The notes under the pieces are model-generated. The model did not search any database. It was not told the DNA's origin and saw only the letters and a list, made by a program, of their open reading frames with translations. The position numbers were made by a program, and so were the translations under genes. From Serinicoccus profundi (lineage in GTDB: Bacteria > Actinomycetota > Actinomycetes > Actinomycetales > Dermatophilaceae): a stretch of DNA of 64,000 bases. Shown in pieces: positions 1 through 64,000 of the stretch. Location: assembly GCF_008001015.1 (NCBI RefSeq), contig NZ_CP042862.1:1984001-2048000 (forward strand). The letters run 5' to 3'. How positions within the stretch are numbered: the first letter of the stretch is position 1; every line of letters starts with the position of its first letter.

Positions 1-282
1 CCCGAGCTTGTCGGCCAGCCGCTCCACCGCCTCGGAGAAGGTGAGGTGGTCGATCTCCATGAGGAAGGAGATGACGTCGCCACCCACGCCGCACCCGAAG
101 CAGTGGTAGCTCCCGAGCGCCGTGCGGATCTGGAAGGAGGGGGTCTTCTCGTCGTGGAAGGGGCACAGGCCCTTCATCGCGCCGACGCCGGCGCTGCGCA
201 GCGTCACGTGCTCGCGGACGACCTCCTCGATGGAGGCGCGCTCCTTGACGACCTGGATGTCCTCGGCCTTGATCCGCGCCAC
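1..282 (-). CDS. dnaG: DNA primase DnaG, N-terminal part (cut by the window edge)
   Basis: This is the first 94 residues of the replicative primase, which makes RNA primers at the replication fork. The CHC2 zinc-binding domain is visible: C40, H43, C61 and C64 lie in the motifs CPFHDEKTPSF and CFGCGVGGD. The GTG at 282 is chosen because AAGGAG lies 6 nt upstream; the GTG at 288 would leave no spacing. In many actinobacteria dgt lies directly upstream of dnaG. Here dgt is about 19 kb away, so a large block has entered between them. Confidence 0.95.
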   Translation of the reverse strand, partial: MARIKAEDIQVVKERASIEEVVREHVTLRSAGVGAMKGLCPFHDEKTPSFQIRTALGSYHCFGCGVGGDVISFLMEIDHLTFSEAVERLADKLG

Positions 283-463
283 GTGCACCTCCTTCGACCT
301 GCCCTGCGCCCGAGTGTAGGTCGCGCCACCCACGATCCCGGCGGCGCCCGGAAATCCGCTGCCTCCATCGGGCCGTCGGCGCTAGCATGGAATGCTCCGC
401 GCCCGCGATGAGTTGACCCTCGCTCTAGAGTCCCACCCTGTCATGAACTCCGAGGAGACCCCT

Positions 464-2014
464 GTGCGCTCTGCGTCCGCCACCGACGCGCCACCGACCA
501 GCCCCGACGTCGCTGAGCTCGACCCACGTCGGGTGCGGCTGGTCATCAGCGTCCTCACGGCCGCAGCCTTCGTCGTCATCCTCAACGAGACGCTCATGCT
601 CAACGCGCTGCCGCCCCTCATGGACGCCTTCGGCGTCGACGCGCGCGCCGGGCAGTGGCTGACCACCGGCTTCCTGCTCACCATGGCCGTCGTCATCCCC
701 ATGACCGGCTGGCTGCTGCAGCGGCTGAGCATCAGGACCGCCTTCGTGCTCGCGATGAGCGTCTTCCTCATCGGCACGGCGACCGCAGCCCTGGCGCCGA
801 CCTTCGGGGTCCTTCTCGCAGGCCGCATCGTGCAGGCCAGCGGCACCGCCGTGATGATGCCGCTGCTCATGACGACGATCATGACCATGGTGCCGCTGCA
901 CCGCCGCGGCGCCGTCATGGGCAACCTCAGCCTGGCGATCTCCGTCGCCCCCGCGATGGGCCCGCCCGTCTCCGGCCTCATCCTGCAGTTCGCCTCCTGG
1001 CGGTGGATCTTCGGGCTGGTCCTGCCGATCGCGCTGCTCATGCTCATCGCCGGTGCGCGGCTCCTGCGTGGCAGCGAGCCCGGCCGCGCCGCCCACCTCG
1101 ACGTGCTCAGCGCCGTGCTCACCGCCCTCGGCTTCGGCGGCCTGGTCTACGGCCTCAGCTCCTTCGGTGAGGGCGCCGGCGGCGGCATCAACCCGTTTGC
1201 CGCGCTCGGTGTCGGCCTGGTCGCCCTGGTCGCCTTCGTTTGGCGGCAACGGTCGCTCATCCGTCGCGGGAACGGATCCGTCTTCCTCGACCTGCGGGCA
1301 CTGCGCATCCCCCGGTATGCCGTGACCTTCGCGCTCATGTGCCTCGCCTTCATGGCGCTCATCGGCGGGATGTTGCTCCTGCCGATCCTGCTGCAGCAGG
1401 TGCGCGGCTTCGGCACCCTGGCCTCCGGCCTGGTGCTCATGCCGGGTGGGCTGGCGATGGGTCTGCTCGGCCCGACCGTGGGCCGGCTCTACGACCGGCT
1501 CGGGCCGCGCCCGCTCGTCGTGCCCGGCGCCATCGGCCTGGTCGCCGGCATGGCCGGGATGGCGATCTTCGCCGCGGTCGCACCGTTGTGGGGCCTCGTC
1601 GGCCTGCACATGCTCATCAGCATCTCGCTGTCCTTCCTCTTCACGCCGTGCTTCACGGCCGGGCTGGGCTCGCTGCCGACGCATCTGTACTCGCACGGCA
1701 GCGCGATGCTCGGTGCGGGTCAGCAGGTGGCGGCCGCCGCCGGGACCGCGCTCGTCGTCACGGTCATGGAGGTCCGCAGCCACCAGCTGGCGGGCCAGGG
1801 CCTGACCGAGACCGCCGCCACCAGCGGCGGCATCGGCGCCGGGCTGCTCGTCGCGACCGCGGTGACGGTGGGCGTGCTCGCTCTCGCGCTGTTCGTCCGC
1901 GCACCGCGCCCGGACGGTGAGGCGTCGGAGACCCCGACCGCGGCGTCCGGGGCGGCGCCGACGGCGACGTCAAGCGAGCCGGAGCCCACGGCATACCCCG
2001 AGCCCGTAGCCTGA
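464..2014 (+). CDS. MFS drug exporter, DHA2 (LmrB/EmrB-like) family
   Basis: This inner-membrane protein of about 516 residues probably exports drugs or other small molecules in exchange for protons. The pattern LNETLMLNALPPLMDAF in the first membrane segment and the GRIVQASGTAVMMPL stretch are typical of the DHA2 branch with 14 predicted membrane segments. The C-terminal 40 residues are rich in Ala, Pro, Glu and Thr and look disordered. The GTG at 464 has GAGGAG 6 nt upstream and is preferred; in-frame ATGs at 443 and 392 are alternatives. The LigD-like gene follows after 4 nt, so the two may be co-transcribed. The substrate cannot be read from sequence. Confidence 0.88.
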   Translation: MRSASATDAPPTSPDVAELDPRRVRLVISVLTAAAFVVILNETLMLNALPPLMDAFGVDARAGQWLTTGFLLTMAVVIPMTGWLLQRLSIRTAFVLAMSVFLIGTATAALAPTFGVLLAGRIVQASGTAVMMPLLMTTIMTMVPLHRRGAVMGNLSLAISVAPAMGPPVSGLILQFASWRWIFGLVLPIALLMLIAGARLLRGSEPGRAAHLDVLSAVLTALGFGGLVYGLSSFGEGAGGGINPFAALGVGLVALVAFVWRQRSLIRRGNGSVFLDLRALRIPRYAVTFALMCLAFMALIGGMLLLPILLQQVRGFGTLASGLVLMPGGLAMGLLGPTVGRLYDRLGPRPLVVPGAIGLVAGMAGMAIFAAVAPLWGLVGLHMLISISLSFLFTPCFTAGLGSLPTHLYSHGSAMLGAGQQVAAAAGTALVVTVMEVRSHQLAGQGLTETAATSGGIGAGLLVATAVTVGVLALALFVRAPRPDGEASETPTAASGAAPTATSSEPEPTAYPEPVA

Positions 2015-2018
2015 CCCC

Positions 2019-3011
2019 ATGCCGAGCCGCGCCGCGAGTCCCGCCACCGAGATCGAGGTCGGCGGGCGCGCGGTGCGGATCTCCAACCCGGACCGGGTCT
2101 ACTTCCCCGAGCTGGGGCTGACCAAGCTCGACCTGGCGCACTACTACCTGTCCGTCGGGGACGGGATCGTGGGGGCGCTGCGCGAGCGGCCCTGCATGAT
2201 GCACCGGTTCCCGGACGGCATCACCGGTGAGCGCGTCCACCAGAAGCGGCTGCCGCGCGGCGCGCCGGACTGGATGGAGACCGTGCACGTCACCTTCCCC
2301 CGGTGGAACCGCACGGCCGACGAGCTGTGCGTGACCGAGCTGGCGCAGGTGATCTGGTCGGTGCAGATGAGTTGCGTGGAGTTCCACCCGTGGAACAGCC
2401 GGCGCGGCCACGTGGAGCAGCCGGACGAGTGGCGGATCGACCTCGACCCCGGCGAGGAGTGCGACTTCGCGACAGTGCGCCGCGTGGCCGTCGTCGCCCA
2501 GGAGGTGCTCGGCGAGCTCGGTGCGGTGGGCTGGCCGAAAACCACCGGCTCGCACGGGCTGCATGTCTACGTCCGGATCCCGCCGGAGCACGGCTTCACC
2601 GACGTCCGCCGGGCCGCGCTCTCCTTCGCCCGCGAGGTGGAGCGTCGCACCGAGGAGGCGACGACCGTGTGGTGGCGCAAGGACCGCGACCCGCGCCGGG
2701 TCTTCGTCGACTTCAACCAGAACGCCCGGGACCACACGATCGCGAGCGCCTACAGCGTGCGGGCGACGCCGGACGCCCGGGTGTCGGCGCCGCTGCGGTG
2801 GGAGGAGGTGCCGGACTGCGAGCCGGGCGACTTCACCGTGCGCACGATGCCTGACAGGTATGCCGAGCTCGGCGACCTGCACGCCGGCATCGACGACCCC
2901 GACTCCGTGTTCGACCTCGCCACGCTGCTGGAGTGGGCCGAGCGCGACGAGGCCCAGGGCGCCCCGAGCGTCGACGACGTCGACGACGCGGACGACACCG
3001 ACGCGTCCTGA
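2019..3011 (+). CDS. Stand-alone LigD-type polymerase (archaeo-eukaryotic primase superfamily)
   Basis: This 330-residue protein matches the polymerase domain of bacterial LigD, which fills and extends ends during non-homologous end joining. The metal-binding signature RIDLDPG places catalytic aspartates at D141 and D143, followed by the TTGSHGLHVYV motif and a later VFVDFNQN carrying a further aspartate. No ligase or nuclease domain is fused, and neither Ku nor a ligase gene lies in the window, so any partners must be encoded elsewhere. The C-terminal tail (about residues 310-330) is very acidic. It begins 4 nt after the MFS stop. The 32-bp repeat array starts 63 nt downstream. Confidence 0.9.
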   Translation: MPSRAASPATEIEVGGRAVRISNPDRVYFPELGLTKLDLAHYYLSVGDGIVGALRERPCMMHRFPDGITGERVHQKRLPRGAPDWMETVHVTFPRWNRTADELCVTELAQVIWSVQMSCVEFHPWNSRRGHVEQPDEWRIDLDPGEECDFATVRRVAVVAQEVLGELGAVGWPKTTGSHGLHVYVRIPPEHGFTDVRRAALSFAREVERRTEEATTVWWRKDRDPRRVFVDFNQNARDHTIASAYSVRATPDARVSAPLRWEEVPDCEPGDFTVRTMPDRYAELGDLHAGIDDPDSVFDLATLLEWAERDEAQGAPSVDDVDDADDTDAS

Positions 3012-3074
3012 CACCGTGCCCGAGTAGGCCGACACCGATCGGGCAGGCACGAAGCGCTGGCCCTCCCCATACCC

Positions 3075-3475
3075 ACCGAGCGCCGCAGATGGTCGTACAC
3101 ACCCCCACCGAGCGCCGCAGATGGTCGCGCACACCCCCACCGAGCGCCGCAGATGGTCGCGCACACCCCCACCGAGCGCCGCAGATGGTCGTACACACCC
3201 CCACCGAGCGCCGCAGATGGTCGTACACACCCCCACCGAGCGCCGCAGATGGTCGGAGTCAACAACCATTCGCGACGCCCGGTCGGCCCAGGAGGAACCA
3301 TCTGCGACGCCCGGTCGGCCCAGGAGCAGCCATCTGCGACGCCCGGTCGGCCCAGGAGGAACCATCTGCGACGCCCGGTCGGCTCAGGAGCAGCCATCTG
3401 CGACGCCCGGTCGGCCCAGGAGCAACCATCTGCGGCGCTCGGTGGGCCCAGGAGCAACCATCTGCGGCGCTCGGT
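3075..3475. repeat. Array of 13 copies of a 19-nt core at 32-bp period, in two opposing arms
   Basis: Six forward copies of ACCGAGCGCCGCAGATGGT begin at 3075, 3107, 3139, 3171, 3203 and 3235. Seven inverted copies begin at 3265, 3297, 3329, 3361, 3393, 3425 and 3457. Within each arm the step is exactly 32 nt. The first five inverted copies carry a variant (consensus ACCATCTGCGACGCCCGGT, with single-base differences in some). The last two are the exact reverse complement of the forward core. The 13-nt spacers are nearly uniform within an arm but differ between arms. The array fills the gap between the convergent LigD-like and AMIN-like genes. Short ORFs through it only reflect the repeat. Confidence 0.95.
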
Positions 3476-3482
3476 GGGATCC

Positions 3483-4964
3483 TCAGGGGGTCTGGATGTC
3501 GACGACGAGGCGCAGCGGGTTCTCCAGCACGAAGACGCGGTAGGGCCGCGGCTCGCCCTGCATCCCGACGAAGACCTGCAGCTGGCCCTCGAAGGGCGTC
3601 GTCCGGATGACCTCGACGACGGCGGCCAGGGAGTGCGTGTCGAGCCCGTAGTCGCCCGCGTCGTAGACCGGGTCCCCGGGCTCGGGGTAGGGCATCCCGG
3701 CGAGCACGAGCTGCAGCACGCTGTCGCCCGCCACCCCGGCCGGGGCGCCGGAGCCGTCCCGAGTGGGCGACGGCTCGTAGGAGGCCAACCAGGCCGGTGA
3801 GCCGGCGGCGGTCCCCGGAGCAGCGGTGAGGTCGATCACGACCCGGTCGAAGCCGTCGTTCAGCCCGGCCCGGAGCGAGGGGGCATAGAGACCGCTCCCA
3901 CCCGCCAGGCCGCCACCGCCCTCGGTGCGCGCCTCGGGCGGGTTCCAGGGCAGCCCGGGGCCGGACCCGCCCCCGGGCTCGACCCCCACCCCCGGCTCCA
4001 CGGTGGGTATGACGGGGGTCGGGTCGACCGTCGGCTGCGCAGGTTCGGGTTCCGGCTCGGGCTCGGGGGCCGCAGGCGGCCCGGGCACGGTCGGCTCCGG
4101 CGCGACGGGCTCCGGCTGGCTCGTCTCCGTCGGCGTCGCCGGGTCGGGCTGCGTGGGCCGCGGCTGGCTGGGCGCCGGTGCGGCGACCTCGTCCGGGTTC
4201 TCGGACGCGACCTCGTCCGGGTCATCAGATGCGGTGGCGGTCTCGTCGGGCTCCTCGGTGACCGGCGCCGGAGGCTCGCTCAGGGCCACCGGCTCGTCGA
4301 GCGCGGGCGCACGGACGGTCACGAGCAGCAGCCCCGCCGACTCAGCACCGAGCCGGTGGATCGACCCGCCCCCGGCCAGCGCCTCCATCCAGAAGTCCTC
4401 GGCGGCCTGGACCTCCGGAGGACACCCGATGTCGGTGGTGCCCAGGGCAGGCGCGACGAAGGCGCCGTCCGGCTCGAGGGTCAACGGCCCCTGCACGGTG
4501 GCCTCGCCGCACGCGTCCACCGAGACTCCCCAGCCGGCGTCACCGAAGGCCAGCTCCGTCGGCGCACCCGACCCCACGACGGCCGCAGCGTCGCCACCCC
4601 GCCACAGCTCCTCGCGCAGCACCCAGGTCGTGCCCTCCAGGTCGTCGGCGGCCACCGGCGTCACGGCCGAGATGGTCGACGGGTCCGCACCGGACACGCC
4701 CGACGCGGCGAAGACGAAGGTGGTGCCGCCGTCGGGGAACTCCGCGGCGACTCCCTGCCCGGAGCCCTCGCCTCCGCCCACGACCCCTGTCTGCCAGACC
4801 AGCCCCACGGCGGCGAGGGTGAGTGCGCTCCCGACCACCGCTCCCCCGACCCGGCGCCGCGTGCGGCGGCGACGACCGGCGGTCCACGGCGCCTCCGCGG
4901 TGACCGACTCGTCACCGTCCAGGCGCGCAGCACCCTCCAGCAGGTCGCGCACATCGGCATTCAT
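3483..4964 (-). CDS. Membrane-anchored protein with META-like and AMIN-like domains
   Basis: 493 residues. A short basic cytoplasmic N terminus is followed by one membrane segment at about residues 38-57. Next comes a META/HslJ-like region (GTTWVL, a conserved Cys pair and ExFWMEAL, about 110-220), then a long Pro/Glu/Thr-rich linker (about 225-345). It ends in an AMIN-like domain with the pattern FDRVVIDL and ENPLRLVVDIQ. The product is probably displayed outside the membrane. Its ATG overlaps the sigma-factor stop by 4 nt (ATGA), so the two are translationally coupled. The position suggests an anti-sigma or co-regulated envelope role, but no classical anti-sigma domain is visible. Confidence 0.8.
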   Translation of the reverse strand: MNADVRDLLEGAARLDGDESVTAEAPWTAGRRRRTRRRVGGAVVGSALTLAAVGLVWQTGVVGGGEGSGQGVAAEFPDGGTTFVFAASGVSGADPSTISAVTPVAADDLEGTTWVLREELWRGGDAAAVVGSGAPTELAFGDAGWGVSVDACGEATVQGPLTLEPDGAFVAPALGTTDIGCPPEVQAAEDFWMEALAGGGSIHRLGAESAGLLLVTVRAPALDEPVALSEPPAPVTEEPDETATASDDPDEVASENPDEVAAPAPSQPRPTQPDPATPTETSQPEPVAPEPTVPGPPAAPEPEPEPEPAQPTVDPTPVIPTVEPGVGVEPGGGSGPGLPWNPPEARTEGGGGLAGGSGLYAPSLRAGLNDGFDRVVIDLTAAPGTAAGSPAWLASYEPSPTRDGSGAPAGVAGDSVLQLVLAGMPYPEPGDPVYDAGDYGLDTHSLAAVVEVIRTTPFEGQLQVFVGMQGEPRPYRVFVLENPLRLVVDIQTP

Positions 4965-5470
4965 GCCAGACTCTCCTTCTCCTCGGCGCCCGCGAGCACC
5001 TGTGACCCGAGCTCATCGCGGAGCCGGGCGATCGCGTGGTGCGACAGGCTCTTCACCGTGCCAGGGCGGATGCCCATCACCTCCGCCGTCTGCGCCTCCG
5101 TCAGGTCCTCGAAGTAACGCAGCACCAGCGCCGCCCGCTGCCGGGGCGGCAACGTCCGCAGCGCCGCATGCACCTCGTCGTCCCTGGCACGCTGCTCGGC
5201 ACCATCCGGTATGCCGGTGTCCGGCAGCCGGTCGCTCGTCACCTCACGGCGCACCTTGCGCCACCACGACACCCGGCGGCGGTAGATGACCCGCCGGACG
5301 AAGCCGTCCGGGTTGTCCACGCCCTCCCACTTCTCGGCGAGCGCGATGAGGGCCTCCTGCAGCAGGTCCTCGGCGAGGTCGGCATCACCGCACAGGAGGT
5401 AGGCCGCCCGGCGCAGCCGAGGGCCCCGGGCCTGCACGAACTCGCTGTAGGCGGGGTCGGCCGTCAGCAC
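4961..5470 (-). CDS. RNA polymerase sigma factor, SigE-family (ECF)
   Basis: 169 residues, the usual size of actinobacterial SigE-type ECF factors. Region 2 includes LRRAAYLLCGDADLAEDLLQ. Region 4 includes LPPRQRAALVLRYFEDLTEAQ and a helix-turn-helix (MGIRPGTVKSLSHHAIARL). The open frame runs further upstream, but the GTG at 5470 has AGGAGG 6 nt before it and gives the expected N terminus. It overlaps the downstream META/AMIN protein gene by 4 nt, which predicts a two-gene operon directing a small envelope or stress regulon. Confidence 0.9.
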   Translation of the reverse strand: MLTADPAYSEFVQARGPRLRRAAYLLCGDADLAEDLLQEALIALAEKWEGVDNPDGFVRRVIYRRRVSWWRKVRREVTSDRLPDTGIPDGAEQRARDDEVHAALRTLPPRQRAALVLRYFEDLTEAQTAEVMGIRPGTVKSLSHHAIARLRDELGSQVLAGAEEKESLA

Positions 5471-5735
5471 CGCGCACCTCCTCTCGGGCACCTCATACCC
5501 AGCATGTCGCACGAGCGGCCCGTTCGGTTCAGTTCGCGCCGCAATCTGGCCTCTATGACTTGGAGGGTGGGGAGGCGACGCGCGGGAGCGCGGTCCTGAG
5601 GTGGTGATGAGGTCGAGCCCTACGTCCTGCTGCCGTGCTCTGTGCGCTGGCGGGCGCAGTGCGACAACTGCGACCTGCTTGTTGCCTGGGCGGTCTGCCG
5701 TGACCGCTGTCGACCGAGCCCCTGACCTGCTGAGG

Positions 5736-6540
5736 TGACGATCGCGTCGGCACCAGCGCCGACCGGGTGCTCGCCGTGCGGGGTGGTCCCCGACTCCCTC
5801 AGCCGGCGGGTGGTGCGCCAGGTCGACGCGCCCTCCCGGACAGATCCGCTCCGAGCACGCTTCGGTGCAAGGCGTAACCCGACAGTTGGGGGTGCGGTTG
5901 CGTACCGCGTGGTCGGCGATCAAGCCGATTCTGGCAGCAGCGGCCGACGACGAGGCCCCGCCTCGCCGGCGTGGCTACCTTGGGTCGACAAGCACGTCTG
6001 GCAACATCCACCAAGCCGGTCGCCGAGGGGGGCCACGGACCGAAGGAACAGACCGGCATGGTCCACCTCACCGTCGTTGGGAACGGGCAGGTCAGGGCGC
6101 GTCTGCTCGTCCTGGTCTAGGGCAGGACGAAGGCCGCCTACGCCGACTGACTCACCGTCGTTGGGAACGGGCAGGTCAGGGCGCGTCTGCTCCTCCTGGT
6201 CTAGGGCAGGACGAAGGCCGCCTACGCCGACTGACTCACCCAGCGCGGAGAAGATTTCACCGCCGGTGTCGACGTGGCCACCTTCGACCCCTTCCAGGGG
6301 TACAAGAGCGCGATCCACGATGAACTCACCGACGCGACCGCGGTCTTGGACGCGTTAGACGTCGTCGCGCTCGGCACCAAGTTGTCGATGAGGTCCGCCG
6401 TCGGGTGCAGCAGGACACCACCGGGCACCGCGGCCGCAAGGGCGACCCGCTGGATGGGATCCAGAACATCCTGCGCGCCGGGCCGGAGTCATTCGGACCG
6501 ACAGACCAGCGGCTCCGCCGCGGCCGGAGTCCGCCCGTAG
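5736..6540 (+). pseudogene. Decayed ISL3-family transposase
   Basis: Fragments of an ISL3 transposase can be followed across several frames. They are CSPCGVVPDS (zinc-finger remnant), VTRQLGVRLRTAWSAIKPIL, KPVAEGGHGPKEQTGMVHLT, DVATFDPFQGYKSAIHDEL, DATAVLDALDVVALGTK and VDEVRRRVQQDTTGHRGRKG. Between the first two fragments a large part of the gene is missing. In-frame stops and frameshifts interrupt the rest. An 84-bp tandem duplication lies inside it. No terminal repeats were identified, so only the coding relic is annotated. It marks the left side of the acquired island. Confidence 0.85.
6067..6234 (+). repeat. 84-bp tandem duplication inside the ISL3 relic
   Basis: Copy one spans 6067-6150 and copy two 6151-6234, with one visible difference (GTCCTGG versus CTCCTGG). 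The period is 28 codons, so it keeps the old transposase frame and encodes the segment QVRARLL...GRTKAAYAD twice. Both copies carry the same in-frame TAG and TGA stops, so the duplication arose after the gene was already dead. Confidence 0.9.
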
Positions 6541-6686
6541 CTGCGGTGTTCTTCCCGGTGAGATTTCGTAGTCTTGTCCCCGCCGACGAGTCTCCCACCG
6601 GATCCCCGCTGCCTATTCACGCTAAAGCGCAAATCACAGCGTTACTGTTGCTCCTGGCCCGGTCGCTTCCGAGGCGCTCCAGCGCT

Positions 6687-7145
6687 TCATTCTTTCCTGT
6701 GCCTTCCCCCACTGCTCGACTGATTGTCCTCCAAGCATGCCAGTTTTAGTAACTTAGATCGAATTTCTCTTAAGCGGTGACTCTTTGCCCCAAACTTGTT
6801 CAGCTCCAGCTCCTTGTCGTCGTGTGAGACCACCACAAGTTGGCTGAAGAAGGGGACAGTCGCGTACCAGAGATATGGAGGAGCATATGGCGCATAGTCA
6901 ATTCGCTTTATCTCTTCATAGCGCATGGAAGTGTGGATTAACAGACCTTGGCTTACCACCCTGTGTGTCTCCAGGCGTATTCCCTGACGCGGACTTAGGA
7001 GACAATACAGCACCGCGACTGCCGTTACCGCAAATGCGACCTGGGCCCTCGTATCACCAGCCGCGTATGACGCCCACGCGATCACGAAAGATGCTAAGGC
7101 AATTAGAACGTGGGGCCATATCGAAAGGTGACTACGATACCGCAC
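6687..7145 (-). CDS. Small membrane protein with PH-like C-terminal domain
   Basis: 152 residues with two predicted membrane segments (about 9-27 and 33-51), then a short beta-rich region (RLETHRVVSQGLLI through QLVVVSHDDKELEL) resembling bacterial PH-like domains. Its base composition is much closer to 50% GC than that of its neighbours, and its codon use is unlike the backbone. It starts (GTG at 7145) 16 nt after the stop of the Rhs-like gene on the same strand. In Rhs and other polymorphic toxin loci this is where an immunity gene is expected. That role is inference only. The family was not recognised. Confidence 0.6.
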   Translation of the reverse strand: MRYRSHLSIWPHVLIALASFVIAWASYAAGDTRAQVAFAVTAVAVLYCLLSPRQGIRLETHRVVSQGLLIHTSMRYEEIKRIDYAPYAPPYLWYATVPFFSQLVVVSHDDKELELNKFGAKSHRLREIRSKLLKLACLEDNQSSSGGRHRKE

Positions 7146-7161
7146 TTCGCCTGCCCTGTCG

Positions 7162-9789
7162 TTAATAGTATCTCCTAACTGAACGCGAACGCTTCTTTGA
7201 CACCGCCCACGAAGCCGATGAGCCCGATGACCATGAAGCTACTGTGGTTACAGCGTAACGATGCCTTCGCATACTTCGCCGGGAAGAATACGCCTGTGAT
7301 TTTCGTGCCGCATATCGAAATCCTGCCCTAGCCGCCCCTCCCCCGATGACGCCGACCGCAGAGCCAGCCGCATAGCTTCCGGCCTGCCGCCACTTCCCCT
7401 GGATGGCATAAGCCCCCCCAAAATAGATTCCACAGCCTGCCGCGACAATTCCCCAAGAAACGTTGCACCCAGACTTTATTGCTCGACCCCAACGGGAGTT
7501 CGTGCTCCACCGCGCAGCGCGGCGCACGCCACCCCAGGCGGACTTAGCCTTCGACCCGGCCCAACTCCTTGCCTTCTTCCAGCCCCACGCTCCTGTTAAG
7601 TCCTCAACATTGATTGGGTCAGAGGGGTAGGTGTAGGTGTTGTGGTTTCCGCCGTAGATGGGGTCGGTGGAGGTGAATCTGCCAGTGGCCGGGTTGTAGA
7701 ACCGGACGCCCATGAGGGTGAGGCCGAAGGTTTCTCCTGGGGTGGCGCGTTCTTTGGTGCCGAGCCACCCGTAGCCGAGTGGTCCGCTGACCGTAGCGTT
7801 GGCTGCTGGGGTGCGGGGAGTGCCGTACTCGGTGTAGTCGGACCAGGCGGTGATCCCGGTGACCGCCCCGGTCTCGGGCAGGCTGATGGTGCTGACCACG
7901 TCTCCGTGCGGGTTCGCGATGGTGAGCTCGGCAACCGTGGCCCCACCTGTGGTGGTGGTGCTGATCCCGAGGTCTCCACCGATACCGGGCAGGAACCGGG
8001 TGGTGGTGCCACCCTCGTAGCTGGTCCAGGTCGGGTTGTCGGAGTCGTCGCCGTAGTGGCGCACGATCTCGCTCTTGGCGGTGATTCCACCGGGGAACGG
8101 GCCTTGCCCCGCCGTGGTTTGCACCAGGCGCCGGCCTGCAGGGTCAAGGGTGAACGCGGTCGTGGTGGTGCCCTGCTTGATTGATCTGGGTGCGTCGGTG
8201 TCGTAATAACCCAGGGTCAGGTCAGCGGTTCCCATGTGCGTATCAGCCTTGGGGATGAGGGTTTGCCGCCCGAACTGGTCATAGACATACGCGCCTTGCC
8301 CGCTGGCCCCGGTGGTCGCGGCGTCACCCGTGTTGTACGCCCAGGTGGTCGTGGTGCCGGTGGTCGACCCACACGGGGTCGTCTTCAACGCGGTCCGGTT
8401 GGAGTTCGCGTCAAAGCTGTAGGTCCGGGTCTGACAGACCCCGGGCGCTGAGACCTCACCGTCGGCAGGGGTGGTGTTGACGGTGCCGGCGTGGGTGGTC
8501 GCCGTCAGGTCATCCACCCGGGTCAGGCGGGACAGTGGGTCGTAGGTGAAGGCCCGTTCGTACCCGTACCCGTCCCCGACACCGCCGGTCCCGTCGGGGG
8601 TGGTGGTGTCGGAGCCGTCGAGGACGGCACCGGCGGGGGTGGACTCCAACGCGATGCGGCCGAGGGGGTCGTTCAGGATGCTCCACCCGAGCCAAGTACC
8701 TGTTGTGCTGGCGCCGGTTTCGGGGTCGGTCAGTGGGCCGGTGACGAACTGCTCAATGGGTTCGCCGGCAGGGTCGGTGCGCCACGTGTGGGAGATTCCC
8801 CCTGGTGCGGTCTGCGCGATCAGGGTGCTGTTCGCGTCGTAGGCACCGGTCAGGATGAAGGACCGTCCTCCCGTGGCGTGCACGACCTTGGTGGGCAGCC
8901 CGCGGCGCTCTGGGCGGCCGAGCCCGTCGGTGCCGTCGTAGGTGTAGGTGACGGTCCCGTTCGGGTCGGTGAGGGTGGCCACTCGGCCGGCGCTGTCATA
9001 ACTGGTGGTGGTCGTCTCGCCCTGGGCATTGGTGTACCCGGTCAGGCGGCCCCAGTCGTCGTAGCTGTGGCTGATCGTGCCGAGGACCGACCCGGAGGAG
9101 TGGACCGATTCAGTCTTGGTCACAGCGCCAGTCGTCTGGCTGTACGTCGTGCGCGTGTCAGGCACCGGGGAGGCCCCGGTCAGTCCCGAGGTTGCTGTCG
9201 CGACCTGTACGGGCCGGGACGCGGTGTCATAGGTCGTCGTCGTGGTACGTGTCGCACCGTTGGACGTCTCGACCGTGGTGGTCGGTGCCAACCACATCGA
9301 GTACCCAGTGGTCCGCTCGGTGGGGAACCCCGTCGCCGGGGTGCTCATCGGCCCTTCCAGACAGACCAGACCAGCCCAGGCAGGCTTGTTCCCGCACGCC
9401 GCGTCTGAACTGTTCGCGCCCGCGCTGTAGTACACGCTGCGGCGGGTACCCGGCCCCGTACCGGTAGTTGCCTCGGAAGGTTGCCTGGTCTGGGTGACCC
9501 GACCCTCGGCATCCAGGACGGTCACTGAGGTTGATGTCGTCGACCCGAACCCGGTGACGACCTTCGTCGGGACAGCGAACTCCCACCCCGAGCCGGTACC
9601 GGACACGACCGGGTCGTAAGAGTTCACCGTCTTGGACAGGACGACAGGGTTGCCGTTGGCGTGGATGTCTTCGAGGTTGGTCCCGGCGGCGGTCACGGTG
9701 ACCGTGGTCGCAAGGTTGTACCCGGTGCCGGAAGCCGGGTTGAGACCCCCGTTGGGTGCGCCCTGGTCATACACGGTCTTCGTGTGCGG
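7162..9789 (-). pseudogene. YD-repeat/Rhs-type protein, C-terminal portion (separated by IS insertion)
   Basis: This stretch encodes about the last 875 residues of a large YD-repeat protein. Several YD motifs are visible (YDDWGRLTGYTNAQG, YDSAGRVATLTDPNG, YDPLSRLTRVDD). The Rhs core ends in the usual form, FYNPATGRFTSTDPIYGGNH followed by NVEDLTG. After it comes a variable tail of about 150 residues: basic and tryptophan-rich first, then two Gly/Ala-rich hydrophobic stretches (GIVAAGCGIYFGGAYAI and AAGSAVGVIGGGAA). Such tails are the toxin part of Rhs proteins, but this one matches no toxin I recognise. An IS256-like element separates it from its own start, so it is probably not expressed as part of the full protein. 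Confidence 0.85.
9781..9789. repeat. Left copy of 9-bp target-site duplication
   Basis: The sequence CGTGTGCGG flanks the left end of the IS256-like element and recurs at 11269-11277. On the minus strand it reads CCG CAC ACG (Pro-His-Thr) in the same frame on both sides. The uninterrupted gene therefore read ...ENVRPHTKTVYDQG.... The G-run of eight around 9788-9795 leaves the exact boundary uncertain by one or two bases. Confidence 0.85.
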
Positions 9790-9817
9790 GGGGGGTGTCA
9801 GATGGTCTGTGTAAGTG
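9790..9817. repeat. Left terminal inverted repeat of the IS256-like element
   Basis: It begins with a G-run followed by TGTCAGATGGTCTGTGTAAGTG. Compared with the right end read inwards, TGTCA and the block TGTGTAAGTG are conserved and the middle differs. The left copy is about 2 nt longer because of the G-run. Confidence 0.75.
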
Positions 9818-9847
9818 CCGGGTCTCCGACCGAGAAGGAGATTGACT

Positions 9848-11224
9848 GTGAGCATGACGCACGACGAGATGAGGGCCGAGGATCTGGACCAGGTCGAGGT
9901 GGAGCATCGGGCCGCGGCTGCGCGGCTGCGTGAGGAGTTCTTCGACGACGAGCTGGTCGACAAGTTGCTCGCGGCGACCGGTGAGCGCGGGGTGTCCTTG
10001 ACCGGGGCCGGTGGCTTCCTGCCCGAGATGATCAAGACCGTCCTGGAGCGCGGCATGGGAGCCGAGCTGACCGACCACCTCGGGTACGCCAAGGGCGACG
10101 CGGCCGGCCGAGGTTCGGGGAACTCCCGCAACGGCACGACCCCCAAGACGGTGGGCACCGAGGTCGGTGACATCGCCCTGGACCAGCCGAGGGACCGCAA
10201 CTCCACGTTCTCCTCGGCGCTGGTGCCCAAGGGCGCCCGCCGCCTCGGCGGGCTGGAGGACATGATCATCTCCCTGTACGCCGGCGGGATGACCGTTCGC
10301 GACATCCAGCATCATCTGGGCGCGACGCTGGGCACCGAGCTGAGCCACGAGACGATCAGCAACGTCACCGACGCCGTGCTCGAGGAGGTCAAGGCCTGGC
10401 AGTCCCGCCCGCTGGAGGCGTTCTACCCGGTGATCTACCTCGACGCCCTGGTGGTCAAGGTCCGCGACGGGTCGCACGTGACCAACCGCTCGGCGCACGT
10501 GGCCGTCGGCGTCGACATGGACGGCGTCAAGCACGTCCTGGGCATTTGGGTCCAGGCCACCGAGGGCGCCAAGTTCTGGGCCGGCGTGTGCGCCCAGCTG
10601 GCCAACCGCGGCGTCAAGGACGTGCTCATCGTCTGCTGCGACGGGCTGACCGGCCTGGCCGAGGCGATCGAGGCGACCTGGCCGCACGCGATGGTGCAGA
10701 CCTGCGTGGTGCACCTGATCCGGGCCTCGATGCGGTTCGTCTCCTACGCCGACCGCAAGGCCGTCGCCGCGATGCTGCGCCCGATCTACACCGCCGCTGA
10801 CGAGGACGCAGCGCTCATGGCGCTGGCCGCCTTCGCCGACTCCAACCTGGGCAAGAAGTACCCCGCTGCGGTCGCCACCTGGGAGAACGCCTGGGACCGG
10901 TTCATCCCCTTCCTGGCGTTCGGGCCCGCGCTGCGCAAGGTCATCTACACGACCAACAGCATCGAGAGCCTGAACTACCAGCTGCGCAAGATCATCAAGA
11001 ACCGCGGCCACTTCCCCAGCGACGAGGCCGTGATCAAGCTGCTCTGGCTGGCAATCATGAACATCGAGGACAAACGAGCCCGAGAACGAGCCAAGCAGGC
11101 CAGCAAGGGCAAAGACCGAAAGTCGGTGCCCCGCCTGATCGAAGGCGCCGCCGTCACCGGTTGGAAAGCCGCCCTTGGCGAGCTCGCCCTCGTCTACCCC
11201 GACCGCGTAAACGCCTACCTGTAA
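9848..11224 (+). CDS. IS256-family (Mutator-type) transposase
   Basis: About 458 residues, full length for the family. The DDE catalytic triad fits D199 (VIYLDALVVKVRDG), D265 (IVCCDGLTGL) and E373 (TNSIESLN). The HLGATLGTELSHETISNVTD segment is the DNA-binding region typical of Mutator-type transposases. The GTG at 9848 has AAGGAG 7 nt upstream; the ATG at 9854 is the alternative. No frameshift or premature stop is seen, so the enzyme is probably functional. It is transcribed opposite to the Rhs-like gene that the element interrupts. Confidence 0.95.
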   Translation: MSMTHDEMRAEDLDQVEVEHRAAAARLREEFFDDELVDKLLAATGERGVSLTGAGGFLPEMIKTVLERGMGAELTDHLGYAKGDAAGRGSGNSRNGTTPKTVGTEVGDIALDQPRDRNSTFSSALVPKGARRLGGLEDMIISLYAGGMTVRDIQHHLGATLGTELSHETISNVTDAVLEEVKAWQSRPLEAFYPVIYLDALVVKVRDGSHVTNRSAHVAVGVDMDGVKHVLGIWVQATEGAKFWAGVCAQLANRGVKDVLIVCCDGLTGLAEAIEATWPHAMVQTCVVHLIRASMRFVSYADRKAVAAMLRPIYTAADEDAALMALAAFADSNLGKKYPAAVATWENAWDRFIPFLAFGPALRKVIYTTNSIESLNYQLRKIIKNRGHFPSDEAVIKLLWLAIMNIEDKRARERAKQASKGKDRKSVPRLIEGAAVTGWKAALGELALVYPDRVNAYL

Positions 11225-11242
11225 ACCCAATGTGACCCACAT

Positions 11243-11268
11243 CACTTACACAAACATCGTGACAAGCT
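11243..11268. repeat. Right terminal inverted repeat of the IS256-like element
   Basis: Read inwards it is AGCTTGTCACGATGTTTG followed by TGTAAGTG, which pairs imperfectly with the left end. It lies 18 nt after the transposase stop codon. Confidence 0.75.
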
Positions 11269-11277
11269 CGTGTGCGG
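11269..11277. repeat. Right copy of 9-bp target-site duplication
   Basis: CGTGTGCGG, identical to 9781-9789. Removing one copy together with the element rejoins the two halves of the Rhs-like gene in frame. Confidence 0.85.
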
Positions 11278-14200
11278 CCGGACGTTCTCAGTCACGCCCA
11301 GCCCTGGCACGTGCGAGGTCCTCGCCGGTCCGTACGAGTCCGTCTCCAGTGTCCCTGCAGGCGCTAGGACCGTCCCGTCAGCCGCGGTGAGGTCCTCGCT
11401 GTTGTACACCGTCAGCTCTGCCAGTGTCTGAACCTGGTCGGCGGACCACACCTGCTCGCCGTCCTCGAGACCGGTGGGACCGAAGACACCGGTCTTAGCG
11501 ATCGCTGAGGCGTCGAGCTCTCGCACGACGTTGCCGTGCTGGTCATACCCGGTCGCCGTGACCTGCCACTGATCGGCACCGTACGACGCAGTGTTCACGG
11601 TGTACCCGCGCGCGGTGGTGTACTGCACCTCAGCGTGCACCCAGTCACCCGCAGGTACCGCTGCCGGGGTTGTCGCGGTGATGGGCTTGTCCTGACCGAA
11701 GACCGCCGCGGCGTACGTCGGGGTCTGCGCAGCGTCCTGACCCCACGCGGACACAGTTGCGGTGTCCAAGGCCGGCAGACCGGCCGGTGGGGTGCTCGGG
11801 TTGATGCTGTACACGAACCGGGCGACCTGTGTTCCGCCCTGCTTGACCGCCGTCAGCTGCGCCGGGACCGTCCCGGTGCCGCCGGTGTACTCCAGAGTGT
11901 GGGCGCTCAGCCCGGGCGGAGTCAGGGAGGTCAAACGTCCGGCACTGTCATAGGCGTACGCGGTGGCCAGACCCGTCCGCGGGTCCGTCACGGACGCCAG
12001 GCGCTTCGTCGTCGCGTCATAAGCGTAGGAGGCGACGACGGTCGTCTCCATGCCCGCCCCACCGGCCTTGGCCGGGTTGAACAGCGTCGCGGAGACCGAC
12101 TTGACCTGTCCACTGACCTCTCCTCCGGAGGTCGTGGTCCCGTAGGTGATGTCCAGCACCCGACATCCGGGGGCCGTGACCGCACCGGTGCCGGGGCAGG
12201 ACACTCCGGTCGGGGACGGGGCGATGATCCGGGTCACCCTGCCGGCGCTGTCCCGGGCGAAACTCATCTGGCCCGGGACCCCGATCTCCACCACACTCGC
12301 CGGGGAGAACACGCCAGCCTTCCCCGCCGCCGGAGCCTGGGTCGAGGACGCCGGAGTGAACGTGGTGACGTTCCCGTCCAGGTCGGTCAGCTCCACCTTC
12401 GTCGACGACCCCGATCCAGAGACCGCAGCGCTGATCCCGGCCGCGGCCGTCTCCTCACTCCCAGGCAACCACGCCCCCGTTTCCAGGGTGGCGACCTTGC
12501 GGGCGGTGTACGTTCCACTGCTCGAGGAGGGAGGGTCGAACACGATCGCTTCCCCGTCGCCACCGACCAACACCAGCGAGCCGTCGAGCAGGGTGTTGTC
12601 AATCAGCGTCGCCCCGGCCAACCCAGCGTCCGACCCATCCAGATTCGCGACCCACCCCGGACCGAACACGCCCTGGGCCGCCGTGGCGGGCAGCCCATAC
12701 GTCGCGTGGGAGCGAGACAGGGACATCTGCCCCGTGTACCCCGGTACGGACACATCCGTGACCGTGGTGTTGAACTCCCCGGTGAACAATGCCACCTGGC
12801 CCGGGCCAGCCTCAGCCACCGGGAACCCGTCACCAAAAGCGTGCGGCACCCGGAACACCGACCGGGCGTCCGCTTCCCCCGTGCACTTCGTCGCCCCACC
12901 GCCGTACGTGAAGCAGACCTGCACCTCAAGCACCACAGGCATTCGCTCATCCGCACCAGTATTGGTGTTCACGGCCGGGGCAGCGGTGTTCCAGTTCCCG
13001 GTCGCAACCGACTGTCCGTCCTTCTGAGCAACGGAGACCGAGTCAGCAGCATCGAACCAGTTCGACGCATCGGAACCACCAGCCGACCCCGCGGTCCGGT
13101 ACTGGATCTTCGCGCTCACCGTTTGCCCCGACTGCGCCGGAGGTGCGGCCGCACTGACCGGTACCACCCCGGTCACCGTGGGCCGAGGATCACCCACGGG
13201 TGCCGCCATACCTGCCGCTCCGTAACCGAAGGAGTACACCACCTGCGAGGTTTCCACCCCTGTGCGGTTCACCCCGATCACCCGAACGTTATGCCCACCC
13301 GCAGCACGCGGAACCGTCACATTGACCCCTGCTACGGCTGGGTCAGTGCTGTTCGGGATCGAATAGGTCTTCCACGCACCGGCATCGACCTGCACCTTCA
13401 GCTGCACGTTCTGATCCCACGTCGACGCCGCTGCCCCACTGACCCGACACGTCACATTCGAGGTCGGAACGTTCGTGGCCCACGACCCGTCCGTGTACGG
13501 CGCGGGGCACGACACCACCGGGGCCGCCCCGGCTGTCCAGTCGGTGTAGAACATCTTGAACCCCGACCAGGAACCAGTCATGCCTCCCCCGTCATGAGCC
13601 CGCGCCCTGACGAAGTACCGCATGTGGTTCGACAGATCCACCCCCGGAGTGCACCCCACAACCGTGCCACCCGTCCTCAACAACGACATGCACGAGGCCA
13701 CCAGCGTCGCCGACGACACATTCGAGTTCGCGGTGTGTACCTCGAACTCCAGCTTCACCGTGTTCCCGTCCGGGTCCGACGTGGACGACTCGAACCGAGG
13801 CCGCTTGTACTTCGTCCACGTCTGCGCCGCCCCATCCCCTGGGTTGACATACGTGCTCGACGTCGACGAGGCCAGCACCGGGGTCGCCGGCGTCGCCGGT
13901 GCCCGGTTCCACGTCACCTCCAACACCGGCGGATACGACGACTCCGATGAGTAGAACCGCTTCCACCCAGACGAATCCGTCTCCGACCCCGCACGAACCA
14001 TCACCGTCTTCGTCCCCGCCGCCTGACCCGACCAGGTCTGCACCAGAGACGTCATCGGAATCTTCACCCGCCCCTGCGCACAGTCACCCGTGCCGTCCGA
14101 CCGCTTCGCCGCATCCACACTCCCCACCGGGGTCGAGCTCGCCGCAGGCCTCGTCGACCACGTCACCGACGACGACGCCGTACTGCTCGTCGAATACACC

Positions 14201-15339
14201 CCCACCGGTTTCGCCGTGCACGACCACGCCCAGTTCTCATACAACGACAACTGCGCACTCTTGATCTGCTTCCCCACAAGAGAGGCCGTCGAGAAATTCA
14301 AGAAGGACCGGGCCACGTCCGTGCCCCCGTTATACGTCCCCACCAGCAACTCGTCATCACTAGCGTTCGCTGCCGACGGGTACGCCTTCTGCACGTACGT
14401 GTCCATCGTGGGAGCAACGTTCAACGCCGCATACGTGGGGTCCACCGTCACCGGGAACACCCGGGCAGGATCCATCAACCACTCCCGGGACACGGACAAC
14501 GTCAACGTGGCCTTCCCCCGCCCAGCACCCTGCTGGACCTGCAGGTCCACCGGCGTCAGATTCGACGGGCCCCCCGAGAACTCATCCACCACCGCATCAA
14601 ACGCCTCAGGTGCCACCACCTGCGACACGACGCGCTCCTTGGCATCGACGAACTCCACCACCCCTTCCTCCCCGCCCTGCCGCGCAACCAAACCCTTGGC
14701 CTGCAGCGGGATGGACCATGACACCTGGTCCCCACCAGGCAGGCCAGCAACAGCGTCCGCACTCTCGATCACAAAGGTCTGCTCAAACCCCGAGCGGCGG
14801 GCATCAATCACCACATCAATCCCAGGCCACGAATCCGCATACCGAGCCACCGGACCATCCAGCTCAGGCTCACCACGCAGCGGCAACCGCCAAACCACCT
14901 CACGCCCAGCCCCAGGATGAGACACCGACACATCAGACAACCCCTCGGCTCGGCCCTCGCCCGGCAACCCCAAACCCAAAGGGTGCGCAGCCGGACCCAC
15001 CGAACCATCCGCACGCTCCACCATGTCCAGATCGACCTCGACCCAGCCACCCTCCCCATCCGCGAAGCGCTGCTGACCCAACGCCGAAGCCGTGGTGAAC
15101 GAACCGTCCGGATTCACGACCGTCGTCGAGAACTCATCCGTCAACGACTCCACCAGCACCGGCTCCCCGCCAACCCGGGCAGCCACCGACGCGGCCACCA
15201 GATCCTCCTCACCCTCAGGAGTCACAACCGGCTCGGCGCCAGCGTCCGCCGCCTCGATGACCTCAGAAGCCTCCTCGCTGCCAGGAGAAGCAACAGCCCC
15301 CGGAACATCCCCGACAGTCATCGCCAGAACAAGGACCAT
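11269..15339 (-). pseudogene. Secreted YD-repeat/Rhs-type protein, N-terminal portion (truncated by IS)
   Basis: This encodes about the first 1,357 residues. The start (ATG at 15339) gives a hydrophobic N terminus, VLVLAMTVGDVPGAVA, consistent with a short signal peptide. No stronger start is visible, because a stop lies just upstream in frame. A DNRLRE-type domain is seen at about residues 310-480 (TMDTYVQ, SFLNFSTASLVGKQIKSAQLSLY, PPVLEVTW). Fibronectin-like segments follow, then the start of the YD region (AYAYDSAGRLTSLTPPG). Joined to the part at 7162-9780, the parental protein would have about 2,229 residues. As it stands, translation runs into the IS and stops after about nine foreign residues. 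The region lacks the octamer typical of the backbone, which suggests transfer. Confidence 0.85.
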
Positions 15340-15657
15340 CGACCACGCCAGCCAACGAACCCATCACCGCCAAGCCTCAGGAAACCCGACCCAACCCCAA
15401 CCCATAGACACCCCAGCACCGCGCACAGGCAGCCCCTGACTCCAGCAAGACCCCGCCCAGCGCGAAGCAACTAGAGGGAAAAATAGGCGAGCAACGGTGC
15501 CTACTGATAGATCCGAAGGGTCACAATTTCGTAACGGAAGTTGCGAGAGCGCGGTTCTTCCTCCCCCCGGAGGGACATCGGACGGTGTCACGGCGGGTGA
15601 GACAGCCTCCGGACGTCCGGTCGGCGCAGCGCCCGGGTCCGCACTACCGTAGCTGCC
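15340..15657. other. Divergent intergenic region between the Rhs-like and GlgC-like genes
   Basis: About 318 bp without a gene. It holds a locally AT-rich stretch near 15470-15540, an imperfect inverted repeat CAATTTC...GAAGTTG around 15525-15545, a CCTCC/GGAGG hairpin near 15560-15575, and the perfect palindrome CCGGACGTCCGG at 15609-15620. Promoters for both genes must lie here. No recognised riboswitch or operator could be supported. It marks the right end of the putative island. Confidence 0.5.
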
Positions 15658-16900
15658 GTGACGATGATTCCCGACCTCCGCACCCTGGCCGTCGTGCAGG
15701 CCGGTGGTCAGGGCAGCCGGATGGACGTGCTGACCCGGGAGCGGGCCAAACCCGCCCTCCCCTTCGCCGCGAGCCACGCGCTCGTGGACTTCCCGCTCTC
15801 GGTCCTGGCGGCTGCCGGGGTGAGCGACGTCTGGGTCTCCGTACAGTTCCAGTCCAGCTCCCTCGACAGCTACCTCGCGGGCGGCCGCCCGTGGGACCTC
15901 GACCGGACCCGCGGCGGATTCCGCCGTCTCACCCCCGAGGAGGGGTCGGGGACGGCCCACGAGGACGGCTTCAGCCACGGCAACGCCGACGGTCTCTTCC
16001 GGATGCGCGAGGCGATCAGGATCGCCGACCCGCACGTGCTGATCGTCATGTCGGCCGACCACATCTTCAACCTCGACCTGCGCCCGGTCGTCGCCGCCCA
16101 CCTCGACCGCGAGGCGGAGTGCACGGTCGTCACCGCCGAGATCGGGGTGCAGGAGGCGGTGCACAAGGTGGTGGTCGAGCACGACGACGCGGGCTTCGTC
16201 AGCGCGGTGCGCGCCAAGCCGTCCTCCACGGAGTCGGGCACCGTCGCCACCGAGATCTTCCTCTACCACCCGCCGACCCTGCTGACCCAGCTCGAGCAGC
16301 TGCGCGCCGGGCTCCAGGCCACCGCGGACGACGATGACGACACCGGCCTCGGCGACTTCGGCGACCACCTCCTGCCCTCGCTGGTCCGCCGCGGGCGGGT
16401 CCACGCCACCCCGATGAGCGGCTACTGGAAGGACGTCGGGCGACCCCAGGCCTACCTCCAGGCCCACCGTGACCTGCTCACGGGCAAGGTCGACGTCTTC
16501 GACCACCCGACGCGGCCCATCCTCGGCCAGACCCTCCCCGGCCCGCCCGGCTGGGTCGGTGAGGGCGGCGAGCTCGTCGAGGCGATGATCGGGCCGGGCT
16601 CGCGCGTGCGCGGTCGGGTGGTCCGGTCCGTGCTCGGGGCGCGGGGTGCAGGTGCAGCCCGGCGCGGTCGTCGAGGACAGCGTGCTGCTCGACGACGTCG
16701 TCGTCGAGACCGGCGCCCAGGTGCGGACGAGCATCCTCGACCGCGGCGTCCACGTCGGCCGCGAGGCCACCGTCGGTGCCGCTCCCGCGGGCACCCGGCT
16801 CACCGACGAGGCCATCACCCTCGTCGGCCAGGACAGCCGCGTGCGCCGCGGCACCAGCATCGCCCAAGGCGCCCGACTGGAGCCCGGCAGCACCACCTGA
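15658..16900 (+). pseudogene. GlgC-like glucose-1-phosphate adenylyltransferase, frameshifted
   Basis: The first frame (from GTG 15658 or ATG 15664) encodes a nucleotidyltransferase domain with VQAGGQGSRMDVLTRERAKPALPF, a sugar-binding region and IVMSADHIFNLDLR. It continues in frame to about 16636. Beyond that only another frame carries the left-handed beta-helix domain (VQPGAVVEDSVLLDDVVVETGAQVRTSILDRG...), ending at 16900. One extra G in the GGGG run at 16636-16639 explains the break; removing it yields about 413 residues, normal for GlgC. Such enzymes make ADP-glucose for glycogen synthesis. The signature is divergent, so the sugar is uncertain. It may be a true pseudogene or a sequencing error in a G run. 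Confidence 0.8.
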
Positions 16901-16932
16901 GGGTCTCCTCCCGCGCGTCGGGTTGGTCCCCG

Positions 16933-18021
16933 TCAGCGGAAGGGCGGGTAGGCCGGCAGCGCGAGGTCGCTGCTGCGCCAGGTCCGCGCCGCCCAGGTGA
17001 GCGCCTCCTCGCAGGCCGCGGCGACGTCGGGCATCTCCTCGCCGCACGCGCGCGTGACCCACCGCCAGCGCGAGACGAGCAGGGCGCGGAAGGGCGGCCC
17101 CTGCCGTCCCTCGGGCGCCATGACCCGGTCGTCCAGAGCACCGTCGAGCAGCCACAACATGCCCGACAGGACCCACAGCGCGACCGCACCCCGGACCTGC
17201 CGCGGCCAGTCCTCGTCGTCCTCCAGACCGGGCACGGCACCCGCCGCGGCCCGGGTGAAGGCCTCGAGCATGGCGTCGGTCAGCCCCGGGGGTGGGGTGA
17301 AGACGCACCAGCAGGTGCTGAACGGCTCCGCGGCGTAGGCCGCCTCGTAGGCCAGGTGCCGCACCCCGGTCCCCTCGAGGTCGAGGAGCCGGACACCGCC
17401 CGGGGTGAGCACCGCGTTGTCCGGGCAGGCGTCGCCCGGCCCGAGCACCTGCCGGGCGGTGTCGTGCTGCAGCTCGTCGACGAGGTCGCGCGCCTGCGCG
17501 ACGGCCGCGCGCCCGGCCCGGATGCCGGCGACCTCGGCGAGACGGTCCAGCCCACGGCGTGGGTAGTCGACCTGCCACTGGCGGTCCTCGGCGAGCGCCG
17601 CCGACCCGAGGTCCCGCCGGGCCTGCTCCAGCTCCGCGCCGGCCACGACGGACCCGCCCAGGGCCCCCGCCCACTCGACGGTATGCCGCCACGCACCGTC
17701 CGCGTCGGCGCCCAGGAGGGCGTCGGCGAGCGTCGGGTGGGGTCCGAGGTCCTCCATGACGATCGATTGCGACGACTCCTCCGCGGCGAGCAGCCGGGGC
17801 ACCTGCCGCAGGTGCCGCAGGCCGGCGACCTCCCGGCGCCAGCCCATCGCCGCGCGCCGACCCTCGGGCTGGGGCAGGAAGCGCTTGAGCACCACCGAAC
17901 CTCCCCACTGCGCAGGCCCGGCGAGCACCTGCCGGCGGTGCACCTGTGAGCGTGCCGAGCCACCGAGCAGCTCCCCCTCGCCCAGCTCCACGCCCGCGGG
18001 CAGCAACCCCGACCCGGTCAT
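16933..18021 (-). CDS. APH-fold phosphotransferase (aminoglycoside/choline kinase-like)
   Basis: 362 residues. The catalytic loop GPGDACPDNAVL and the metal-binding LLDLEGTG correspond to the HGDxxxxN and DxD motifs of the aminoglycoside phosphotransferase fold, with the usual HGD replaced by GDACPDN. The N-lobe lysine probably lies in SVVLKRF. The substrate is unknown; maltokinase-like and small-molecule kinases share this fold. The ATG overlaps the stop of the upstream nitronate monooxygenase-like gene by 4 nt, making it the last gene of the dgt operon. It converges on the GlgC-like gene with 32 nt between stops. Confidence 0.72.
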   Translation of the reverse strand: MTGSGLLPAGVELGEGELLGGSARSQVHRRQVLAGPAQWGGSVVLKRFLPQPEGRRAAMGWRREVAGLRHLRQVPRLLAAEESSQSIVMEDLGPHPTLADALLGADADGAWRHTVEWAGALGGSVVAGAELEQARRDLGSAALAEDRQWQVDYPRRGLDRLAEVAGIRAGRAAVAQARDLVDELQHDTARQVLGPGDACPDNAVLTPGGVRLLDLEGTGVRHLAYEAAYAAEPFSTCWCVFTPPPGLTDAMLEAFTRAAAGAVPGLEDDEDWPRQVRGAVALWVLSGMLWLLDGALDDRVMAPEGRQGPPFRALLVSRWRWVTRACGEEMPDVAAACEEALTWAARTWRSSDLALPAYPPFR

Positions 18022-19037
18022 CGCCCCAGCTCCCGCACGATCTCCCCCGCCGGCCGCTCCTGCGCCGCGCGCCACCCGCTCCCGGCCCAGACGTGGATCC
18101 GCCCCAGGTCGCCGCGCTCGGCGGCGGCCCGCCGGACCGGTTTGGTGAGCTGGTCGAGCACCGGGAAGGCGGCCGGGGCGTCGGCATACCGGTCGGTCCA
18201 CGCGGTGGCGAGGGCGCCGGCCACCCTGCCCGAGTAGGCCCGGGTCAGGACCCGGCGGCCCAGCTGCGGGCTGCGCAGCGCCTGCCGGTAGGTGCGGTTC
18301 GCTCCCGACTCGGGCGCGAGGAGCAGTGCCGTCCCGACCTGCACCGCGCTCGCCCCGGCGGCGAGCGCACGCCGCACGTCGCCCGCGGTGGTGACGCCAC
18401 CCGCCACGACCAGCGGCAGCGGTGTCTCGGGGCGCACGAGCTCGAGCAGGCCCAGGTGGTCCAGCGCCTCCGGCTCGACCGTCGGGTCGTGGGTGGCCCG
18501 GTGACCGCCGGCCTCCTGCCCCTGGAGCACGAGGGCGTCGGCCCCGACCGCGAGCGCCGCCCGGGCCTCGGCCACCGAGGTGACGCTGAGGTGGACCTCG
18601 CAGCCCGCCCGACGCCACCGGTCGACGACGTCGGCGTCCGGGACCCCGAAGGTGCACGACACCACCGACGGCGCCAGGGTCTCGACGAGCAGGACCTTGG
18701 CCTCCCAGTGGTCGGTGTCGTGCCAGTCGGCCCGCCCCAGGGTGGTGCCGAGCGCGACGGCCTCCGGCTCGATGCGCTGCGCGAAGTCCTCGACCGCAGG
18801 CTCCAGCGCCGCCCGGTCGAGCGGCTGGGGGACGAAGAGGTTGACGCCGAAAGCCCGGCTCGTGAGGTCACGGACGTGGACGAGGTCGGCGGCGAGCCGC
18901 TCCGGGGTCTGGTAGCCCGCGGCGAGCATGCCCAGGCCGCCGGCGTCGCTCACCGCGGCGACGAGCAGCGGCGTGGTGGCACCGCCCGCCATCGGCGCCC
19001 CGAGGACCGGCAGGTCTAGGTCGTGGACGAGGCTCAC
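18018..19037 (-). CDS. Nitronate monooxygenase-like FMN protein
   Basis: 339 residues of the 2-nitropropane dioxygenase/NPD TIM-barrel family. LGAPMAGGATTP lies at the N terminus, GQEAGGH in the middle, and VVAGGVTTAGDVRRALAAGASAVQVGTALL binds the FMN phosphate. These enzymes oxidise toxic alkyl nitronates, though many members have other or unknown substrates. The GTG start overlaps the dgt stop (GTGA), so it is translated from the dgt mRNA. Confidence 0.88.
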   Translation of the reverse strand: MSLVHDLDLPVLGAPMAGGATTPLLVAAVSDAGGLGMLAAGYQTPERLAADLVHVRDLTSRAFGVNLFVPQPLDRAALEPAVEDFAQRIEPEAVALGTTLGRADWHDTDHWEAKVLLVETLAPSVVSCTFGVPDADVVDRWRRAGCEVHLSVTSVAEARAALAVGADALVLQGQEAGGHRATHDPTVEPEALDHLGLLELVRPETPLPLVVAGGVTTAGDVRRALAAGASAVQVGTALLLAPESGANRTYRQALRSPQLGRRVLTRAYSGRVAGALATAWTDRYADAPAAFPVLDQLTKPVRRAAAERGDLGRIHVWAGSGWRAAQERPAGEIVRELGR

Positions 19038-20308
19038 GACACGGCCAGGGTGGCGTGGACCGCGAGCGCGCGGGCGTCCGACAGGCTCGCGACCTGGTCG
19101 ACCACGGCCCGCAGCCGTGCCACGTCGTCGCCCGCCCGCTCCGCGTCGAGCGCGGCCTCGGCGTGGATGGGGTCGAGGTGTCGGGCGTCGGCGCCGTAGT
19201 GCTCGACGAGCCGGGTGAGGATCTGCTGCTCGCGCTCCATCGTGGTGCGGCGCTCCTCGCTGAGCATGACGAAGTGGGCGGCGACCGCCTTGAGCACGGC
19301 GGCCTGCCCCCGCACCCGGTCCGGCACGACGAGGTCCGCGGCATACCGCGTCAACGCCCCCGGCCCGTGGCGCTCCCGGGTCGCGAGCTCCACGGTGTGG
19401 ACGAAGTGCCCGATGAGCCGGGAGGTCATGTCCTTGAGCGCGGCGAGGTCGGCCCGGGTCCCGGTATGGGTGGTCGGCACCCACCCGGTGTCGAGGATGT
19501 CGGCGAGCGCCTCCCGCAGCGTGTCCTCGGGCAGGTCAGCGGCATACCAGTCCCGCGCCAGCGCCGCGACGCTCACCTGCACGTCCTCCTCGCGCAGGGC
19601 CCTGGGGTCGACGCGGCGCGAGGCGATGGCGTCCTCGACGTCGTGGACGCAGTAGGCCACGTCGTCCGACCAGTCCATGACCTGGGCCTCGAGGCACCGC
19701 TGCCGCGACGCCGACGTCGGGCTGCCGTCGCGGAGCCAGGCGAAGACGTCGCGGTCGTCGTCGTAGACCCCGAACTTGCCCACCCCCACCTCCGACGGGC
19801 CCTCGCCCCGGGCCCACGGGTACTTCGTCGCGGCGTCGAGGCTGGCGCGGGTGAGGTTGAGCCCCGCTGGACGCCCGTCGTCGTGGCTGCGCTTGGCCTC
19901 CAGCCGGGTCAGCACCCGCAGTGTCTGCGCGTTGCCCTCGAAGCCGCCCGCCGGAGCGGCCAGGGCGTCGAGGACGGCCTCGCCGTTGTGCCCGAAAGGC
20001 GGGTGCCCGATGTCGTGCGCCAGGCACGCGGTGTCGACGACGTCGGCGTCGCAGCCCAGGGCCGCCCCGAACTCGCGGCCGATCTGGGCGACCTCGAGGG
20101 AGTGGGTGAGCCGGTTGCGCACGAAGTCGTCGGTCGTGGGCGCGAGCACCTGCGTGGTGGCCGCCAGCCGTCGCAGCGCCGCCGAGTGCAGCACCCGGGC
20201 GCGGTCGCGGGCGAAGTCCTGCCGGTCCGACCGCTTCTGCGCCGGGTCCTCGGCCACCCAGCGCTCACGGGCGTGGGCGGGATACTCCCCGGTGGGCTGG
20301 GTGGTCAC
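19034..20308 (-). CDS. dgt: Deoxyguanosinetriphosphate triphosphohydrolase-like protein
   Basis: 424 residues with the HD-domain metal ligands in NRLTHSLEVAQ and ACLAHDIGHPPFGHNGE, the hallmark of bacterial dGTPase-like proteins. It removes triphosphate from dNTPs and so affects nucleotide pools and replication fidelity. It normally precedes dnaG in actinobacteria; here dnaG is displaced to the left edge. GTG start; two further genes follow with 4-nt overlaps. Confidence 0.93.
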   Translation of the reverse strand: MTTQPTGEYPAHARERWVAEDPAQKRSDRQDFARDRARVLHSAALRRLAATTQVLAPTTDDFVRNRLTHSLEVAQIGREFGAALGCDADVVDTACLAHDIGHPPFGHNGEAVLDALAAPAGGFEGNAQTLRVLTRLEAKRSHDDGRPAGLNLTRASLDAATKYPWARGEGPSEVGVGKFGVYDDDRDVFAWLRDGSPTSASRQRCLEAQVMDWSDDVAYCVHDVEDAIASRRVDPRALREEDVQVSVAALARDWYAADLPEDTLREALADILDTGWVPTTHTGTRADLAALKDMTSRLIGHFVHTVELATRERHGPGALTRYAADLVVPDRVRGQAAVLKAVAAHFVMLSEERRTTMEREQQILTRLVEHYGADARHLDPIHAEAALDAERAGDDVARLRAVVDQVASLSDARALAVHATLAVS

Positions 20309-20338
20309 ACCGCCGAGGGTATGCCGTGGGCGCGCGCG

Positions 20339-20878
20339 TCAGCGCGTGGACCCACCCCCGGAGCGCTCCGCCCGACCGACGCCCACCCCGGCGTCGAGCC
20401 CGCGGCGCCCGCGCACGAACGCTGCGACGCGTCGCGCCCCGTCGGCCAGGACCGGCCCCACCGGTCGGGTCGGCACGTCGCGGTATCCCCCGATCTCCAG
20501 GCCGGCGTGCCGCTCGAAGACGCTACGGGCCGCCCGGTCCCCGGTGCGCAGCCACGACCAGCCCATCGAGGCGACGTAGAGCGGCAGGAAGGGCAGACCC
20601 AGGCAGGCCGCCCACTGGCGAGAGTGGGTCAGCTCGTGCTCGAGCAGGCCGGGGCGGTGGGCGGTCAGCCGGTCGAGGTCGTGACGCGAGAAGATCACGT
20701 CGCCGATGGTGAATGCGCCCGCGGCCGGGAAGGCCCAGCGGTAGTGGTCGGCGAGGTAGCACCGGGCGGGACCGCGGCGGATCCGGGCCCCGCCGAGCGC
20801 GGCGACGCCCAGCCCCAACGGGGTCGAGAGGTTGACCCAGTTGAGCAGGTGACGGACCCGCTGCGCCCGGGTCGCCAT
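20339..20878 (-). CDS. Hypothetical protein with HExxH-like motif
   Basis: 179 residues, family not recognised. It has weakly hydrophobic patches (STPLGLGVAALGG; AACLGLPFLPLYVASMGWSWL) and the motif LLEHELTHSRQW, which fits the HExxH zinc-peptidase pattern. Activity is unproven. The C-terminal tail is Arg/Gly-rich. Its ATG overlaps the stop of the DUF2277 gene by one base, so the two are co-transcribed, and dgt follows 31 nt later. Confidence 0.72.
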   Translation of the reverse strand: MATRAQRVRHLLNWVNLSTPLGLGVAALGGARIRRGPARCYLADHYRWAFPAAGAFTIGDVIFSRHDLDRLTAHRPGLLEHELTHSRQWAACLGLPFLPLYVASMGWSWLRTGDRAARSVFERHAGLEIGGYRDVPTRPVGPVLADGARRVAAFVRGRRGLDAGVGVGRAERSGGGSTR

Positions 20879-21150
20879 CACGTCGTGGCGTAGCGCTTCG
20901 CCGCCCGGGCGCGGGCCTTGACGGCCTCGGTCTCCCGGTCCTTGGGCGGTGCGGTCGTCACCAGGGCATCGAGCAGGTCCTGGGTCGCCCGGGCGATCTG
21001 CGCCACCGCCGTGGCGTAGGCCTGCTCGTTGGCCTGCGAGGGCTTGGTGGACCCGCCGACCTTGCGGACGTACTGCAGCGCGGCGGCCTGCACCTCCGAG
21101 CGCGAGGCGGGCGGCTCGAAGTTGTTGAGCGGACGGATGTTGCGGCACAT
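20878..21150 (-). CDS. DUF2277 family protein
   Basis: 90 residues matching the DUF2277 family: MCRNIRPLNNFEPP at the N terminus, then a helical body (EVQAAALQYVRKVGG) and a basic tail (KARARAAKRYA). The function is unknown. The conserved N-terminal Cys could bind a metal or cofactor, but this is not shown. It appears to be the first gene of a short minus-strand operon leading to dgt. Confidence 0.85.
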   Translation of the reverse strand: MCRNIRPLNNFEPPASRSEVQAAALQYVRKVGGSTKPSQANEQAYATAVAQIARATQDLLDALVTTAPPKDRETEAVKARARAAKRYATT

Positions 21151-21211
21151 GGTGCTCACTGTGCCACGTCGGGGCAGGCCCCGTCAGGGGCGGACGCTAG
21201 GGTTTGGCGCC

Positions 21212-22459
21212 ATGGGCACCTTGTGGCATCCGTTCTCCGACATGGGCTCGGTCGAGAAGACCGGCGAGCTGATCCTCACCCACGGCGAGGGGGTGCACGT
21301 CCGCGACCGTGAGGGGCGGCGCTACCTCGACGCGACCGCCGGGCTGTGGTTCACCAACGTCGGCCATGGCCGCGCCGAGCTCGCCGATGCAGCCGCGCAG
21401 CAGATGCGCCGGATCGCGGCATACTCCACCTTCGGCGACTACGCGACCGAGCCGACCGTCCAGCTCGCCGACCGCCTCGAGGGCATCGCCCCGGTGCCCG
21501 GGAGCAAGATCTTCTTCACCTCCGGCGGCTCGGACTCCATCGACACCGCGGCCAAGATGGCCCGCCGCTACTGGGTGGAGCAGGGGCGGCCGGAGAAGAC
21601 CATGCTCCTGTCCCGCTCCAAGGCCTACCACGGCATGCACTACGCCGGCACGGCGCTGGCCGGGATCCCCGGCAACCGCGAGGGCTACGGCGAGCTGGTC
21701 CCCGACACCGCGCAGGTCGAGTGGGACTCCCCCGAGTCGCTCCGGGCGACGATCGAGTCCGTCGGCGCCGACCGGGTGGCCGCCTTCTTCTGCGAGCCGA
21801 TCATCGGCGCGGGCGGGGTCTACCTCCCGCCGGAGGGCTACCTCGCGCAGGTGCGCAAGATCTGCACCGAGCACGACATCCTCTTCGTCGCCGACGAGGT
21901 CATCACCGGCTACGGCCGCTTCGGCGGATCGTGGTTCGCCAGCTCCGCGCTCGGCCTGGAGCCCGACCTCGTCACCACGGCCAAGGGTCTGACCAGCGGG
22001 TATGCCCCGATGGGCGCCGTCCTCGTCGCCCCCCGGGTCTGGGAGCCGTTCTTCGCCCCCGACGCCGGCGTGTGGTTCCGCCACGGCTACACCTACTCCG
22101 GGCACGCCATGGCCGCCGCGGTCGCGCTCGCCAACCTCGACCTCATCGAGACCGAGGGCCTGCTCGACGAGGCGGCCCGGCTGGCCGCCACCCTCGACCG
22201 CGAGCTGGCGCCGCTGGCCGAGCACCCGCACGTCACAGAGGTCCGCTCCGGCCTCGGTGCCGTCGCCGCGATCCAGCTGGCCGACCCGCCGACCGCGATG
22301 CGCTTCGCCGTCGACGTGCGCCGGCACGGCATCGCCACCCGCGCGTGCGGGGCCGGAGCCATCCAGGTCTCCCCCGCCTTCGTCATGACCGACGAGCAGG
22401 TCGGTGAGCTCGCCGCGGCGCTGCGCGCGGCCCTCGACGCCATGCCGGACGCCGCGTGA
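21212..22459 (+). CDS. Class III PLP-dependent aminotransferase
   Basis: 415 residues of the omega-aminotransferase type. LDATAGLWFTNVGHG lies at the N terminus, and TSGGSDSIDTAAKMARRY binds the cofactor phosphate. FVADEVITGYGRFG contains the aspartate that binds the PLP ring nitrogen, and TTAKGLTSGYAPMGAV has the Schiff-base lysine. Substrates for relatives include beta-alanine, diamines and amino-sugar precursors, so the donor cannot be fixed. The ATG at 21212 is chosen because the upstream extension lies over the divergent DUF2277 gene. The rhodanese gene starts in its stop codon (GTGA), so the pair is co-translated. Confidence 0.88.
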   Translation: MGTLWHPFSDMGSVEKTGELILTHGEGVHVRDREGRRYLDATAGLWFTNVGHGRAELADAAAQQMRRIAAYSTFGDYATEPTVQLADRLEGIAPVPGSKIFFTSGGSDSIDTAAKMARRYWVEQGRPEKTMLLSRSKAYHGMHYAGTALAGIPGNREGYGELVPDTAQVEWDSPESLRATIESVGADRVAAFFCEPIIGAGGVYLPPEGYLAQVRKICTEHDILFVADEVITGYGRFGGSWFASSALGLEPDLVTTAKGLTSGYAPMGAVLVAPRVWEPFFAPDAGVWFRHGYTYSGHAMAAAVALANLDLIETEGLLDEAARLAATLDRELAPLAEHPHVTEVRSGLGAVAAIQLADPPTAMRFAVDVRRHGIATRACGAGAIQVSPAFVMTDEQVGELAAALRAALDAMPDAA

Positions 22460-23325
22460 GCCTCGCTCCGGAGGGTCCGCTGCTCACCGTCGACGAGGTG
22501 CAGGCGGGCCTGGTCGGCCCGCCCGAGGCACGGCCGGTCCTCGTCGACGTGCGATGGGCCCTCGGCACCGACCCGGCCGCCAGCGGGGCCGCGCACCTGG
22601 AGGCGCACCTGCCGGGTGCGGCCTTCCTCGACCTGGAGGCGGTGCTGTCCGACCCGCTGCCCGGCGACGGCCGTGGAGGCCGGCACCCCATGCCGTCGCT
22701 GGAGCGCGTGCAGGAGGGTCTGCGGGCCGCCGGCGTGCGGGCGGGTCGGCCTGTCGTCTTCTACGACGAGGCGACAGGGCTCGGGGCGGCCCGGGCGTGG
22801 TGGGTCGCCGCCTACTACGGCGTCGAGGGCGCGGCGGTGCTCGACGGCGGTCTCGCCGCCTGGGCCGCGGCCGGCCTGCCGCTGGAGGGCGGCCTGGTCA
22901 CCCCGGAGCCGGGCGACGTCGTGCTCGAGCCCGGCGGCCGTGAGCTCCTCGACGCCGACGGGGTGCAGGCGCATCTCGCTGCCGGTGGGCAGCTGCTGGA
23001 CGCCCGCCCGGCCGACCGCTTCCGCGGGGAGAACGAGGTCGTCGACCCGGTGGCAGGACACATCCCCGGCGCCCTCAGCCTCCCGGCGTTGTCGCTCGTC
23101 CAGGAGGGTGGCGGCCTCGTCGACAGCGAGCACGTCGTGCAGGCGCTGAGCGCTGCGGGTGGGCATACCGACCGCCCGACCGCGGTCTACTGCGGCTCCG
23201 GGGTCCAGGCCGCCCACCTCGCACTGACGCTCGAGGCGCGCGGGGTGGGGCCCCGACCGGCGGTCTACGTCGGCTCGTGGAGCGACTGGATCAGCGACCC
23301 CGACCGGCCCGTCGAGACGGGCTGA
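22456..23325 (+). CDS. Two-domain sulfurtransferase (rhodanese/3-mercaptopyruvate type)
   Basis: 289 residues with two rhodanese domains. The first (about 1-140) is non-catalytic. The second carries the active-site loop VYCGSGVQAAH with the catalytic Cys. A CGSGxxA loop is closer to 3-mercaptopyruvate sulfurtransferases than to classical thiosulfate rhodaneses (CRKGVT). It probably transfers sulfane sulfur to thiols or cyanide in the cytoplasm. It overlaps the aminotransferase by 4 nt. That fits aminotransfer of cysteine to 3-mercaptopyruvate feeding this enzyme, which is inference. Confidence 0.88.
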   Translation: MSLAPEGPLLTVDEVQAGLVGPPEARPVLVDVRWALGTDPAASGAAHLEAHLPGAAFLDLEAVLSDPLPGDGRGGRHPMPSLERVQEGLRAAGVRAGRPVVFYDEATGLGAARAWWVAAYYGVEGAAVLDGGLAAWAAAGLPLEGGLVTPEPGDVVLEPGGRELLDADGVQAHLAAGGQLLDARPADRFRGENEVVDPVAGHIPGALSLPALSLVQEGGGLVDSEHVVQALSAAGGHTDRPTAVYCGSGVQAAHLALTLEARGVGPRPAVYVGSWSDWISDPDRPVETG

Positions 23326-23413
23326 CCGACGATGACACCTGTGTCTGGCACCGCCGGGGCTCCGACCCCGGAAGTGCAGGACACGTCAGGTGGCTCGGGA
23401 TCGCCGGGAGCTG

Positions 23414-23938
23414 TCAGCGGGAGAAGAGTGCCGTCATCTCGCGGTTGAAGGCGGCGAGGTCGGCGGGGGTGCGGCTCGAGACGAGCCAGGTGTCGACGAC
23501 GACCTCCTCGTCCACCCAGGTGGCGCCGGCGTTGCGCAGGTCGGTCTGCAGCGAGGGGTAGGACGTCATCCGGCGGCCGTCGAGCACGTCGGCGTCGGTG
23601 AGGATCCACGCGCCGTGGCAGATGACCGACACGGGCTTGGCCTGCTGGCCGAAGTGCCGGGCGAAGGCCACGGCGTCGGCGTCCATGCGGAGCGCATCGG
23701 CGTTGCCGGTGCCGCCGGGCAGGACGAGAGCGTCGTAGTCGGCCGGGTCGACCTCGGAGACCACGAGGTCGACGTCCTGGGTGTGGCCCTTCTTGCCCGT
23801 GACCGAGCCGGACTCGGGAGCGATGAGGTGGGCGGTCCCGCCCGCCTCGACCACGGTGTTCCAGGGGCTGGTCAGCTCGCTGTCCTCGAAGCCGTCGGTG
23901 AGCAGGAACGCGATCTTCTTACCTTCAAGGGTTGCCAT
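23414..23938 (-). CDS. DJ-1/PfpI family protein (class I glutamine amidotransferase-like)
   Basis: 174 residues, the normal length for PfpI-like proteins. The nucleophile elbow VICHGAWIL holds the catalytic Cys, and the LVLPGGTGNADAL segment precedes it. Family members include intracellular proteases, deglycase-like repair enzymes and chaperones, so the reaction is not certain. The ATG at 23938 is chosen; a longer frame upstream has no ribosome site. It is convergent with the rhodanese gene, 88 nt apart. Confidence 0.88.
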   Translation of the reverse strand: MATLEGKKIAFLLTDGFEDSELTSPWNTVVEAGGTAHLIAPESGSVTGKKGHTQDVDLVVSEVDPADYDALVLPGGTGNADALRMDADAVAFARHFGQQAKPVSVICHGAWILTDADVLDGRRMTSYPSLQTDLRNAGATWVDEEVVVDTWLVSSRTPADLAAFNREMTALFSR

Positions 23939-23982
23939 GTCTCCACGGTAGGAAAGATCCTCGCCTGATGCAGGCCGAGCCG

Positions 23983-25182
23983 TCAGCCGCCGCTGACCGA
24001 GAGCTCGGCCTGGCTGACGGCGGAGCGCTGCTCGACATCGAGGTCGCGCGACTCCAGCCACCGGTCCGGCAGCGCGACGACCCGGGCCGACCCGGCGCGC
24101 CCCCGCTGCCCCTCGGCAGCCTCACCGGGCCACGGCTGGTCAAGGTCGAGGGTGTCGATGAGGCGGTCGAGGTCGGCGAGGGTGTGCACGAGGCCGAGCT
24201 CGTGCCTCAGCTGGCCCCCGACCCGGAAACCCTTGGTGTACCACGCGATGTGCTTGCGGATGTCGCGGCAGCCGTGGCCCTCGTCGCCGTGGAACTCGGC
24301 GAGGAGCTCGGCGTGGCGGCGCAGCACGCGGCATACCTCGCGCAGGGTCGGCTCGACGCGCACGGAGGACCCCGCGAAGGCCGCGGCCAGGTCGGTGAAC
24401 AGCCACGGACGCCCCAGGCAGCCGCGCCCGACGACGACCCCGTCGCAGCCCGTCCGCTCGACCATCGCCAGGGCGTCCTCGGCCGACCAGATGTCGCCGT
24501 TGCCGAGCACCGGGATGGAGGTCACCTCCGCCTTGAGCTCGGCGATGCGGCTCCAGTCGGCCTCCCCGGAGTAGGCCTGCGACGCGGTCCGGGCGTGCAG
24601 CGCCACCGCGGCCACACCCTCGTCCTCCGCGATCCGGCCGGCGTCGAGGAAGGTCTCGTGGTCGCTGTCGATCCCGACCCGCATCTTCACCGTGACGGGG
24701 ATGCCCGCGGGTGAGGCCTCGCGGACCGCCTCCCGGACGATGCCGCGGAACAGCTCGATCTTCCACGGGAGAGCCGCGCCGCCACCCTTGCGGGTCACCT
24801 TGGGGACGGGGCAGCCGAAGTTGAGGTCGATGTGGTCGGCGCGGTCCTCGCTCACGAGCATCCGCACGGCCGCTCCGACCGTCGCCGGGTCGACGCCGTA
24901 GAGCTGGATCGAACGCGGCGACTCCCCCGCGTCGTGCTCGATGAGCTTCATCGAGATGGGCGTGCGCTCCACCAGGGCCCGCGAGGTGATCATCTCGCTG
25001 ACGTAGAGGCAGTCCGAGCCGTCTCCGGTGCCGGCTGCGGCCAGGCCCTCCTGGCCGTACTCGCGGCACAGACGCCGGAAGGCACGGTTGGTGATGCCCG
25101 CCATCGGGGCCAGCACGACCGGGCTGTCGATGGTGTGCGGGCCGATCTGCAGCGGTGGGAGCAGGGGTGTGGTGATCGTCAT
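23983..25182 (-). CDS. dusB: tRNA-dihydrouridine synthase (DusB type)
   Basis: 399 residues. An FMN-binding TIM barrel with VLAPMAGITNRAFR, IDLNFGCPVPKVTRKGGG (catalytic Cys) and VALHARTASQAYSG, followed by VLGNGDIWSAEDA, is typical of DusB. The C-terminal helical domain binds tRNA. It reduces uridines in the tRNA D-loop using NADPH. This is one of the backbone genes that lie between glyS and dgt in related genomes. Confidence 0.94.
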   Translation of the reverse strand: MTITTPLLPPLQIGPHTIDSPVVLAPMAGITNRAFRRLCREYGQEGLAAAGTGDGSDCLYVSEMITSRALVERTPISMKLIEHDAGESPRSIQLYGVDPATVGAAVRMLVSEDRADHIDLNFGCPVPKVTRKGGGAALPWKIELFRGIVREAVREASPAGIPVTVKMRVGIDSDHETFLDAGRIAEDEGVAAVALHARTASQAYSGEADWSRIAELKAEVTSIPVLGNGDIWSAEDALAMVERTGCDGVVVGRGCLGRPWLFTDLAAAFAGSSVRVEPTLREVCRVLRRHAELLAEFHGDEGHGCRDIRKHIAWYTKGFRVGGQLRHELGLVHTLADLDRLIDTLDLDQPWPGEAAEGQRGRAGSARVVALPDRWLESRDLDVEQRSAVSQAELSVSGG

Positions 25183-25280
25183 GGCCTGCCCATTGTCCCA
25201 TCACGCAGGCCACCGGGTGTTCACCCGAGCGCCATCGCACCGCGCGACAACGGCATACCTCCTGCCCTAGCGTGCAGAGC

Positions 25281-26426
25281 ATGCGCACCTCACCCAGCAC
25301 CGGGACCGCCGCAGCCTGCACCGCCGCCGTCCTCGCCCTGCTCGCCTCCGGCACCACCGCTCTCGCCGCGCCCTCCGACCCGCCGCCCGCCCAGGGCAAC
25401 GAGGGGCGCGGCTATCGCGCGACGGAGGTCATCGCCCACCGCGGCGCCTCCGGCTACCGCCCCGAGCACACGGTCGGTGCCTACGAGCTGGCCATCCAGC
25501 AGTGCGCGGACTACATCGAGCCCGATCTCGTCATGACCGCGGACGGCGTCCTCGTCGACCGGCACGAGAACGAGATCAGCGGCACGACCGACGTCGCCGA
25601 GCGCCCGGAGTTCGCCGACCGCTACACGACCAAGGTGGTCGACGGCGTGTCCTACTCCGGCTGGTTCACCGAGGACTTCACCCTCGCCGAGCTCAAGACG
25701 CTGCGGGCGGTCGAGCGGCTGCCCGGGCTGCGCCCGGACAACACGGCCTACGACGGCCGGTGGGACGTGCCGACCTTCGAGGAGGTCCTCGAGCTCGCGG
25801 CGGCCTCGCGCACCTGCGACGGCGACCCGGTCGGGGTCATCCCCGAGATCAAGCACGGGACCTACTTCGACTCCATCGGGCTCTCCATGGAGGAGCCGGT
25901 CGTCGAGGCCCTGGCCGCCCACGGCTACGACTCCCCGCGCGACCCGGCCGTCATCCAGAGCTTCGAGGTCGCCAACCTGCAGGAGCTCGACGGCCTCACC
26001 GACGTCCGCCTGGCCCAGCTCGTCAACTGCTCCGGCGCCCCCTACGACCAGGTCGAGGCCGGGACCGGGCTGACGTATGCCGACATGGTGACCCGGGAGG
26101 GTCTGCGCGACGTCGGCGAGTATGCCGACCAGGTCGGCCTGTGCAAGGACGTCATGATCCCGCGGGAGGCCGACGGCACCCTCGGCGAGCCGACCTCGGT
26201 CATCAAGGACGCCCACCGCGCCCACCTCACCGTCGTCGGCTGGACCTTCCGCGCGGAGAACGAGTTCCTCCCCGCTGAGTTCCGCTCCTCCGACGACCCG
26301 GCCGAGCTGGGCGACATGGTCGGTGAGGTGCAGGTCTTCCTCGCGGCCGGCATGGACCAGCTGTTCACCGACCACCCCGACCTCGGCGTCGAGGCGGTCC
26401 AGACCCGGCCGCGCGGCCGCGGCTGA
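25281..26426 (+). CDS. Secreted glycerophosphodiester phosphodiesterase
   Basis: 381 residues. A signal peptide covers about residues 1-29 (CTAAVLALLASGTTALAAP). The GDPD catalytic motif IAHRGASGYRPEHT lies near residue 50, with acidic metal ligands in YIEPDLVMTADGVLV and VIPEIKHGTY. The TIM barrel closes with QLFTDHPD. It releases glycerol-3-phosphate from phospholipid or teichoic-acid headgroups outside the cell, for carbon or phosphate scavenging. Divergent from dusB, it ends at a strong hairpin shared with argP. Confidence 0.92.
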   Translation: MRTSPSTGTAAACTAAVLALLASGTTALAAPSDPPPAQGNEGRGYRATEVIAHRGASGYRPEHTVGAYELAIQQCADYIEPDLVMTADGVLVDRHENEISGTTDVAERPEFADRYTTKVVDGVSYSGWFTEDFTLAELKTLRAVERLPGLRPDNTAYDGRWDVPTFEEVLELAAASRTCDGDPVGVIPEIKHGTYFDSIGLSMEEPVVEALAAHGYDSPRDPAVIQSFEVANLQELDGLTDVRLAQLVNCSGAPYDQVEAGTGLTYADMVTREGLRDVGEYADQVGLCKDVMIPREADGTLGEPTSVIKDAHRAHLTVVGWTFRAENEFLPAEFRSSDDPAELGDMVGEVQVFLAAGMDQLFTDHPDLGVEAVQTRPRGRG

Positions 26427-26436
26427 GGTCTCCGGT

Positions 26437-26473
26437 CACGCCCCCGGTCGCCCCAGGCGCGACCGGGGGCGTG
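26437..26473. terminator. Bidirectional terminator hairpin between the glycerophosphodiesterase and argP genes
   Basis: A perfect 15-bp stem (CACGCCCCCGGTCGC paired with GCGACCGGGGGCGTG) with a 7-nt loop lies between the two convergent stop codons. No U-run follows, which is usual in high-GC actinobacteria. Confidence 0.85.
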
Positions 26474-26475
26474 CC

Positions 26476-27372
26476 TCAGCGGCGGTGCAGCGTCTGCGCC
26501 GCCTGCTCGGAGACGCACCGGGTGAGCACGTCGAGGGTCCGTGAGGAGAGCCGGGCGCTGAGCCAGTGCAGCGGCACCTCGGTCTGCGCCCGCGGACCGA
26601 GCGCCACCACCGCGCCCTGCTCGATCAGCGGCTCGGCCCACTCCACCGGCAGCATGCCCCACCCCATCCCCAGGACGACGGCGTCGGCGAAGCCGTGGCT
26701 GGAGCCGATGACATGCGCGGGAGGGTCGACCTCGCGCCGGGCGAGACGCCGGGCGACCCGGTGCTGCATCCGGTCGCGCTCGTCGAAGCGGACGATCGGC
26801 GCGGCGTCGAGGACGGTCGCCCGCAGCCCGTCGGCGAACCACGTGCGATGGAAGTCCGGCGAGCACACGGCGAGGTAGCGCATCGCCCCGAGCGGGGTGA
26901 GCCGACACCCTGCGACCGGCGTCGGATCGGCCGTGACGGCCGCGAGCGCGCTGCCCGCGCGGACCCGGTCGGAGGCGTACTCCTCATCCTCCCGGACCAG
27001 CTCGACGACGATCCCGAGCTCGGCCTGGGCCCGCGCCAGAGCGGGTAGCAGCCAGGTCGCGAGCGAGTCGGCGTTGACCACGACGGAGACCTGCGGGTAT
27101 GCCGTGGTGCTGGTGTCGGGGACGAGCTCGGCCAGAGCGTCGCCGACGAGCACCTCCCAGTGCCCGGCCAGCCGGAGCAGCACCTCGCCGGCCGGGGTCG
27201 CCGTCACCGGCTTGGTCCGGGTGACGACGACGCGGCCCAGGGCCTGCTCCAGGGCGCGGACCCGCTGGGAGACCGCGGACGGCGTGACGCGCAACCGCGT
27301 GGCCGCACGGTCGAAGGTGCCCTCCTGCACGACGGCACTGAGGGTGGCGAGCGCCACGGGGTCGAGGTCCAT
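26476..27372 (-). CDS. argP: LysR-family regulator of amino-acid export, ArgP/LysG type
   Basis: 298 residues with an N-terminal winged helix (LATLSAVVQEGTFDRAATRLRVTPSAVSQRVRALEQ) and a periplasmic-binding-protein-like effector domain. It is divergent from a LysE/ArgO exporter, the classic lysG-lysE or argP-argO layout, in which the regulator senses basic amino acids and switches on export. The ATG at 27372 gives the family N terminus MDLDPVALATL; an upstream ATG at 27381 is the alternative. It ends 2 nt from the terminator stem. Confidence 0.92.
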   Translation of the reverse strand: MDLDPVALATLSAVVQEGTFDRAATRLRVTPSAVSQRVRALEQALGRVVVTRTKPVTATPAGEVLLRLAGHWEVLVGDALAELVPDTSTTAYPQVSVVVNADSLATWLLPALARAQAELGIVVELVREDEEYASDRVRAGSALAAVTADPTPVAGCRLTPLGAMRYLAVCSPDFHRTWFADGLRATVLDAAPIVRFDERDRMQHRVARRLARREVDPPAHVIGSSHGFADAVVLGMGWGMLPVEWAEPLIEQGAVVALGPRAQTEVPLHWLSARLSSRTLDVLTRCVSEQAAQTLHRR

Positions 27373-27455
27373 GTGAAGCAATGCTAAAGGTTCTACAGAA
27401 TCCTTCGTGCTGATTCATGCCAGTTTCTACCCTCGGGCGTCCTACCGTTGAGGAC
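27373..27455. promoter_or_regulatory. Divergent argP/argO control region
   Basis: The 83-nt gap is clearly richer in A+T than the flanking genes. It must hold both promoters and the LysR-type operator. Imperfect inverted elements (TTCTACAGAATCC and nearby T-N11-A patterns) fit an operator but cannot be assigned to one site by eye. Confidence 0.5.
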
Positions 27456-28064
27456 ATGACCTTCACGCTCGTCGGCGCCGGCCTGCTCACCGGCATCGCT
27501 CTCATCGCCGCCGTCGGCGCCCAGAACGCCTACCTGCTCCGGCAGGGGCTGCGCCGCCAGCACGTCGGCGCGCTCGTGGCCTTGTGCGCCGCCTCCGACG
27601 TCGTCCTCATCGGGCTGGCCGTGCTCGGCGTGGGCGCCGCGGTCGACCAGTGGCCCGCCTTCCTCACCATCGCGCGGTGGGGCGGCGGCCTCTTCGTCAT
27701 CGGCTACGGGCTGCACGTGGGCTGGCGCGCGCTGCGACCCGGGGAGAGCCTCGTCGCCCAGGGCGGCCAGCGGGTCTCGCTGCGGCGCGCCCTGACGACG
27801 ATGGCCGCGCTGACCTGGCTCAACCCCCACCTCTACCTCGACATCATCGTGCTGGGCTCCATCGCCAACACCCATGGCCCCGAGGGTCGGTGGTGGTACT
27901 ACGCCGGGCTGGTCAGCGCCAGCGTCCTGTGGTTCAGCGTCCTCGGCTTCGGCTCCCGGCGCCTCGCCCCGCTCCTGGCCCGGCCCCGGGCCTGGCAGGT
28001 GCTGGACTCCCTCATCGCCCTCGTCATGGTGGCCCTCGGGCTCGCCCTCATCACCGGCGGGTGA
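27456..28064 (+). CDS. argO: LysE/ArgO-family amino-acid exporter
   Basis: 202 residues with six predicted membrane segments. The family signature IALIAAVGAQNAYLLRQGL lies at the N terminus, and LTWLNPHLYLDIIVLGSIA in the middle contains the NPH motif. It exports arginine and/or lysine across the inner membrane. It is transcribed from the region shared with its presumed regulator ArgP. It is convergent with glyS. Confidence 0.93.
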   Translation: MTFTLVGAGLLTGIALIAAVGAQNAYLLRQGLRRQHVGALVALCAASDVVLIGLAVLGVGAAVDQWPAFLTIARWGGGLFVIGYGLHVGWRALRPGESLVAQGGQRVSLRRALTTMAALTWLNPHLYLDIIVLGSIANTHGPEGRWWYYAGLVSASVLWFSVLGFGSRRLAPLLARPRAWQVLDSLIALVMVALGLALITGG

Positions 28065-28100
28065 CCGGCATACCTGCGGGGCGAGGCCGGGTGGCGCTCC

Positions 28101-29507
28101 TCAGCAGCCGATGAGACGCTGCGCGAGGTAGGACTCGACCTGGTCGAGGGAGACCCGCTCCTGGCCCATGGAGTCGCGGTCGCGGATCGTCACTGCGTGG
28201 TCCTCGAGGGTGTCGAAGTCGACGGTGACGCAGTACGGCGTCCCGATCTCGTCCTGGCGACGGTAGCGCTTGCCGATGGCACCGGCGTCGTCGACGTCGA
28301 CCATCCAGTGCTGACGCAGCCGGGCCGCGAGGTCCTTGGCCTTGGGCGTGAGGTCGGCGTTGCGCGACAACGGCAGCACCGCCACCTTGACCGGCGCGAG
28401 GCGCGGGTCGAGGCGCAGCACGACCCGCTTGTCGACCCCGCCCTTGGTGTTGGGGGCCTCGTCCTCGGCATACGCGTCGACGAGGAAGGTCATGAGGGAG
28501 CGGGAGAGCCCGGCCGCCGGCTCGATGACGTAGGGCGTGTAGCGCTCGCCGCTGGCCTGGTCGAAGTAGGACAGGTCCTGGCCGGAGTGCTCGCTGTGCG
28601 TGGACAGGTCGAAGTCGGTGCGGTTGGCCACACCCTCGAGCTCGCCCCACTCGCTGCCCGCGAACCTGAAGCGGTACTCGATGTCGACGGTCCGCTTGGA
28701 GTAGTGGGACAGCTTGTCGGCCGGGTGCTCGACGAGGCGCAGGTTGTCGGGGTTGATGCCGAGGTCGGTGTACCAGCGGGTGCGCTCGTCGATCCAGTAC
28801 TGGTGCCACTCCTCGTCCTCACCGGGCTTGACGAAGAACTCCATCTCCATCTGCTCGAACTCCCGGGTGCGGAAGATGAAGTTGCCCGGCGTGATCTCGT
28901 TGCGGAAGGACTTGCCGGTCTGGGCGATGCCGAAGGGCGGCTTCTTGCGGGAGGTGCCGAGCACGTTGGCGAAGTTGACGAAGATGCCCTGGGCGGTCTC
29001 CGGGCGCAGGTAGTGCAGCCCCGACTCGTCCTCGATGACCCCGAGGTAGGTCTTGAGCATCATGTTGAACTCGCGCGGCGCGGTCCACGCCTTGTTGCCG
29101 CAGTTGGGGCAGGTGATGTCGTCCAGGGAGATCTTGTCGGGGTCGACCGCATCGCCGGTCTTGCCCTTCTTGGCCGCCTTCTCCGCCATGGCCTCCTGCA
29201 TGTGGTCGACCCGGAACCGCTTGTGGCACGACTGGCACTCGGTCAGCGGGTCGGAGAACTCACCGACGTGGCCCGAGGCCACCCACGTCTGGCGCGGCAG
29301 GATGATCGAGGAGTCGAGGCCGACGACGTCGTCGCGGGTCTGGACCATGGAGCGCCACCACTGGCGCTTGATGTTCTCCTTGAGCGCCACCCCGAGCGGC
29401 CCGTAGTCCCATGCCGATCGGGTGCCTCCGTAGATGTCTCCCGACGGGAACACGAAGCCACGACGCTTGCACAGGGACACGACGGTTTCGACGGTGGTGG
29501 GAGCCAT
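28101..29507 (-). CDS. glyS: Glycyl-tRNA synthetase (dimeric type)
   Basis: 468 residues, the usual length of the alpha2 class II enzyme. Visible are [22 protein letters not shown] at the start, two CxxC zinc pairs (CQSCHKRF and CPNCGNKAW), and motif 2 ([23 protein letters not shown]). The C-terminal anticodon-binding domain contains VAVLPLSRN. It charges tRNA-Gly in the cytoplasm. It is a backbone gene with its own promoter; the DUF6703-type gene is divergent. Confidence 0.96.
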
Positions 29508-29562
29508 ACCCCCAGTCTAAGCGGCGCGAGGGAGCCCTCCCGACGCGGTTTAGGCTGGGTCG

Positions 29563-29904
29563 GTGAGCACCAGCCAGCCCTCCCCCGAGCCCGAGCCACC
29601 CCGCACGGCGACCGACCCGGGCCCGGTGCGCCACGCCGTGGAGCAGGCCAGCCGCCCCGCCCTCCTGCAGCTGGCGAAGCTGCCCGTCTGGCTGCCCTTC
29701 CTGGCCCTACTGCTGCTCATCCTCGGCGGCGGTCTGCTCGGGGGCGTCCTGGGTTGGATCCTCGTCGGCGCTGCCCTGGCCTTCGTCGCCTGGCTGCTCT
29801 ACCTGTCCTGGCCGCGCCTCAGCGGCGTCGAGCGGCTCATGCGGGTCGCGGTCCTCCTGCTCTTCCTCGCCGTGACCGTCATCCAGCTGGTCCCGCGCGG
29901 CTGA
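29563..29904 (+). CDS. Small membrane protein, DUF6703-like
   Basis: 113 residues. A Pro-rich cytoplasmic N terminus (about 1-35) is followed by three hydrophobic segments (LPFLALLLLILGGGLLGGVLG, ILVGAALAFVAWLLYLS, VAVLLLFLAVTVIQLV). The arrangement fits DUF6703 proteins, which are found beside glyS/zur regions in actinobacteria. The function is unknown. It is divergent from glyS and lies 76 nt upstream of znuA, with the Zur-box-like site between. Confidence 0.7.
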   Translation: MSTSQPSPEPEPPRTATDPGPVRHAVEQASRPALLQLAKLPVWLPFLALLLLILGGGLLGGVLGWILVGAALAFVAWLLYLSWPRLSGVERLMRVAVLLLFLAVTVIQLVPRG

Positions 29905-29946
29905 CGGCACCCGCCACGGGCGCCGGATCGCGACCGCCACCCATTT

Positions 29947-29961
29947 TGACAATCATTCTCA
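29947..29961. promoter_or_regulatory. Zur-box-like operator upstream of znuA
   Basis: TGACAATCATTCTCA is an imperfect palindrome that resembles the actinobacterial Zur/Fur-family box (TGAxAATxATTxTCA). It lies 20 nt before the znuA start, inside an unusually AT-rich 30 nt, and the operon encodes Zur itself. It should repress the operon when zinc is ample. Confidence 0.85.
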
Positions 29962-29980
29962 TCCCCAACATACTCGGGGT

Positions 29981-31033
29981 ATGCCGATCTCCCCTCGCCC
30001 CGTGCTGGTCGCCTCCTCCCTCGCCCTGGTCCTCGCCGCGTGCGGCGGGACCACGACACCGGAGGGGTCTGCCGATGCCGGCGCGGAGGGCTCGGCCTCG
30101 GTCGAGGTGACCGCCAGCTTCTACCCGTTGGAGTACCTCCTCACCCGCGTCGCCGGTGACCACGCCGAGGTGAGCACCCTGACCGCGGCGGGTATCGACC
30201 CGCACGACCTCGAACTGTCCCCTCGCGACGTCGGCTCCCTCGGCCAGTCGGACCTCGTGGTCTACTCCGCGGGGATGCAGCCGGCCGTCGACGATGCCGT
30301 CGCGAGCCAGGCTGCCGACAACTCCTTCGACGCCAGCGAGAGCGCCGACCTGCTCGCGGTGGGTGAGTCGGCCGAGGAGCACGACGAGCACGCCGGTGAG
30401 TCCGAGGAGGAGCACGGGGAGCACGCGGGTGAGTCCGAGGAGGAGCACGCCGAGCACGCCGACGAGGAGGACGCAGCCGCCGAGGAGGGCCACGACGACC
30501 ACGGCCACGGCGGCGAGGACCCCCACTTCTGGCTCGACCCCGAGCGCTACGGCGACGTCGCCCTGGCGATGGCCGACCGGCTCGGCGAGGTCGACCCGGA
30601 CAACGCGCAGAGCTACGCCGCCAACGCGGAGGCGGTCGTCGCCGACCTGGACGCGCTGGACGAGGAGTTCGCGACCGGACTCGCGGACTGCACGACGCGT
30701 GACCTGGTGACCACGCACGAGGCCTTCGGCTACCTCGCCGCCCGCTACGACCTCGACCAGGTCGGCATCACCGGCATCTCGCCGGAGTCCGAGCCCTCGG
30801 CCGCACGCCTGGCCGAGGTCACCGCCCAGGTGGACGAGCTCGGTGTCGGGACGATCTATGCCGAGCCGATCCTCACCGACGCCATCGCCGACACGGTGGC
30901 GACGGAGACGGGTGCGCAGGTGCTCGTCCTCGACCCGCTCGAGGGCATCACCGACGCCTCCGCCGGTGAGGACTACCTTGAGGTCATGCGTTCCAACCTC
31001 TCGGCCCTCCAGGAGGGGCTCGGCTGCTCATGA
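29981..31033 (+). CDS. znuA: Zinc ABC transporter substrate-binding lipoprotein
   Basis: 350 residues. A lipoprotein signal ends at the lipobox ALVLAACGG (Cys about residue 21). The cluster A-I fold is supported by SFYPLEYLLTRV, GIDPHDLELSPRD (metal-binding His) and DPHFWLDPERYG. A His/Glu-rich loop at about residues 130-180, built from repeats of HAGESEEEH, is the usual zinc-collecting loop of ZnuA. It captures zinc outside the membrane for ZnuBC. The stop overlaps the znuC start (ATGA). Confidence 0.94.
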   Translation: MPISPRPVLVASSLALVLAACGGTTTPEGSADAGAEGSASVEVTASFYPLEYLLTRVAGDHAEVSTLTAAGIDPHDLELSPRDVGSLGQSDLVVYSAGMQPAVDDAVASQAADNSFDASESADLLAVGESAEEHDEHAGESEEEHGEHAGESEEEHAEHADEEDAAAEEGHDDHGHGGEDPHFWLDPERYGDVALAMADRLGEVDPDNAQSYAANAEAVVADLDALDEEFATGLADCTTRDLVTTHEAFGYLAARYDLDQVGITGISPESEPSAARLAEVTAQVDELGVGTIYAEPILTDAIADTVATETGAQVLVLDPLEGITDASAGEDYLEVMRSNLSALQEGLGCS

Positions 31034-31770
31034 GCGAGTCCGCCCCACCGGTCCTCCGGCTCCGCGACGCGGCCTTCGGCTACCAGGGCCGCCCGGTCGT
31101 CGCCGACGTCGACCTCACCGTCTCCCGCGGTGAGGTTGTCGCGGTGCTCGGCCCCAACGGCTCGGGCAAGACGACGCTGGTCACCGGCCTGCTCGGCCTG
31201 TCCGAGCACCTGACCGGCACCGCCGAGGTGCTCGGCACCCCCCTGGCGCGGCTGCGCGACCGGACGCGCCTGGGCTACGTGCCGCAACGGCATACCCTCA
31301 CCGGCGGCGTGCGCGCCACGGTGACCGAGGTCGTCGCCACCGGCCTGCTCGCCGCCCGGCCGTGGTGGCGCCCGGCCGGACGGGCCGACCGCGACGCCGT
31401 GCGCGACGCGCTGGAGACGGTCGGCCTGGCCGATCGCGCCCGCTTCGACGTCGACACCCTCTCCGGCGGCCAGCAGCGCCGAGTCCTCATCGCCCGCGCG
31501 CTCGTCGCCCGACCCGACGTCCTCGTCATGGACGAGCCCACCGCCGGGGTCGACCACGCGAGCCAGGCCGTGCTCGCGGGGGTGCTCCAGCGCCTCGGCG
31601 CCAGCGGCACGACGATGCTCGTCGTCACGCACGAGCTCGCCGCCCTGCGGGGCGTCGTCGACCGCATCGTCGAGGTCGACACCGGACACCTCGTCTTCGA
31701 CGGCACCCCGCAGCGGTATGCCGAGCACCAGGCCGAGCGCGCCCGCTCGGTGGGGCGGGGTGCGGCATGA
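31030..31770 (+). CDS. znuC: Zinc ABC transporter ATP-binding protein
   Basis: 246 residues with Walker A (GPNGSGKTT), Q-loop (GYVPQRH), signature LSGGQQRR, Walker B (VLVMDEPTAGVD) and H-loop (VVTHEL). It powers zinc import through ZnuB. It overlaps both neighbours by 4 nt, ensuring coupled translation. Confidence 0.94.
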   Translation: MSESAPPVLRLRDAAFGYQGRPVVADVDLTVSRGEVVAVLGPNGSGKTTLVTGLLGLSEHLTGTAEVLGTPLARLRDRTRLGYVPQRHTLTGGVRATVTEVVATGLLAARPWWRPAGRADRDAVRDALETVGLADRARFDVDTLSGGQQRRVLIARALVARPDVLVMDEPTAGVDHASQAVLAGVLQRLGASGTTMLVVTHELAALRGVVDRIVEVDTGHLVFDGTPQRYAEHQAERARSVGRGAA

Positions 31771-32861
31771 GCGAGATGCTGTCGCTGGATTTCATGCGCA
31801 ACGCCCTGCTGGCCGCGCTGGTCGTGGGGCTCGCCGCGCCGATGGTCGGGATCTTCCTGGTCCAGCGCCGACTGTCCCTCATCGGTGACGGCCTCGGCCA
31901 CGTGGCCCTGGCCGGTGTCGCGATCGGTGTGGTCACCCAGGGCAGCCCGGTGTGGGCCGCGCTGGTGGCGGCCGTCCTGGCCGGGGTCGCGATCGAGCTC
32001 ATCCGCGCCCGCGGGCGCACCTCGGGTGACGTCGCGCTGGCGCTGATGTTCTACGGCGGCATCGCGGCCGGTGTCGTCATCATCAACAAGGTCGACGGGG
32101 CCCAGACCGCCAACCTCACGGGGTACCTCTTCGGCGCGATCACGACGACGACCCGGTCCGACGTGCTCGTCTTCGCCGCCCTGTGCGCCCTGATCGTCGT
32201 CGTCACGGTCGTGCTGCGACAACGCTTCTTCGCCGTCGCCGGCGACGAGGAGTACGCCCGCGCCTCCGGCCTGCCCGTCCTGGCGCTCAACATCGTGCTG
32301 GCGATCCTCACCGCCGTCACCGTGGTGGTCGCCATGCGCGTCATCGGGCTGCTGCTCATCAGCGCACTCATGATCATCCCCAACGCGGCCGCCCAGCAGG
32401 TGTCGTCGAGCTTCCGCGCCGCGAGCTGGTGGGCCGTGGCGATCGGGGTGCTCTCCTCGGTCGGCGGGGTCACGACGAGCTACTACGCCGACACCGCCTC
32501 GGGCGGGACGGTCGTGCTGCTCGCGATCGGCTTCTTCTTCCTGGCGGCGGTCGCAGGCACCGCCCGCCGGGCCCTGTCCGCCGCACGGCACCGGTATGCC
32601 GAGCGCCACCCGCACGAGCACGGCCTCGGCTGCGGCCACGAGGCGGTCCCGCACGGCGACCACGTCGACTACCTGCACGACGGGCACCGGCACGCCGCGC
32701 ACGAGGGTCACTACGACGAGCACGCCACCGACGGTCATGCAGGCGGCGACCATCCGGATGACGGCGACCCCCACGGCGCCGACCCCGCGCAGGCGGGGCG
32801 GGTCCGCGCCGGCGGCGAGGCAAGGCATACCCTGGACGACCGCGAGGAGGTGCCCCGATGA
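31767..32861 (+). CDS. znuB: Zinc ABC transporter permease with histidine-rich tail
   Basis: 364 residues. The first roughly 270 form the ABC-3 permease with about eight membrane segments (IGDGLGHVALAGVAIG, ALMIIPNAAAQQVS). The C-terminal 90 residues are hydrophilic and very rich in His, Asp and Glu (HPHEHGLGCGHEAVPHGDH and more), much longer than in typical ZnuB proteins. The tail probably lies in the cytoplasm and could buffer incoming zinc or sense it. It overlaps znuC and zur by 4 nt each. Confidence 0.93.
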   Translation: MSEMLSLDFMRNALLAALVVGLAAPMVGIFLVQRRLSLIGDGLGHVALAGVAIGVVTQGSPVWAALVAAVLAGVAIELIRARGRTSGDVALALMFYGGIAAGVVIINKVDGAQTANLTGYLFGAITTTTRSDVLVFAALCALIVVVTVVLRQRFFAVAGDEEYARASGLPVLALNIVLAILTAVTVVVAMRVIGLLLISALMIIPNAAAQQVSSSFRAASWWAVAIGVLSSVGGVTTSYYADTASGGTVVLLAIGFFFLAAVAGTARRALSAARHRYAERHPHEHGLGCGHEAVPHGDHVDYLHDGHRHAAHEGHYDEHATDGHAGGDHPDDGDPHGADPAQAGRVRAGGEARHTLDDREEVPR

Positions 32862-33244
32862 CCACGACCCGACGACCCACCCGGCAGCAGAGCGCTGTCA
32901 TCGACGCCCTCGGCTCGACCCAGGACTTCACCAGCGCCCAGGACCTGCACGCCCACCTGCGCGAGGCCGGCGAGAAGGTCGGCCTGGCCACGGTCTACCG
33001 CACCCTGTCCACCCTCGCCGACTCCGGCGACGTGGACGTGCTGCGCACCGGCGACGGCGAGGCGGTCTACCGCAAGTGCTCCACCGGCCATCACCACCAT
33101 CTGGTGTGCCGCGGCTGCGGACGCACGGTGGAGGTCGAGGGCCCGGCGGTCGAGCAGTGGACCGACTCCATCGCGGCCGAGCACGGCTTCACCGAGGTGG
33201 CCCATACGCTGGAGATCTTCGGCACCTGCCGCGACTGCGGCTGA
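32858..33244 (+). CDS. zur: Zinc uptake regulator (Fur family)
   Basis: 128 residues. A winged-helix domain (TRQQSAVIDALGSTQDFTSAQDLHAHLR...GLATVYRTLSTL) and metal sites (HHHHLVCRGCGRTVEV and CRDCG, two CxxC pairs for structural zinc) identify a Zur-type Fur protein. Encoded last in znuACB-zur, it would bind the box at 29947 and shut off its own operon in zinc excess. Confidence 0.94.
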   Translation: MTTTRRPTRQQSAVIDALGSTQDFTSAQDLHAHLREAGEKVGLATVYRTLSTLADSGDVDVLRTGDGEAVYRKCSTGHHHHLVCRGCGRTVEVEGPAVEQWTDSIAAEHGFTEVAHTLEIFGTCRDCG

Positions 33245-33294
33245 CCCGACGTCCCCTCCCCCGCCCCACCTCCCCGCCTCCCCCGCCCCCCTCT

Positions 33295-33370
33295 GGGAGT
33301 GACCACGGGATAGCACGACCTCCATCGGCAAACTCGGCGATGACACCCGTGCTAGGCCGTGGTCGGTCCC
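33295..33370. repeat. 75-nt palindromic element, copy 1
   Basis: The 64-nt core at 33301-33364 begins GACCACGGGATAGCACGACC and ends CGTGCTAGGCCGTGGTC, so it folds on itself with its outer arms (GACCACGG/CCGTGGTC) pairing perfectly. With the flanks GGGAGT and GGTCCC it matches the reverse complement of copy 2 at 34866-34940. It lies 67 nt before the GNAT-methyltransferase gene. Confidence 0.88.
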
Positions 33371-33436
33371 GCTTGGGGCGCCCCTGCGCGAAAACGGGTT
33401 GTCCGCCGGTCGTCGGCTGCCTAGCCTCACCGGACC

Positions 33437-34843
33437 ATGAGCTTCACGATCCGCGACTACGCCGAGCACGACGAACCGTCCTGGCTGCGCTGCCGGGCGC
33501 TGTCCTTCCTCGGGTCCTCCTACTTCGACGACGTCTTGAGCCGGCGCACGACCTTCGACGGCGAGTCCGTGCAGCTCGTCGCCGTGAGACCGAAGCCGGA
33601 GGGTATGACGACGCCTGGCCCGGACGAGGTCGTCGGCATCCTCGACGTGGAGCTCTGGGAGGACGCCGGGCAGCCGGTGGCCACCATCGACACCATCGCC
33701 GTGCACCCTGACCACCAGCGCGAGGGCATCGCGGGTGCTCTCTTCGCCACGGCGCTGGACCGGTTGCGCGGGCACGAGCTCGCCTGGGTGGACGCCTACA
33801 CGCGGGAGGACCCTGAAGCGTGCGGCTGGTATGCCGCGCAGGGCTTCCTGATCGACAGCACCTACCTGCACGTCTACCGTGGCGGCGAGGAGGGGGCGGA
33901 GGACGCGCACGGCGACGACGGCTTCACGGGGCCGTTCGGGCTGGGCCCGCCGGTCAAAGCCTTCTTCCACGGGCCGGATGAGGACCCCGGGCCGTGGCGT
34001 GAGCGCTTCGCCCGGGTGCACCAGTGCCGACGTTTCCTGCGCCGCCTCGACGTCACGGCCTGGCCGGAGGACCCGCGCCTCGCGGCACTCTACGACGTGG
34101 AGAACGCCGGCACCTGGGACCACGACTACTTCCGCGCCCTGGCCCGGCGCGTCGGCGCCCGCCGCGTCACCGACGTCGGCTGCGGCACGGGCACCCTCAC
34201 GGTCGCCCTGGCCGGGGACGGCCACGAGGTCATCGGCCTGGAGCCCGCTGCCGCGAGCCTGGCCGTCGCGCGCAGCAAGCCCGGCGCCGAGGCAGTCACC
34301 TGGATCCACGGGTATGCCGATCTCCTCCCGGCCGCCGCTGCCGACCTGGTCGTCATGACCGCACACGTGGCGCAGTACTTCATCGAGGATGACGAATGGG
34401 ACGACGCGCTGGCCGCGATGCACCAGCACCTGGCCCCGGGAGGCCACCTCGCCTTCGACTCGCGCAACCCGGCCACCCGCGGCTGGGAGGGCTGGACCGC
34501 TGAGGCGACGCGGACGACATACCCCCATCCGGAGGGCGGTGAGGTCACGGCGTGGGTCGAGGTCGACCGGGTCGAGCCGACCCCGGGCGAGGTCGGCGGG
34601 GAGCCGCGCGGACCGGTCGTCACCCACATCGGGCATACCGTGCTGACGCCTCCCGCCGGGCGCACCTCCGCACGAGAAGAGCACCTGGCCTACCCGGAGT
34701 CGCTGCGCTTCCGCACGCGCGCCGAGCTGGAGCAGACGCTCAGCCGGGCCGGGTTCGAGATCGTCGAGATCGCCGGCGACTGGGACGGCACCCCAGCGGG
34801 CCCGGACTCGGCGGAACACATCGTGCTGCCCCGCCGCGCCTGA
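33437..34843 (+). CDS. GNAT acetyltransferase fused to a SAM-dependent methyltransferase
   Basis: 468 residues with two catalytic domains. Residues about 1-150 form a GNAT domain, whose acetyl-CoA loop is in VHPDHQREGIAGALF. Residues about 195-465 form a class I methyltransferase with motif I (VTDVGCGTGTLTVAL) and YADLLPAAAADLVVMTAHVAQY. The second half resembles small-molecule or ubiquinone-type methyltransferases. Nothing in the neighbourhood indicates the substrate. The gene stands alone and is flanked on both sides by inverted copies of a 75-nt palindromic element. No frameshift joins the halves, so the fusion looks genuine. Confidence 0.88.
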   Translation: MSFTIRDYAEHDEPSWLRCRALSFLGSSYFDDVLSRRTTFDGESVQLVAVRPKPEGMTTPGPDEVVGILDVELWEDAGQPVATIDTIAVHPDHQREGIAGALFATALDRLRGHELAWVDAYTREDPEACGWYAAQGFLIDSTYLHVYRGGEEGAEDAHGDDGFTGPFGLGPPVKAFFHGPDEDPGPWRERFARVHQCRRFLRRLDVTAWPEDPRLAALYDVENAGTWDHDYFRALARRVGARRVTDVGCGTGTLTVALAGDGHEVIGLEPAAASLAVARSKPGAEAVTWIHGYADLLPAAAADLVVMTAHVAQYFIEDDEWDDALAAMHQHLAPGGHLAFDSRNPATRGWEGWTAEATRTTYPHPEGGEVTAWVEVDRVEPTPGEVGGEPRGPVVTHIGHTVLTPPAGRTSAREEHLAYPESLRFRTRAELEQTLSRAGFEIVEIAGDWDGTPAGPDSAEHIVLPRRA

Positions 34844-34865
34844 CCCGGCCTTCCCGCCCCTGCCC

Positions 34866-34940
34866 GGACCGACCACGGCATAGCACGACCCCCATCGGGA
34901 AGTTTGCCGATGGAGGTCAGGCTAGGCCGTGGTCACTCCC
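34866..34940. repeat. 75-nt palindromic element, copy 2 (inverted relative to copy 1)
   Basis: The 64-nt core at 34871-34934 forms an imperfect 28-bp stem: GACCACGGCATAGC through CCCCATCGG against CCGATGGAGG through GGCCGTGGTC, with an 8-nt loop. Together with GGACC and ACTCCC flanks it equals copy 1 read on the other strand with only scattered differences. It lies 22 nt after the GNAT-methyltransferase stop and could also end transcription. Confidence 0.88.
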
Positions 34941-34955
34941 AGCGCGGGCGGGCCG

Positions 34956-35333
34956 TCAGCGCCCGGGCCGACTCGCCTCGTGCGCGTAGATCGCCACGGC
35001 GTCATCACCCTCGCAGCAGCCGAAGCGGCCGGCGTCGGGGTCCTCACGGAGGCACCCGCACGCGCAGGAGTGGGGAGCGGGGCGGCCGGTCTCGTCCCGC
35101 GGCCCGCCGCCCAGGACGAACATCTCGCCGCACCGGGGGCAACGGTATGCCGCCGCGCCGCCCCAGCCTCCGCCCGGCGTCGCGGAGGGTCCCCACCCCA
35201 GGAAGCGGTAGCCGGGCACCACCGGGCCGGGCACCACAGGAGCTGCCTTCGCAGCCCCGTCCACGCGCCGTCCGCTCCCGCGTCGCCCCGCCACCCTCGC
35301 GAGCCACCCCTCGCGTCGCGCCCGGCCACTCAT
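34956..35333 (-). CDS. Small zinc-ribbon-like protein of unknown function
   Basis: 125 residues. A basic N terminus is followed by a Pro/Gly-rich stretch and a Cys-rich C-terminal half: [13 protein letters not shown], then HSCACGC and FGCCEGDD. The first CxxC looks like a rubredoxin-type or zinc-ribbon knuckle. No family is recognised. Its ATG overlaps the uppS stop (ATGA), so it is expressed after uppS. Confidence 0.7.
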
Positions 35334-36118
35334 GGCTTCGGCGTGTCCACGGCGCCGCCGTAGCGTCGGTCGCGAGAGGCATACTGCTCGATCGCCGCCC
35401 ACAGGTCGCGCCGGTCGTAGTCGGGCCAGAGCACGTCCTGGAAGACCATCTCGGCGTAGGCGCTCTGCCAGAGCAGGAAGTTGGACGTGCGCTGCTCCCC
35501 CGAGCTGCGGACGAAGAGGTCCACGTCCGGCACCTCCGGGTGGTAGAGGTAACGTCCGATGGTGCGCTCGTCGACGCCCCGCGGCGACAGGCGCCCGGCC
35601 TTGACGTCCTCGGCGATGCGGCGGACGGCGTCACCGATCTCGGCACGCCCCCCGTAGTTGACGCAGAAGTTGAGGGTGATCACCTCGTTGTCCCGCGTCT
35701 GGCGCTCGGCCGACTCCAGCTCGGAGATCACCGAACGCCACAGCCGCGGTCGCCGCCCGGACCAGACGACCCGCACCCCCCAGGAGTCCAGCTCCTCGCG
35801 GCGCCGGTGGATCACCTCACGGTTGAAGCCCATGAGGAAGCGGACCTCGTCGGGGCTACGGCGCCAGTTCTCGGTGGAGAAGGCGTAGGCGCTGATGCAC
35901 TTCACCCCGATCTCGATGCCGCCGGCGATGACGTCGAGCAGCGAGGCCTCGCCCGCCTCGTGCCCCTGGGTGCGCTTCAGCCCACGCTGGTTGGCCCAGC
36001 GTCCGTTGCCGTCCATGACGATCGCCACGTGGCGGGGCACCAGCTCGGCCGGGATCTGCGGCGGCCTCGCACCGGAGCGGTGCGGGGTCGGCGGCTGCGG
36101 TGGTCGGACGGCTCTCAT
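35330..36118 (-). CDS. uppS: Isoprenyl transferase (undecaprenyl/decaprenyl diphosphate synthase)
   Basis: 262 residues of the cis-prenyltransferase family. [17 protein letters not shown] holds the catalytic Asp, [13 protein letters not shown] the chain-length region, and [23 protein letters not shown] the C-terminal signature. It makes the long isoprenyl diphosphate carrier for peptidoglycan and other wall polymers. It sits 5 nt downstream of recO, the conserved actinobacterial pairing, and overlaps the zinc-ribbon gene. Confidence 0.95.
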
Positions 36119-36123
36119 CTGGC

Positions 36124-36855
36124 TCAGGGGGTCCTCTCCAGGTGTCGCAGCGAGCGCACGCCACGCTCCAGGTGCCACTGCAGGTATGCCGCCACGAGCC
36201 CGCTCGCCTCGCCCCGGTGACGGCTCTGGCTGGCGTCGGCGAGGGTCCAGTCGCTGGTGAAGAGTGCCGCGAGCAGCGCCATCGTCTCGGGCGCGGGTGC
36301 GGTCGAGCCCGGCGGGCGGCAGACCGGGCAGACCACGCCGCCCGAGGGCACGTGGAAGGCGCGGTGCGGCCCGGTCATCCCGCACCGCGCACAGTTGACG
36401 AAGCTCGCCCGCCACCCGGCGATGGCGAGGGCACGCAGCAGGTAGGAGTCGAGGACCAGGCGGGCATCGTGCTCCCCGCCGGCGAGCGCCGCCAGCCCCC
36501 CGGCGAGCAGCCGGAAGTGCTGCAGCGCGGGCGTCCCCTCCTCCGTGAGCTGCTCGCAGGTCTCGAGCATGACGCTGGCGGCGGTGTAGGACGGGTAGTC
36601 GCGGGAGATGACCTCGCCGTAGGGCGCGAGCCCGTCGGCCTGGGTGATGGTGTCGAGGTTGCGCCCCTCGTAGCACTGGACGTCGACGACCATCCCCGGC
36701 TCCAGCCGGGCCCCGAACTTGCTGGACGTGCGCCGGACCCCCTTGGCCACGGCGCGGATCCGCCCGCGTGTCCGCCCCAGCAGGATGACGATGCGGTCGG
36801 CCTCACCCAGTTTGTACGTCCGCAGCACGATCGCGGCGTCACGGTAGGTGGGCAT
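36124..36855 (-). CDS. recO: DNA repair protein RecO
   Basis: 243 residues. An OB-fold N terminus ([38 protein letters not shown]) is followed by a helical domain and a zinc finger (CARCGMTG...CPVC). It anneals single strands and loads RecA in the RecF pathway. The ATG at 36855 gives the family start [10 protein letters not shown]; the longer open frame upstream crosses the alkB promoter. Co-transcribed with uppS. Confidence 0.95.
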
Positions 36856-36940
36856 ACCCCAGTGTCCCACCGACCCCCGTCGCAGCCCGGCACCCCGCCC
36901 CGGGACGCGCCCGACCCGCCGTCGCCGAACACCCCGCTCT

Positions 36941-36956
36941 TCGCACACGTGTTCTA
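36941..36956. promoter_or_regulatory. SOS-box-like site before the AlkB-like gene
   Basis: TCGCACACGTGTTCTA matches 13 of 16 positions of the actinobacterial LexA consensus TCGAACACATGTTCGA. It lies 11 nt before the ATG of a DNA-repair gene. Its palindromic core CACACGTGTT and location make LexA control plausible but unproven. Confidence 0.55.
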
Positions 36957-36967
36957 GACTGGGGACC

Positions 36968-37603
36968 ATGATGCTCCAGGGCTCACTGCTCGACCAGGTC
37001 GACGAGGTCGGTCTGCGGCCGCTGGCGGGCGGGGTGCGCCGCACCCCGCTCGACCACGGTGCGTGGATCGACCTGCGCCCGGGCTGGGTGACCGGCTCGG
37101 ACGCGCTCTTCTCCCGCCTCGCCCTCGGTGGACCGGCGGGGGTGGAGTGGCACGGCGAGGAGCGGCAGATGTGGGACAAGCAGGTGACGACCCCTCGGCT
37201 GCTCCGCTTCTACCGCGAGCGCGAGACGCTCCCCGATCCCGTCCTGGAGCGCGCGCGCCTGGATCTCAGCCGGTGGTATGCCGGCGAGCTCGGCGAGCCC
37301 TTCGTCACCGCCGGCATGTGCCTCTACCGCGACGGGCGCGACAGCGTGGCCTGGCACGGTGACCGGGTCGGGCGCAGCAAGGAGCACGACACCATGGTCG
37401 CCATCGTCTCGCTCGGCGCGCCCCGCTCCCTCATGCTGCGCCCGCGGGGTGGCGGGACGAGCATCCGGCACGTCCTCGGCCACGGAGACCTGTTGGTCAT
37501 GGGCGGGTCGTGCCAGCGCACCTGGGACCACTGCGTGCCCAAGACGACCTCACCGGTGGGCCCGCGCATCAGCATCCAGTTCCGCCCGCGCGGGGTGCGC
37601 TGA
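36968..37603 (+). CDS. AlkB-like 2-oxoglutarate/Fe(II) dioxygenase (alkylated DNA repair)
   Basis: 211 residues. The iron ligands are in VAWHGDRVG (HxD) and the distal WDHCVPKT (His), and RISIQFRPR supplies the 2-oxoglutarate arginines. This matches bacterial AlkB homologues, which reverse 1-methyladenine and 3-methylcytosine damage by oxidative demethylation. An SOS-box-like palindrome lies just upstream. Divergent from recO; convergent with the dha operon. Confidence 0.9.
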   Translation: MMLQGSLLDQVDEVGLRPLAGGVRRTPLDHGAWIDLRPGWVTGSDALFSRLALGGPAGVEWHGEERQMWDKQVTTPRLLRFYRERETLPDPVLERARLDLSRWYAGELGEPFVTAGMCLYRDGRDSVAWHGDRVGRSKEHDTMVAIVSLGAPRSLMLRPRGGGTSIRHVLGHGDLLVMGGSCQRTWDHCVPKTTSPVGPRISIQFRPRGVR

Positions 37604-37625
37604 GCACGCAAGGGTATGCGGTGAG

Positions 37626-37646
37626 CCGGGCGCGCGCCGCGCCCGG
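37626..37646. terminator. Hairpin between the AlkB-like gene and dhaM
   Basis: CCGGGCGCG-CGC-CGCGCCCGG forms a 9-bp all-GC stem with a 3-nt loop in the 54-nt gap between convergent genes, and could end transcription from both sides. Confidence 0.7.
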
Positions 37647-37657
37647 ACCGTCAGGCC

Positions 37658-40138
37658 TCAGGCGTGGAGCGCGAGCAGGTCGCGCACCGCGGCGGCGTCC
37701 CGGGCGGCGACGGCGCCCGCCGCGAGATCCTGCAGGTCGCGCAGCGAGCCGGCCCGCAGGCGTGACTTGATCGTCGGCACGGCGCTCGGTGACGCGCTGA
37801 GCTCACGGACCCCTAGGCCCACGAGCAGCCCGGCGACGTCGGGGTCGCTGGCCAGCTCTCCGCACAGGCTGACGACGACGCCCTCGGGAGCTCGGTCGCA
37901 GATGTAGCGGATGAGCTGCAGGACAGAGGGATCGAGGCCGTCGGACCACGTCGCGACCTTCGGGTTGCCGCGCTCGGCGGCCAGGGTGTACTGGCTGAGG
38001 TCGTTGCTGCCGATCGAGATGACGTCGAGCCCACGGGCCAACCTGGCGAGACGCACGGCCACTGCCGGGACCTCGACCATGATGCCGACGCCCAGCTGGT
38101 GCGGCGGGGCGGAGAGCCCCAGCCGCCGGGCGGCCTCCTGCAGCCGCGCCCTGGCCCAGTCGACGTCGTCCACCGAGGTGACCATGGGGAAGAGGACGTT
38201 GACCCGGTGCGCGCGGGCGACCTGGCAGAGCGCCTCGAGCTGATCGAGCAACAACGACGGGTCGTCCCGGAAGGCGCGGATCCCGCGCACCCCGAGGAAG
38301 GGGTTGGCCTCCGGCTCGATGGGGATGAAGTCCAGCGGCTTGTCGCCGCCGACGTCCCACGTGCGGATGGTCACGGCGTGCGGGGCGAAGGACTGCGCGA
38401 TCGCGGAGTAGACCTCCACCTGCTGCTCGACGGTCGGGGCGCGGTGCCACTGGGCGAAGACCGCCTCGGTCCGCACCAGCCCAGACCCCTCTGCACCCAG
38501 CCCTGCTCCCAGCCGGGCGACCGCGAGCGAGGAGACGTTGGCCTTGACCGTGATGCGGGCGCCGTCCCTGGTGACGACGGGCAGGTGGGTGTCGGCGAGG
38601 GCCTGCTCCCGCTCGGCGGCGCGCCGCTCCAGCACCTGGGAGAAGGCCGCCTGGACCTCCGGCGGCGGGTCGATCTCCAGCCGTCCCGCGCGGGCGTCGA
38701 AGGCGATGACCGTGCCCGGGGCGACATCGGCGCGGGCACCTGCGCCGGTGAGCACGGGCACCCCGCGGGCCCGGGCGATGAGCACGCCGTGCCCCAGAGC
38801 GCCCCCGTGCCGGGTGACGACGCCGCGGATGGCGCCGGCGTCGAGGGAGATCGCGAGGGCCGGGTCGAGCTCTTCGACGACGAGGACGCCCTCCCCCAGG
38901 GACTCGGGCTCGGCCACGTCGAGCAGGACCCGCATGACGCGCTCGCCGATGCTGCGCACGTCCTGCGCGCGTTCCTGCAGGTAGGCGTCGGGCAGGGCCT
39001 CGAAGCGGGCGGCCACGGTGTCGACCGCGCCCTGCCAGGCAACGGCAGCCGCCTCGCCCGCGCCGATCCGGGTCTCGACATCGGTGATCAGCTCGGGGTC
39101 GCGCAGCAGCGCGGCGTGCGCGTCGAACACCTCGGCCTGCCCATGGCCGAGATGGCGCCGGGCCCGGGTCGCGAGCTGCTCGAGCGTGCCGAGAGCGTCA
39201 GCCACCGCGCCGCTCAGACGCCCCTGCTCCTGCTCCGCCCCCTCGGAGACCAGGTCACCGGGGTCCGGCACCGTCTGGTGGAGGACGGCCGGGCCCATCG
39301 CGGCCTCGAGCCCGGAGCCGGCGACCCCGGGCTCGTCGCTCACGGCGGGCGCGGGGGCCTGCTCATCGGCCAGCGGCTGCGCCGGGCCGGGCTCGTCCCC
39401 GAAGGCGGTGGCCGCCAGCCGCTCGATCTGGCCGAGGACGTCGGCGGCCTGCTCCCCCGTCGCCTCGACCCGCAGTACGTGGCCCTGCAGCGCGCCGAGC
39501 GTGGCGACGCCGGAGAGGCTGAGCGCGTCCACGGGTCCGGTTCCGGTCGTCATGTTGCGCACCCGCACCCTGGTCCCGGGCGACACCCCGCCGGCGGTCG
39601 ACACGAGGCGGGCCGCGGGCCGCGCGTGCAGACCGTGCTCCCCCGTGACCGACACCTCGACGCAGTCCCACTCGCACGGCTCGTCCTCTGGGGCCTGCTG
39701 GCCGGGAGCCTGGTCCGCCGGCGCATCACCCAGGTGGGCCGCCTTGGCGTCGAGCCCGCGGCGCGCCTCGGTCGCGCAGGTGGCGAGGTCGGCCCCGGTG
39801 CCTGCGGCCACGGTGGCCGCGATGAGACCCTCGACGAGCGGGGCCGAGCTGACGACGACCCGTGCGGCGACCGCGGGGTCCACCATCTCCAGGGCCATCT
39901 CAGTGGAGAGCACCGCGCTGCCCAGGTCGACGAGCACGAGCACGCCAGCGCCCTGAGACGCCTCGTCGGCGCGGCCCACGGCCTCGGCGATGGCGACCGC
40001 GTCGGTGCCGGTCGTCTCCTCGTCCAGCCCTGCGGCGATCTCGAGCCTCGGGCCGCCCTCGGGGCTCATCTCCGCGGCGAGCGCGACGGCCGCCGTGGCC
40101 AGGGCCCGGCTGTGCGAGACGACGACCAGCGCGATCAT
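37658..40138 (-). CDS. dhaM: PTS-dependent dihydroxyacetone kinase phosphotransfer protein DhaM (EIIA-HPr-EI fusion)
   Basis: 826 residues with three phosphocarrier domains in order. The EIIA-Man-like domain (about 1-130) has its phospho-His in VVVSHSRALA. The HPr domain (about 155-250) has H171 in GEHGLHARPAA. The enzyme I domain (about 300-826) has the phospho-His loop HGGALGHGVLIARARGVPVL and the PEP-binding C-terminal barrel (VRTEAVF, IRTWDVGGDKPLDF, ISIGSNDLSQYT, SLCGELASD). It can pass phosphate from PEP to the ADP held by DhaL without separate PTS proteins. Last gene of dhaKLM. Confidence 0.93.
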   Translation of the reverse strand: MIALVVVSHSRALATAAVALAAEMSPEGGPRLEIAAGLDEETTGTDAVAIAEAVGRADEASQGAGVLVLVDLGSAVLSTEMALEMVDPAVAARVVVSSAPLVEGLIAATVAAGTGADLATCATEARRGLDAKAAHLGDAPADQAPGQQAPEDEPCEWDCVEVSVTGEHGLHARPAARLVSTAGGVSPGTRVRVRNMTTGTGPVDALSLSGVATLGALQGHVLRVEATGEQAADVLGQIERLAATAFGDEPGPAQPLADEQAPAPAVSDEPGVAGSGLEAAMGPAVLHQTVPDPGDLVSEGAEQEQGRLSGAVADALGTLEQLATRARRHLGHGQAEVFDAHAALLRDPELITDVETRIGAGEAAAVAWQGAVDTVAARFEALPDAYLQERAQDVRSIGERVMRVLLDVAEPESLGEGVLVVEELDPALAISLDAGAIRGVVTRHGGALGHGVLIARARGVPVLTGAGARADVAPGTVIAFDARAGRLEIDPPPEVQAAFSQVLERRAAEREQALADTHLPVVTRDGARITVKANVSSLAVARLGAGLGAEGSGLVRTEAVFAQWHRAPTVEQQVEVYSAIAQSFAPHAVTIRTWDVGGDKPLDFIPIEPEANPFLGVRGIRAFRDDPSLLLDQLEALCQVARAHRVNVLFPMVTSVDDVDWARARLQEAARRLGLSAPPHQLGVGIMVEVPAVAVRLARLARGLDVISIGSNDLSQYTLAAERGNPKVATWSDGLDPSVLQLIRYICDRAPEGVVVSLCGELASDPDVAGLLVGLGVRELSASPSAVPTIKSRLRAGSLRDLQDLAAGAVAARDAAAVRDLLALHA

Positions 40139-40148
40139 CGCGGCCGGC

Positions 40149-40775
40149 TCACGCAAGCGTCTTCGCCGCGGCCTCGATGAGCAGGGTCGCGCTGGTGGCT
40201 CCCGGGTCCTGGTGCCCGGCGCTGCGCTCCCCGAGGTAGGACGCGCGTCCCTTGCGCGCCACCATCGGCTCGGTGGCGTCGCGCCCCTGCGCCGCGGCGT
40301 CCGCCGCCGCGCGCAGGGCGTCCGCGAGCTCGGCCCCCGACCCGGCGGCCTCCTCGAAGGCGTCGAGCGCGGGTGAGAGCGCGTCATACATCGTCTTGTC
40401 GCCGGTCTCGGCCTTGCCGCGCGCCACGATGCCCTCGACCCCGGCGCGCAGCGCCTGGCCGAACTCGCGTGCCCCGACGTCCTCGCTCGCGGCCAGCGGA
40501 CCGGCCAGCCGCAGGAAGAAGGTGCCGTAGAGCGGCCCCGAGGCGCCACCGACGGTGCTCACCAACGTCATACCGACCTTTTTGAGGTAGGCGTCGATGG
40601 TGGAGAACTCCTCGGTGTCGGCCAGCGCGGCGCAGGCGGTGAGACCGCGCAGCATGTTGCTCCCGTGATCGGCGTCCCCGATCGCGCGGTCGAGCTCGGT
40701 CAGGTGCTCGGCGTGGGTCGTGATGCTCTCCGAGCATGCTGCGATCCACGCCTGGAATGCTGTCAGGTCAGCCAT
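40149..40775 (-). CDS. dhaL: Dihydroxyacetone kinase ADP-binding subunit DhaL
   Basis: 208 residues. The nucleotide-binding helical barrel is marked by ELDRAIGDADHGSNMLRG (the Mg-binding aspartates), STVGGASGPLYGTFF and GRASYLGERSAGHQDPGA. The bound ADP is a cofactor rephosphorylated by DhaM and hands phosphate to dihydroxyacetone on DhaK. Start ATG 40775, 4 nt after dhaK; dhaM follows 10 nt later. Confidence 0.95.
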   Translation of the reverse strand: MADLTAFQAWIAACSESITTHAEHLTELDRAIGDADHGSNMLRGLTACAALADTEEFSTIDAYLKKVGMTLVSTVGGASGPLYGTFFLRLAGPLAASEDVGAREFGQALRAGVEGIVARGKAETGDKTMYDALSPALDAFEEAAGSGAELADALRAAADAAAQGRDATEPMVARKGRASYLGERSAGHQDPGATSATLLIEAAAKTLA

Positions 40776-40779
40776 GTGC

Positions 40780-41781
<1,002 letters not shown>

Positions 41782-41917
41782 GGCGCTCACTCTGCCACGG
41801 AACAGGCCGCCGGGGTATGCCGTGGGCGAGAAGAGGTTCTTCGGCGTCGTCCCCATCCGGGTGGCCACGGCGTGGCCCCGACAGGCACCTCAGATCGAGA
41901 TCCGAGAGGATGACGAC

Positions 41918-42376
41918 GTGAGCCAGGACGACCAGAGGGAGGAAGATGCCGCCACCCAGTGGCCGAATCACCGGGGGCGTGGCCGCCGATGGCTGATCGC
42001 CTTCCTTGCGCTGCTCCTGGTCATGCAGCTGCTCCGTCTGGCGCAGGGGATCTGGACGATGTCCACCCTGGGTGCGACGGCGGGGATCACCGGGATCCCC
42101 ATGATCCTCCTCACCCTGATGTTCCTCCGCCCGCGCACACGCGCGACCGACCGTGGACTGCTCGTCCGTGGCCACCTGTCGCGGGAGCGCCTCGTCCCCT
42201 GGGCCGAGTTGGAGGACATCACCGCCGAGGGCGGACGCTGGGCCACCACCGTCACGGCCCGGCTGACCGACGGCAGCCGCTTCCCGCTCCCCGGAGTCCA
42301 GCCTGCTGACGTCGAGGACGTCCGCACGGCCAGCGTCCACCTCACCGGGGGCAGGTCGGACGACGGGGTCGGCTGA
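41918..42376 (+). CDS. PH-domain membrane protein
   Basis: 152 residues. The charged N terminus is followed by two membrane segments (WLIAFLALLLVMQLLRLAQ and ATAGITGIPMILLTLMFL) and a short bacterial PH-like domain (ATDRGLLVRGHLSRERLVPW...). The GTG at 41918 has GAGAGGA 7 nt upstream. The function is unknown. It is convergent with era, 13 nt apart. Its layout is the same as that of the proteins at 6687-7145 and 54293-54958. Confidence 0.75.
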   Translation: MSQDDQREEDAATQWPNHRGRGRRWLIAFLALLLVMQLLRLAQGIWTMSTLGATAGITGIPMILLTLMFLRPRTRATDRGLLVRGHLSRERLVPWAELEDITAEGGRWATTVTARLTDGSRFPLPGVQPADVEDVRTASVHLTGGRSDDGVG

Positions 42377-42389
42377 CCCTGCCCAGGCC

Positions 42390-43313
42390 TCAGAAGCCGA
42401 GGCGGTCCAGGGCCTTGGGGTCGCGCTGCCAGTCCTTGGCCACCTTGACGTGCAGGTCGAGGTGCACCCGGTGCCCGAGGAGCGCCTCGATGCCGCGGCG
42501 GGCCTCGGTGCCGACGTCGCGCAGGCGGGAGCCGCCGCGGCCGATGATGATGGCCTTCTGGCTGGAGCGCTCGACGAAGACGTTGACCCGCACGTCGGAG
42601 AGCGGGGAACCCTCCGGACGGTCCTCGCGGGGCACGATCTCCTCGACCTGCACCGCGAGACTGTGCGGCAGCTCGTCGCGCACCCCTTCCAGCGCGGCCT
42701 CGCGGACCAGCTCGGCGATCTGCACGAGCGTGGACTCGTCGGTGATCTGGTCGGCGGGGTAGAGCGCGGGCGAGGCGGGGAGGTAGGACGCCAGCACGTC
42801 GGCGACCTCCTCGACCTGCTCACCGCCGGTCGCCGAGCACGGGATGATCGCGTCCCAGTCCCCCAGCTGGTCGATGGCCACGAGGTGCTCGGCGAGCCGG
42901 TCGCGGGTCACCGCGTCCGACTTCGTCGCGATCGCGACGACCGGCACCCTGCGCACCCGGTGCAGGTCGAGGAGGTCACGGGCGATGAAGGTGTCGCCCG
43001 GCCCGACCCGCTGGTCGCTCGGCAGACAGAACCCGATGACGTCGACCGACAGCAGCGTCTCGCGGACGACGTCGTTGAGCCGCTGCCCGAGCAGGGAGCG
43101 CGGCCGGTGGAGCCCGGGGGTGTCCACGAGGATGAGCTGGGAGGTCGGCGTCGTGCGGATGCCGCGGACAGCGTGCCGGGTGGTCTGCGGCTTGGAGGAG
43201 GTGATGGCGACCTTGCTGCCCACCAGGGCGTTGGTCAGGGTCGACTTGCCTGCGTTGGGTCGCCCCACGAGGCAGGCGAATCCGGCACGGTATGCCTCGG
43301 GCTCAGCGGACAC
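42390..43313 (-). CDS. era: GTPase Era
   Basis: 307 residues. G-domain motifs are GRPNAGKST (G1), VDTPG (G3) and ATKSD (G4). A C-terminal KH domain is seen (RSSQKAIIIGRGGSRLRDVGTEARRGIE). It binds the 3' end of 16S rRNA and is needed for 30S assembly. GTG start. It overlaps the CNNM/CorC gene by 11 nt, continuing the phoH-ybeY-corC-era operon. Confidence 0.96.
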   Translation of the reverse strand: MSAEPEAYRAGFACLVGRPNAGKSTLTNALVGSKVAITSSKPQTTRHAVRGIRTTPTSQLILVDTPGLHRPRSLLGQRLNDVVRETLLSVDVIGFCLPSDQRVGPGDTFIARDLLDLHRVRRVPVVAIATKSDAVTRDRLAEHLVAIDQLGDWDAIIPCSATGGEQVEEVADVLASYLPASPALYPADQITDESTLVQIAELVREAALEGVRDELPHSLAVQVEEIVPREDRPEGSPLSDVRVNVFVERSSQKAIIIGRGGSRLRDVGTEARRGIEALLGHRVHLDLHVKVAKDWQRDPKALDRLGF

Positions 43314-44742
43314 TGCTGCTCACCTCGTCGCGGTGGTGGGTTCGTCGGTCGCCGCGACCCGCAGTGGGGTCCTCGCGGGTGCTGGGGCGGTGGGCGCGCT
43401 CGTCGCGCTCCCCCTCGGCGTGCCGGTCCTCGTCACGCTCGTCCTGCTGCTCGGTCCCGTGGTCGCGGGAGTCGGCCTCCGGCACGCGACGCACGAGCAC
43501 CGTCGCGACCCGCCGACGACGGCCCGCCATCCGCTCGGCCGTGAGCTCGAGCCCGGCGACCTCGCCGACCGCACCCTGGATGGGGACCATGCCGATCGCC
43601 GTCGAGAGCAGCCCGCCGACGGAGTCGACATCCTCGGTCTCGATCTCGACGTCGAACATCTCCGCGAGGTCGTCCACCGGGAGGTTCGCCGGGACCCTGG
43701 TGCGCTCGGTGCCGTCCTCGGCGACGACCTGCTCGACCTCGACGCCGTCGCGGTCGTACTCGTCGGTGATCTCCCCCACGATCTCCTCGACGATGTCCTC
43801 GATGGTGATGAGACCTGCGGTGCCGCCGTACTCGTCGATGACCACCGCGACATGCTGCCGCCCCTGCTGCATCTCCTTGAGCAGCTCATCGACCCGCTTC
43901 ATCTCCGGGATGCGCTGCACGGGCCGCATCACCTCGGTCACCGGCACGGCGCTGGCGGACTCGGCGCGGCTGTTGACGGCGCGCGCCACATCCTTGAAGT
44001 AGAGCATCCCGAGCACGTCGTCGGTGTCCTCACCCACGACCGGGACGCGCGAGAAACCCGAGCGCAGCAGGAGGGACATCGCCTGCCGGAGGACCTTCTC
44101 CGCCTTGATGGTCACGAGGTCCGGGCGGGGCACCATGACCTCCCGGGCCACGGTGTCCCCCAGCTCGAAGATGGAGTGGATCATCTCCCGCTCGTCGTCC
44201 TCGATGACCGAGGACTCCCCCGCGAGGTCGACGAGCTCGCGCAGCTCGGTCTCGTTGGCGAACGGCCCCTCGGCATACCCCCGACCGGGCGTGACGGCGT
44301 TGCCGAAGAGAACGAGGAGCTTGGCGACCGGGCCGAGGAAGAGGCGCAGCAGACGCACGACCGGCGCGGCCAGCAGGGCCACCGGCTCGGTGTGCTGGCG
44401 GCCCAGCGTGCGCGGCGAGACCCCGACGACCACGAAGGTCACGACCACCATGATCCCGATGGCGATGAGGGCGGTCTGCAGGTGGGAGTCGGTGAGGATG
44501 TCGACGGCGACGGTGACCATGACCGCGGTGGCCGCCTCGGCCGCGACCCGGACGAAGGCCGCGACGGCGAGGTAGGGCGCCGGGTCGCCCGCGATGCGCA
44601 GCAGCGCCCGCGCGCCCCCGCGTCGCTCGTCGGCCAGCTGCTCGGCCCGGCGCAGGGTGACGCGCTGCAGCGCGGTCTCACCCGCCGTGAGCAGGAAGGC
44701 GATGATCGTCGTCGCGACGGCGACGAGCACGAGGGTGGTCAC
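43303..44742 (-). CDS. CNNM/CorC-family (hemolysin-like) transporter-associated protein
   Basis: 479 residues. An N-terminal CNNM domain with about four membrane segments (1-150) precedes two CBS domains (about 200-320) and a CorC_HlyC domain (about 340-425). An unusually long, charged tail (rich in Arg, Asp, His) covers roughly the last 50 residues. Relatives affect Mg2+/Co2+ transport; 'hemolysin' is a historical name. GTG start. It overlaps ybeY by 4 nt and era by 11 nt. Confidence 0.9.
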
Positions 44743-45257
44743 GAGCGCCCGATCACGTCGTCGTCGGCCGCGCGGGTGCTGCGTCCGCGCTGGGCGAGGA
44801 AGGTCAGCAGCAGCGTGCGCTGCAGGTCGAACATCTCGCGCTCCTGCGCGGGCTCGGCGTGGTCGAAGCCGAGCAGGTGCAGGATCCCGTGCGTCGTGAG
44901 CAGCAGGACCTCGTCACCGACCGCGTGGCCGGCGCGCTGGGCCTGCTCGCGGGCCACCGACGGGCAGAGCACGACGTCGCCGAGCATGCCCCCCTGACCG
45001 TCGTCGTCACCCTCGCCCCGCCCGTGCGAACCCGGGCGCAGCTCGTCCATGGGGAAGCTCATGACGTCGGTCGGGCCGGGCAGGTCCATCCACCGCTGGT
45101 GCAGGTTGGCCATGGTGTCCTCGTCGACGAGGGTGATCGTCAGCTCGGCCCGCGGGTTCACCCGCAGCTGGTCCAGCACGTGCCGGCCCAGGTCGGCCAG
45201 CTCCTGCTCCGGCACCGGCGAGGGCACCTCACCGGACTCGTTGAGCACCTCGATCAT
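44739..45257 (-). CDS. ybeY: Endoribonuclease YbeY
   Basis: 172 residues. The zinc site [11 protein letters not shown] (HxxxHxxGxDH) is intact, with DVMSFPMDE upstream. It processes the 3' end of 16S rRNA and takes part in ribosome quality control. A Gly/Asp-rich insertion ([12 protein letters not shown]) precedes the catalytic part. ATGA-type overlap with phoH and a 4-nt overlap with the CNNM gene. Confidence 0.95.
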
Positions 45258-46315
45258 CGGGCGCCGTCCTCCGCGGCCGACTCCGGTCCGGCCGATGCCG
45301 ACGACCGACGCGGGCCCGTGGCCCGTCGCTGACGCCGCTCGTCGAAGCGGCCGTAGGCGTCGACGATGTCGCTCACGAGCCGGTGCCGGACGACGTCCTG
45401 GCTGGTGAGGTGGGAGAAGTGGATGTCCTCGACGTCGGCGAGGATGTCCTGCACCACCCGCAGCCCCGACTGGGTGCCACCGGGCAGGTCCACCTGGGTG
45501 GTGTCGCCGGTGACGACCATCTTGGAGCCGAAGCCGAGCCGCGTCAGGAACATCTTCATCTGCTCGGGCGAGGTGTTCTGGGCCTCGTCGAGGATGATGA
45601 AGGCGTCGTTGAGCGACCGCCCGCGCATGTAGGCCAGCGGCGCCACCTCGATGGTCCCCGCAGCCATGAGCTTGGACATCGACTCGCTGTCGACCATGTC
45701 GTGCAGGGCGTCGTAGAGCGGCCGGAGGTAGGGGTCGATCTTGTCGGTGAGCGTGCCGGGCAGGAAGCCCAGGCGCTCCCCCGCCTCGACCGCGGGTCGG
45801 GTGAGGATGATCCGGGTGACCTGCTTGGCCTGGAGGGCCGCGACCGCCTTGGCCATGGCGAGGTAGGTCTTGCCGGTGCCCGCCGGGCCGAGCCCGAAGA
45901 CGATGGTGTGCGCGTCGATCGCCTCGACGTAGTGCTTCTGGTTGAGCGTCTTGGGCCCGATCGTCTTGCCCCGGTTGGAGACGATGTTCATGGTCAGCAC
46001 GTCGGCAGGGCGGTCCGAGGTCGCGGTGCGCAGCATGCCGATGCTGCGCTCCACGGCGTCGCGGTTGAGCGGCTGGCCACGGCCCACGATGGCGAGGAGC
46101 TCGTCGACGAGACGCTCGACGAGCGCCAGCTCCGCGGAGTCGCCCGTGAGGCGGAACTCGTTGCCGCGCACGTGCACGTCGACCTTGGGGAAGGCGCGCT
46201 CGATGGTGCGCAGCAGCTCGTCGCGCGGACCGAGGAGGGTGACCATGGGCACCTCGTCGGGGATGACGACGGTATGGGTGGGCTGGGGTCGTGAGCTCGG
46301 GTCGGTCTGCGTCAT
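45254..46315 (-). CDS. PhoH-family ATPase (PhoH-like/PhoL)
   Basis: 353 residues. The N-terminal region (about 1-120) contains a KH-like fold. The P-loop ATPase domain carries Walker A ([12 protein letters not shown]) and Walker B (FIILDEAQN), followed by [12 protein letters not shown]. PhoH-like proteins are predicted RNA helicase/ATPase partners of YbeY, consistent with the 4-nt overlap. ATG 46315; upstream of it lies a separate MFS gene with only 13 nt between. Confidence 0.93.
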
Positions 46316-46328
46316 GAGGGTTTCCAGT

Positions 46329-47726
46329 CTAGACGGCGGCGCCGACAGCCGCCGTCCGTGCGGGCCGCGCCCGGACTGCGCTGAGCACCGAGAGCCACCC
46401 GACCCCGATCGAGACGACGAGGGTCCCGACGAAGGCGGTATGCGGTGCGCTCGCGTAGGTGAGGCCGAAGACCACCCCCGTCGCGGCGAGGGTCAGGGCG
46501 CTGGCGAGAGCCTCCCCGACCTGCAGGGCCGAGGAGTTGCGGCCCACCTCGCTGTCCGGGGACAGGCGCAGGGTGAGCACCGAGGTGCTGGGGTAGGCCA
46601 CGCCGACGCCGAAGGTCGCCAGACCGTAGAGCCCGATGACGACCCACCCGGGCCAGGACCCCCACACGGCCACCCCGAGGACAGCCATGATCGCGGCATA
46701 CACCGAGACCCCGGCGATCATGAGCCGGTAGCGGTCGCGCTCGGGGCCGACCCGGCCCTGCCACCACGACCCAAGCGCCCACGTGACCGAGGCGGCGGCC
46801 AGGACCCCGCCGGCCTGGGCCGGGCTGTAGCCGTGCTCGTCGCGGAGCATGAGCGGGAGGTAGGCCTCGGCCGCGACGAAGGACCCACCCAGGGCGGCCC
46901 GCACACCCACCACGGACGGCAACCCCCGGGCGAGCACGAGCGCGCCCGGCGGCAGCAGCTGGGTCGAGGCGAGCGCGAGCAGGACCAGGAGGACGGCACC
47001 GACGACATACTCGAAGGGTTGGATGCTCTCGCCGGCGAGGTTGAGCAGCCCGACACCGACCGCGGCGAGGACTGCCCAGCCGATGATGCGGGGGCGCAGG
47101 AAGCCTGCCTCGCTGCTCGGCCGGGTGGCGCGCAGCGCCGGACGCAGCACCCAGACCGCGACGAGGAAGCCGGGCGCGACGCCGAGGAAGACCCACCGCC
47201 ACGACAGGTGCTCGACGAGCACCCCGGTGAGCAGCGGGCCGGCCAGACCGGGCAGCACCCAGGCCGCGGCGAGGAGCGAGAAGACCTTGGGCCGCAGCCC
47301 GTCCGGCACCCGCTGGGCGATGACGACGTAGATCGCCACGCTCGCCAGGCCGCTGCCCAGACCCTGCAGACCGCGCCCGAGGACGAAGACCTCCATCGAG
47401 GTCGCGAGGCCAGCGACGAGCAGACCCGCGACGAACGTGGCGGCACCGGCCAGCACCACCGGACGTGGGCCCGAGCGATCCGACCACCAGCCGCTGACGA
47501 TCATGCCGACCACGCTGGCTGCGACGGTCGCGCCGAAGGCCATGTTGTAGAGGTGGTAGCCGTCCAGGGCTGCGGCGACGGTGGGCATGGCGGCCCCGAC
47601 GGCGATGTATTCCAGCGCGAAGATTGCGATGAGGACCGTCGCCCCGACGGAGGCGCTGCGGATCCCTGGCGCGAAGACCGAGATCGGCGGCGCCTGTTCC
47701 GTCCGGTCGCCGGCCGGCGCCGTCAT
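46329..47726 (-). CDS. MFS transporter
   Basis: 465 residues with about 14 hydrophobic segments. EYIAVGAAMPTVAAALDG in the first segment and SGWWSDRSGPRPVVLAG in the loop 2-3 region mark an MFS protein. The sequence is consistent with drug/proton antiporters, but the substrate is unknown. The start (ATG 47726) overlaps the rsmE stop (ATGA), so it is inserted in the dnaJ-rsmE-phoH operon and translated with it. MFS genes are not usual members of this operon. Confidence 0.88.
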   Translation of the reverse strand: MTAPAGDRTEQAPPISVFAPGIRSASVGATVLIAIFALEYIAVGAAMPTVAAALDGYHLYNMAFGATVAASVVGMIVSGWWSDRSGPRPVVLAGAATFVAGLLVAGLATSMEVFVLGRGLQGLGSGLASVAIYVVIAQRVPDGLRPKVFSLLAAAWVLPGLAGPLLTGVLVEHLSWRWVFLGVAPGFLVAVWVLRPALRATRPSSEAGFLRPRIIGWAVLAAVGVGLLNLAGESIQPFEYVVGAVLLVLLALASTQLLPPGALVLARGLPSVVGVRAALGGSFVAAEAYLPLMLRDEHGYSPAQAGGVLAAASVTWALGSWWQGRVGPERDRYRLMIAGVSVYAAIMAVLGVAVWGSWPGWVVIGLYGLATFGVGVAYPSTSVLTLRLSPDSEVGRNSSALQVGEALASALTLAATGVVFGLTYASAPHTAFVGTLVVSIGVGWLSVLSAVRARPARTAAVGAAV

Positions 47727-48460
47727 CGCCACGACCGGGAGGACGCGGCGCGCAGGACCGCCAACGCCGCCGGACCGGCCGTCGAGGTCCGCAGGACGCT
47801 GCGTCCGAGACGCACCGGCCGCGCGCCGACGCCGATCAGGTCGTCCAGCTCCTCCGGCGAGATGCCTCCCTCAGGGCCGACGACGAGCAGGATCTCGCCG
47901 GTCTCCGGCACGGCGACCGCGCTCAGCGGCTCGGTCGCCTCTTCGTGCAGCACGAGGGTCAGGTCGGCGGCCGCGGCCCGCGCGAGCAGCCCGCGTCGCC
48001 CGACCGGCTCCGCCAGCACCGGGCGGCGCAGGCGGCGGGACTGCTTGGTGGCCGCGAGGATCGTCTGGTCCCACTTGCGCAGCGCCTTGGCGCCACGGTC
48101 GCCCCGCCACCGCACGATGCTCCGGTCGGCCTGCCAGGGGACGACCTCGTCGACGTCGAGCTCGGTCGCGGTCTCGACGGCCTGCAGGTCACGCTCACCC
48201 TTGGCGAGCGCCTGCGCGAGCACGAGTCGGGGCGCGGGCTCGTCGTCGACGAGCCGTTCGAGCACGCGCAGCCACAGCGCCCCGTCACCGGCGTCGGTCA
48301 CCTCGCACCGGGCGCCACGGCCCAGACCGTCGGAGACCACGACGCTCTCCCCCGCCGTGATCCGCTGCACCGTCGCCGCGTGCCGGCCCTCGGGGCCATC
48401 GAGCACGATCTCCTCACCCGTCAGGGACTCCGTGGGGAGGTGGAACAGCGGATCGCTCAC
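47723..48460 (-). CDS. rsmE: 16S rRNA (uracil-1498-N3)-methyltransferase
   Basis: 245 residues of the SPOUT family: an N-terminal PUA-like domain (MSDPLFHLP...DGPEGRHAATVQRI), then the knot region LLVVGPEGGISPEELDDL and LGRSVLRTSTAGPAAL. It methylates N3 of U1498 in 16S rRNA. GTG start. It lies 3 nt downstream of dnaJ. Confidence 0.94.
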   Translation of the reverse strand: MSDPLFHLPTESLTGEEIVLDGPEGRHAATVQRITAGESVVVSDGLGRGARCEVTDAGDGALWLRVLERLVDDEPAPRLVLAQALAKGERDLQAVETATELDVDEVVPWQADRSIVRWRGDRGAKALRKWDQTILAATKQSRRLRRPVLAEPVGRRGLLARAAAADLTLVLHEEATEPLSAVAVPETGEILLVVGPEGGISPEELDDLIGVGARPVRLGRSVLRTSTAGPAALAVLRAASSRSWR

Positions 48461-48463
48461 GGC

Positions 48464-49588
48464 CTACCTGCCACGCAGCGCGTCCCAGAGGCTGTGCTTG
48501 CGGCCCACGCCGCCCGAGGAGCCCATGCGTCCGGTCGGGCTGGACTCCCCGCGGCTCTCGGCGAACTGCGCGAGGAGGTCGCGCTGCGCGTCGTTGAGCC
48601 GCGTCGGCACCTTGACGTCGAGGTGGACCACCAGGTCCCCGCGCCCCTCGCCACGCAGGTGGGTGACGCCCTTGTCGTCGAGGGAGACGGTCTGGCCGGG
48701 CTGGGTGCCGGGGCGCAGGTCGACCTCGACGGGGCCGTCTAGCGTCTCCACGGGCAGGGTCGCGCCCAAGGCAGCGGCCGTCATCGGCACCTCGAGGGTG
48801 CAGTGCAGGTCGTCGCCGCGGCGGGTGAAGACGTCGTGCGGCTCCACCTGGATCTCGACGTAGAGGTCGCCCGGCTCACCGCCGAACGGGCCCACCTCGC
48901 CCTCCCCGGCGAGCGCGATCCGGGTCCCGGTGTCGACACCGCCGGGCACCTTGAGGGTGAGATCGCGCCGGGTGCGGACCCGTCCCTCGCCGGAGCAGTC
49001 GAAGCAGGGGTGCTCGATGACGTCGCCGAAGCCGCGGCACGCCTGGCACGGGCGAGAGGTCATGACCTGGCCGAGGAAGGAACGCTGCACCTGCTGCACC
49101 TCGCCGCGCCCCTGGCATACCTCGCAGGTGCGGGTGCCGGTGCCGGGCTGGGAGCCGGCGCCGGTGCACGTGCTGCAGACCACCGCGGTGTCGATCTGCA
49201 GGGTCTGCTCTCCGCCGAAGGTCGCGGCCGGGAGGTCGATGTCCAGGCGGATGAGCGCGTCGTGGCCGCGCTGGGTGCGCGATCGCGGTCCGCGGGCGCC
49301 GGCGGCGGTGCCACCGAAGAAGGCGTCCATGATGTCGCTGAAGGTGAAGCCCTGGCCGAAGCCGCCGGTCGCGCCGCCGTAGGGGTCCTGGCCACGGTCG
49401 TAGGCGGCGCGCTTGCCGGCATCGCCCAGCACGTCATACGCCTGGCTGACGCGCTTGAACTCCGACTCGGCCTCGGCGCCGGGGTTCACGTCGGGATGCA
49501 GCTGACGGGCCTTCTTGCGATAGGCCTTCTTGATGTCCTCGGGGGTGGCCTCGCGGGCGACACCGAGATCGGCGTAGTAGTCGTTCAC
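48464..49588 (-). CDS. dnaJ: Chaperone DnaJ (DnaJ2, HrcA-linked)
   Basis: 374 residues. The J-domain (about 1-70) has the HPD motif in [15 protein letters not shown] region ([15 protein letters not shown]) precedes four zinc-binding CxxCxGxG-type repeats ([36 protein letters not shown]). A C-terminal substrate domain follows. It stimulates DnaK. GTG 49588 gives the family start [10 protein letters not shown]. It follows hrcA by 94 nt and shares its heat control. Confidence 0.95.
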
Positions 49589-49682
49589 AGCGTGGGACGT
49601 CCTTGCGGTCGTGTCGTGTGCGGTCTCGTTCGGGTCCGGATGGTGCAACGGTGGGACGGGCGCAGGTATGCCGTGAGGTGGC

Positions 49683-50702
49683 TCACCCGTCGAGGATGTC
49701 GGCGACGTAGTGCGCCACGGCCCGGACCGTGGCCATCGCCTGGGGGTAGTCCATGCGGGTCGGTCCGACGACGCCCAGCCCGCCGGCGGTGCCGTAGGTC
49801 GTGGCGACGACGGAGGTCGTGCGCAGCGGCTCGTAGGGGTTCTCCGCGCCGATCGCGACGGCGACGGTCTCGCCGTCGTCGAGGGAGGCCATGCTGCCCA
49901 TGAGGCGGAGCAGGACGACGTGCTCCTCCAGCGCCTCGAGCACCTGCGACAGCGATGTGGGGAAGTCGCCGCCGACCCGGGCCAGGTTGGCGGTCCCGGC
50001 CATGGCGATGCGCTCCTCGGTGCGCTCCTGCGCCGCCTCGGCGAGGGTGTCGACCACGGTCTGCGCCAGCGGACGGTCGCCCGGGGCCACCCGCTCCTGC
50101 ACCGCGGCGAGCCGGGCCGGGATGCGGGCGAGCAGCTCGCCGACGGCCAGCTCGTTGACGAGCGTGCGCAGGGTGGCGACGGCGTCCGGCTCGAGAGTGA
50201 GGTCGCGCCGCACGTCCACGACCCGCTGCTCGACGCGACCGGTGCTCGTGATGAGCACGATCATGAGGCGGGTGCCTCCGACCGGGACGAGCTCGACGTG
50301 GCGCAGCGTGGAGCGGGAGAGGCTGGGGTACTGCATCACCGCGACCTGGTGGGTCAGACTGGAGAGCAGCCGGGTGGTGCGCGAGACGACGTCGTCGAGG
50401 TCGAGGGCGCCGTCGAGGAAGCGGGCGATGGCGGTGCGCTCGGCCCGGCTCATCGGCTTGATCTGCTGGAGCCGGTCCACGAAGAGGCGGTAGCCCGCGT
50501 CGGTGGGGATGCGGCCGGCGCTGGTGTGCGGCGCGGTGATGAGGCCCTCGTCCTCCAGGGCAGCCATGTCGTTGCGCACGGTGGCCGCGGAGACACCGAG
50601 CTGGTGGCGCTCGAGGAGCGCCTTGGAGCCGACGGGCTCGGAGGTCCGGACGTAGTCCTGCACGATGGCGCGCAGGATCTCCAGGCGGCGGTCCTCGCTC
50701 AC
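49683..50702 (-). CDS. hrcA: Heat-inducible transcription repressor HrcA
   Basis: 339 residues. The winged helix ([48 protein letters not shown]) binds CIRCE DNA; the GAF-like and dimerisation domains follow. The GTG at 50702 has AAGGAGG 8 nt upstream and gives [11 protein letters not shown] perfect CIRCE element lies 24 nt upstream, showing autoregulation. It represses hrcA-dnaJ until heat or misfolded protein occupies GroEL. Confidence 0.95.
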
Positions 50703-50725
50703 GGCGGCACCCTCCTTCCTCGACG

Positions 50726-50752
50726 CTGGCACTCACGGACGCGGAGTGCCAG
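50726..50752. promoter_or_regulatory. CIRCE operator
   Basis: CTGGCACTC-N9-GAGTGCCAG is a perfect 9-bp inverted repeat with a 9-nt spacer, the classical HrcA-binding CIRCE element. It lies in the gap between the divergent hrcA and fumC genes. Confidence 0.96.
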
Positions 50753-50789
50753 TCTACGCGAGCCGGGGGCGCGGCATACCATGTGCGCC

Positions 50790-52193
<1,404 letters not shown>

Positions 52194-52212
52194 CCCCCAC
52201 CCCCGACCCCCC

Positions 52213-52366
52213 ACCGAGCGCCGCAGATGGTCGCCTAAGCACCCACCGAGCGCCGCAGATGGTTGTTGCTGGGAGTCCGGCCAACCATCTCCGACGCCCG
52301 GTCACGTCGTGAACAACCATCTGCGACGCCCGGTCACGTCGTGAACAACCATCTGCGGCGCTCGGT
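52213..52366. repeat. Second 32-bp-period array of the 19-nt core (five copies)
   Basis: Forward copies of ACCGAGCGCCGCAGATGGT start at 52213 and 52245. Inverted copies start at 52284, 52316 (variant form CGACGCCC, the first with one more difference) and 52348 (exact reverse complement). The 32-nt step holds in both arms, but the 13-nt spacers (CGCCTAAGCACCC and CACGTCGTGAACA) are unrelated to those of the array at 3075. It lies between two genes on the same strand, fumC and the DUF3097 gene. Confidence 0.95.
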
Positions 52367-52486
52367 CGGGGTGCGCGTCGGTGGGTAGGCGTGAGGGCGG
52401 AGGAGGTGCGGGGGCGGAGGAAGTGCGGGGGCGGGGTGGGCGCGCCTCGTGCGTCACGTGAGCCACACGCGTTACGGTCGACCGTT

Positions 52487-53374
52487 GTGAGCGATCGTTA
52501 CGGCTACGGCACCGATGTCCTCGCGTCCGACTGGCGGGCCCCGCGTCGTGGACGCGCCCAGGAGGTGGCCGCCGAGCGCGGCCTGGTGGTCGAGGACGTC
52601 GACACCGGCTGGTGCGGCGCCGTCGTGGGGGTCGAGAAGGTCGGGGGTATGCGGGTCGTCCACCTGGAAGACCGCCGCGGGCGCCGCAAGGGGTTCCCGC
52701 TCGGGCCCGGCTTCCTCATCGACGGCGCTCCGGTCGTACTCACCCCGCCGAGCGATGCCGCCGCAGCAGGCCGACTCGCCCAGGCTCGCGAGGCGGCGAC
52801 GCGCACGGCGAGCGGGTCGGTGCGCGTGAGCGACCAGCCGGCCCGGGTCGCCAGCGGCTCGCGGATCTGGGTGGAGGGCAAGCACGATGCCGAGCTGGTC
52901 GAGAAGGTCTGGGGCGACGACCTCCGGGTGGAGGGGGTCGTGGTCGAGATGCTGGGCGGCATCGACGAGGTGGCCGACCTCATCCGCTCCTTCGGGCCGA
53001 GCCGCGACCAACGCCTCGGCATCCTCGTGGACCACCTGGTCCCGGGCACCAAGGAGAGCCGGATCGTCGCGGAGGCCGAGCGGGTCAGTCCGTGGGTCCG
53101 CATCCTCGGCCACCCCTATGTCGACGTATGGCAGTCGGTGCGTCCGGCGCGCCTCGGGCTGGAGGCCTGGCCGGTCATCGAGCGCGGCCGGTCCTGGAAG
53201 GACGGCATCCTCGCCGAGCTCGGGTGGCCGCACCGGAGCCAGACCGACGTCGCCCTGGGCTGGAAGAGAATCCTGGGCACCGTACGTTCTTACAGCGACC
53301 TGGAACCAACGCTGCTCGCCAGCGTCGAAGAGCTGATCGACTTCGTCACGGTTCCACCACCTCACGAGGAGTGA
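52487..53374 (+). CDS. DUF3097 family protein
   Basis: 295 residues matching the actinobacterial DUF3097 family. VVVEDVDTGWCGAVVGVEK in the N-terminal half is followed by a Toprim-like region (SRIWVEGKHDAELVEKVWGDDLRVEG, then LGILVDHLVPGTKESRI) with acidic residues placed like a Toprim metal site. This hints at nucleic-acid metabolism; the function is unknown. GTG 52487. The DUF4870 gene begins 5 nt after its stop. Confidence 0.85.
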   Translation: MSDRYGYGTDVLASDWRAPRRGRAQEVAAERGLVVEDVDTGWCGAVVGVEKVGGMRVVHLEDRRGRRKGFPLGPGFLIDGAPVVLTPPSDAAAAGRLAQAREAATRTASGSVRVSDQPARVASGSRIWVEGKHDAELVEKVWGDDLRVEGVVVEMLGGIDEVADLIRSFGPSRDQRLGILVDHLVPGTKESRIVAEAERVSPWVRILGHPYVDVWQSVRPARLGLEAWPVIERGRSWKDGILAELGWPHRSQTDVALGWKRILGTVRSYSDLEPTLLASVEELIDFVTVPPPHEE

Positions 53375-53379
53375 GCAGC

Positions 53380-53871
53380 ATGACCCAGACACCACCGCCC
53401 CAGAGCGGGCCTTGGCAGGACCCGCACCGCACCGGTGGCCCCGCCGACCATCAGCCCCCTCCCCCGGGGCCGCGGTACTCCGGCCAGCCGTCGGGCTACT
53501 CCAGCCCGCCGCAGGGGGACGAGCGCACGATGATGCTTCTCGCCCACCTGTCCGCACCCATCTCGATGCTGCTCAGCGTGGGCTGGCTGCCCTTCCTCGG
53601 ACCGCTGCTGATCTGGCTGTTCTACAAGGACAAGTCGCCGGCGGTGCGCACCGCGGCCGCTGGTGCGTTCAACTTCAACCTCACCCTGACCATCGCCACC
53701 GTGGTGCTGTGGATCAGCGTCATCCTCACCCTGTTCGTCGGGCTCATCTGGGCGATCCCGGGCTGGATCGCGATCGTCGTCGTCCAGCTGTGGTGCCACA
53801 TCAAGGGCGCCCTGCGCGCTTCCCGCGGTGAGGTCTACGTGTACCCGTTCCAGATCAAGCTGCTCAGCTGA
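53380..53871 (+). CDS. DUF4870 membrane protein
   Basis: 163 residues. A Pro/Gly/Gln-rich N terminus (about 1-48) is followed by a DUF4870-type membrane domain (MMLLAHLSAPISMLLSVGWLPFLGPLLIWLFYKDKSPAVRTAAAGAFNF-type signature). Three or four hydrophobic segments are seen. The function is unknown. It begins 5 nt after the DUF3097 gene and ends before a clear hairpin. Confidence 0.85.
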   Translation: MTQTPPPQSGPWQDPHRTGGPADHQPPPPGPRYSGQPSGYSSPPQGDERTMMLLAHLSAPISMLLSVGWLPFLGPLLIWLFYKDKSPAVRTAAAGAFNFNLTLTIATVVLWISVILTLFVGLIWAIPGWIAIVVVQLWCHIKGALRASRGEVYVYPFQIKLLS

Positions 53872-53900
53872 TCAGTCACTCCCGACTCGCACGTCACAGG

Positions 53901-53932
53901 TCCCCGGTGTGTCAATCGCGACACGCCGGGGA
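53901..53932. terminator. Terminator hairpin after the DUF4870 gene
   Basis: TCCCCGGTGTGTC pairs with GACACGCCGGGGA (13 bp, one G-U pair) around a 6-nt loop. A weak T-rich tail (TCGTCATTCTTT) follows on the plus strand. Confidence 0.85.
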
Positions 53933-54292
53933 TCGTCATTCTTTCGGCGCTACCCCTTGCGCCGCTTGCCTTGACGGACTACAACTGGTCCTACGCACTC
54001 CCCTCGGGGAGAGCGGGTCGCAAGACTGGTCGAGGATTCTCCCCGTCCCCCGGGACGGACCTGCGGTGATGCCGCAGCAGAGCCTCCGGCACCTTGCGCA
54101 CCGTCCGGCAGCATCACGGTTGGGCAGTGGCCCGGTTCGCGAACTCATACTTCGCGAACCGGGCCACACCACATTCACGTCTCAGGCCCTGCAGGCTCAT
54201 ACCCGGCAGGGTCTCACGTCATTATCGGTGCAGCAGGTGTCGTCACCGGGAACTATCGGCGGCGTGTCGCTGAAATCGTCGGGCAGCCGCGG
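53933..54292. other. Gene-free region between the DUF4870 and WXG-like loci
   Basis: About 360 bp with no convincing coding sequence. It contains one perfect 17-bp hairpin (54127-54167). The DNA is less GC-rich than the backbone and its open frames lack family features. It separates the convergent DUF4870 and 221-residue membrane-protein genes. Confidence 0.6.
54127..54167. terminator. Perfect 17-bp stem-loop, candidate terminator for the WXG-like operon
   Basis: GTGGCCCGGTTCGCGAA and TTCGCGAACCGGGCCAC pair completely around the 7-nt loop CTCATAC. It lies about 125 nt after the stop of the minus-strand gene at 54293. No U-run is present on either side, so another role (RNA structure, protein site) is possible. 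Confidence 0.6.
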
Positions 54293-54958
54293 TCACCTCG
54301 TGCGCGGCCGCAGAGGAGCGGGCCCAGGAGTCCAGGGCACGACGATCTCCTGCTCCATGGCTCGGGCAGCCAGCCCTCGCGCCGTGGTATGCCCGTCCGC
54401 CACCATCGCGTCTTCGATGGCCCTCGCGATCTTCTCCGGCTGCGGACTGCCCAGGATCCACCACGCGTAGCGGGACTCGCGTCGTCGGTGCTGCATTTCG
54501 CTGCTGACCGTGTCCAGGCCGTTCACGGCCACCGAACGGTAGGCCAACGGCCCGGTCCCGATCCGGTAGTGCGGGCTCACCTGAGGCATCCCCTGGTGTC
54601 GCGAGATCAGCTGACTACGGCGCAGCAGGCGCACCCGCTCGGGGTCCACGCTCGCCCACGGGACGACATACCTCGCGCTGCGGGTGGGGCCGTAGCCCAG
54701 CACCAGACCGTGCTCGCACACCCGGTGCCGCTCGAGGATCCCCGGCAGCGCCACGGCGGAGCACAGCAGCAGCATGAGGAAGAGCACGAAGAACCGGAAC
54801 CAGAGCGGGTCGTCCGGAACGGCCCACCACTGCCAGGCCACCACCCCGACGGTGGTCACGGTCATCACCACCGACGAGATCGGTCCGGGCCAGCAACGGA
54901 AGGTCTGCAGCACCCGACCCATATCCTTCCCGCGCAGCGGCTCCGAGGCCTCCCCCAT
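54293..54958 (-). CDS. Two-TM membrane protein with PH-like domain, last gene of the WXG-like locus
   Basis: 221 residues, family not recognised. Two membrane segments (about 27-47 and 53-74) are followed by a beta-rich stretch (HRVCEHGLVLGYGPTRSARYVVPW...) like bacterial PH-like domains. A long hydrophilic helical tail carries EKIARAIEDAMVADGHTT. Its ATG overlaps the stop of the 269-residue gene by one base. In position and build it resembles the small gene after the Rhs-like locus. An immunity function is possible but not shown. Confidence 0.65.
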   Translation of the reverse strand: MGEASEPLRGKDMGRVLQTFRCWPGPISSVVMTVTTVGVVAWQWWAVPDDPLWFRFFVLFLMLLLCSAVALPGILERHRVCEHGLVLGYGPTRSARYVVPWASVDPERVRLLRRSQLISRHQGMPQVSPHYRIGTGPLAYRSVAVNGLDTVSSEMQHRRRESRYAWWILGSPQPEKIARAIEDAMVADGHTTARGLAARAMEQEIVVPWTPGPAPLRPRTR

Positions 54959-55767
54959 CAGCTCTCCCGGAGAAGTGTGCCGACGAACTCCATCACCGGA
55001 TCGAAACCCTCGCCTCTGAAGCGGATCAGCCCGTCCCTCTCCTGCCGCGAGAGGTAGGTCCCCCCTGGGCCGGAGTACAGACCGAAGAATCTTGTCTGCT
55101 CCGAACTTGCGGGTTCGGTCCTACTCAGAGTGACCGCGACCAGTGCCTGACCAACGGGCTCGAGAAGCGGGTCTTGCCCCTGCACCTGCTCCACGGGGAG
55201 ACGGACGTCCAGGTCTGGAACGGGTGCCTCCGGGTCTACCCCGGCCCAGGACATCAACGCCAGGACGGTGTCCTGCCTAGCCGCCAGGACGAACTCGTGG
55301 AAGCCCTGAGCTGTGATGAACTCGGCCAGCCAGCAGTCCGGCCCGTGCTGGTACAGGACGATCCAGTCCGTCCCCAGCGTGGTGGCGCGCTCCGCGACCA
55401 CGATCGAGGGCGCGCGCCGTCGAAGCCCCAGCAGCACCCATACCTCCGGCGGGGAGGACTGGTAGATCGTGCCCTGCACGTCATCCAGCGGCAGGGCCTC
55501 GACCAGGCCGCGGACGGTCAAGGAGCGCATACCCATCGCCACGGCCAGCTCGCGCTCCGACGAATCCAGGGTGTCCAACCACGGAAGCGGGACGGGGCGA
55601 TCTTCGCCTTCGAAGACCAGGGCTGCGATCTCCTCGTCGCTATACGAACCGAGGTTGATCGCCTCCTCAGCGGACTCCTCGACCAGTTGATCGAGCAGCG
55701 AGATGACCTCTGGGTCGCGGAACGGATCCGCGTGGTCAGGGGTCGGACGGTGGTCATGGTCGGGCAC
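54958..55767 (-). CDS. Hypothetical protein, possibly EspG-like or immunity-like
   Basis: 269 residues. It is soluble and acidic, with alternating helices and strands: SERELAVAMGMRSLTVRGLVEAL..., VWVLLGLRRRAPSIVVAERA and GPDCWLAEFITAQGFHEFVLAARQDTVL. The pattern loosely recalls EspG-type ESX chaperones, but the match is weak. The GTG at 55767 has GGAG 7 nt upstream; the upstream part of the open frame overlaps the preceding gene and is not used. It lies between a WXG/LXG-like effector gene and a membrane gene in a same-strand cluster. Confidence 0.6.
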   Translation of the reverse strand: MPDHDHRPTPDHADPFRDPEVISLLDQLVEESAEEAINLGSYSDEEIAALVFEGEDRPVPLPWLDTLDSSERELAVAMGMRSLTVRGLVEALPLDDVQGTIYQSSPPEVWVLLGLRRRAPSIVVAERATTLGTDWIVLYQHGPDCWLAEFITAQGFHEFVLAARQDTVLALMSWAGVDPEAPVPDLDVRLPVEQVQGQDPLLEPVGQALVAVTLSRTEPASSEQTRFFGLYSGPGGTYLSRQERDGLIRFRGEGFDPVMEFVGTLLRES

Positions 55768-55831
55768 AGCAGGTCTCCGTCGTGATGGTGGCTGGGTCAG
55801 GGCGTGTGGTGGGCCCACTGCGTGTAGTCGG

Positions 55832-57193
55832 TCATCCGAACAGTCCGTCCCAGACCTTCTGCCCCACGTCCTTGGCTCCCTCGAAGACCTGTTTGCCGGC
55901 GTCGACCACCTTCTCGGCCGCATCGCCCACGGCCTCACGGTTCTGGTAGAGCCAGGCGCCCGCCGCCACGGCACCACCCACGGCGACGATACCCAGGCCC
56001 ACCGGACCGAGGGCGACTCCAGCGACCAGGGCATAGGTCGCCAGGCCACCAGCCGCCAGACCGCCAGCGCCGCCCAGCCCTGTGACGACCCGGTCGGTGT
56101 TGGTCATATCCTCACCGCCGCGGATGGCGCGGTAGATGTCGTAACCACCAGTGACCGCCCCGAGTGGCGCGAGAACTCGCCCACCAGCACGCATCCCGGA
56201 GACGATCCGACTGTTCCCGATCCGCCCCATCGCGCCCCGCAGGCCAGTCGGCGCAGCGACGTTGCGGGGAGCCCCCGACCTGATCTCGGCGTAGCGGAAG
56301 TGGGTTCCCTGCGACCTGGGGTAACGGCTCTGGGCATGACGCAGCGCCGTGGTGTCAGTCTGAAGCCTGCGCATGTTCTTGTAGTAACGATGGGCTCCGG
56401 CCAGACCCTGACTGCGTCGCGTCGCCTTGAGCACCGCCCGGGCAGAACCTCCCTGACCCCGCGACTGGCGGATAGCCTCGACAACACGCCGGTAGGCAGC
56501 GCTGTCACGACCGACGGCAATCGCCTGCCAGCTGTACCAGCCGTTGATCAGGGCCTTCTGCACCTTCTTGCCTGCCTCGGCGAGCTGCTGGGGTGAGGTG
56601 TCACCCGTGAAAATCGCCTCGAGCTGGTCCTCGGACAGACCCACCTGCCCTGGCACGATCGCAGCTGTCGCTGCCCCCCAGGCGTCGACGGCTGACGTGG
56701 CAGCTCCGTCAGGCGACCACGTCGCCGCCAGCCCGGACAGGGAGGCGCGTGCCCGAGCAGCAGCCTCGGCGAACGTGTCTTGGGCACTGAGAGCAGCTCC
56801 CCGTTGCCGGGACATGTCGGTGCGGGCCCGCGACTCCATCTCGGTCTCGCCGGTGTCGCGAGCCACGGTCCACGACCGGCGCGCCTCGTCGTACTCCTCG
56901 CTGGCCACGTCCACCGCAGACTGCGCGGCCTCCAACGCGTCGGCGTAGTCGGCCAGGACCACGGCGACGTCGGCGAAGACCTGGGCAGCCTCCTCCATCG
57001 CAGCTGCACCGTGCTCGTACAGACCCTGGAAGTCGGCCTTCCGCCGACTCGGCAGGGCCGCCTCGGCGGACCCAGCAGACGTAAAAAGGGTGTCCAGACG
57101 GTCACCGCCAACACGCTCGGCCAACAGTGTGAGCCGACTCGCCCCGAGTCGGATGCCGCCTGGGTTGCCCGGGGGCCGGGAGAAGACGCTCAC
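55832..57193 (-). CDS. Large WXG/LXG-like effector candidate
   Basis: 453 residues. The first roughly 200 are predicted long helices typical of WXG100/LXG secretion modules (AAAMEEAAQVFADVAVVLADYADALEAAQSAVDVASEEYDEARRSW-type heptads). The middle (about 215-345) is basic. A Gly/Ala-rich hydrophobic segment (about 375-418, GGLAAGGLATYALVAGVALG...) and an amphipathic tail follow. That layout suits a secreted protein with a membrane-active C terminus. No enzymatic toxin motif is visible. Its GTG overlaps the stop of the small helical gene (GTGA). Confidence 0.65.
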   Translation of the reverse strand: MSVFSRPPGNPGGIRLGASRLTLLAERVGGDRLDTLFTSAGSAEAALPSRRKADFQGLYEHGAAAMEEAAQVFADVAVVLADYADALEAAQSAVDVASEEYDEARRSWTVARDTGETEMESRARTDMSRQRGAALSAQDTFAEAAARARASLSGLAATWSPDGAATSAVDAWGAATAAIVPGQVGLSEDQLEAIFTGDTSPQQLAEAGKKVQKALINGWYSWQAIAVGRDSAAYRRVVEAIRQSRGQGGSARAVLKATRRSQGLAGAHRYYKNMRRLQTDTTALRHAQSRYPRSQGTHFRYAEIRSGAPRNVAAPTGLRGAMGRIGNSRIVSGMRAGGRVLAPLGAVTGGYDIYRAIRGGEDMTNTDRVVTGLGGAGGLAAGGLATYALVAGVALGPVGLGIVAVGGAVAAGAWLYQNREAVGDAAEKVVDAGKQVFEGAKDVGQKVWDGLFG

Positions 57194-57471
57194 CTCGCCG
57201 CCTGTCCGCCGGTCGCGAGGTCGACCTGCTGCCCCGCGGTGTCGCTGCCCGTGCCCATCGCACTCACGAGGACCGCCGCACCCGCCACCGCACCGCCGGC
57301 CGCGGCGATCGCGTTCTCCGCCAGGACTCCGACCTCACCCGGAGCCGCACCGGCGATGTCGCTGCCGGGCCCCTTGCACCCCACGGAGTCCTGCGCCAAG
57401 TCCTCCCCCAGCGCGTCCAACGCGCGCGCCGCAGCGCGGAGCGCCACCGGATCACCTCCGGAAAAGCCCAT
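57190..57471 (-). CDS. Small helical WXG100-like partner protein
   Basis: 93 residues, the size of WXG100/ESAT-6 proteins. Helix one is PVALRAAARALDALGEDLAQ, and helix two is AENAIAAAGGAVAGAAVLVSAM. The WXG turn itself is absent, and the protein contains no Trp. In LXG toxin operons a small helical partner precedes the toxin gene. Here the same order holds with a 4-nt overlap, which supports a physical pair. Confidence 0.6.
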   Translation of the reverse strand: MGFSGGDPVALRAAARALDALGEDLAQDSVGCKGPGSDIAGAAPGEVGVLAENAIAAAGGAVAGAAVLVSAMGTGSDTAGQQVDLATGGQAAR

Positions 57472-57576
57472 CTAGGACACCTCCCGCATCTGGTTCACAC
57501 CTCACCCGCGCCCGACCCCTCAATCGCCCGTCCAGGCGGTCCCAAATGTACACCGCAACCTGACGCTGACCGGGCC

Positions 57577-58797
57577 TCAGCCCAGCAGCCGGTGGACGAC
57601 CGTGTCGGCCAGGAGGCGCCCGCGCAGGGTGAGCACCGCGCGACCCCCGACCGCCGCCCGCCCCTCGAGCAGGCCGTCGGCGACCAGGCCCGCCACCGCG
57701 ACCCGGCCGGCGGGCCCGAGCTCCTCGACCGCGAGTCCGTCGGCCAGCCGGACGCCCAGCAAGACCCGCTCGTCATACCTCTCCTCCGGCGCGAGCACCT
57801 CGCGGGCGTGCGCCGGGCTCAGACCCTGGCCGAGCCGGTCGTCGTAGGCCCGGGGGTGCTTGACGTTCCACCACCGCACCCCGCCGACGTGGCTATGTGC
57901 GCCGGGCCCGATCCCCCACCAGTCGGACCCACGCCAGTAGGCCAGGTTGTGCTCGCACCGCTGCTGCGGGCTCCGGGCCCAGTTGGAGATCTCGTACCAC
58001 GCGTAGCCGGCGGCGGCGAGCAGCTCGTCGGCGAGCTCGTACTTGTCCGCCTCGTCGTCATCCTCGGGTGCCTCGACCTCGCCGCGGCGCACCTGTCCGT
58101 GCAGCCGCGTCCCCGGCTCCACGACGAGGGCGTATGCGGACACGTGGTCGGGCTCCAGCGCCACCGCGGCCTCCAGGCTCGCCCGCCAGTCCGCGAGCGA
58201 CTCCCCCGGCGTGCCGTAGATGAGGTCCAGGCTCACCTGCATCCCGGCGGCCCGGACGGTCTCGACCGCCGCGGCGACACCCGCCCGCTCATGGGTGCGG
58301 TCGAGGGTCCGCAGCACGTGGGGCACCGCGGACTGCATCCCGAGGCTGACGCGCGTGAACCCGGACGCGGCGAGCTCCTCGGCGACCTGCGGGGTGATGG
58401 TGTCCGGGTTGGCCTCCGTCGTGATCTCGGCACCGGCCCGCAGCCCCCAGCGCGCCACGACGTCGGCGACGAGCGAGCCCAGCGCCGCTGCGGGCAGCAT
58501 CGTCGGCGTCCCGCCGCCGACGAAGATCGTCGAGACCGGGGCGGGGTCGTGCTCCCCCAGGACACGGGCCGCGAGCGCGATCTCGGCGTGGGCGGACTCG
58601 AGGTACCCCTGCGGCGCCGCCGACCCCTCGAGCTCAGGCAGCGTGTAGGTGTTGAAGTCGCAGTATCCGCACCGGACCCGGCAGAACGGGACGTGGAGGT
58701 AGACGGAGAAGGGGCGCCGCCCCAGCCCCTCCAGCGCGGAGGCCGGGAGCGAGCCGTCCGCGGGCGCGGGCTCACCCGGGGGAAACGTCGACGGCAT
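57577..58797 (-). CDS. hemW: Heme chaperone HemW (radical SAM, formerly oxygen-independent coproporphyrinogen oxidase-like)
   Basis: 406 residues. The radical-SAM cluster motif FCRVRCGYCDFNTY (CxxxCxxC) and the SAM-binding GGGTPTML are present, as is HemW's C-terminal domain. HemW transfers heme rather than making it. ATG 58797 lies in GGGTATGCC. It usually lies upstream of hrcA in actinobacteria; here the fumC to WXG-like block separates them. Confidence 0.93.
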   Translation of the reverse strand: MPSTFPPGEPAPADGSLPASALEGLGRRPFSVYLHVPFCRVRCGYCDFNTYTLPELEGSAAPQGYLESAHAEIALAARVLGEHDPAPVSTIFVGGGTPTMLPAAALGSLVADVVARWGLRAGAEITTEANPDTITPQVAEELAASGFTRVSLGMQSAVPHVLRTLDRTHERAGVAAAVETVRAAGMQVSLDLIYGTPGESLADWRASLEAAVALEPDHVSAYALVVEPGTRLHGQVRRGEVEAPEDDDEADKYELADELLAAAGYAWYEISNWARSPQQRCEHNLAYWRGSDWWGIGPGAHSHVGGVRWWNVKHPRAYDDRLGQGLSPAHAREVLAPEERYDERVLLGVRLADGLAVEELGPAGRVAVAGLVADGLLEGRAAVGGRAVLTLRGRLLADTVVHRLLG

Positions 58798-58881
58798 ACC
58801 CTCCAGTCTCCCACCGTCACCCACCCGCACCGAACCGCCGGGCGTCCGTCGAGGTGACCGCGGCGCGCTAGGGTCGGAGGC

Positions 58882-59772
58882 GTGCAGCAGCGGCTTCGTG
58901 AATACATCGACAGTCTGCGGGACCAGGGCTACACGGTCCGCGACGACCAGGGCTCCGATCCCGATCTCATCACGCCCGACGGCAGCGCGGTCGACACGTG
59001 GCGGGAGGACTACCCCTACAGCGAGCGGATGACCCGTGACTACTACGAGGTCGAGAAGTGGCTGCTGCAGGTGGAGCTGCTGAAGTTCCAGTACTGGGCC
59101 AAGGACAACGGCAGCCGGCACGTGCTCGTCTTCGAGGGGCGGGACGCCGCGGGCAAGGGCGGGTCGATCAAGCGGTTCACCGAGCACCTCAACCCCCGTG
59201 GCGCGCGCGTCGTGGCGCTCAACAAGCCCACCGAGGTCGAGGCCGGTCAGTGGTACTTCCAGCGCTACATCCAGCATCTGCCCAGCTCGGGAGAGATGGT
59301 GCTCTTCGACCGGTCGTGGTACAACCGCGCCGGTGTCGAGCGGGTCATGGGCTTCTCCTCCGAGGCGGAGTACGAACGGTTCATGATCCAGGCGCCGCTC
59401 TTCGAGCAGATGCTCGTCGACGCGGGGGTCTCGATCACGAAGTTCTGGTTCTCGGTGACCCAGACCGAGCAGCGCACGCGCTTCGCGATCCGCCAGCTCG
59501 ACCCGGTGCGCCAGTGGAAGCTCTCGCCGATGGACCTCGAGAGCCTGGACCGGTGGGAGGCCTACACCGCGGCCAAGGAGGAGATGTTCCGCCGCACCGA
59601 CACCGACTGGGCTCCGTGGGTGACGATCAAGAGCAACGACAAGAAGCGTGCCCGGATCAACGCGATGCGCCACTTCCTGTCACAGTTCGAGTACGAGGGC
59701 AAGGACCACGACGTCGTCCTGCGGCCCGACCCGCGACTGGTCAAGCGCGCCCGGGACTCCGCGGGCGACTGA
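58882..59772 (+). CDS. ppk2: Polyphosphate kinase 2
   Basis: 296 residues, the length of class I PPK2. Walker A is FEGRDAAGKGGSIKRF and the lid/Walker B region is MVLFDRSWYNRAGVERVMGF. KFWFSVTQTEQRTRF follows. It uses polyphosphate to phosphorylate nucleoside mono- or diphosphates. GTG start at 58882, divergent from hemW. Confidence 0.93.
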   Translation: MQQRLREYIDSLRDQGYTVRDDQGSDPDLITPDGSAVDTWREDYPYSERMTRDYYEVEKWLLQVELLKFQYWAKDNGSRHVLVFEGRDAAGKGGSIKRFTEHLNPRGARVVALNKPTEVEAGQWYFQRYIQHLPSSGEMVLFDRSWYNRAGVERVMGFSSEAEYERFMIQAPLFEQMLVDAGVSITKFWFSVTQTEQRTRFAIRQLDPVRQWKLSPMDLESLDRWEAYTAAKEEMFRRTDTDWAPWVTIKSNDKKRARINAMRHFLSQFEYEGKDHDVVLRPDPRLVKRARDSAGD

Positions 59773-59861
59773 GGGGCGCCGAGCGGCCCGGTCCGGCTCT
59801 CCCCAGATGGGTATGCCGTGTCCCCACGGGTCCACGCGACCCGCGGCGGGCTCGCGCCTGC

Positions 59862-60686
59862 TCAGACGCGGCGGTAGGCGAGGTCGGCGATGTCCCGGCC
59901 CGCCTCGATGCCACGCCGCTCGAAGCGGGTCATGGGGCGCAGCGGGGCGCGCTCGGTGGAGGCGAGCTCCCAGGAAGGGTGCGAGTCCAGCACCTCCCGC
60001 ACGTGATGGGCGTAGTCGGCCCAGTCGGTCGCGAGGCGCCACAGACCACCGGTCGGCACCAGGTCGGCGACGGTCGAGGCGAAGTCGGCCGTGACGAGGC
60101 GGCGCTTGTGGTGCTTGTTCTTGGGCCACGGGTCGGGGAAGAAGGTCCACACCTCGTGGATCGCGCCCGGCGGCAGCAGGGTCTGCAGGGCCAGCGCGGC
60201 ATCGGCCTCGAGGAAGCGGACGTTGAGCAGCGGTTCCTGGCCCATCTTGGCCATCGCGTGCCCGATGCCCGGGCGCCAGACCTCAAGGGCCAGGAAGTCC
60301 CAGTCCGGCCGCTCGGTGGCGGCGTGCACGAGGGCATCGCCGGAGCCGGAGCCGATCTCAACCACGAGGGGCGCACTCCGACCGAAGATCCGCTCGGGGT
60401 CGAGCCGGTGACCCGGGTCCACCGCCGTCGAGCCGTCCGCCCCGTGCGGACGCGGGACGTCCAGGACGAGCCCGTCGGCATACCGGTCCCACGCGTCCTG
60501 GTGGGAGGCCTTGAGCATCCGGCCACCACGACGGGTGAAGGAGCGGGTCCGCGCGAGCGGGCGTGGCCCCACCGCAGGGTGCCCCAGGGCCTGGTGCCCG
60601 GCCGGCGGTGCGGGCGGGGAGGGTGCCGCCCCCTCCGGCTGCGGGGCCGGCCTCTCCTGCGGCCGGTCCTCGGCGGAGGCGCTCAC
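59862..60686 (-). CDS. trmB: tRNA (guanosine-46-N7)-methyltransferase
   Basis: 274 residues. The SAM site is [36 protein letters not shown] is the TrmB signature. The N-terminal extension of about 60 residues is Pro/Ala-rich and not conserved. It methylates G46 in the variable loop of tRNA. GTG start; overlaps the lepA stop by 4 nt. Confidence 0.94.
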
Positions 60687-62575
60687 TTCTTGCTCTTGAC
60701 GATCTCGGCACCGCTCCCGTCCTGGGAGAGCGCAGCGATGAAGGCCTCCTGCGGCACCTCGACGGAGCCGACCATCTTCATCCGCTTCTTGCCCTCCTTC
60801 TGCTTCTCCAGCAGCTTGCGCTTGCGGCTGATGTCACCGCCGTAGCACTTGGCCAGGACGTCCTTGCGGATGGCGCGGATCGTCTCGCGGGCGATGACGC
60901 GCGCGCCGATCGCGGCCTGCACCGGCACCTCGAACTGCTGGCGCGGGATGAGCTCCTTGAGCTTGCCGGCCATCTGCACGCCGTAGGCGTAGGCCTTGTC
61001 GCGGTGCACGATGGCGCTGAAGGCGTCGACGGTGTCGCCCTGGAGGAGGATGTCGACCTTGACCAGGTCGGCCTCCTGGGTGCCGGAGGGCTCGTAGTCG
61101 AGCGAGGCATACCCCCGCGTCTTGGACTTCAACGCGTCGAAGAAGTCGAAGACGATCTCGGCGAGCGGCAGGGTGTAGCGCAGCTCCACCCGCTCCGGGG
61201 AGAGGTAGTCCATCCCGAGCAGCGTGCCGCGGCGGGTCTGGCACAGCTCCATGATCGCGCCGATGAACTCGCTCGGCGCCAGGATCGTCCCGCGCACCAC
61301 TGGCTCGGTGATGGCGGCGATCTTGCCGCCCGGGAACTCGCTCGGGTTGGTCACCTCGATCTCGGTGCCGTCGTCGAGGCGCACCTCGTAGGACACGTTG
61401 GGCAGGGTGGAGATGAGGTCGAGGTTGAACTCCCGCTCCAGCCGCTCCCGCACGATCTCCAGGTGCAGCATCCCGAGGAAGCCGACCCGGAAGCCGAAGC
61501 CCAGGGCTCCGGAGGTCTCCGGCTCGTAGACCAGCGCGGCGTCGTTGAGCTTGAGCTTGTCCAGCGCGTCGCGCAGGATCGGGTAGTCCGAACCGTCGAT
61601 GGGGTAGAGCCCGGAGAACACCATAGGCCGGGGGTCCTTGTAGCCACCGAGCGCCTGGGTGGCCTGGCGCCGCTCCCCCGTCACCGTGTCTCCGACCTTG
61701 GACTGCCGGACGTCCTTCACCCCGGTGATGAGGTAGCCCACCTCCCCGACGCCGAGCCCCTTGGTCGGCGCCGGCTCGGGGCTGATGGCCCCGATCTCGA
61801 GGAGCTCGTGGGTCGCCTTGGTCGACATCATCGCGATGCGCTCACGCGGGGAGAGGCTGCCGTCGATGACCCGGACGTAGGTGACGACGCCGCGGTAGGT
61901 GTCGTAGACGGAGTCGAAGATCATGGCGCGCGCCGGGGCGTCCGCGTCGCCCACCGGCGGCGGCAGCTCGGCCACGATGCGGTCCAGCAGCTCGGGCACG
62001 CCCTCGCCGGTCTTGCCCGACACCCGCATGACGTCGCCCGGGTCGCACCCGATGAGCCCGGCGAGCTCCTCGGCATACTTCTCCGGCTGCGCCGAGGGCA
62101 GGTCGATCTTGTTGAGCACCGGGATGATGGCGAGGTCGTTCTCCATCGCGAGGTAGAGGTTGGCCAGCGTCTGGGCCTCGATGCCCTGCGCGGCGTCGAC
62201 GAGCAGCACGGCGCCCTCGCAGGCCGCGAGGCTGCGGCTCACCTCGTAGGTGAAGTCGACGTGGCCCGGGGTGTCGATCATGTTGAGGATGTAGGTGCGG
62301 GTGTCCGAGCTCCACGGCATCCGCACGGCCTGGCTCTTGATGGTGATGCCGCGCTCGCGCTCGATGTCCATGCGGTCGAGGTATTGCGCGCGCATGGCGC
62401 GCTCCTCCACCACGCCGGTGACCTGCAACATCCGGTCGGCCAGGGTCGACTTGCCGTGGTCGATGTGGGCGATGATGCAGAAGTTGCGGATGACCTCGGG
62501 CGGGGTCGAGGCCGGTTGGGGCACCGAGTCGGGACGGGCGAGCGGAGACAGGGCGGGCACCTCGTAGACGGACAT
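60683..62575 (-). CDS. lepA: Elongation factor 4 (LepA)
   Basis: 630 residues, full length. G-motifs [18 protein letters not shown] and NKIDL lie at the N terminus; the EF4-specific C-terminal domain ([20 protein letters not shown]) is present. It acts on stalled or back-translocated ribosomes. It heads the backbone order that runs leftwards through hemW, hrcA, dnaJ, phoH, era and recO to dnaG. Confidence 0.97.
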
Positions 62576-62658
62576 CGTGATGGGCGGTGGGCGGTGGTCG
62601 TCGGCCCCAGTCTCCCACGACAGGGCGGTATGGGCGTCACGGCGGCCCGTGTGGCACA

Positions 62659-62697
62659 GACCTGCCCACGTCCCCGAGGTGGGGACGCGGGCAGGTC
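62659..62697. terminator. Hairpin between the fasciclin gene and lepA
   Basis: GACCTGCCCACGTCCCC pairs with GGGGACGCGGGCAGGTC (17 bp, one mismatch) with a 5-nt loop. It lies 47 nt after the stop of the minus-strand fasciclin gene and before the lepA promoter. Confidence 0.8.
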
Positions 62698-62743
62698 CAT
62701 CTCATCCGCCGACCGGTGTCTCGGTCCGGGCGGCGGCAGCGGG

Positions 62744-63442
62744 TCAGCCCTGCGGCATCAGCACCCCGTCGATGAGGTAGACGGTGGCGTTGGCGGTCTG
62801 GACTCCGCCGCAGATGACCGAGGCGTCGTTGACCATGAGCTCGTCGCCGGAGCCGGAGACCTCGAGGGTCTCGCCCTGCGCCGTGGTCTGCTCGCCCACG
62901 ACCTCGTCGGGGGTCAGCTGACCGGGCACGACGTGGTAGGTGAGGATCGAGCTGAGCAGCTCGCCGTCCTCGGCGAGGGTGGCCATCGTCTCCTGGTCGA
63001 TGGCCTCGAAGGCCTCGTCGACCGGCGCGAAGACGGTGAACTCGTCGCCGTTGAGGGTGTCGACAAGGTCGACGTCCGGGTTGACCTCGCCCGAGACGGC
63101 GGCGGTCAGCTGGGTGAGCAGCGGGTTGTTGCTGGCGGCCACGGCGACCGGGTCCTGGGCCATGCCCTCGACCGAGCCGGCGCCGTCCGGCACGGCCTCC
63201 GCGTAGTCCGCGCAGCCCGCACCGACGAGGTTGGCGGCGGGGTCCATCTCGTCGCCCGCCATGTCCTCCTCGGTCTCCATGTCCTCATCGGCCATGTCCT
63301 CCTCGGACTCCATCTCCTCCGAGGCGGTGTCCTCGGCGGCGGCGTTGGTGTCCTCGGCGGCCATGTCCTCGCCGCCACAGGCGGTCAGGGCGAACATGGA
63401 GGCCATCGAGACGGCAAGCATTCCCTTGGAGATACGCATCAT
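62744..63442 (-). CDS. Fasciclin-domain lipoprotein
   Basis: 232 residues. A lipoprotein signal ends at FALTACGG (Cys about residue 23). An acidic linker of EED/MADED-type repeats (about 25-70) leads to a single fasciclin (FAS1) domain: [42 protein letters not shown] and [11 protein letters not shown]. Such surface proteins mediate adhesion or stabilise exported oxidoreductases. ATG 63442 or 63439 is possible; AGGA lies 4 or 7 nt upstream. It is encoded just after a molybdopterin oxidoreductase gene, a pairing seen in several actinobacteria. Confidence 0.93.
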
Positions 63443-63470
63443 GCATTCCTTTCTGATGGGGTCGGATCGC

Positions 63471-64000
63471 TCACGAGACCGAGACGGTCACGTTGTGCCA
63501 TCCGGTGGACCCGTCAGGAGCGATGGGCTCCCGCCGGGAGGTCTGGACGGTGCCCGCGCGATCGGTCGCGCGGACCTCGAGCCGGTGTGATCCCGGCTCG
63601 GCCGACCAGCGCCAGCGCCACGCGCGCCAGGTCTGGTCGGAGTCTTCGGCGCCGAGCTCGGCGTCCTGCCACTCCCCCTCGTCAGCGCGCACCTGCACGC
63701 GCTCGATGCCCACGGTCTGCGCCCAGGCGACACCGGCCACGGTGACCTCGCCCGCCTCGAGCTGGGCGAAGGAGCCGGGCACGTCGATCCGGGAGGAGAG
63801 CTTGATCGGGGCCTTCGCGGCATACCCGCGGTCGGTCCAGTAGGCGGTGAAGTCGGCGAACCGGGTGACCTCGAGCTCGGTCAGCCACTTGGTCGCCGAC
63901 ACGTAGCCGTAGAGACCGGGGGTGACCATGCGCAGGGGGTGGCCGTGCTCGGCCGGGAGCGGGACGCCGTTCATCCCCACGGCGAGGAGTGCCTCGCGGT
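63471..64000 (-). CDS. Sulfite oxidase-family molybdopterin oxidoreductase, C-terminal part (cut by the window edge)
   Basis: This is the last roughly 175 residues of a longer protein. [42 protein letters not shown] is the end of the molybdopterin domain. The Mo-co dimerisation domain ([31 protein letters not shown]) follows. Such enzymes are often exported by the Tat system in actinobacteria, but the N terminus is outside the window. The fasciclin gene follows by 28 nt and is probably co-transcribed. Confidence 0.92.

Follow-up and report, generated by a model that had tools for sequence, protein, structure and literature searches.

Two opposing repeat arrays in the window

We analysed a window of 64 kb from a 3.48-Mb genome (G000), in which a 32-bp repeat forms two loci, each composed of a forward and an inverted arm separated by a short hinge (Table 1). 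Locus 1 contains the thirteen units described in the earlier note, with six exact forward units (starting at 3075, 3107, 3139, 3171, 3203, and 3235) followed by seven inverted ones, five of them variant (3265, 3297, 3329, 3361, and 3393) and two exact (3425 and 3457). The spacing given there as exactly 32 nt throughout holds within either arm and fails at the hinge, where the step is 30 (3235 to 3265). The first inverted unit, in which CGAA stands in place of CAGA, differs from the 19-mer at four positions, and a scan allowing three mismatches therefore retrieved 12 of the 13 units. At this threshold, the 19-mer has 17 matches in the window, compared with 0.02 expected. The smaller locus 2 occupies 52213-52366. 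Tandem Repeats Finder also detected 32-bp arrays, in locus 1 on both arms and in locus 2 on the inverted arm. A CRISPR array would have unique spacers between identical repeats, while the 13-nt spacers here are near-identical within an arm; we therefore agree that the array is, by its spacers, not CRISPR-like.

Table 1. Repeat arms, hinges and neighbouring genes at the two loci (window coordinates).
Feature	Position	Strand	Pfam
Left neighbour of locus 1, LigD primase-polymerase-type protein	2019..3011	+	PF21686
Locus 1 forward arm, six exact units ACCGAGCGCCGCAGATGGT, 32-bp steps, 13-nt spacers	3075..3253	+	
Locus 1 hinge, 11 nt, separating the opposing arms	3254..3264	.	
Locus 1 inverted arm, seven units, inner five of ACCGGGCGTC type, outer two exact	3265..3475	-	
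Right, convergent neighbour of locus 1, AMIN-like domain protein	3483..4964	-	PF24837
Left neighbour of locus 2, fumarase C type lyase (domain scan of the 3' part only)	50991..52193	+	PF00206, PF10415
Locus 2 forward arm, two exact units	52213..52263	+	
Locus 2 hinge, 20 nt	52264..52283	.	
Locus 2 inverted arm, three units	52284..52366	-	
Right, co-directional neighbour of locus 2, DUF3097 protein	52487..53374	+	

Locus 1, lying in the gap between two convergent genes, is taken as non-coding. This part of the earlier description stands for locus 1 and does not extend to the whole family, as some other arrays lie inside open reading frames. A direct repeat of 84 bp also occurs in the window, at 6067-6240, with 2.1 copies and 98% identity.

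Unit structure and genome-wide occurrence

Each 32-bp unit consists of a free tetranucleotide set within a fixed scaffold, ACCGRGCGYCG....TGGTYGC plus a C-rich tail. Scaffold positions hardly vary; at positions 5 (A/G), 9 (C/T), and 20 (C/T), the changes are nearly all transitions, and positions 12-15 are free across species. With these four inner positions left free, the pattern ACCGRGCGYCGNNNNTGGT (ACCGRGCGYCG-NNNN-TGGT) matched 170 + 149 = 319 exact units in the G000 genome (3,475,711 bases), compared with 0 + 1 for the reversed control, and 12-189 units in each of eight related species. The two loci counted previously thus belong to a much larger family, and the outcome named in the earlier note as a refutation, an array at two sites only and lacking from relatives, is not what the genomes contain.

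The 9-mer CGCAGATGG occurs 163 + 150 times in G000, compared with 23 + 26 for its reversed control. For the analysis of whole arms, 60 stretches of this genome were picked from the CGCAGATGG places (among the first 100 listed per strand, about 16 single minus-strand places being omitted), and the arm statistics therefore lean to CAGA arrays. Together with the window, they yielded 236 units with at most two mismatches; 23 isolated and imperfect units were dropped and 213 kept. Of the 155 unit-to-unit steps, 144 are 32 bp, and the eleven exceptions, 33 (8), 48 (2), and 90 bp (1), are all multiples of three. Arrays with exceptional steps lie in clearly coding frames at 422905, 1144433, and 1626450, and a clear coding signal is missing for the 33-bp step at 762203 and for the 90-bp step, in which a second repeat is interleaved. 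Among 31 exceptional steps in the relatives, 23 are divisible by three and the others are 31, 37, and 26, in rows that include overlapping loci and are not independent; the choice of arrays in G414, G421, and G422 drew partly on mismatch listings or BLAST matches to a G000 array. A placement of every core on the same helix face, as proposed from the window, is not strictly required, since 33- and 48-bp steps occur, some of them in coding frames. Arrays with 33-bp steps give in-frame 11-residue repeats in one protein in three species (L069 ~2900-3020, L307, and L148).

Between adjacent units of one arm in G000, differences amount to 14/1209 in the scaffold and 244/1209 in the spacer, indicating that the scaffold is conserved about 17-fold better; the relatives gave 13/910 and 121/910, respectively. 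These counts leave out arms with steps that are not multiples of 32, and scaffold conservation is somewhat inflated by the scaffold-based detection of units, with mid-arm units taken regardless of match. Recent copying alone would not explain this sparing of the scaffold. Ordinary VNTRs, in which neutral local tandem duplication acts without any dispersal process, would produce the near-identical copies within an arm, as from slippage; this explanation is nevertheless very improbable, given the uneven conservation of neighbouring units and the presence of one scaffold at dozens of loci in nine species with differing spacers.

The inner tetranucleotide

By whole-genome counts, which are independent of the CGCAGATGG-chosen stretches, CAGA fills the inner positions in 227 of the 319 units of G000 and in 0-13% of those in the eight relatives (G421 18/141, G414 6/134, G422 4/114, and G399 3/148, with none in G257 0/189, G410 0/99, G398 0/38, and G407 0/12). 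CAGA is dominant in G000 also at sites where relatives have other tetranucleotides. In the relatives sampled, different arrays have different tetranucleotides, and within one arm the tetranucleotide is often, though not always, the same. An uptake-sequence-like dialect was rejected on the ground that relatives mix many tetranucleotides, and a recombinase core site with its dyad on the tetranucleotide was also discarded, as that centre does not stand out in the symmetry scan. A search for base-pair covariation inside the unit revealed nothing convincing.

In G000, the inner end unit is the poorer match of the two end units in 20 arms and the better one in 5 (p 0.004); for arms of at least three units, the inner end is worse in 17 vs 5 (p 0.017). 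In the relatives, the odd unit is at the inner end in 13 arms and at the outer end in 9, of 44 testable; polarity is not established because of these counts, and we do not claim polarised array growth as a general rule. One reading of the tetranucleotide pattern invokes an undescribed trans-acting enzyme, other than Y1, that would copy the 32-bp unit into new sites and existing arrays, rewriting the genome to one tetranucleotide with the scaffold fixed and leaving older words at the inner end of some arms. We offer this combination tentatively and consider it unlikely.

Opposing arms, folding, and gene context

Opposing arms are nearly always directed inward. Of the pairs at most 260 bp apart, all 12 in G000 (p 0.0005) and 9 of 11 in the relatives are inward, both exceptions lying in one G398 cluster. 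A wider G000 pair with a gene between its arms (1693569 / 1694175) is outward. The unit itself showed no strong centre of symmetry in the symmetry scan. Scored against 60 shuffles, both whole window loci fold far better than expected (z -7.7 to -18.2), while the single arms gave z values of +2.1 and -1.7 (forward arm, two strands) and +2.7 and +2.2 (inverted arm). The multi-stem RNA suggested in the earlier note consequently finds support in opposing arms only, as shuffles fold better than three of the four single-arm strands and slightly worse than the fourth.

Among the 44 loci with an arm of at least two units, frame scoring classed 32, comprising 10 convergent, 21 co-directional, and 1 divergent, and left 12 unclassified, among them the ribD gap, which is divergent by reading. 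Convergent gaps accordingly number 10 vs 2 divergent ones (p 0.04), an excess seen for many extragenic repeats. Single arms in co-directional contexts showed no orientation bias, 7 running along and 9 against transcription. A hand recount gave 5 along and 6 against, after exclusion of the in-frame arrays at 422905, 1144433, 1626450, and 1513339 and of the array at 788281, which has a one-unit partner.

These data bear on the proposal that the arrays act as terminators or structured RNAs in convergent gaps, where the opposing arms would form a long hairpin stopping RNA polymerase from both sides. The folding of the whole loci and the 10 convergent loci vs 1-2 divergent ones are in its favour. 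However, many loci have one arm, single arms are not stably folded, 21 of the 32 classified loci are co-directional with arms in either orientation, and arrays also occur in divergent promoter gaps and in frames. We thus regard this explanation as improbable, and the ending of convergent transcription, put forward from the window, does not hold as a general role.

Transposon ends around a cargo were also considered and rejected, since the frames bracketed by opposing arms look like ordinary genes. One of them encodes NAD synthase according to Pfam, and by eye we take the others to be acetyltransferase-like, FKBP-like, and YbaK-like proteins. A ribD-like gene (L123:5349-6655, own genome, minus strand) appears to be split over two overlapping frames, presumably, by eye, a deaminase-like half and a reductase-like half; the split may be a frameshift or an assembly error. 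A second dispersed repeat, approximately GGAGGATCCGTRCACGCGCANNCATCCTC, is partly palindromic and tandem at 52-bp steps (L108:2690-2975, L069:9585-9689, and L062:3065-3117, own-genome minus-strand coordinates); at L108 it is interleaved with 32-bp units.

Distribution among genomes

We scanned 186 genomes of the family. Nine of the 31 genomes of the genus carry the repeat, with 12-319 units each (G000 319, G257 189, G399 148, G421 141, G414 134, G422 114, G410 99, G398 38, and G407 12). The 22 other genomes of the genus and 155 others of the family have 0-2 units each, compared with 0-3 for the reversed control. In a LigD-like protein tree covering 30 of the 31 genomes, the carriers require 2 changes, compared with 7.8 in shuffles, none of 500 shuffles being as low. 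The carriers do not form one clade on this tree; the exception is G257, which is placed elsewhere and has a very long branch leading to its copy.

When run across the order, the CAGA-bound pattern GCAGATGGN{24,25}GCAGATGG matched 136 times in G000, and 9 of 395 other genomes each had a single stray match. The idea that the 32-bp family is private to one genome was rejected as an artefact of the GCAGATGG-bound tandem pattern, the inner tetranucleotide being variable. Hits outside Serinicoccus from a separate search are unrelated to the repeat by sequence. In Rubritepida flocculans, one identical sequence, unrelated to the 32-bp arrays, lies near contig ends and is probably a multi-copy element breaking the assembly. 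Carriage by phages or plasmids was rejected, as the collections of viral contigs, plasmids, and phages contained zero matches. A single Rfam match, under its gathering score, was read as chance. A search of the open-licence literature found no description of the 32-bp repeat.

Turnover at syntenic sites

At the syntenic sites compared, arrays have been gained, lost, and rewritten between species; the comparison is between species, not between strains of one species. None of the 13 relatives shown has a unit within ~390 bases after the LigD-like gene that precedes locus 1, and six of the 13 keep the same convergent neighbour. In G407, the corresponding gap is occupied by a different repeat, a relative of the GGAGGATCCGTRCACGCGCANNCATCCTC repeat (L178).

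A 10-kb riboflavin-gene block is matched in all eight other carriers. In one of its gaps, arrays are limited to G000 and G257; units occupy the ribD-side gap in eight of the nine genomes (not G398), with differing tetranucleotides; and in a third gap, G421, G414, and G399 have arrays, G422 has one unit, and G000 has none. The gap upstream of nadE contains arrays in G000, G414, G399, and G421 and two degenerate units in G410, with no unit in G422, G407, and G257 and an unclear sequence in G398. Within nadE (NAD synthase), three units are present in G000 and G421 and none in seven relatives, and the G000 frame stays open through its three in-frame units. The array at 1508464 is absent from all seven relatives looked at. 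Neither a target-site duplication nor a constant insertion signature could be defined from the syntenic empty sites, because the relatives are too diverged. Several sites, such as the ribD-side gap, are old and shared, and insertion may therefore be rare.

The main rival explanation is that the arrays are selected by the host, with a putative sequence-specific protein of this clade, nucleoid-associated or regulatory, binding each core; tandem cores about three helical turns apart would then allow cooperative binding or bridging. Protein binding to the arrays, also raised in the earlier note, is possible because the scaffold is strongly constrained, and the constraint fits a selected binding site equally well. 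The near-invariant scaffold within diverging spacers, the predominance of 32-bp steps, the single dominant tetranucleotide in G000 though spacers vary between arrays, and the retention of arrays at one site in eight of nine genomes all agree with this proposal. On the other hand, relatives have many tetranucleotides per genome, syntenic sites are often without arrays, and 33- and 48-bp steps and copies inside genes are tolerated. In our assessment, host-selected binding arrays are a possible explanation that is somewhat doubtful.

A proposed mobile repeat family

We favour, with a probability of roughly 55%, a clade-specific, non-autonomous family of STAR-like interspersed direct repeats, whose units are spread by a trans-acting factor and multiplied by local tandem duplication. 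The restriction to nine carriers, chromosome-wide dispersal, gain and loss at syntenic sites, tandem copies, inward opposing arms, constrained scaffold, one dominant tetranucleotide in G000, and absence of an orientation bias among single arms are the observations on which it rests. In the mechanism we envisage, the factor would recognise the scaffold and seed units where insertion is tolerated, and the arms would thereafter lengthen by replication slippage or unequal recombination. Head-to-head arms could form a long hairpin or cruciform, and old sites would be converted to whichever unit type is active in the species at the time. The in-frame copies in genes are as expected of tolerated insertions. 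If the arrays benefit the host at all, for instance by binding a protein or by terminating transcription in some convergent gaps, this would be a secondary effect.

Dispersed tandem units are known in actinobacteria from the MIRU of mycobacteria, and in-frame repeats tolerated inside proteins from the Rickettsia palindromic elements. The closest known kind is the staphylococcal STAR element, which passages of PMC3532100 describe as an interspersed intergenic direct repeat with a short conserved motif, recurring spacers, and 1-7 copies per locus. According to the same passages, the STAR spacer is specific to locus and lineage, and locations differ between species; they report no frequent transfer between loci. 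The 32-bp arrays likewise repeat a short conserved sequence in direct orientation, separated by recurring spacers, at many intergenic sites, and, in the between-species comparison, their sites differ and copies expand or contract per locus. The dimensions are different, with a 14-bp motif and 40-44-bp spacers in the STAR passages (PMC3532100) and 19-24 conserved nt and ~13-nt spacers in the present unit. By eye, the sequences are unrelated, and the STAR motif proper, T(G/A/T)TGTTG(G/T)GGCCC(C/A), is not in the unit consensus. Unlike STAR elements as these passages present them, the 32-bp arrays have inward-paired arms, a free tetranucleotide nearly uniform in one genome, and some in-frame copies.

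REP/REPIN elements mobilised by a RAYT, a Y1 tyrosine transposase, were considered as well. As in the account of REP, REPIN, and BIME sequences in parts of PMC3733652, the 32-bp units are dispersed in hundreds of extragenic copies, limited to some species, arranged in foldable, inward opposing pairs, and located mostly in convergent and co-directional gaps. REP units are described there as palindromes with a GTAG or CGTC tag, the GTAG types being tied to RAYTs, whereas the 32-bp unit is not a palindromic hairpin and does not fold, and it forms long direct arrays. Furthermore, the Y1 transposase, the one mobiliser family covered by our search, was found in none of the 31 genomes of the genus, the control search being positive in 5 of 14 known genomes. 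Mobilisation as REP/REPIN elements is thus hardly credible. The pneumococcal BOX element, as outlined in parts of PMC3049150, is similarly modular and dispersed, with tandem inner modules that vary in number, but has the end modules boxA and boxC and folds as a unit, whereas the 32-bp family has one kind of unit. In the array flanks printed, the only common feature was a C-rich lead before the first unit, and separate end modules were not seen.

Passages of PMC3532100 describe the mode of spread of STAR elements as open, and the question is a general one for short interspersed direct repeats in bacteria that have no recognised mover. With nine related genomes carrying 12-319 units, syntenic sites both empty and filled, in-frame copies in a conserved gene, and an inner tetranucleotide that tags unit types, the clade offers a test bed for this question, and the 32-bp arrays would serve as typing markers.
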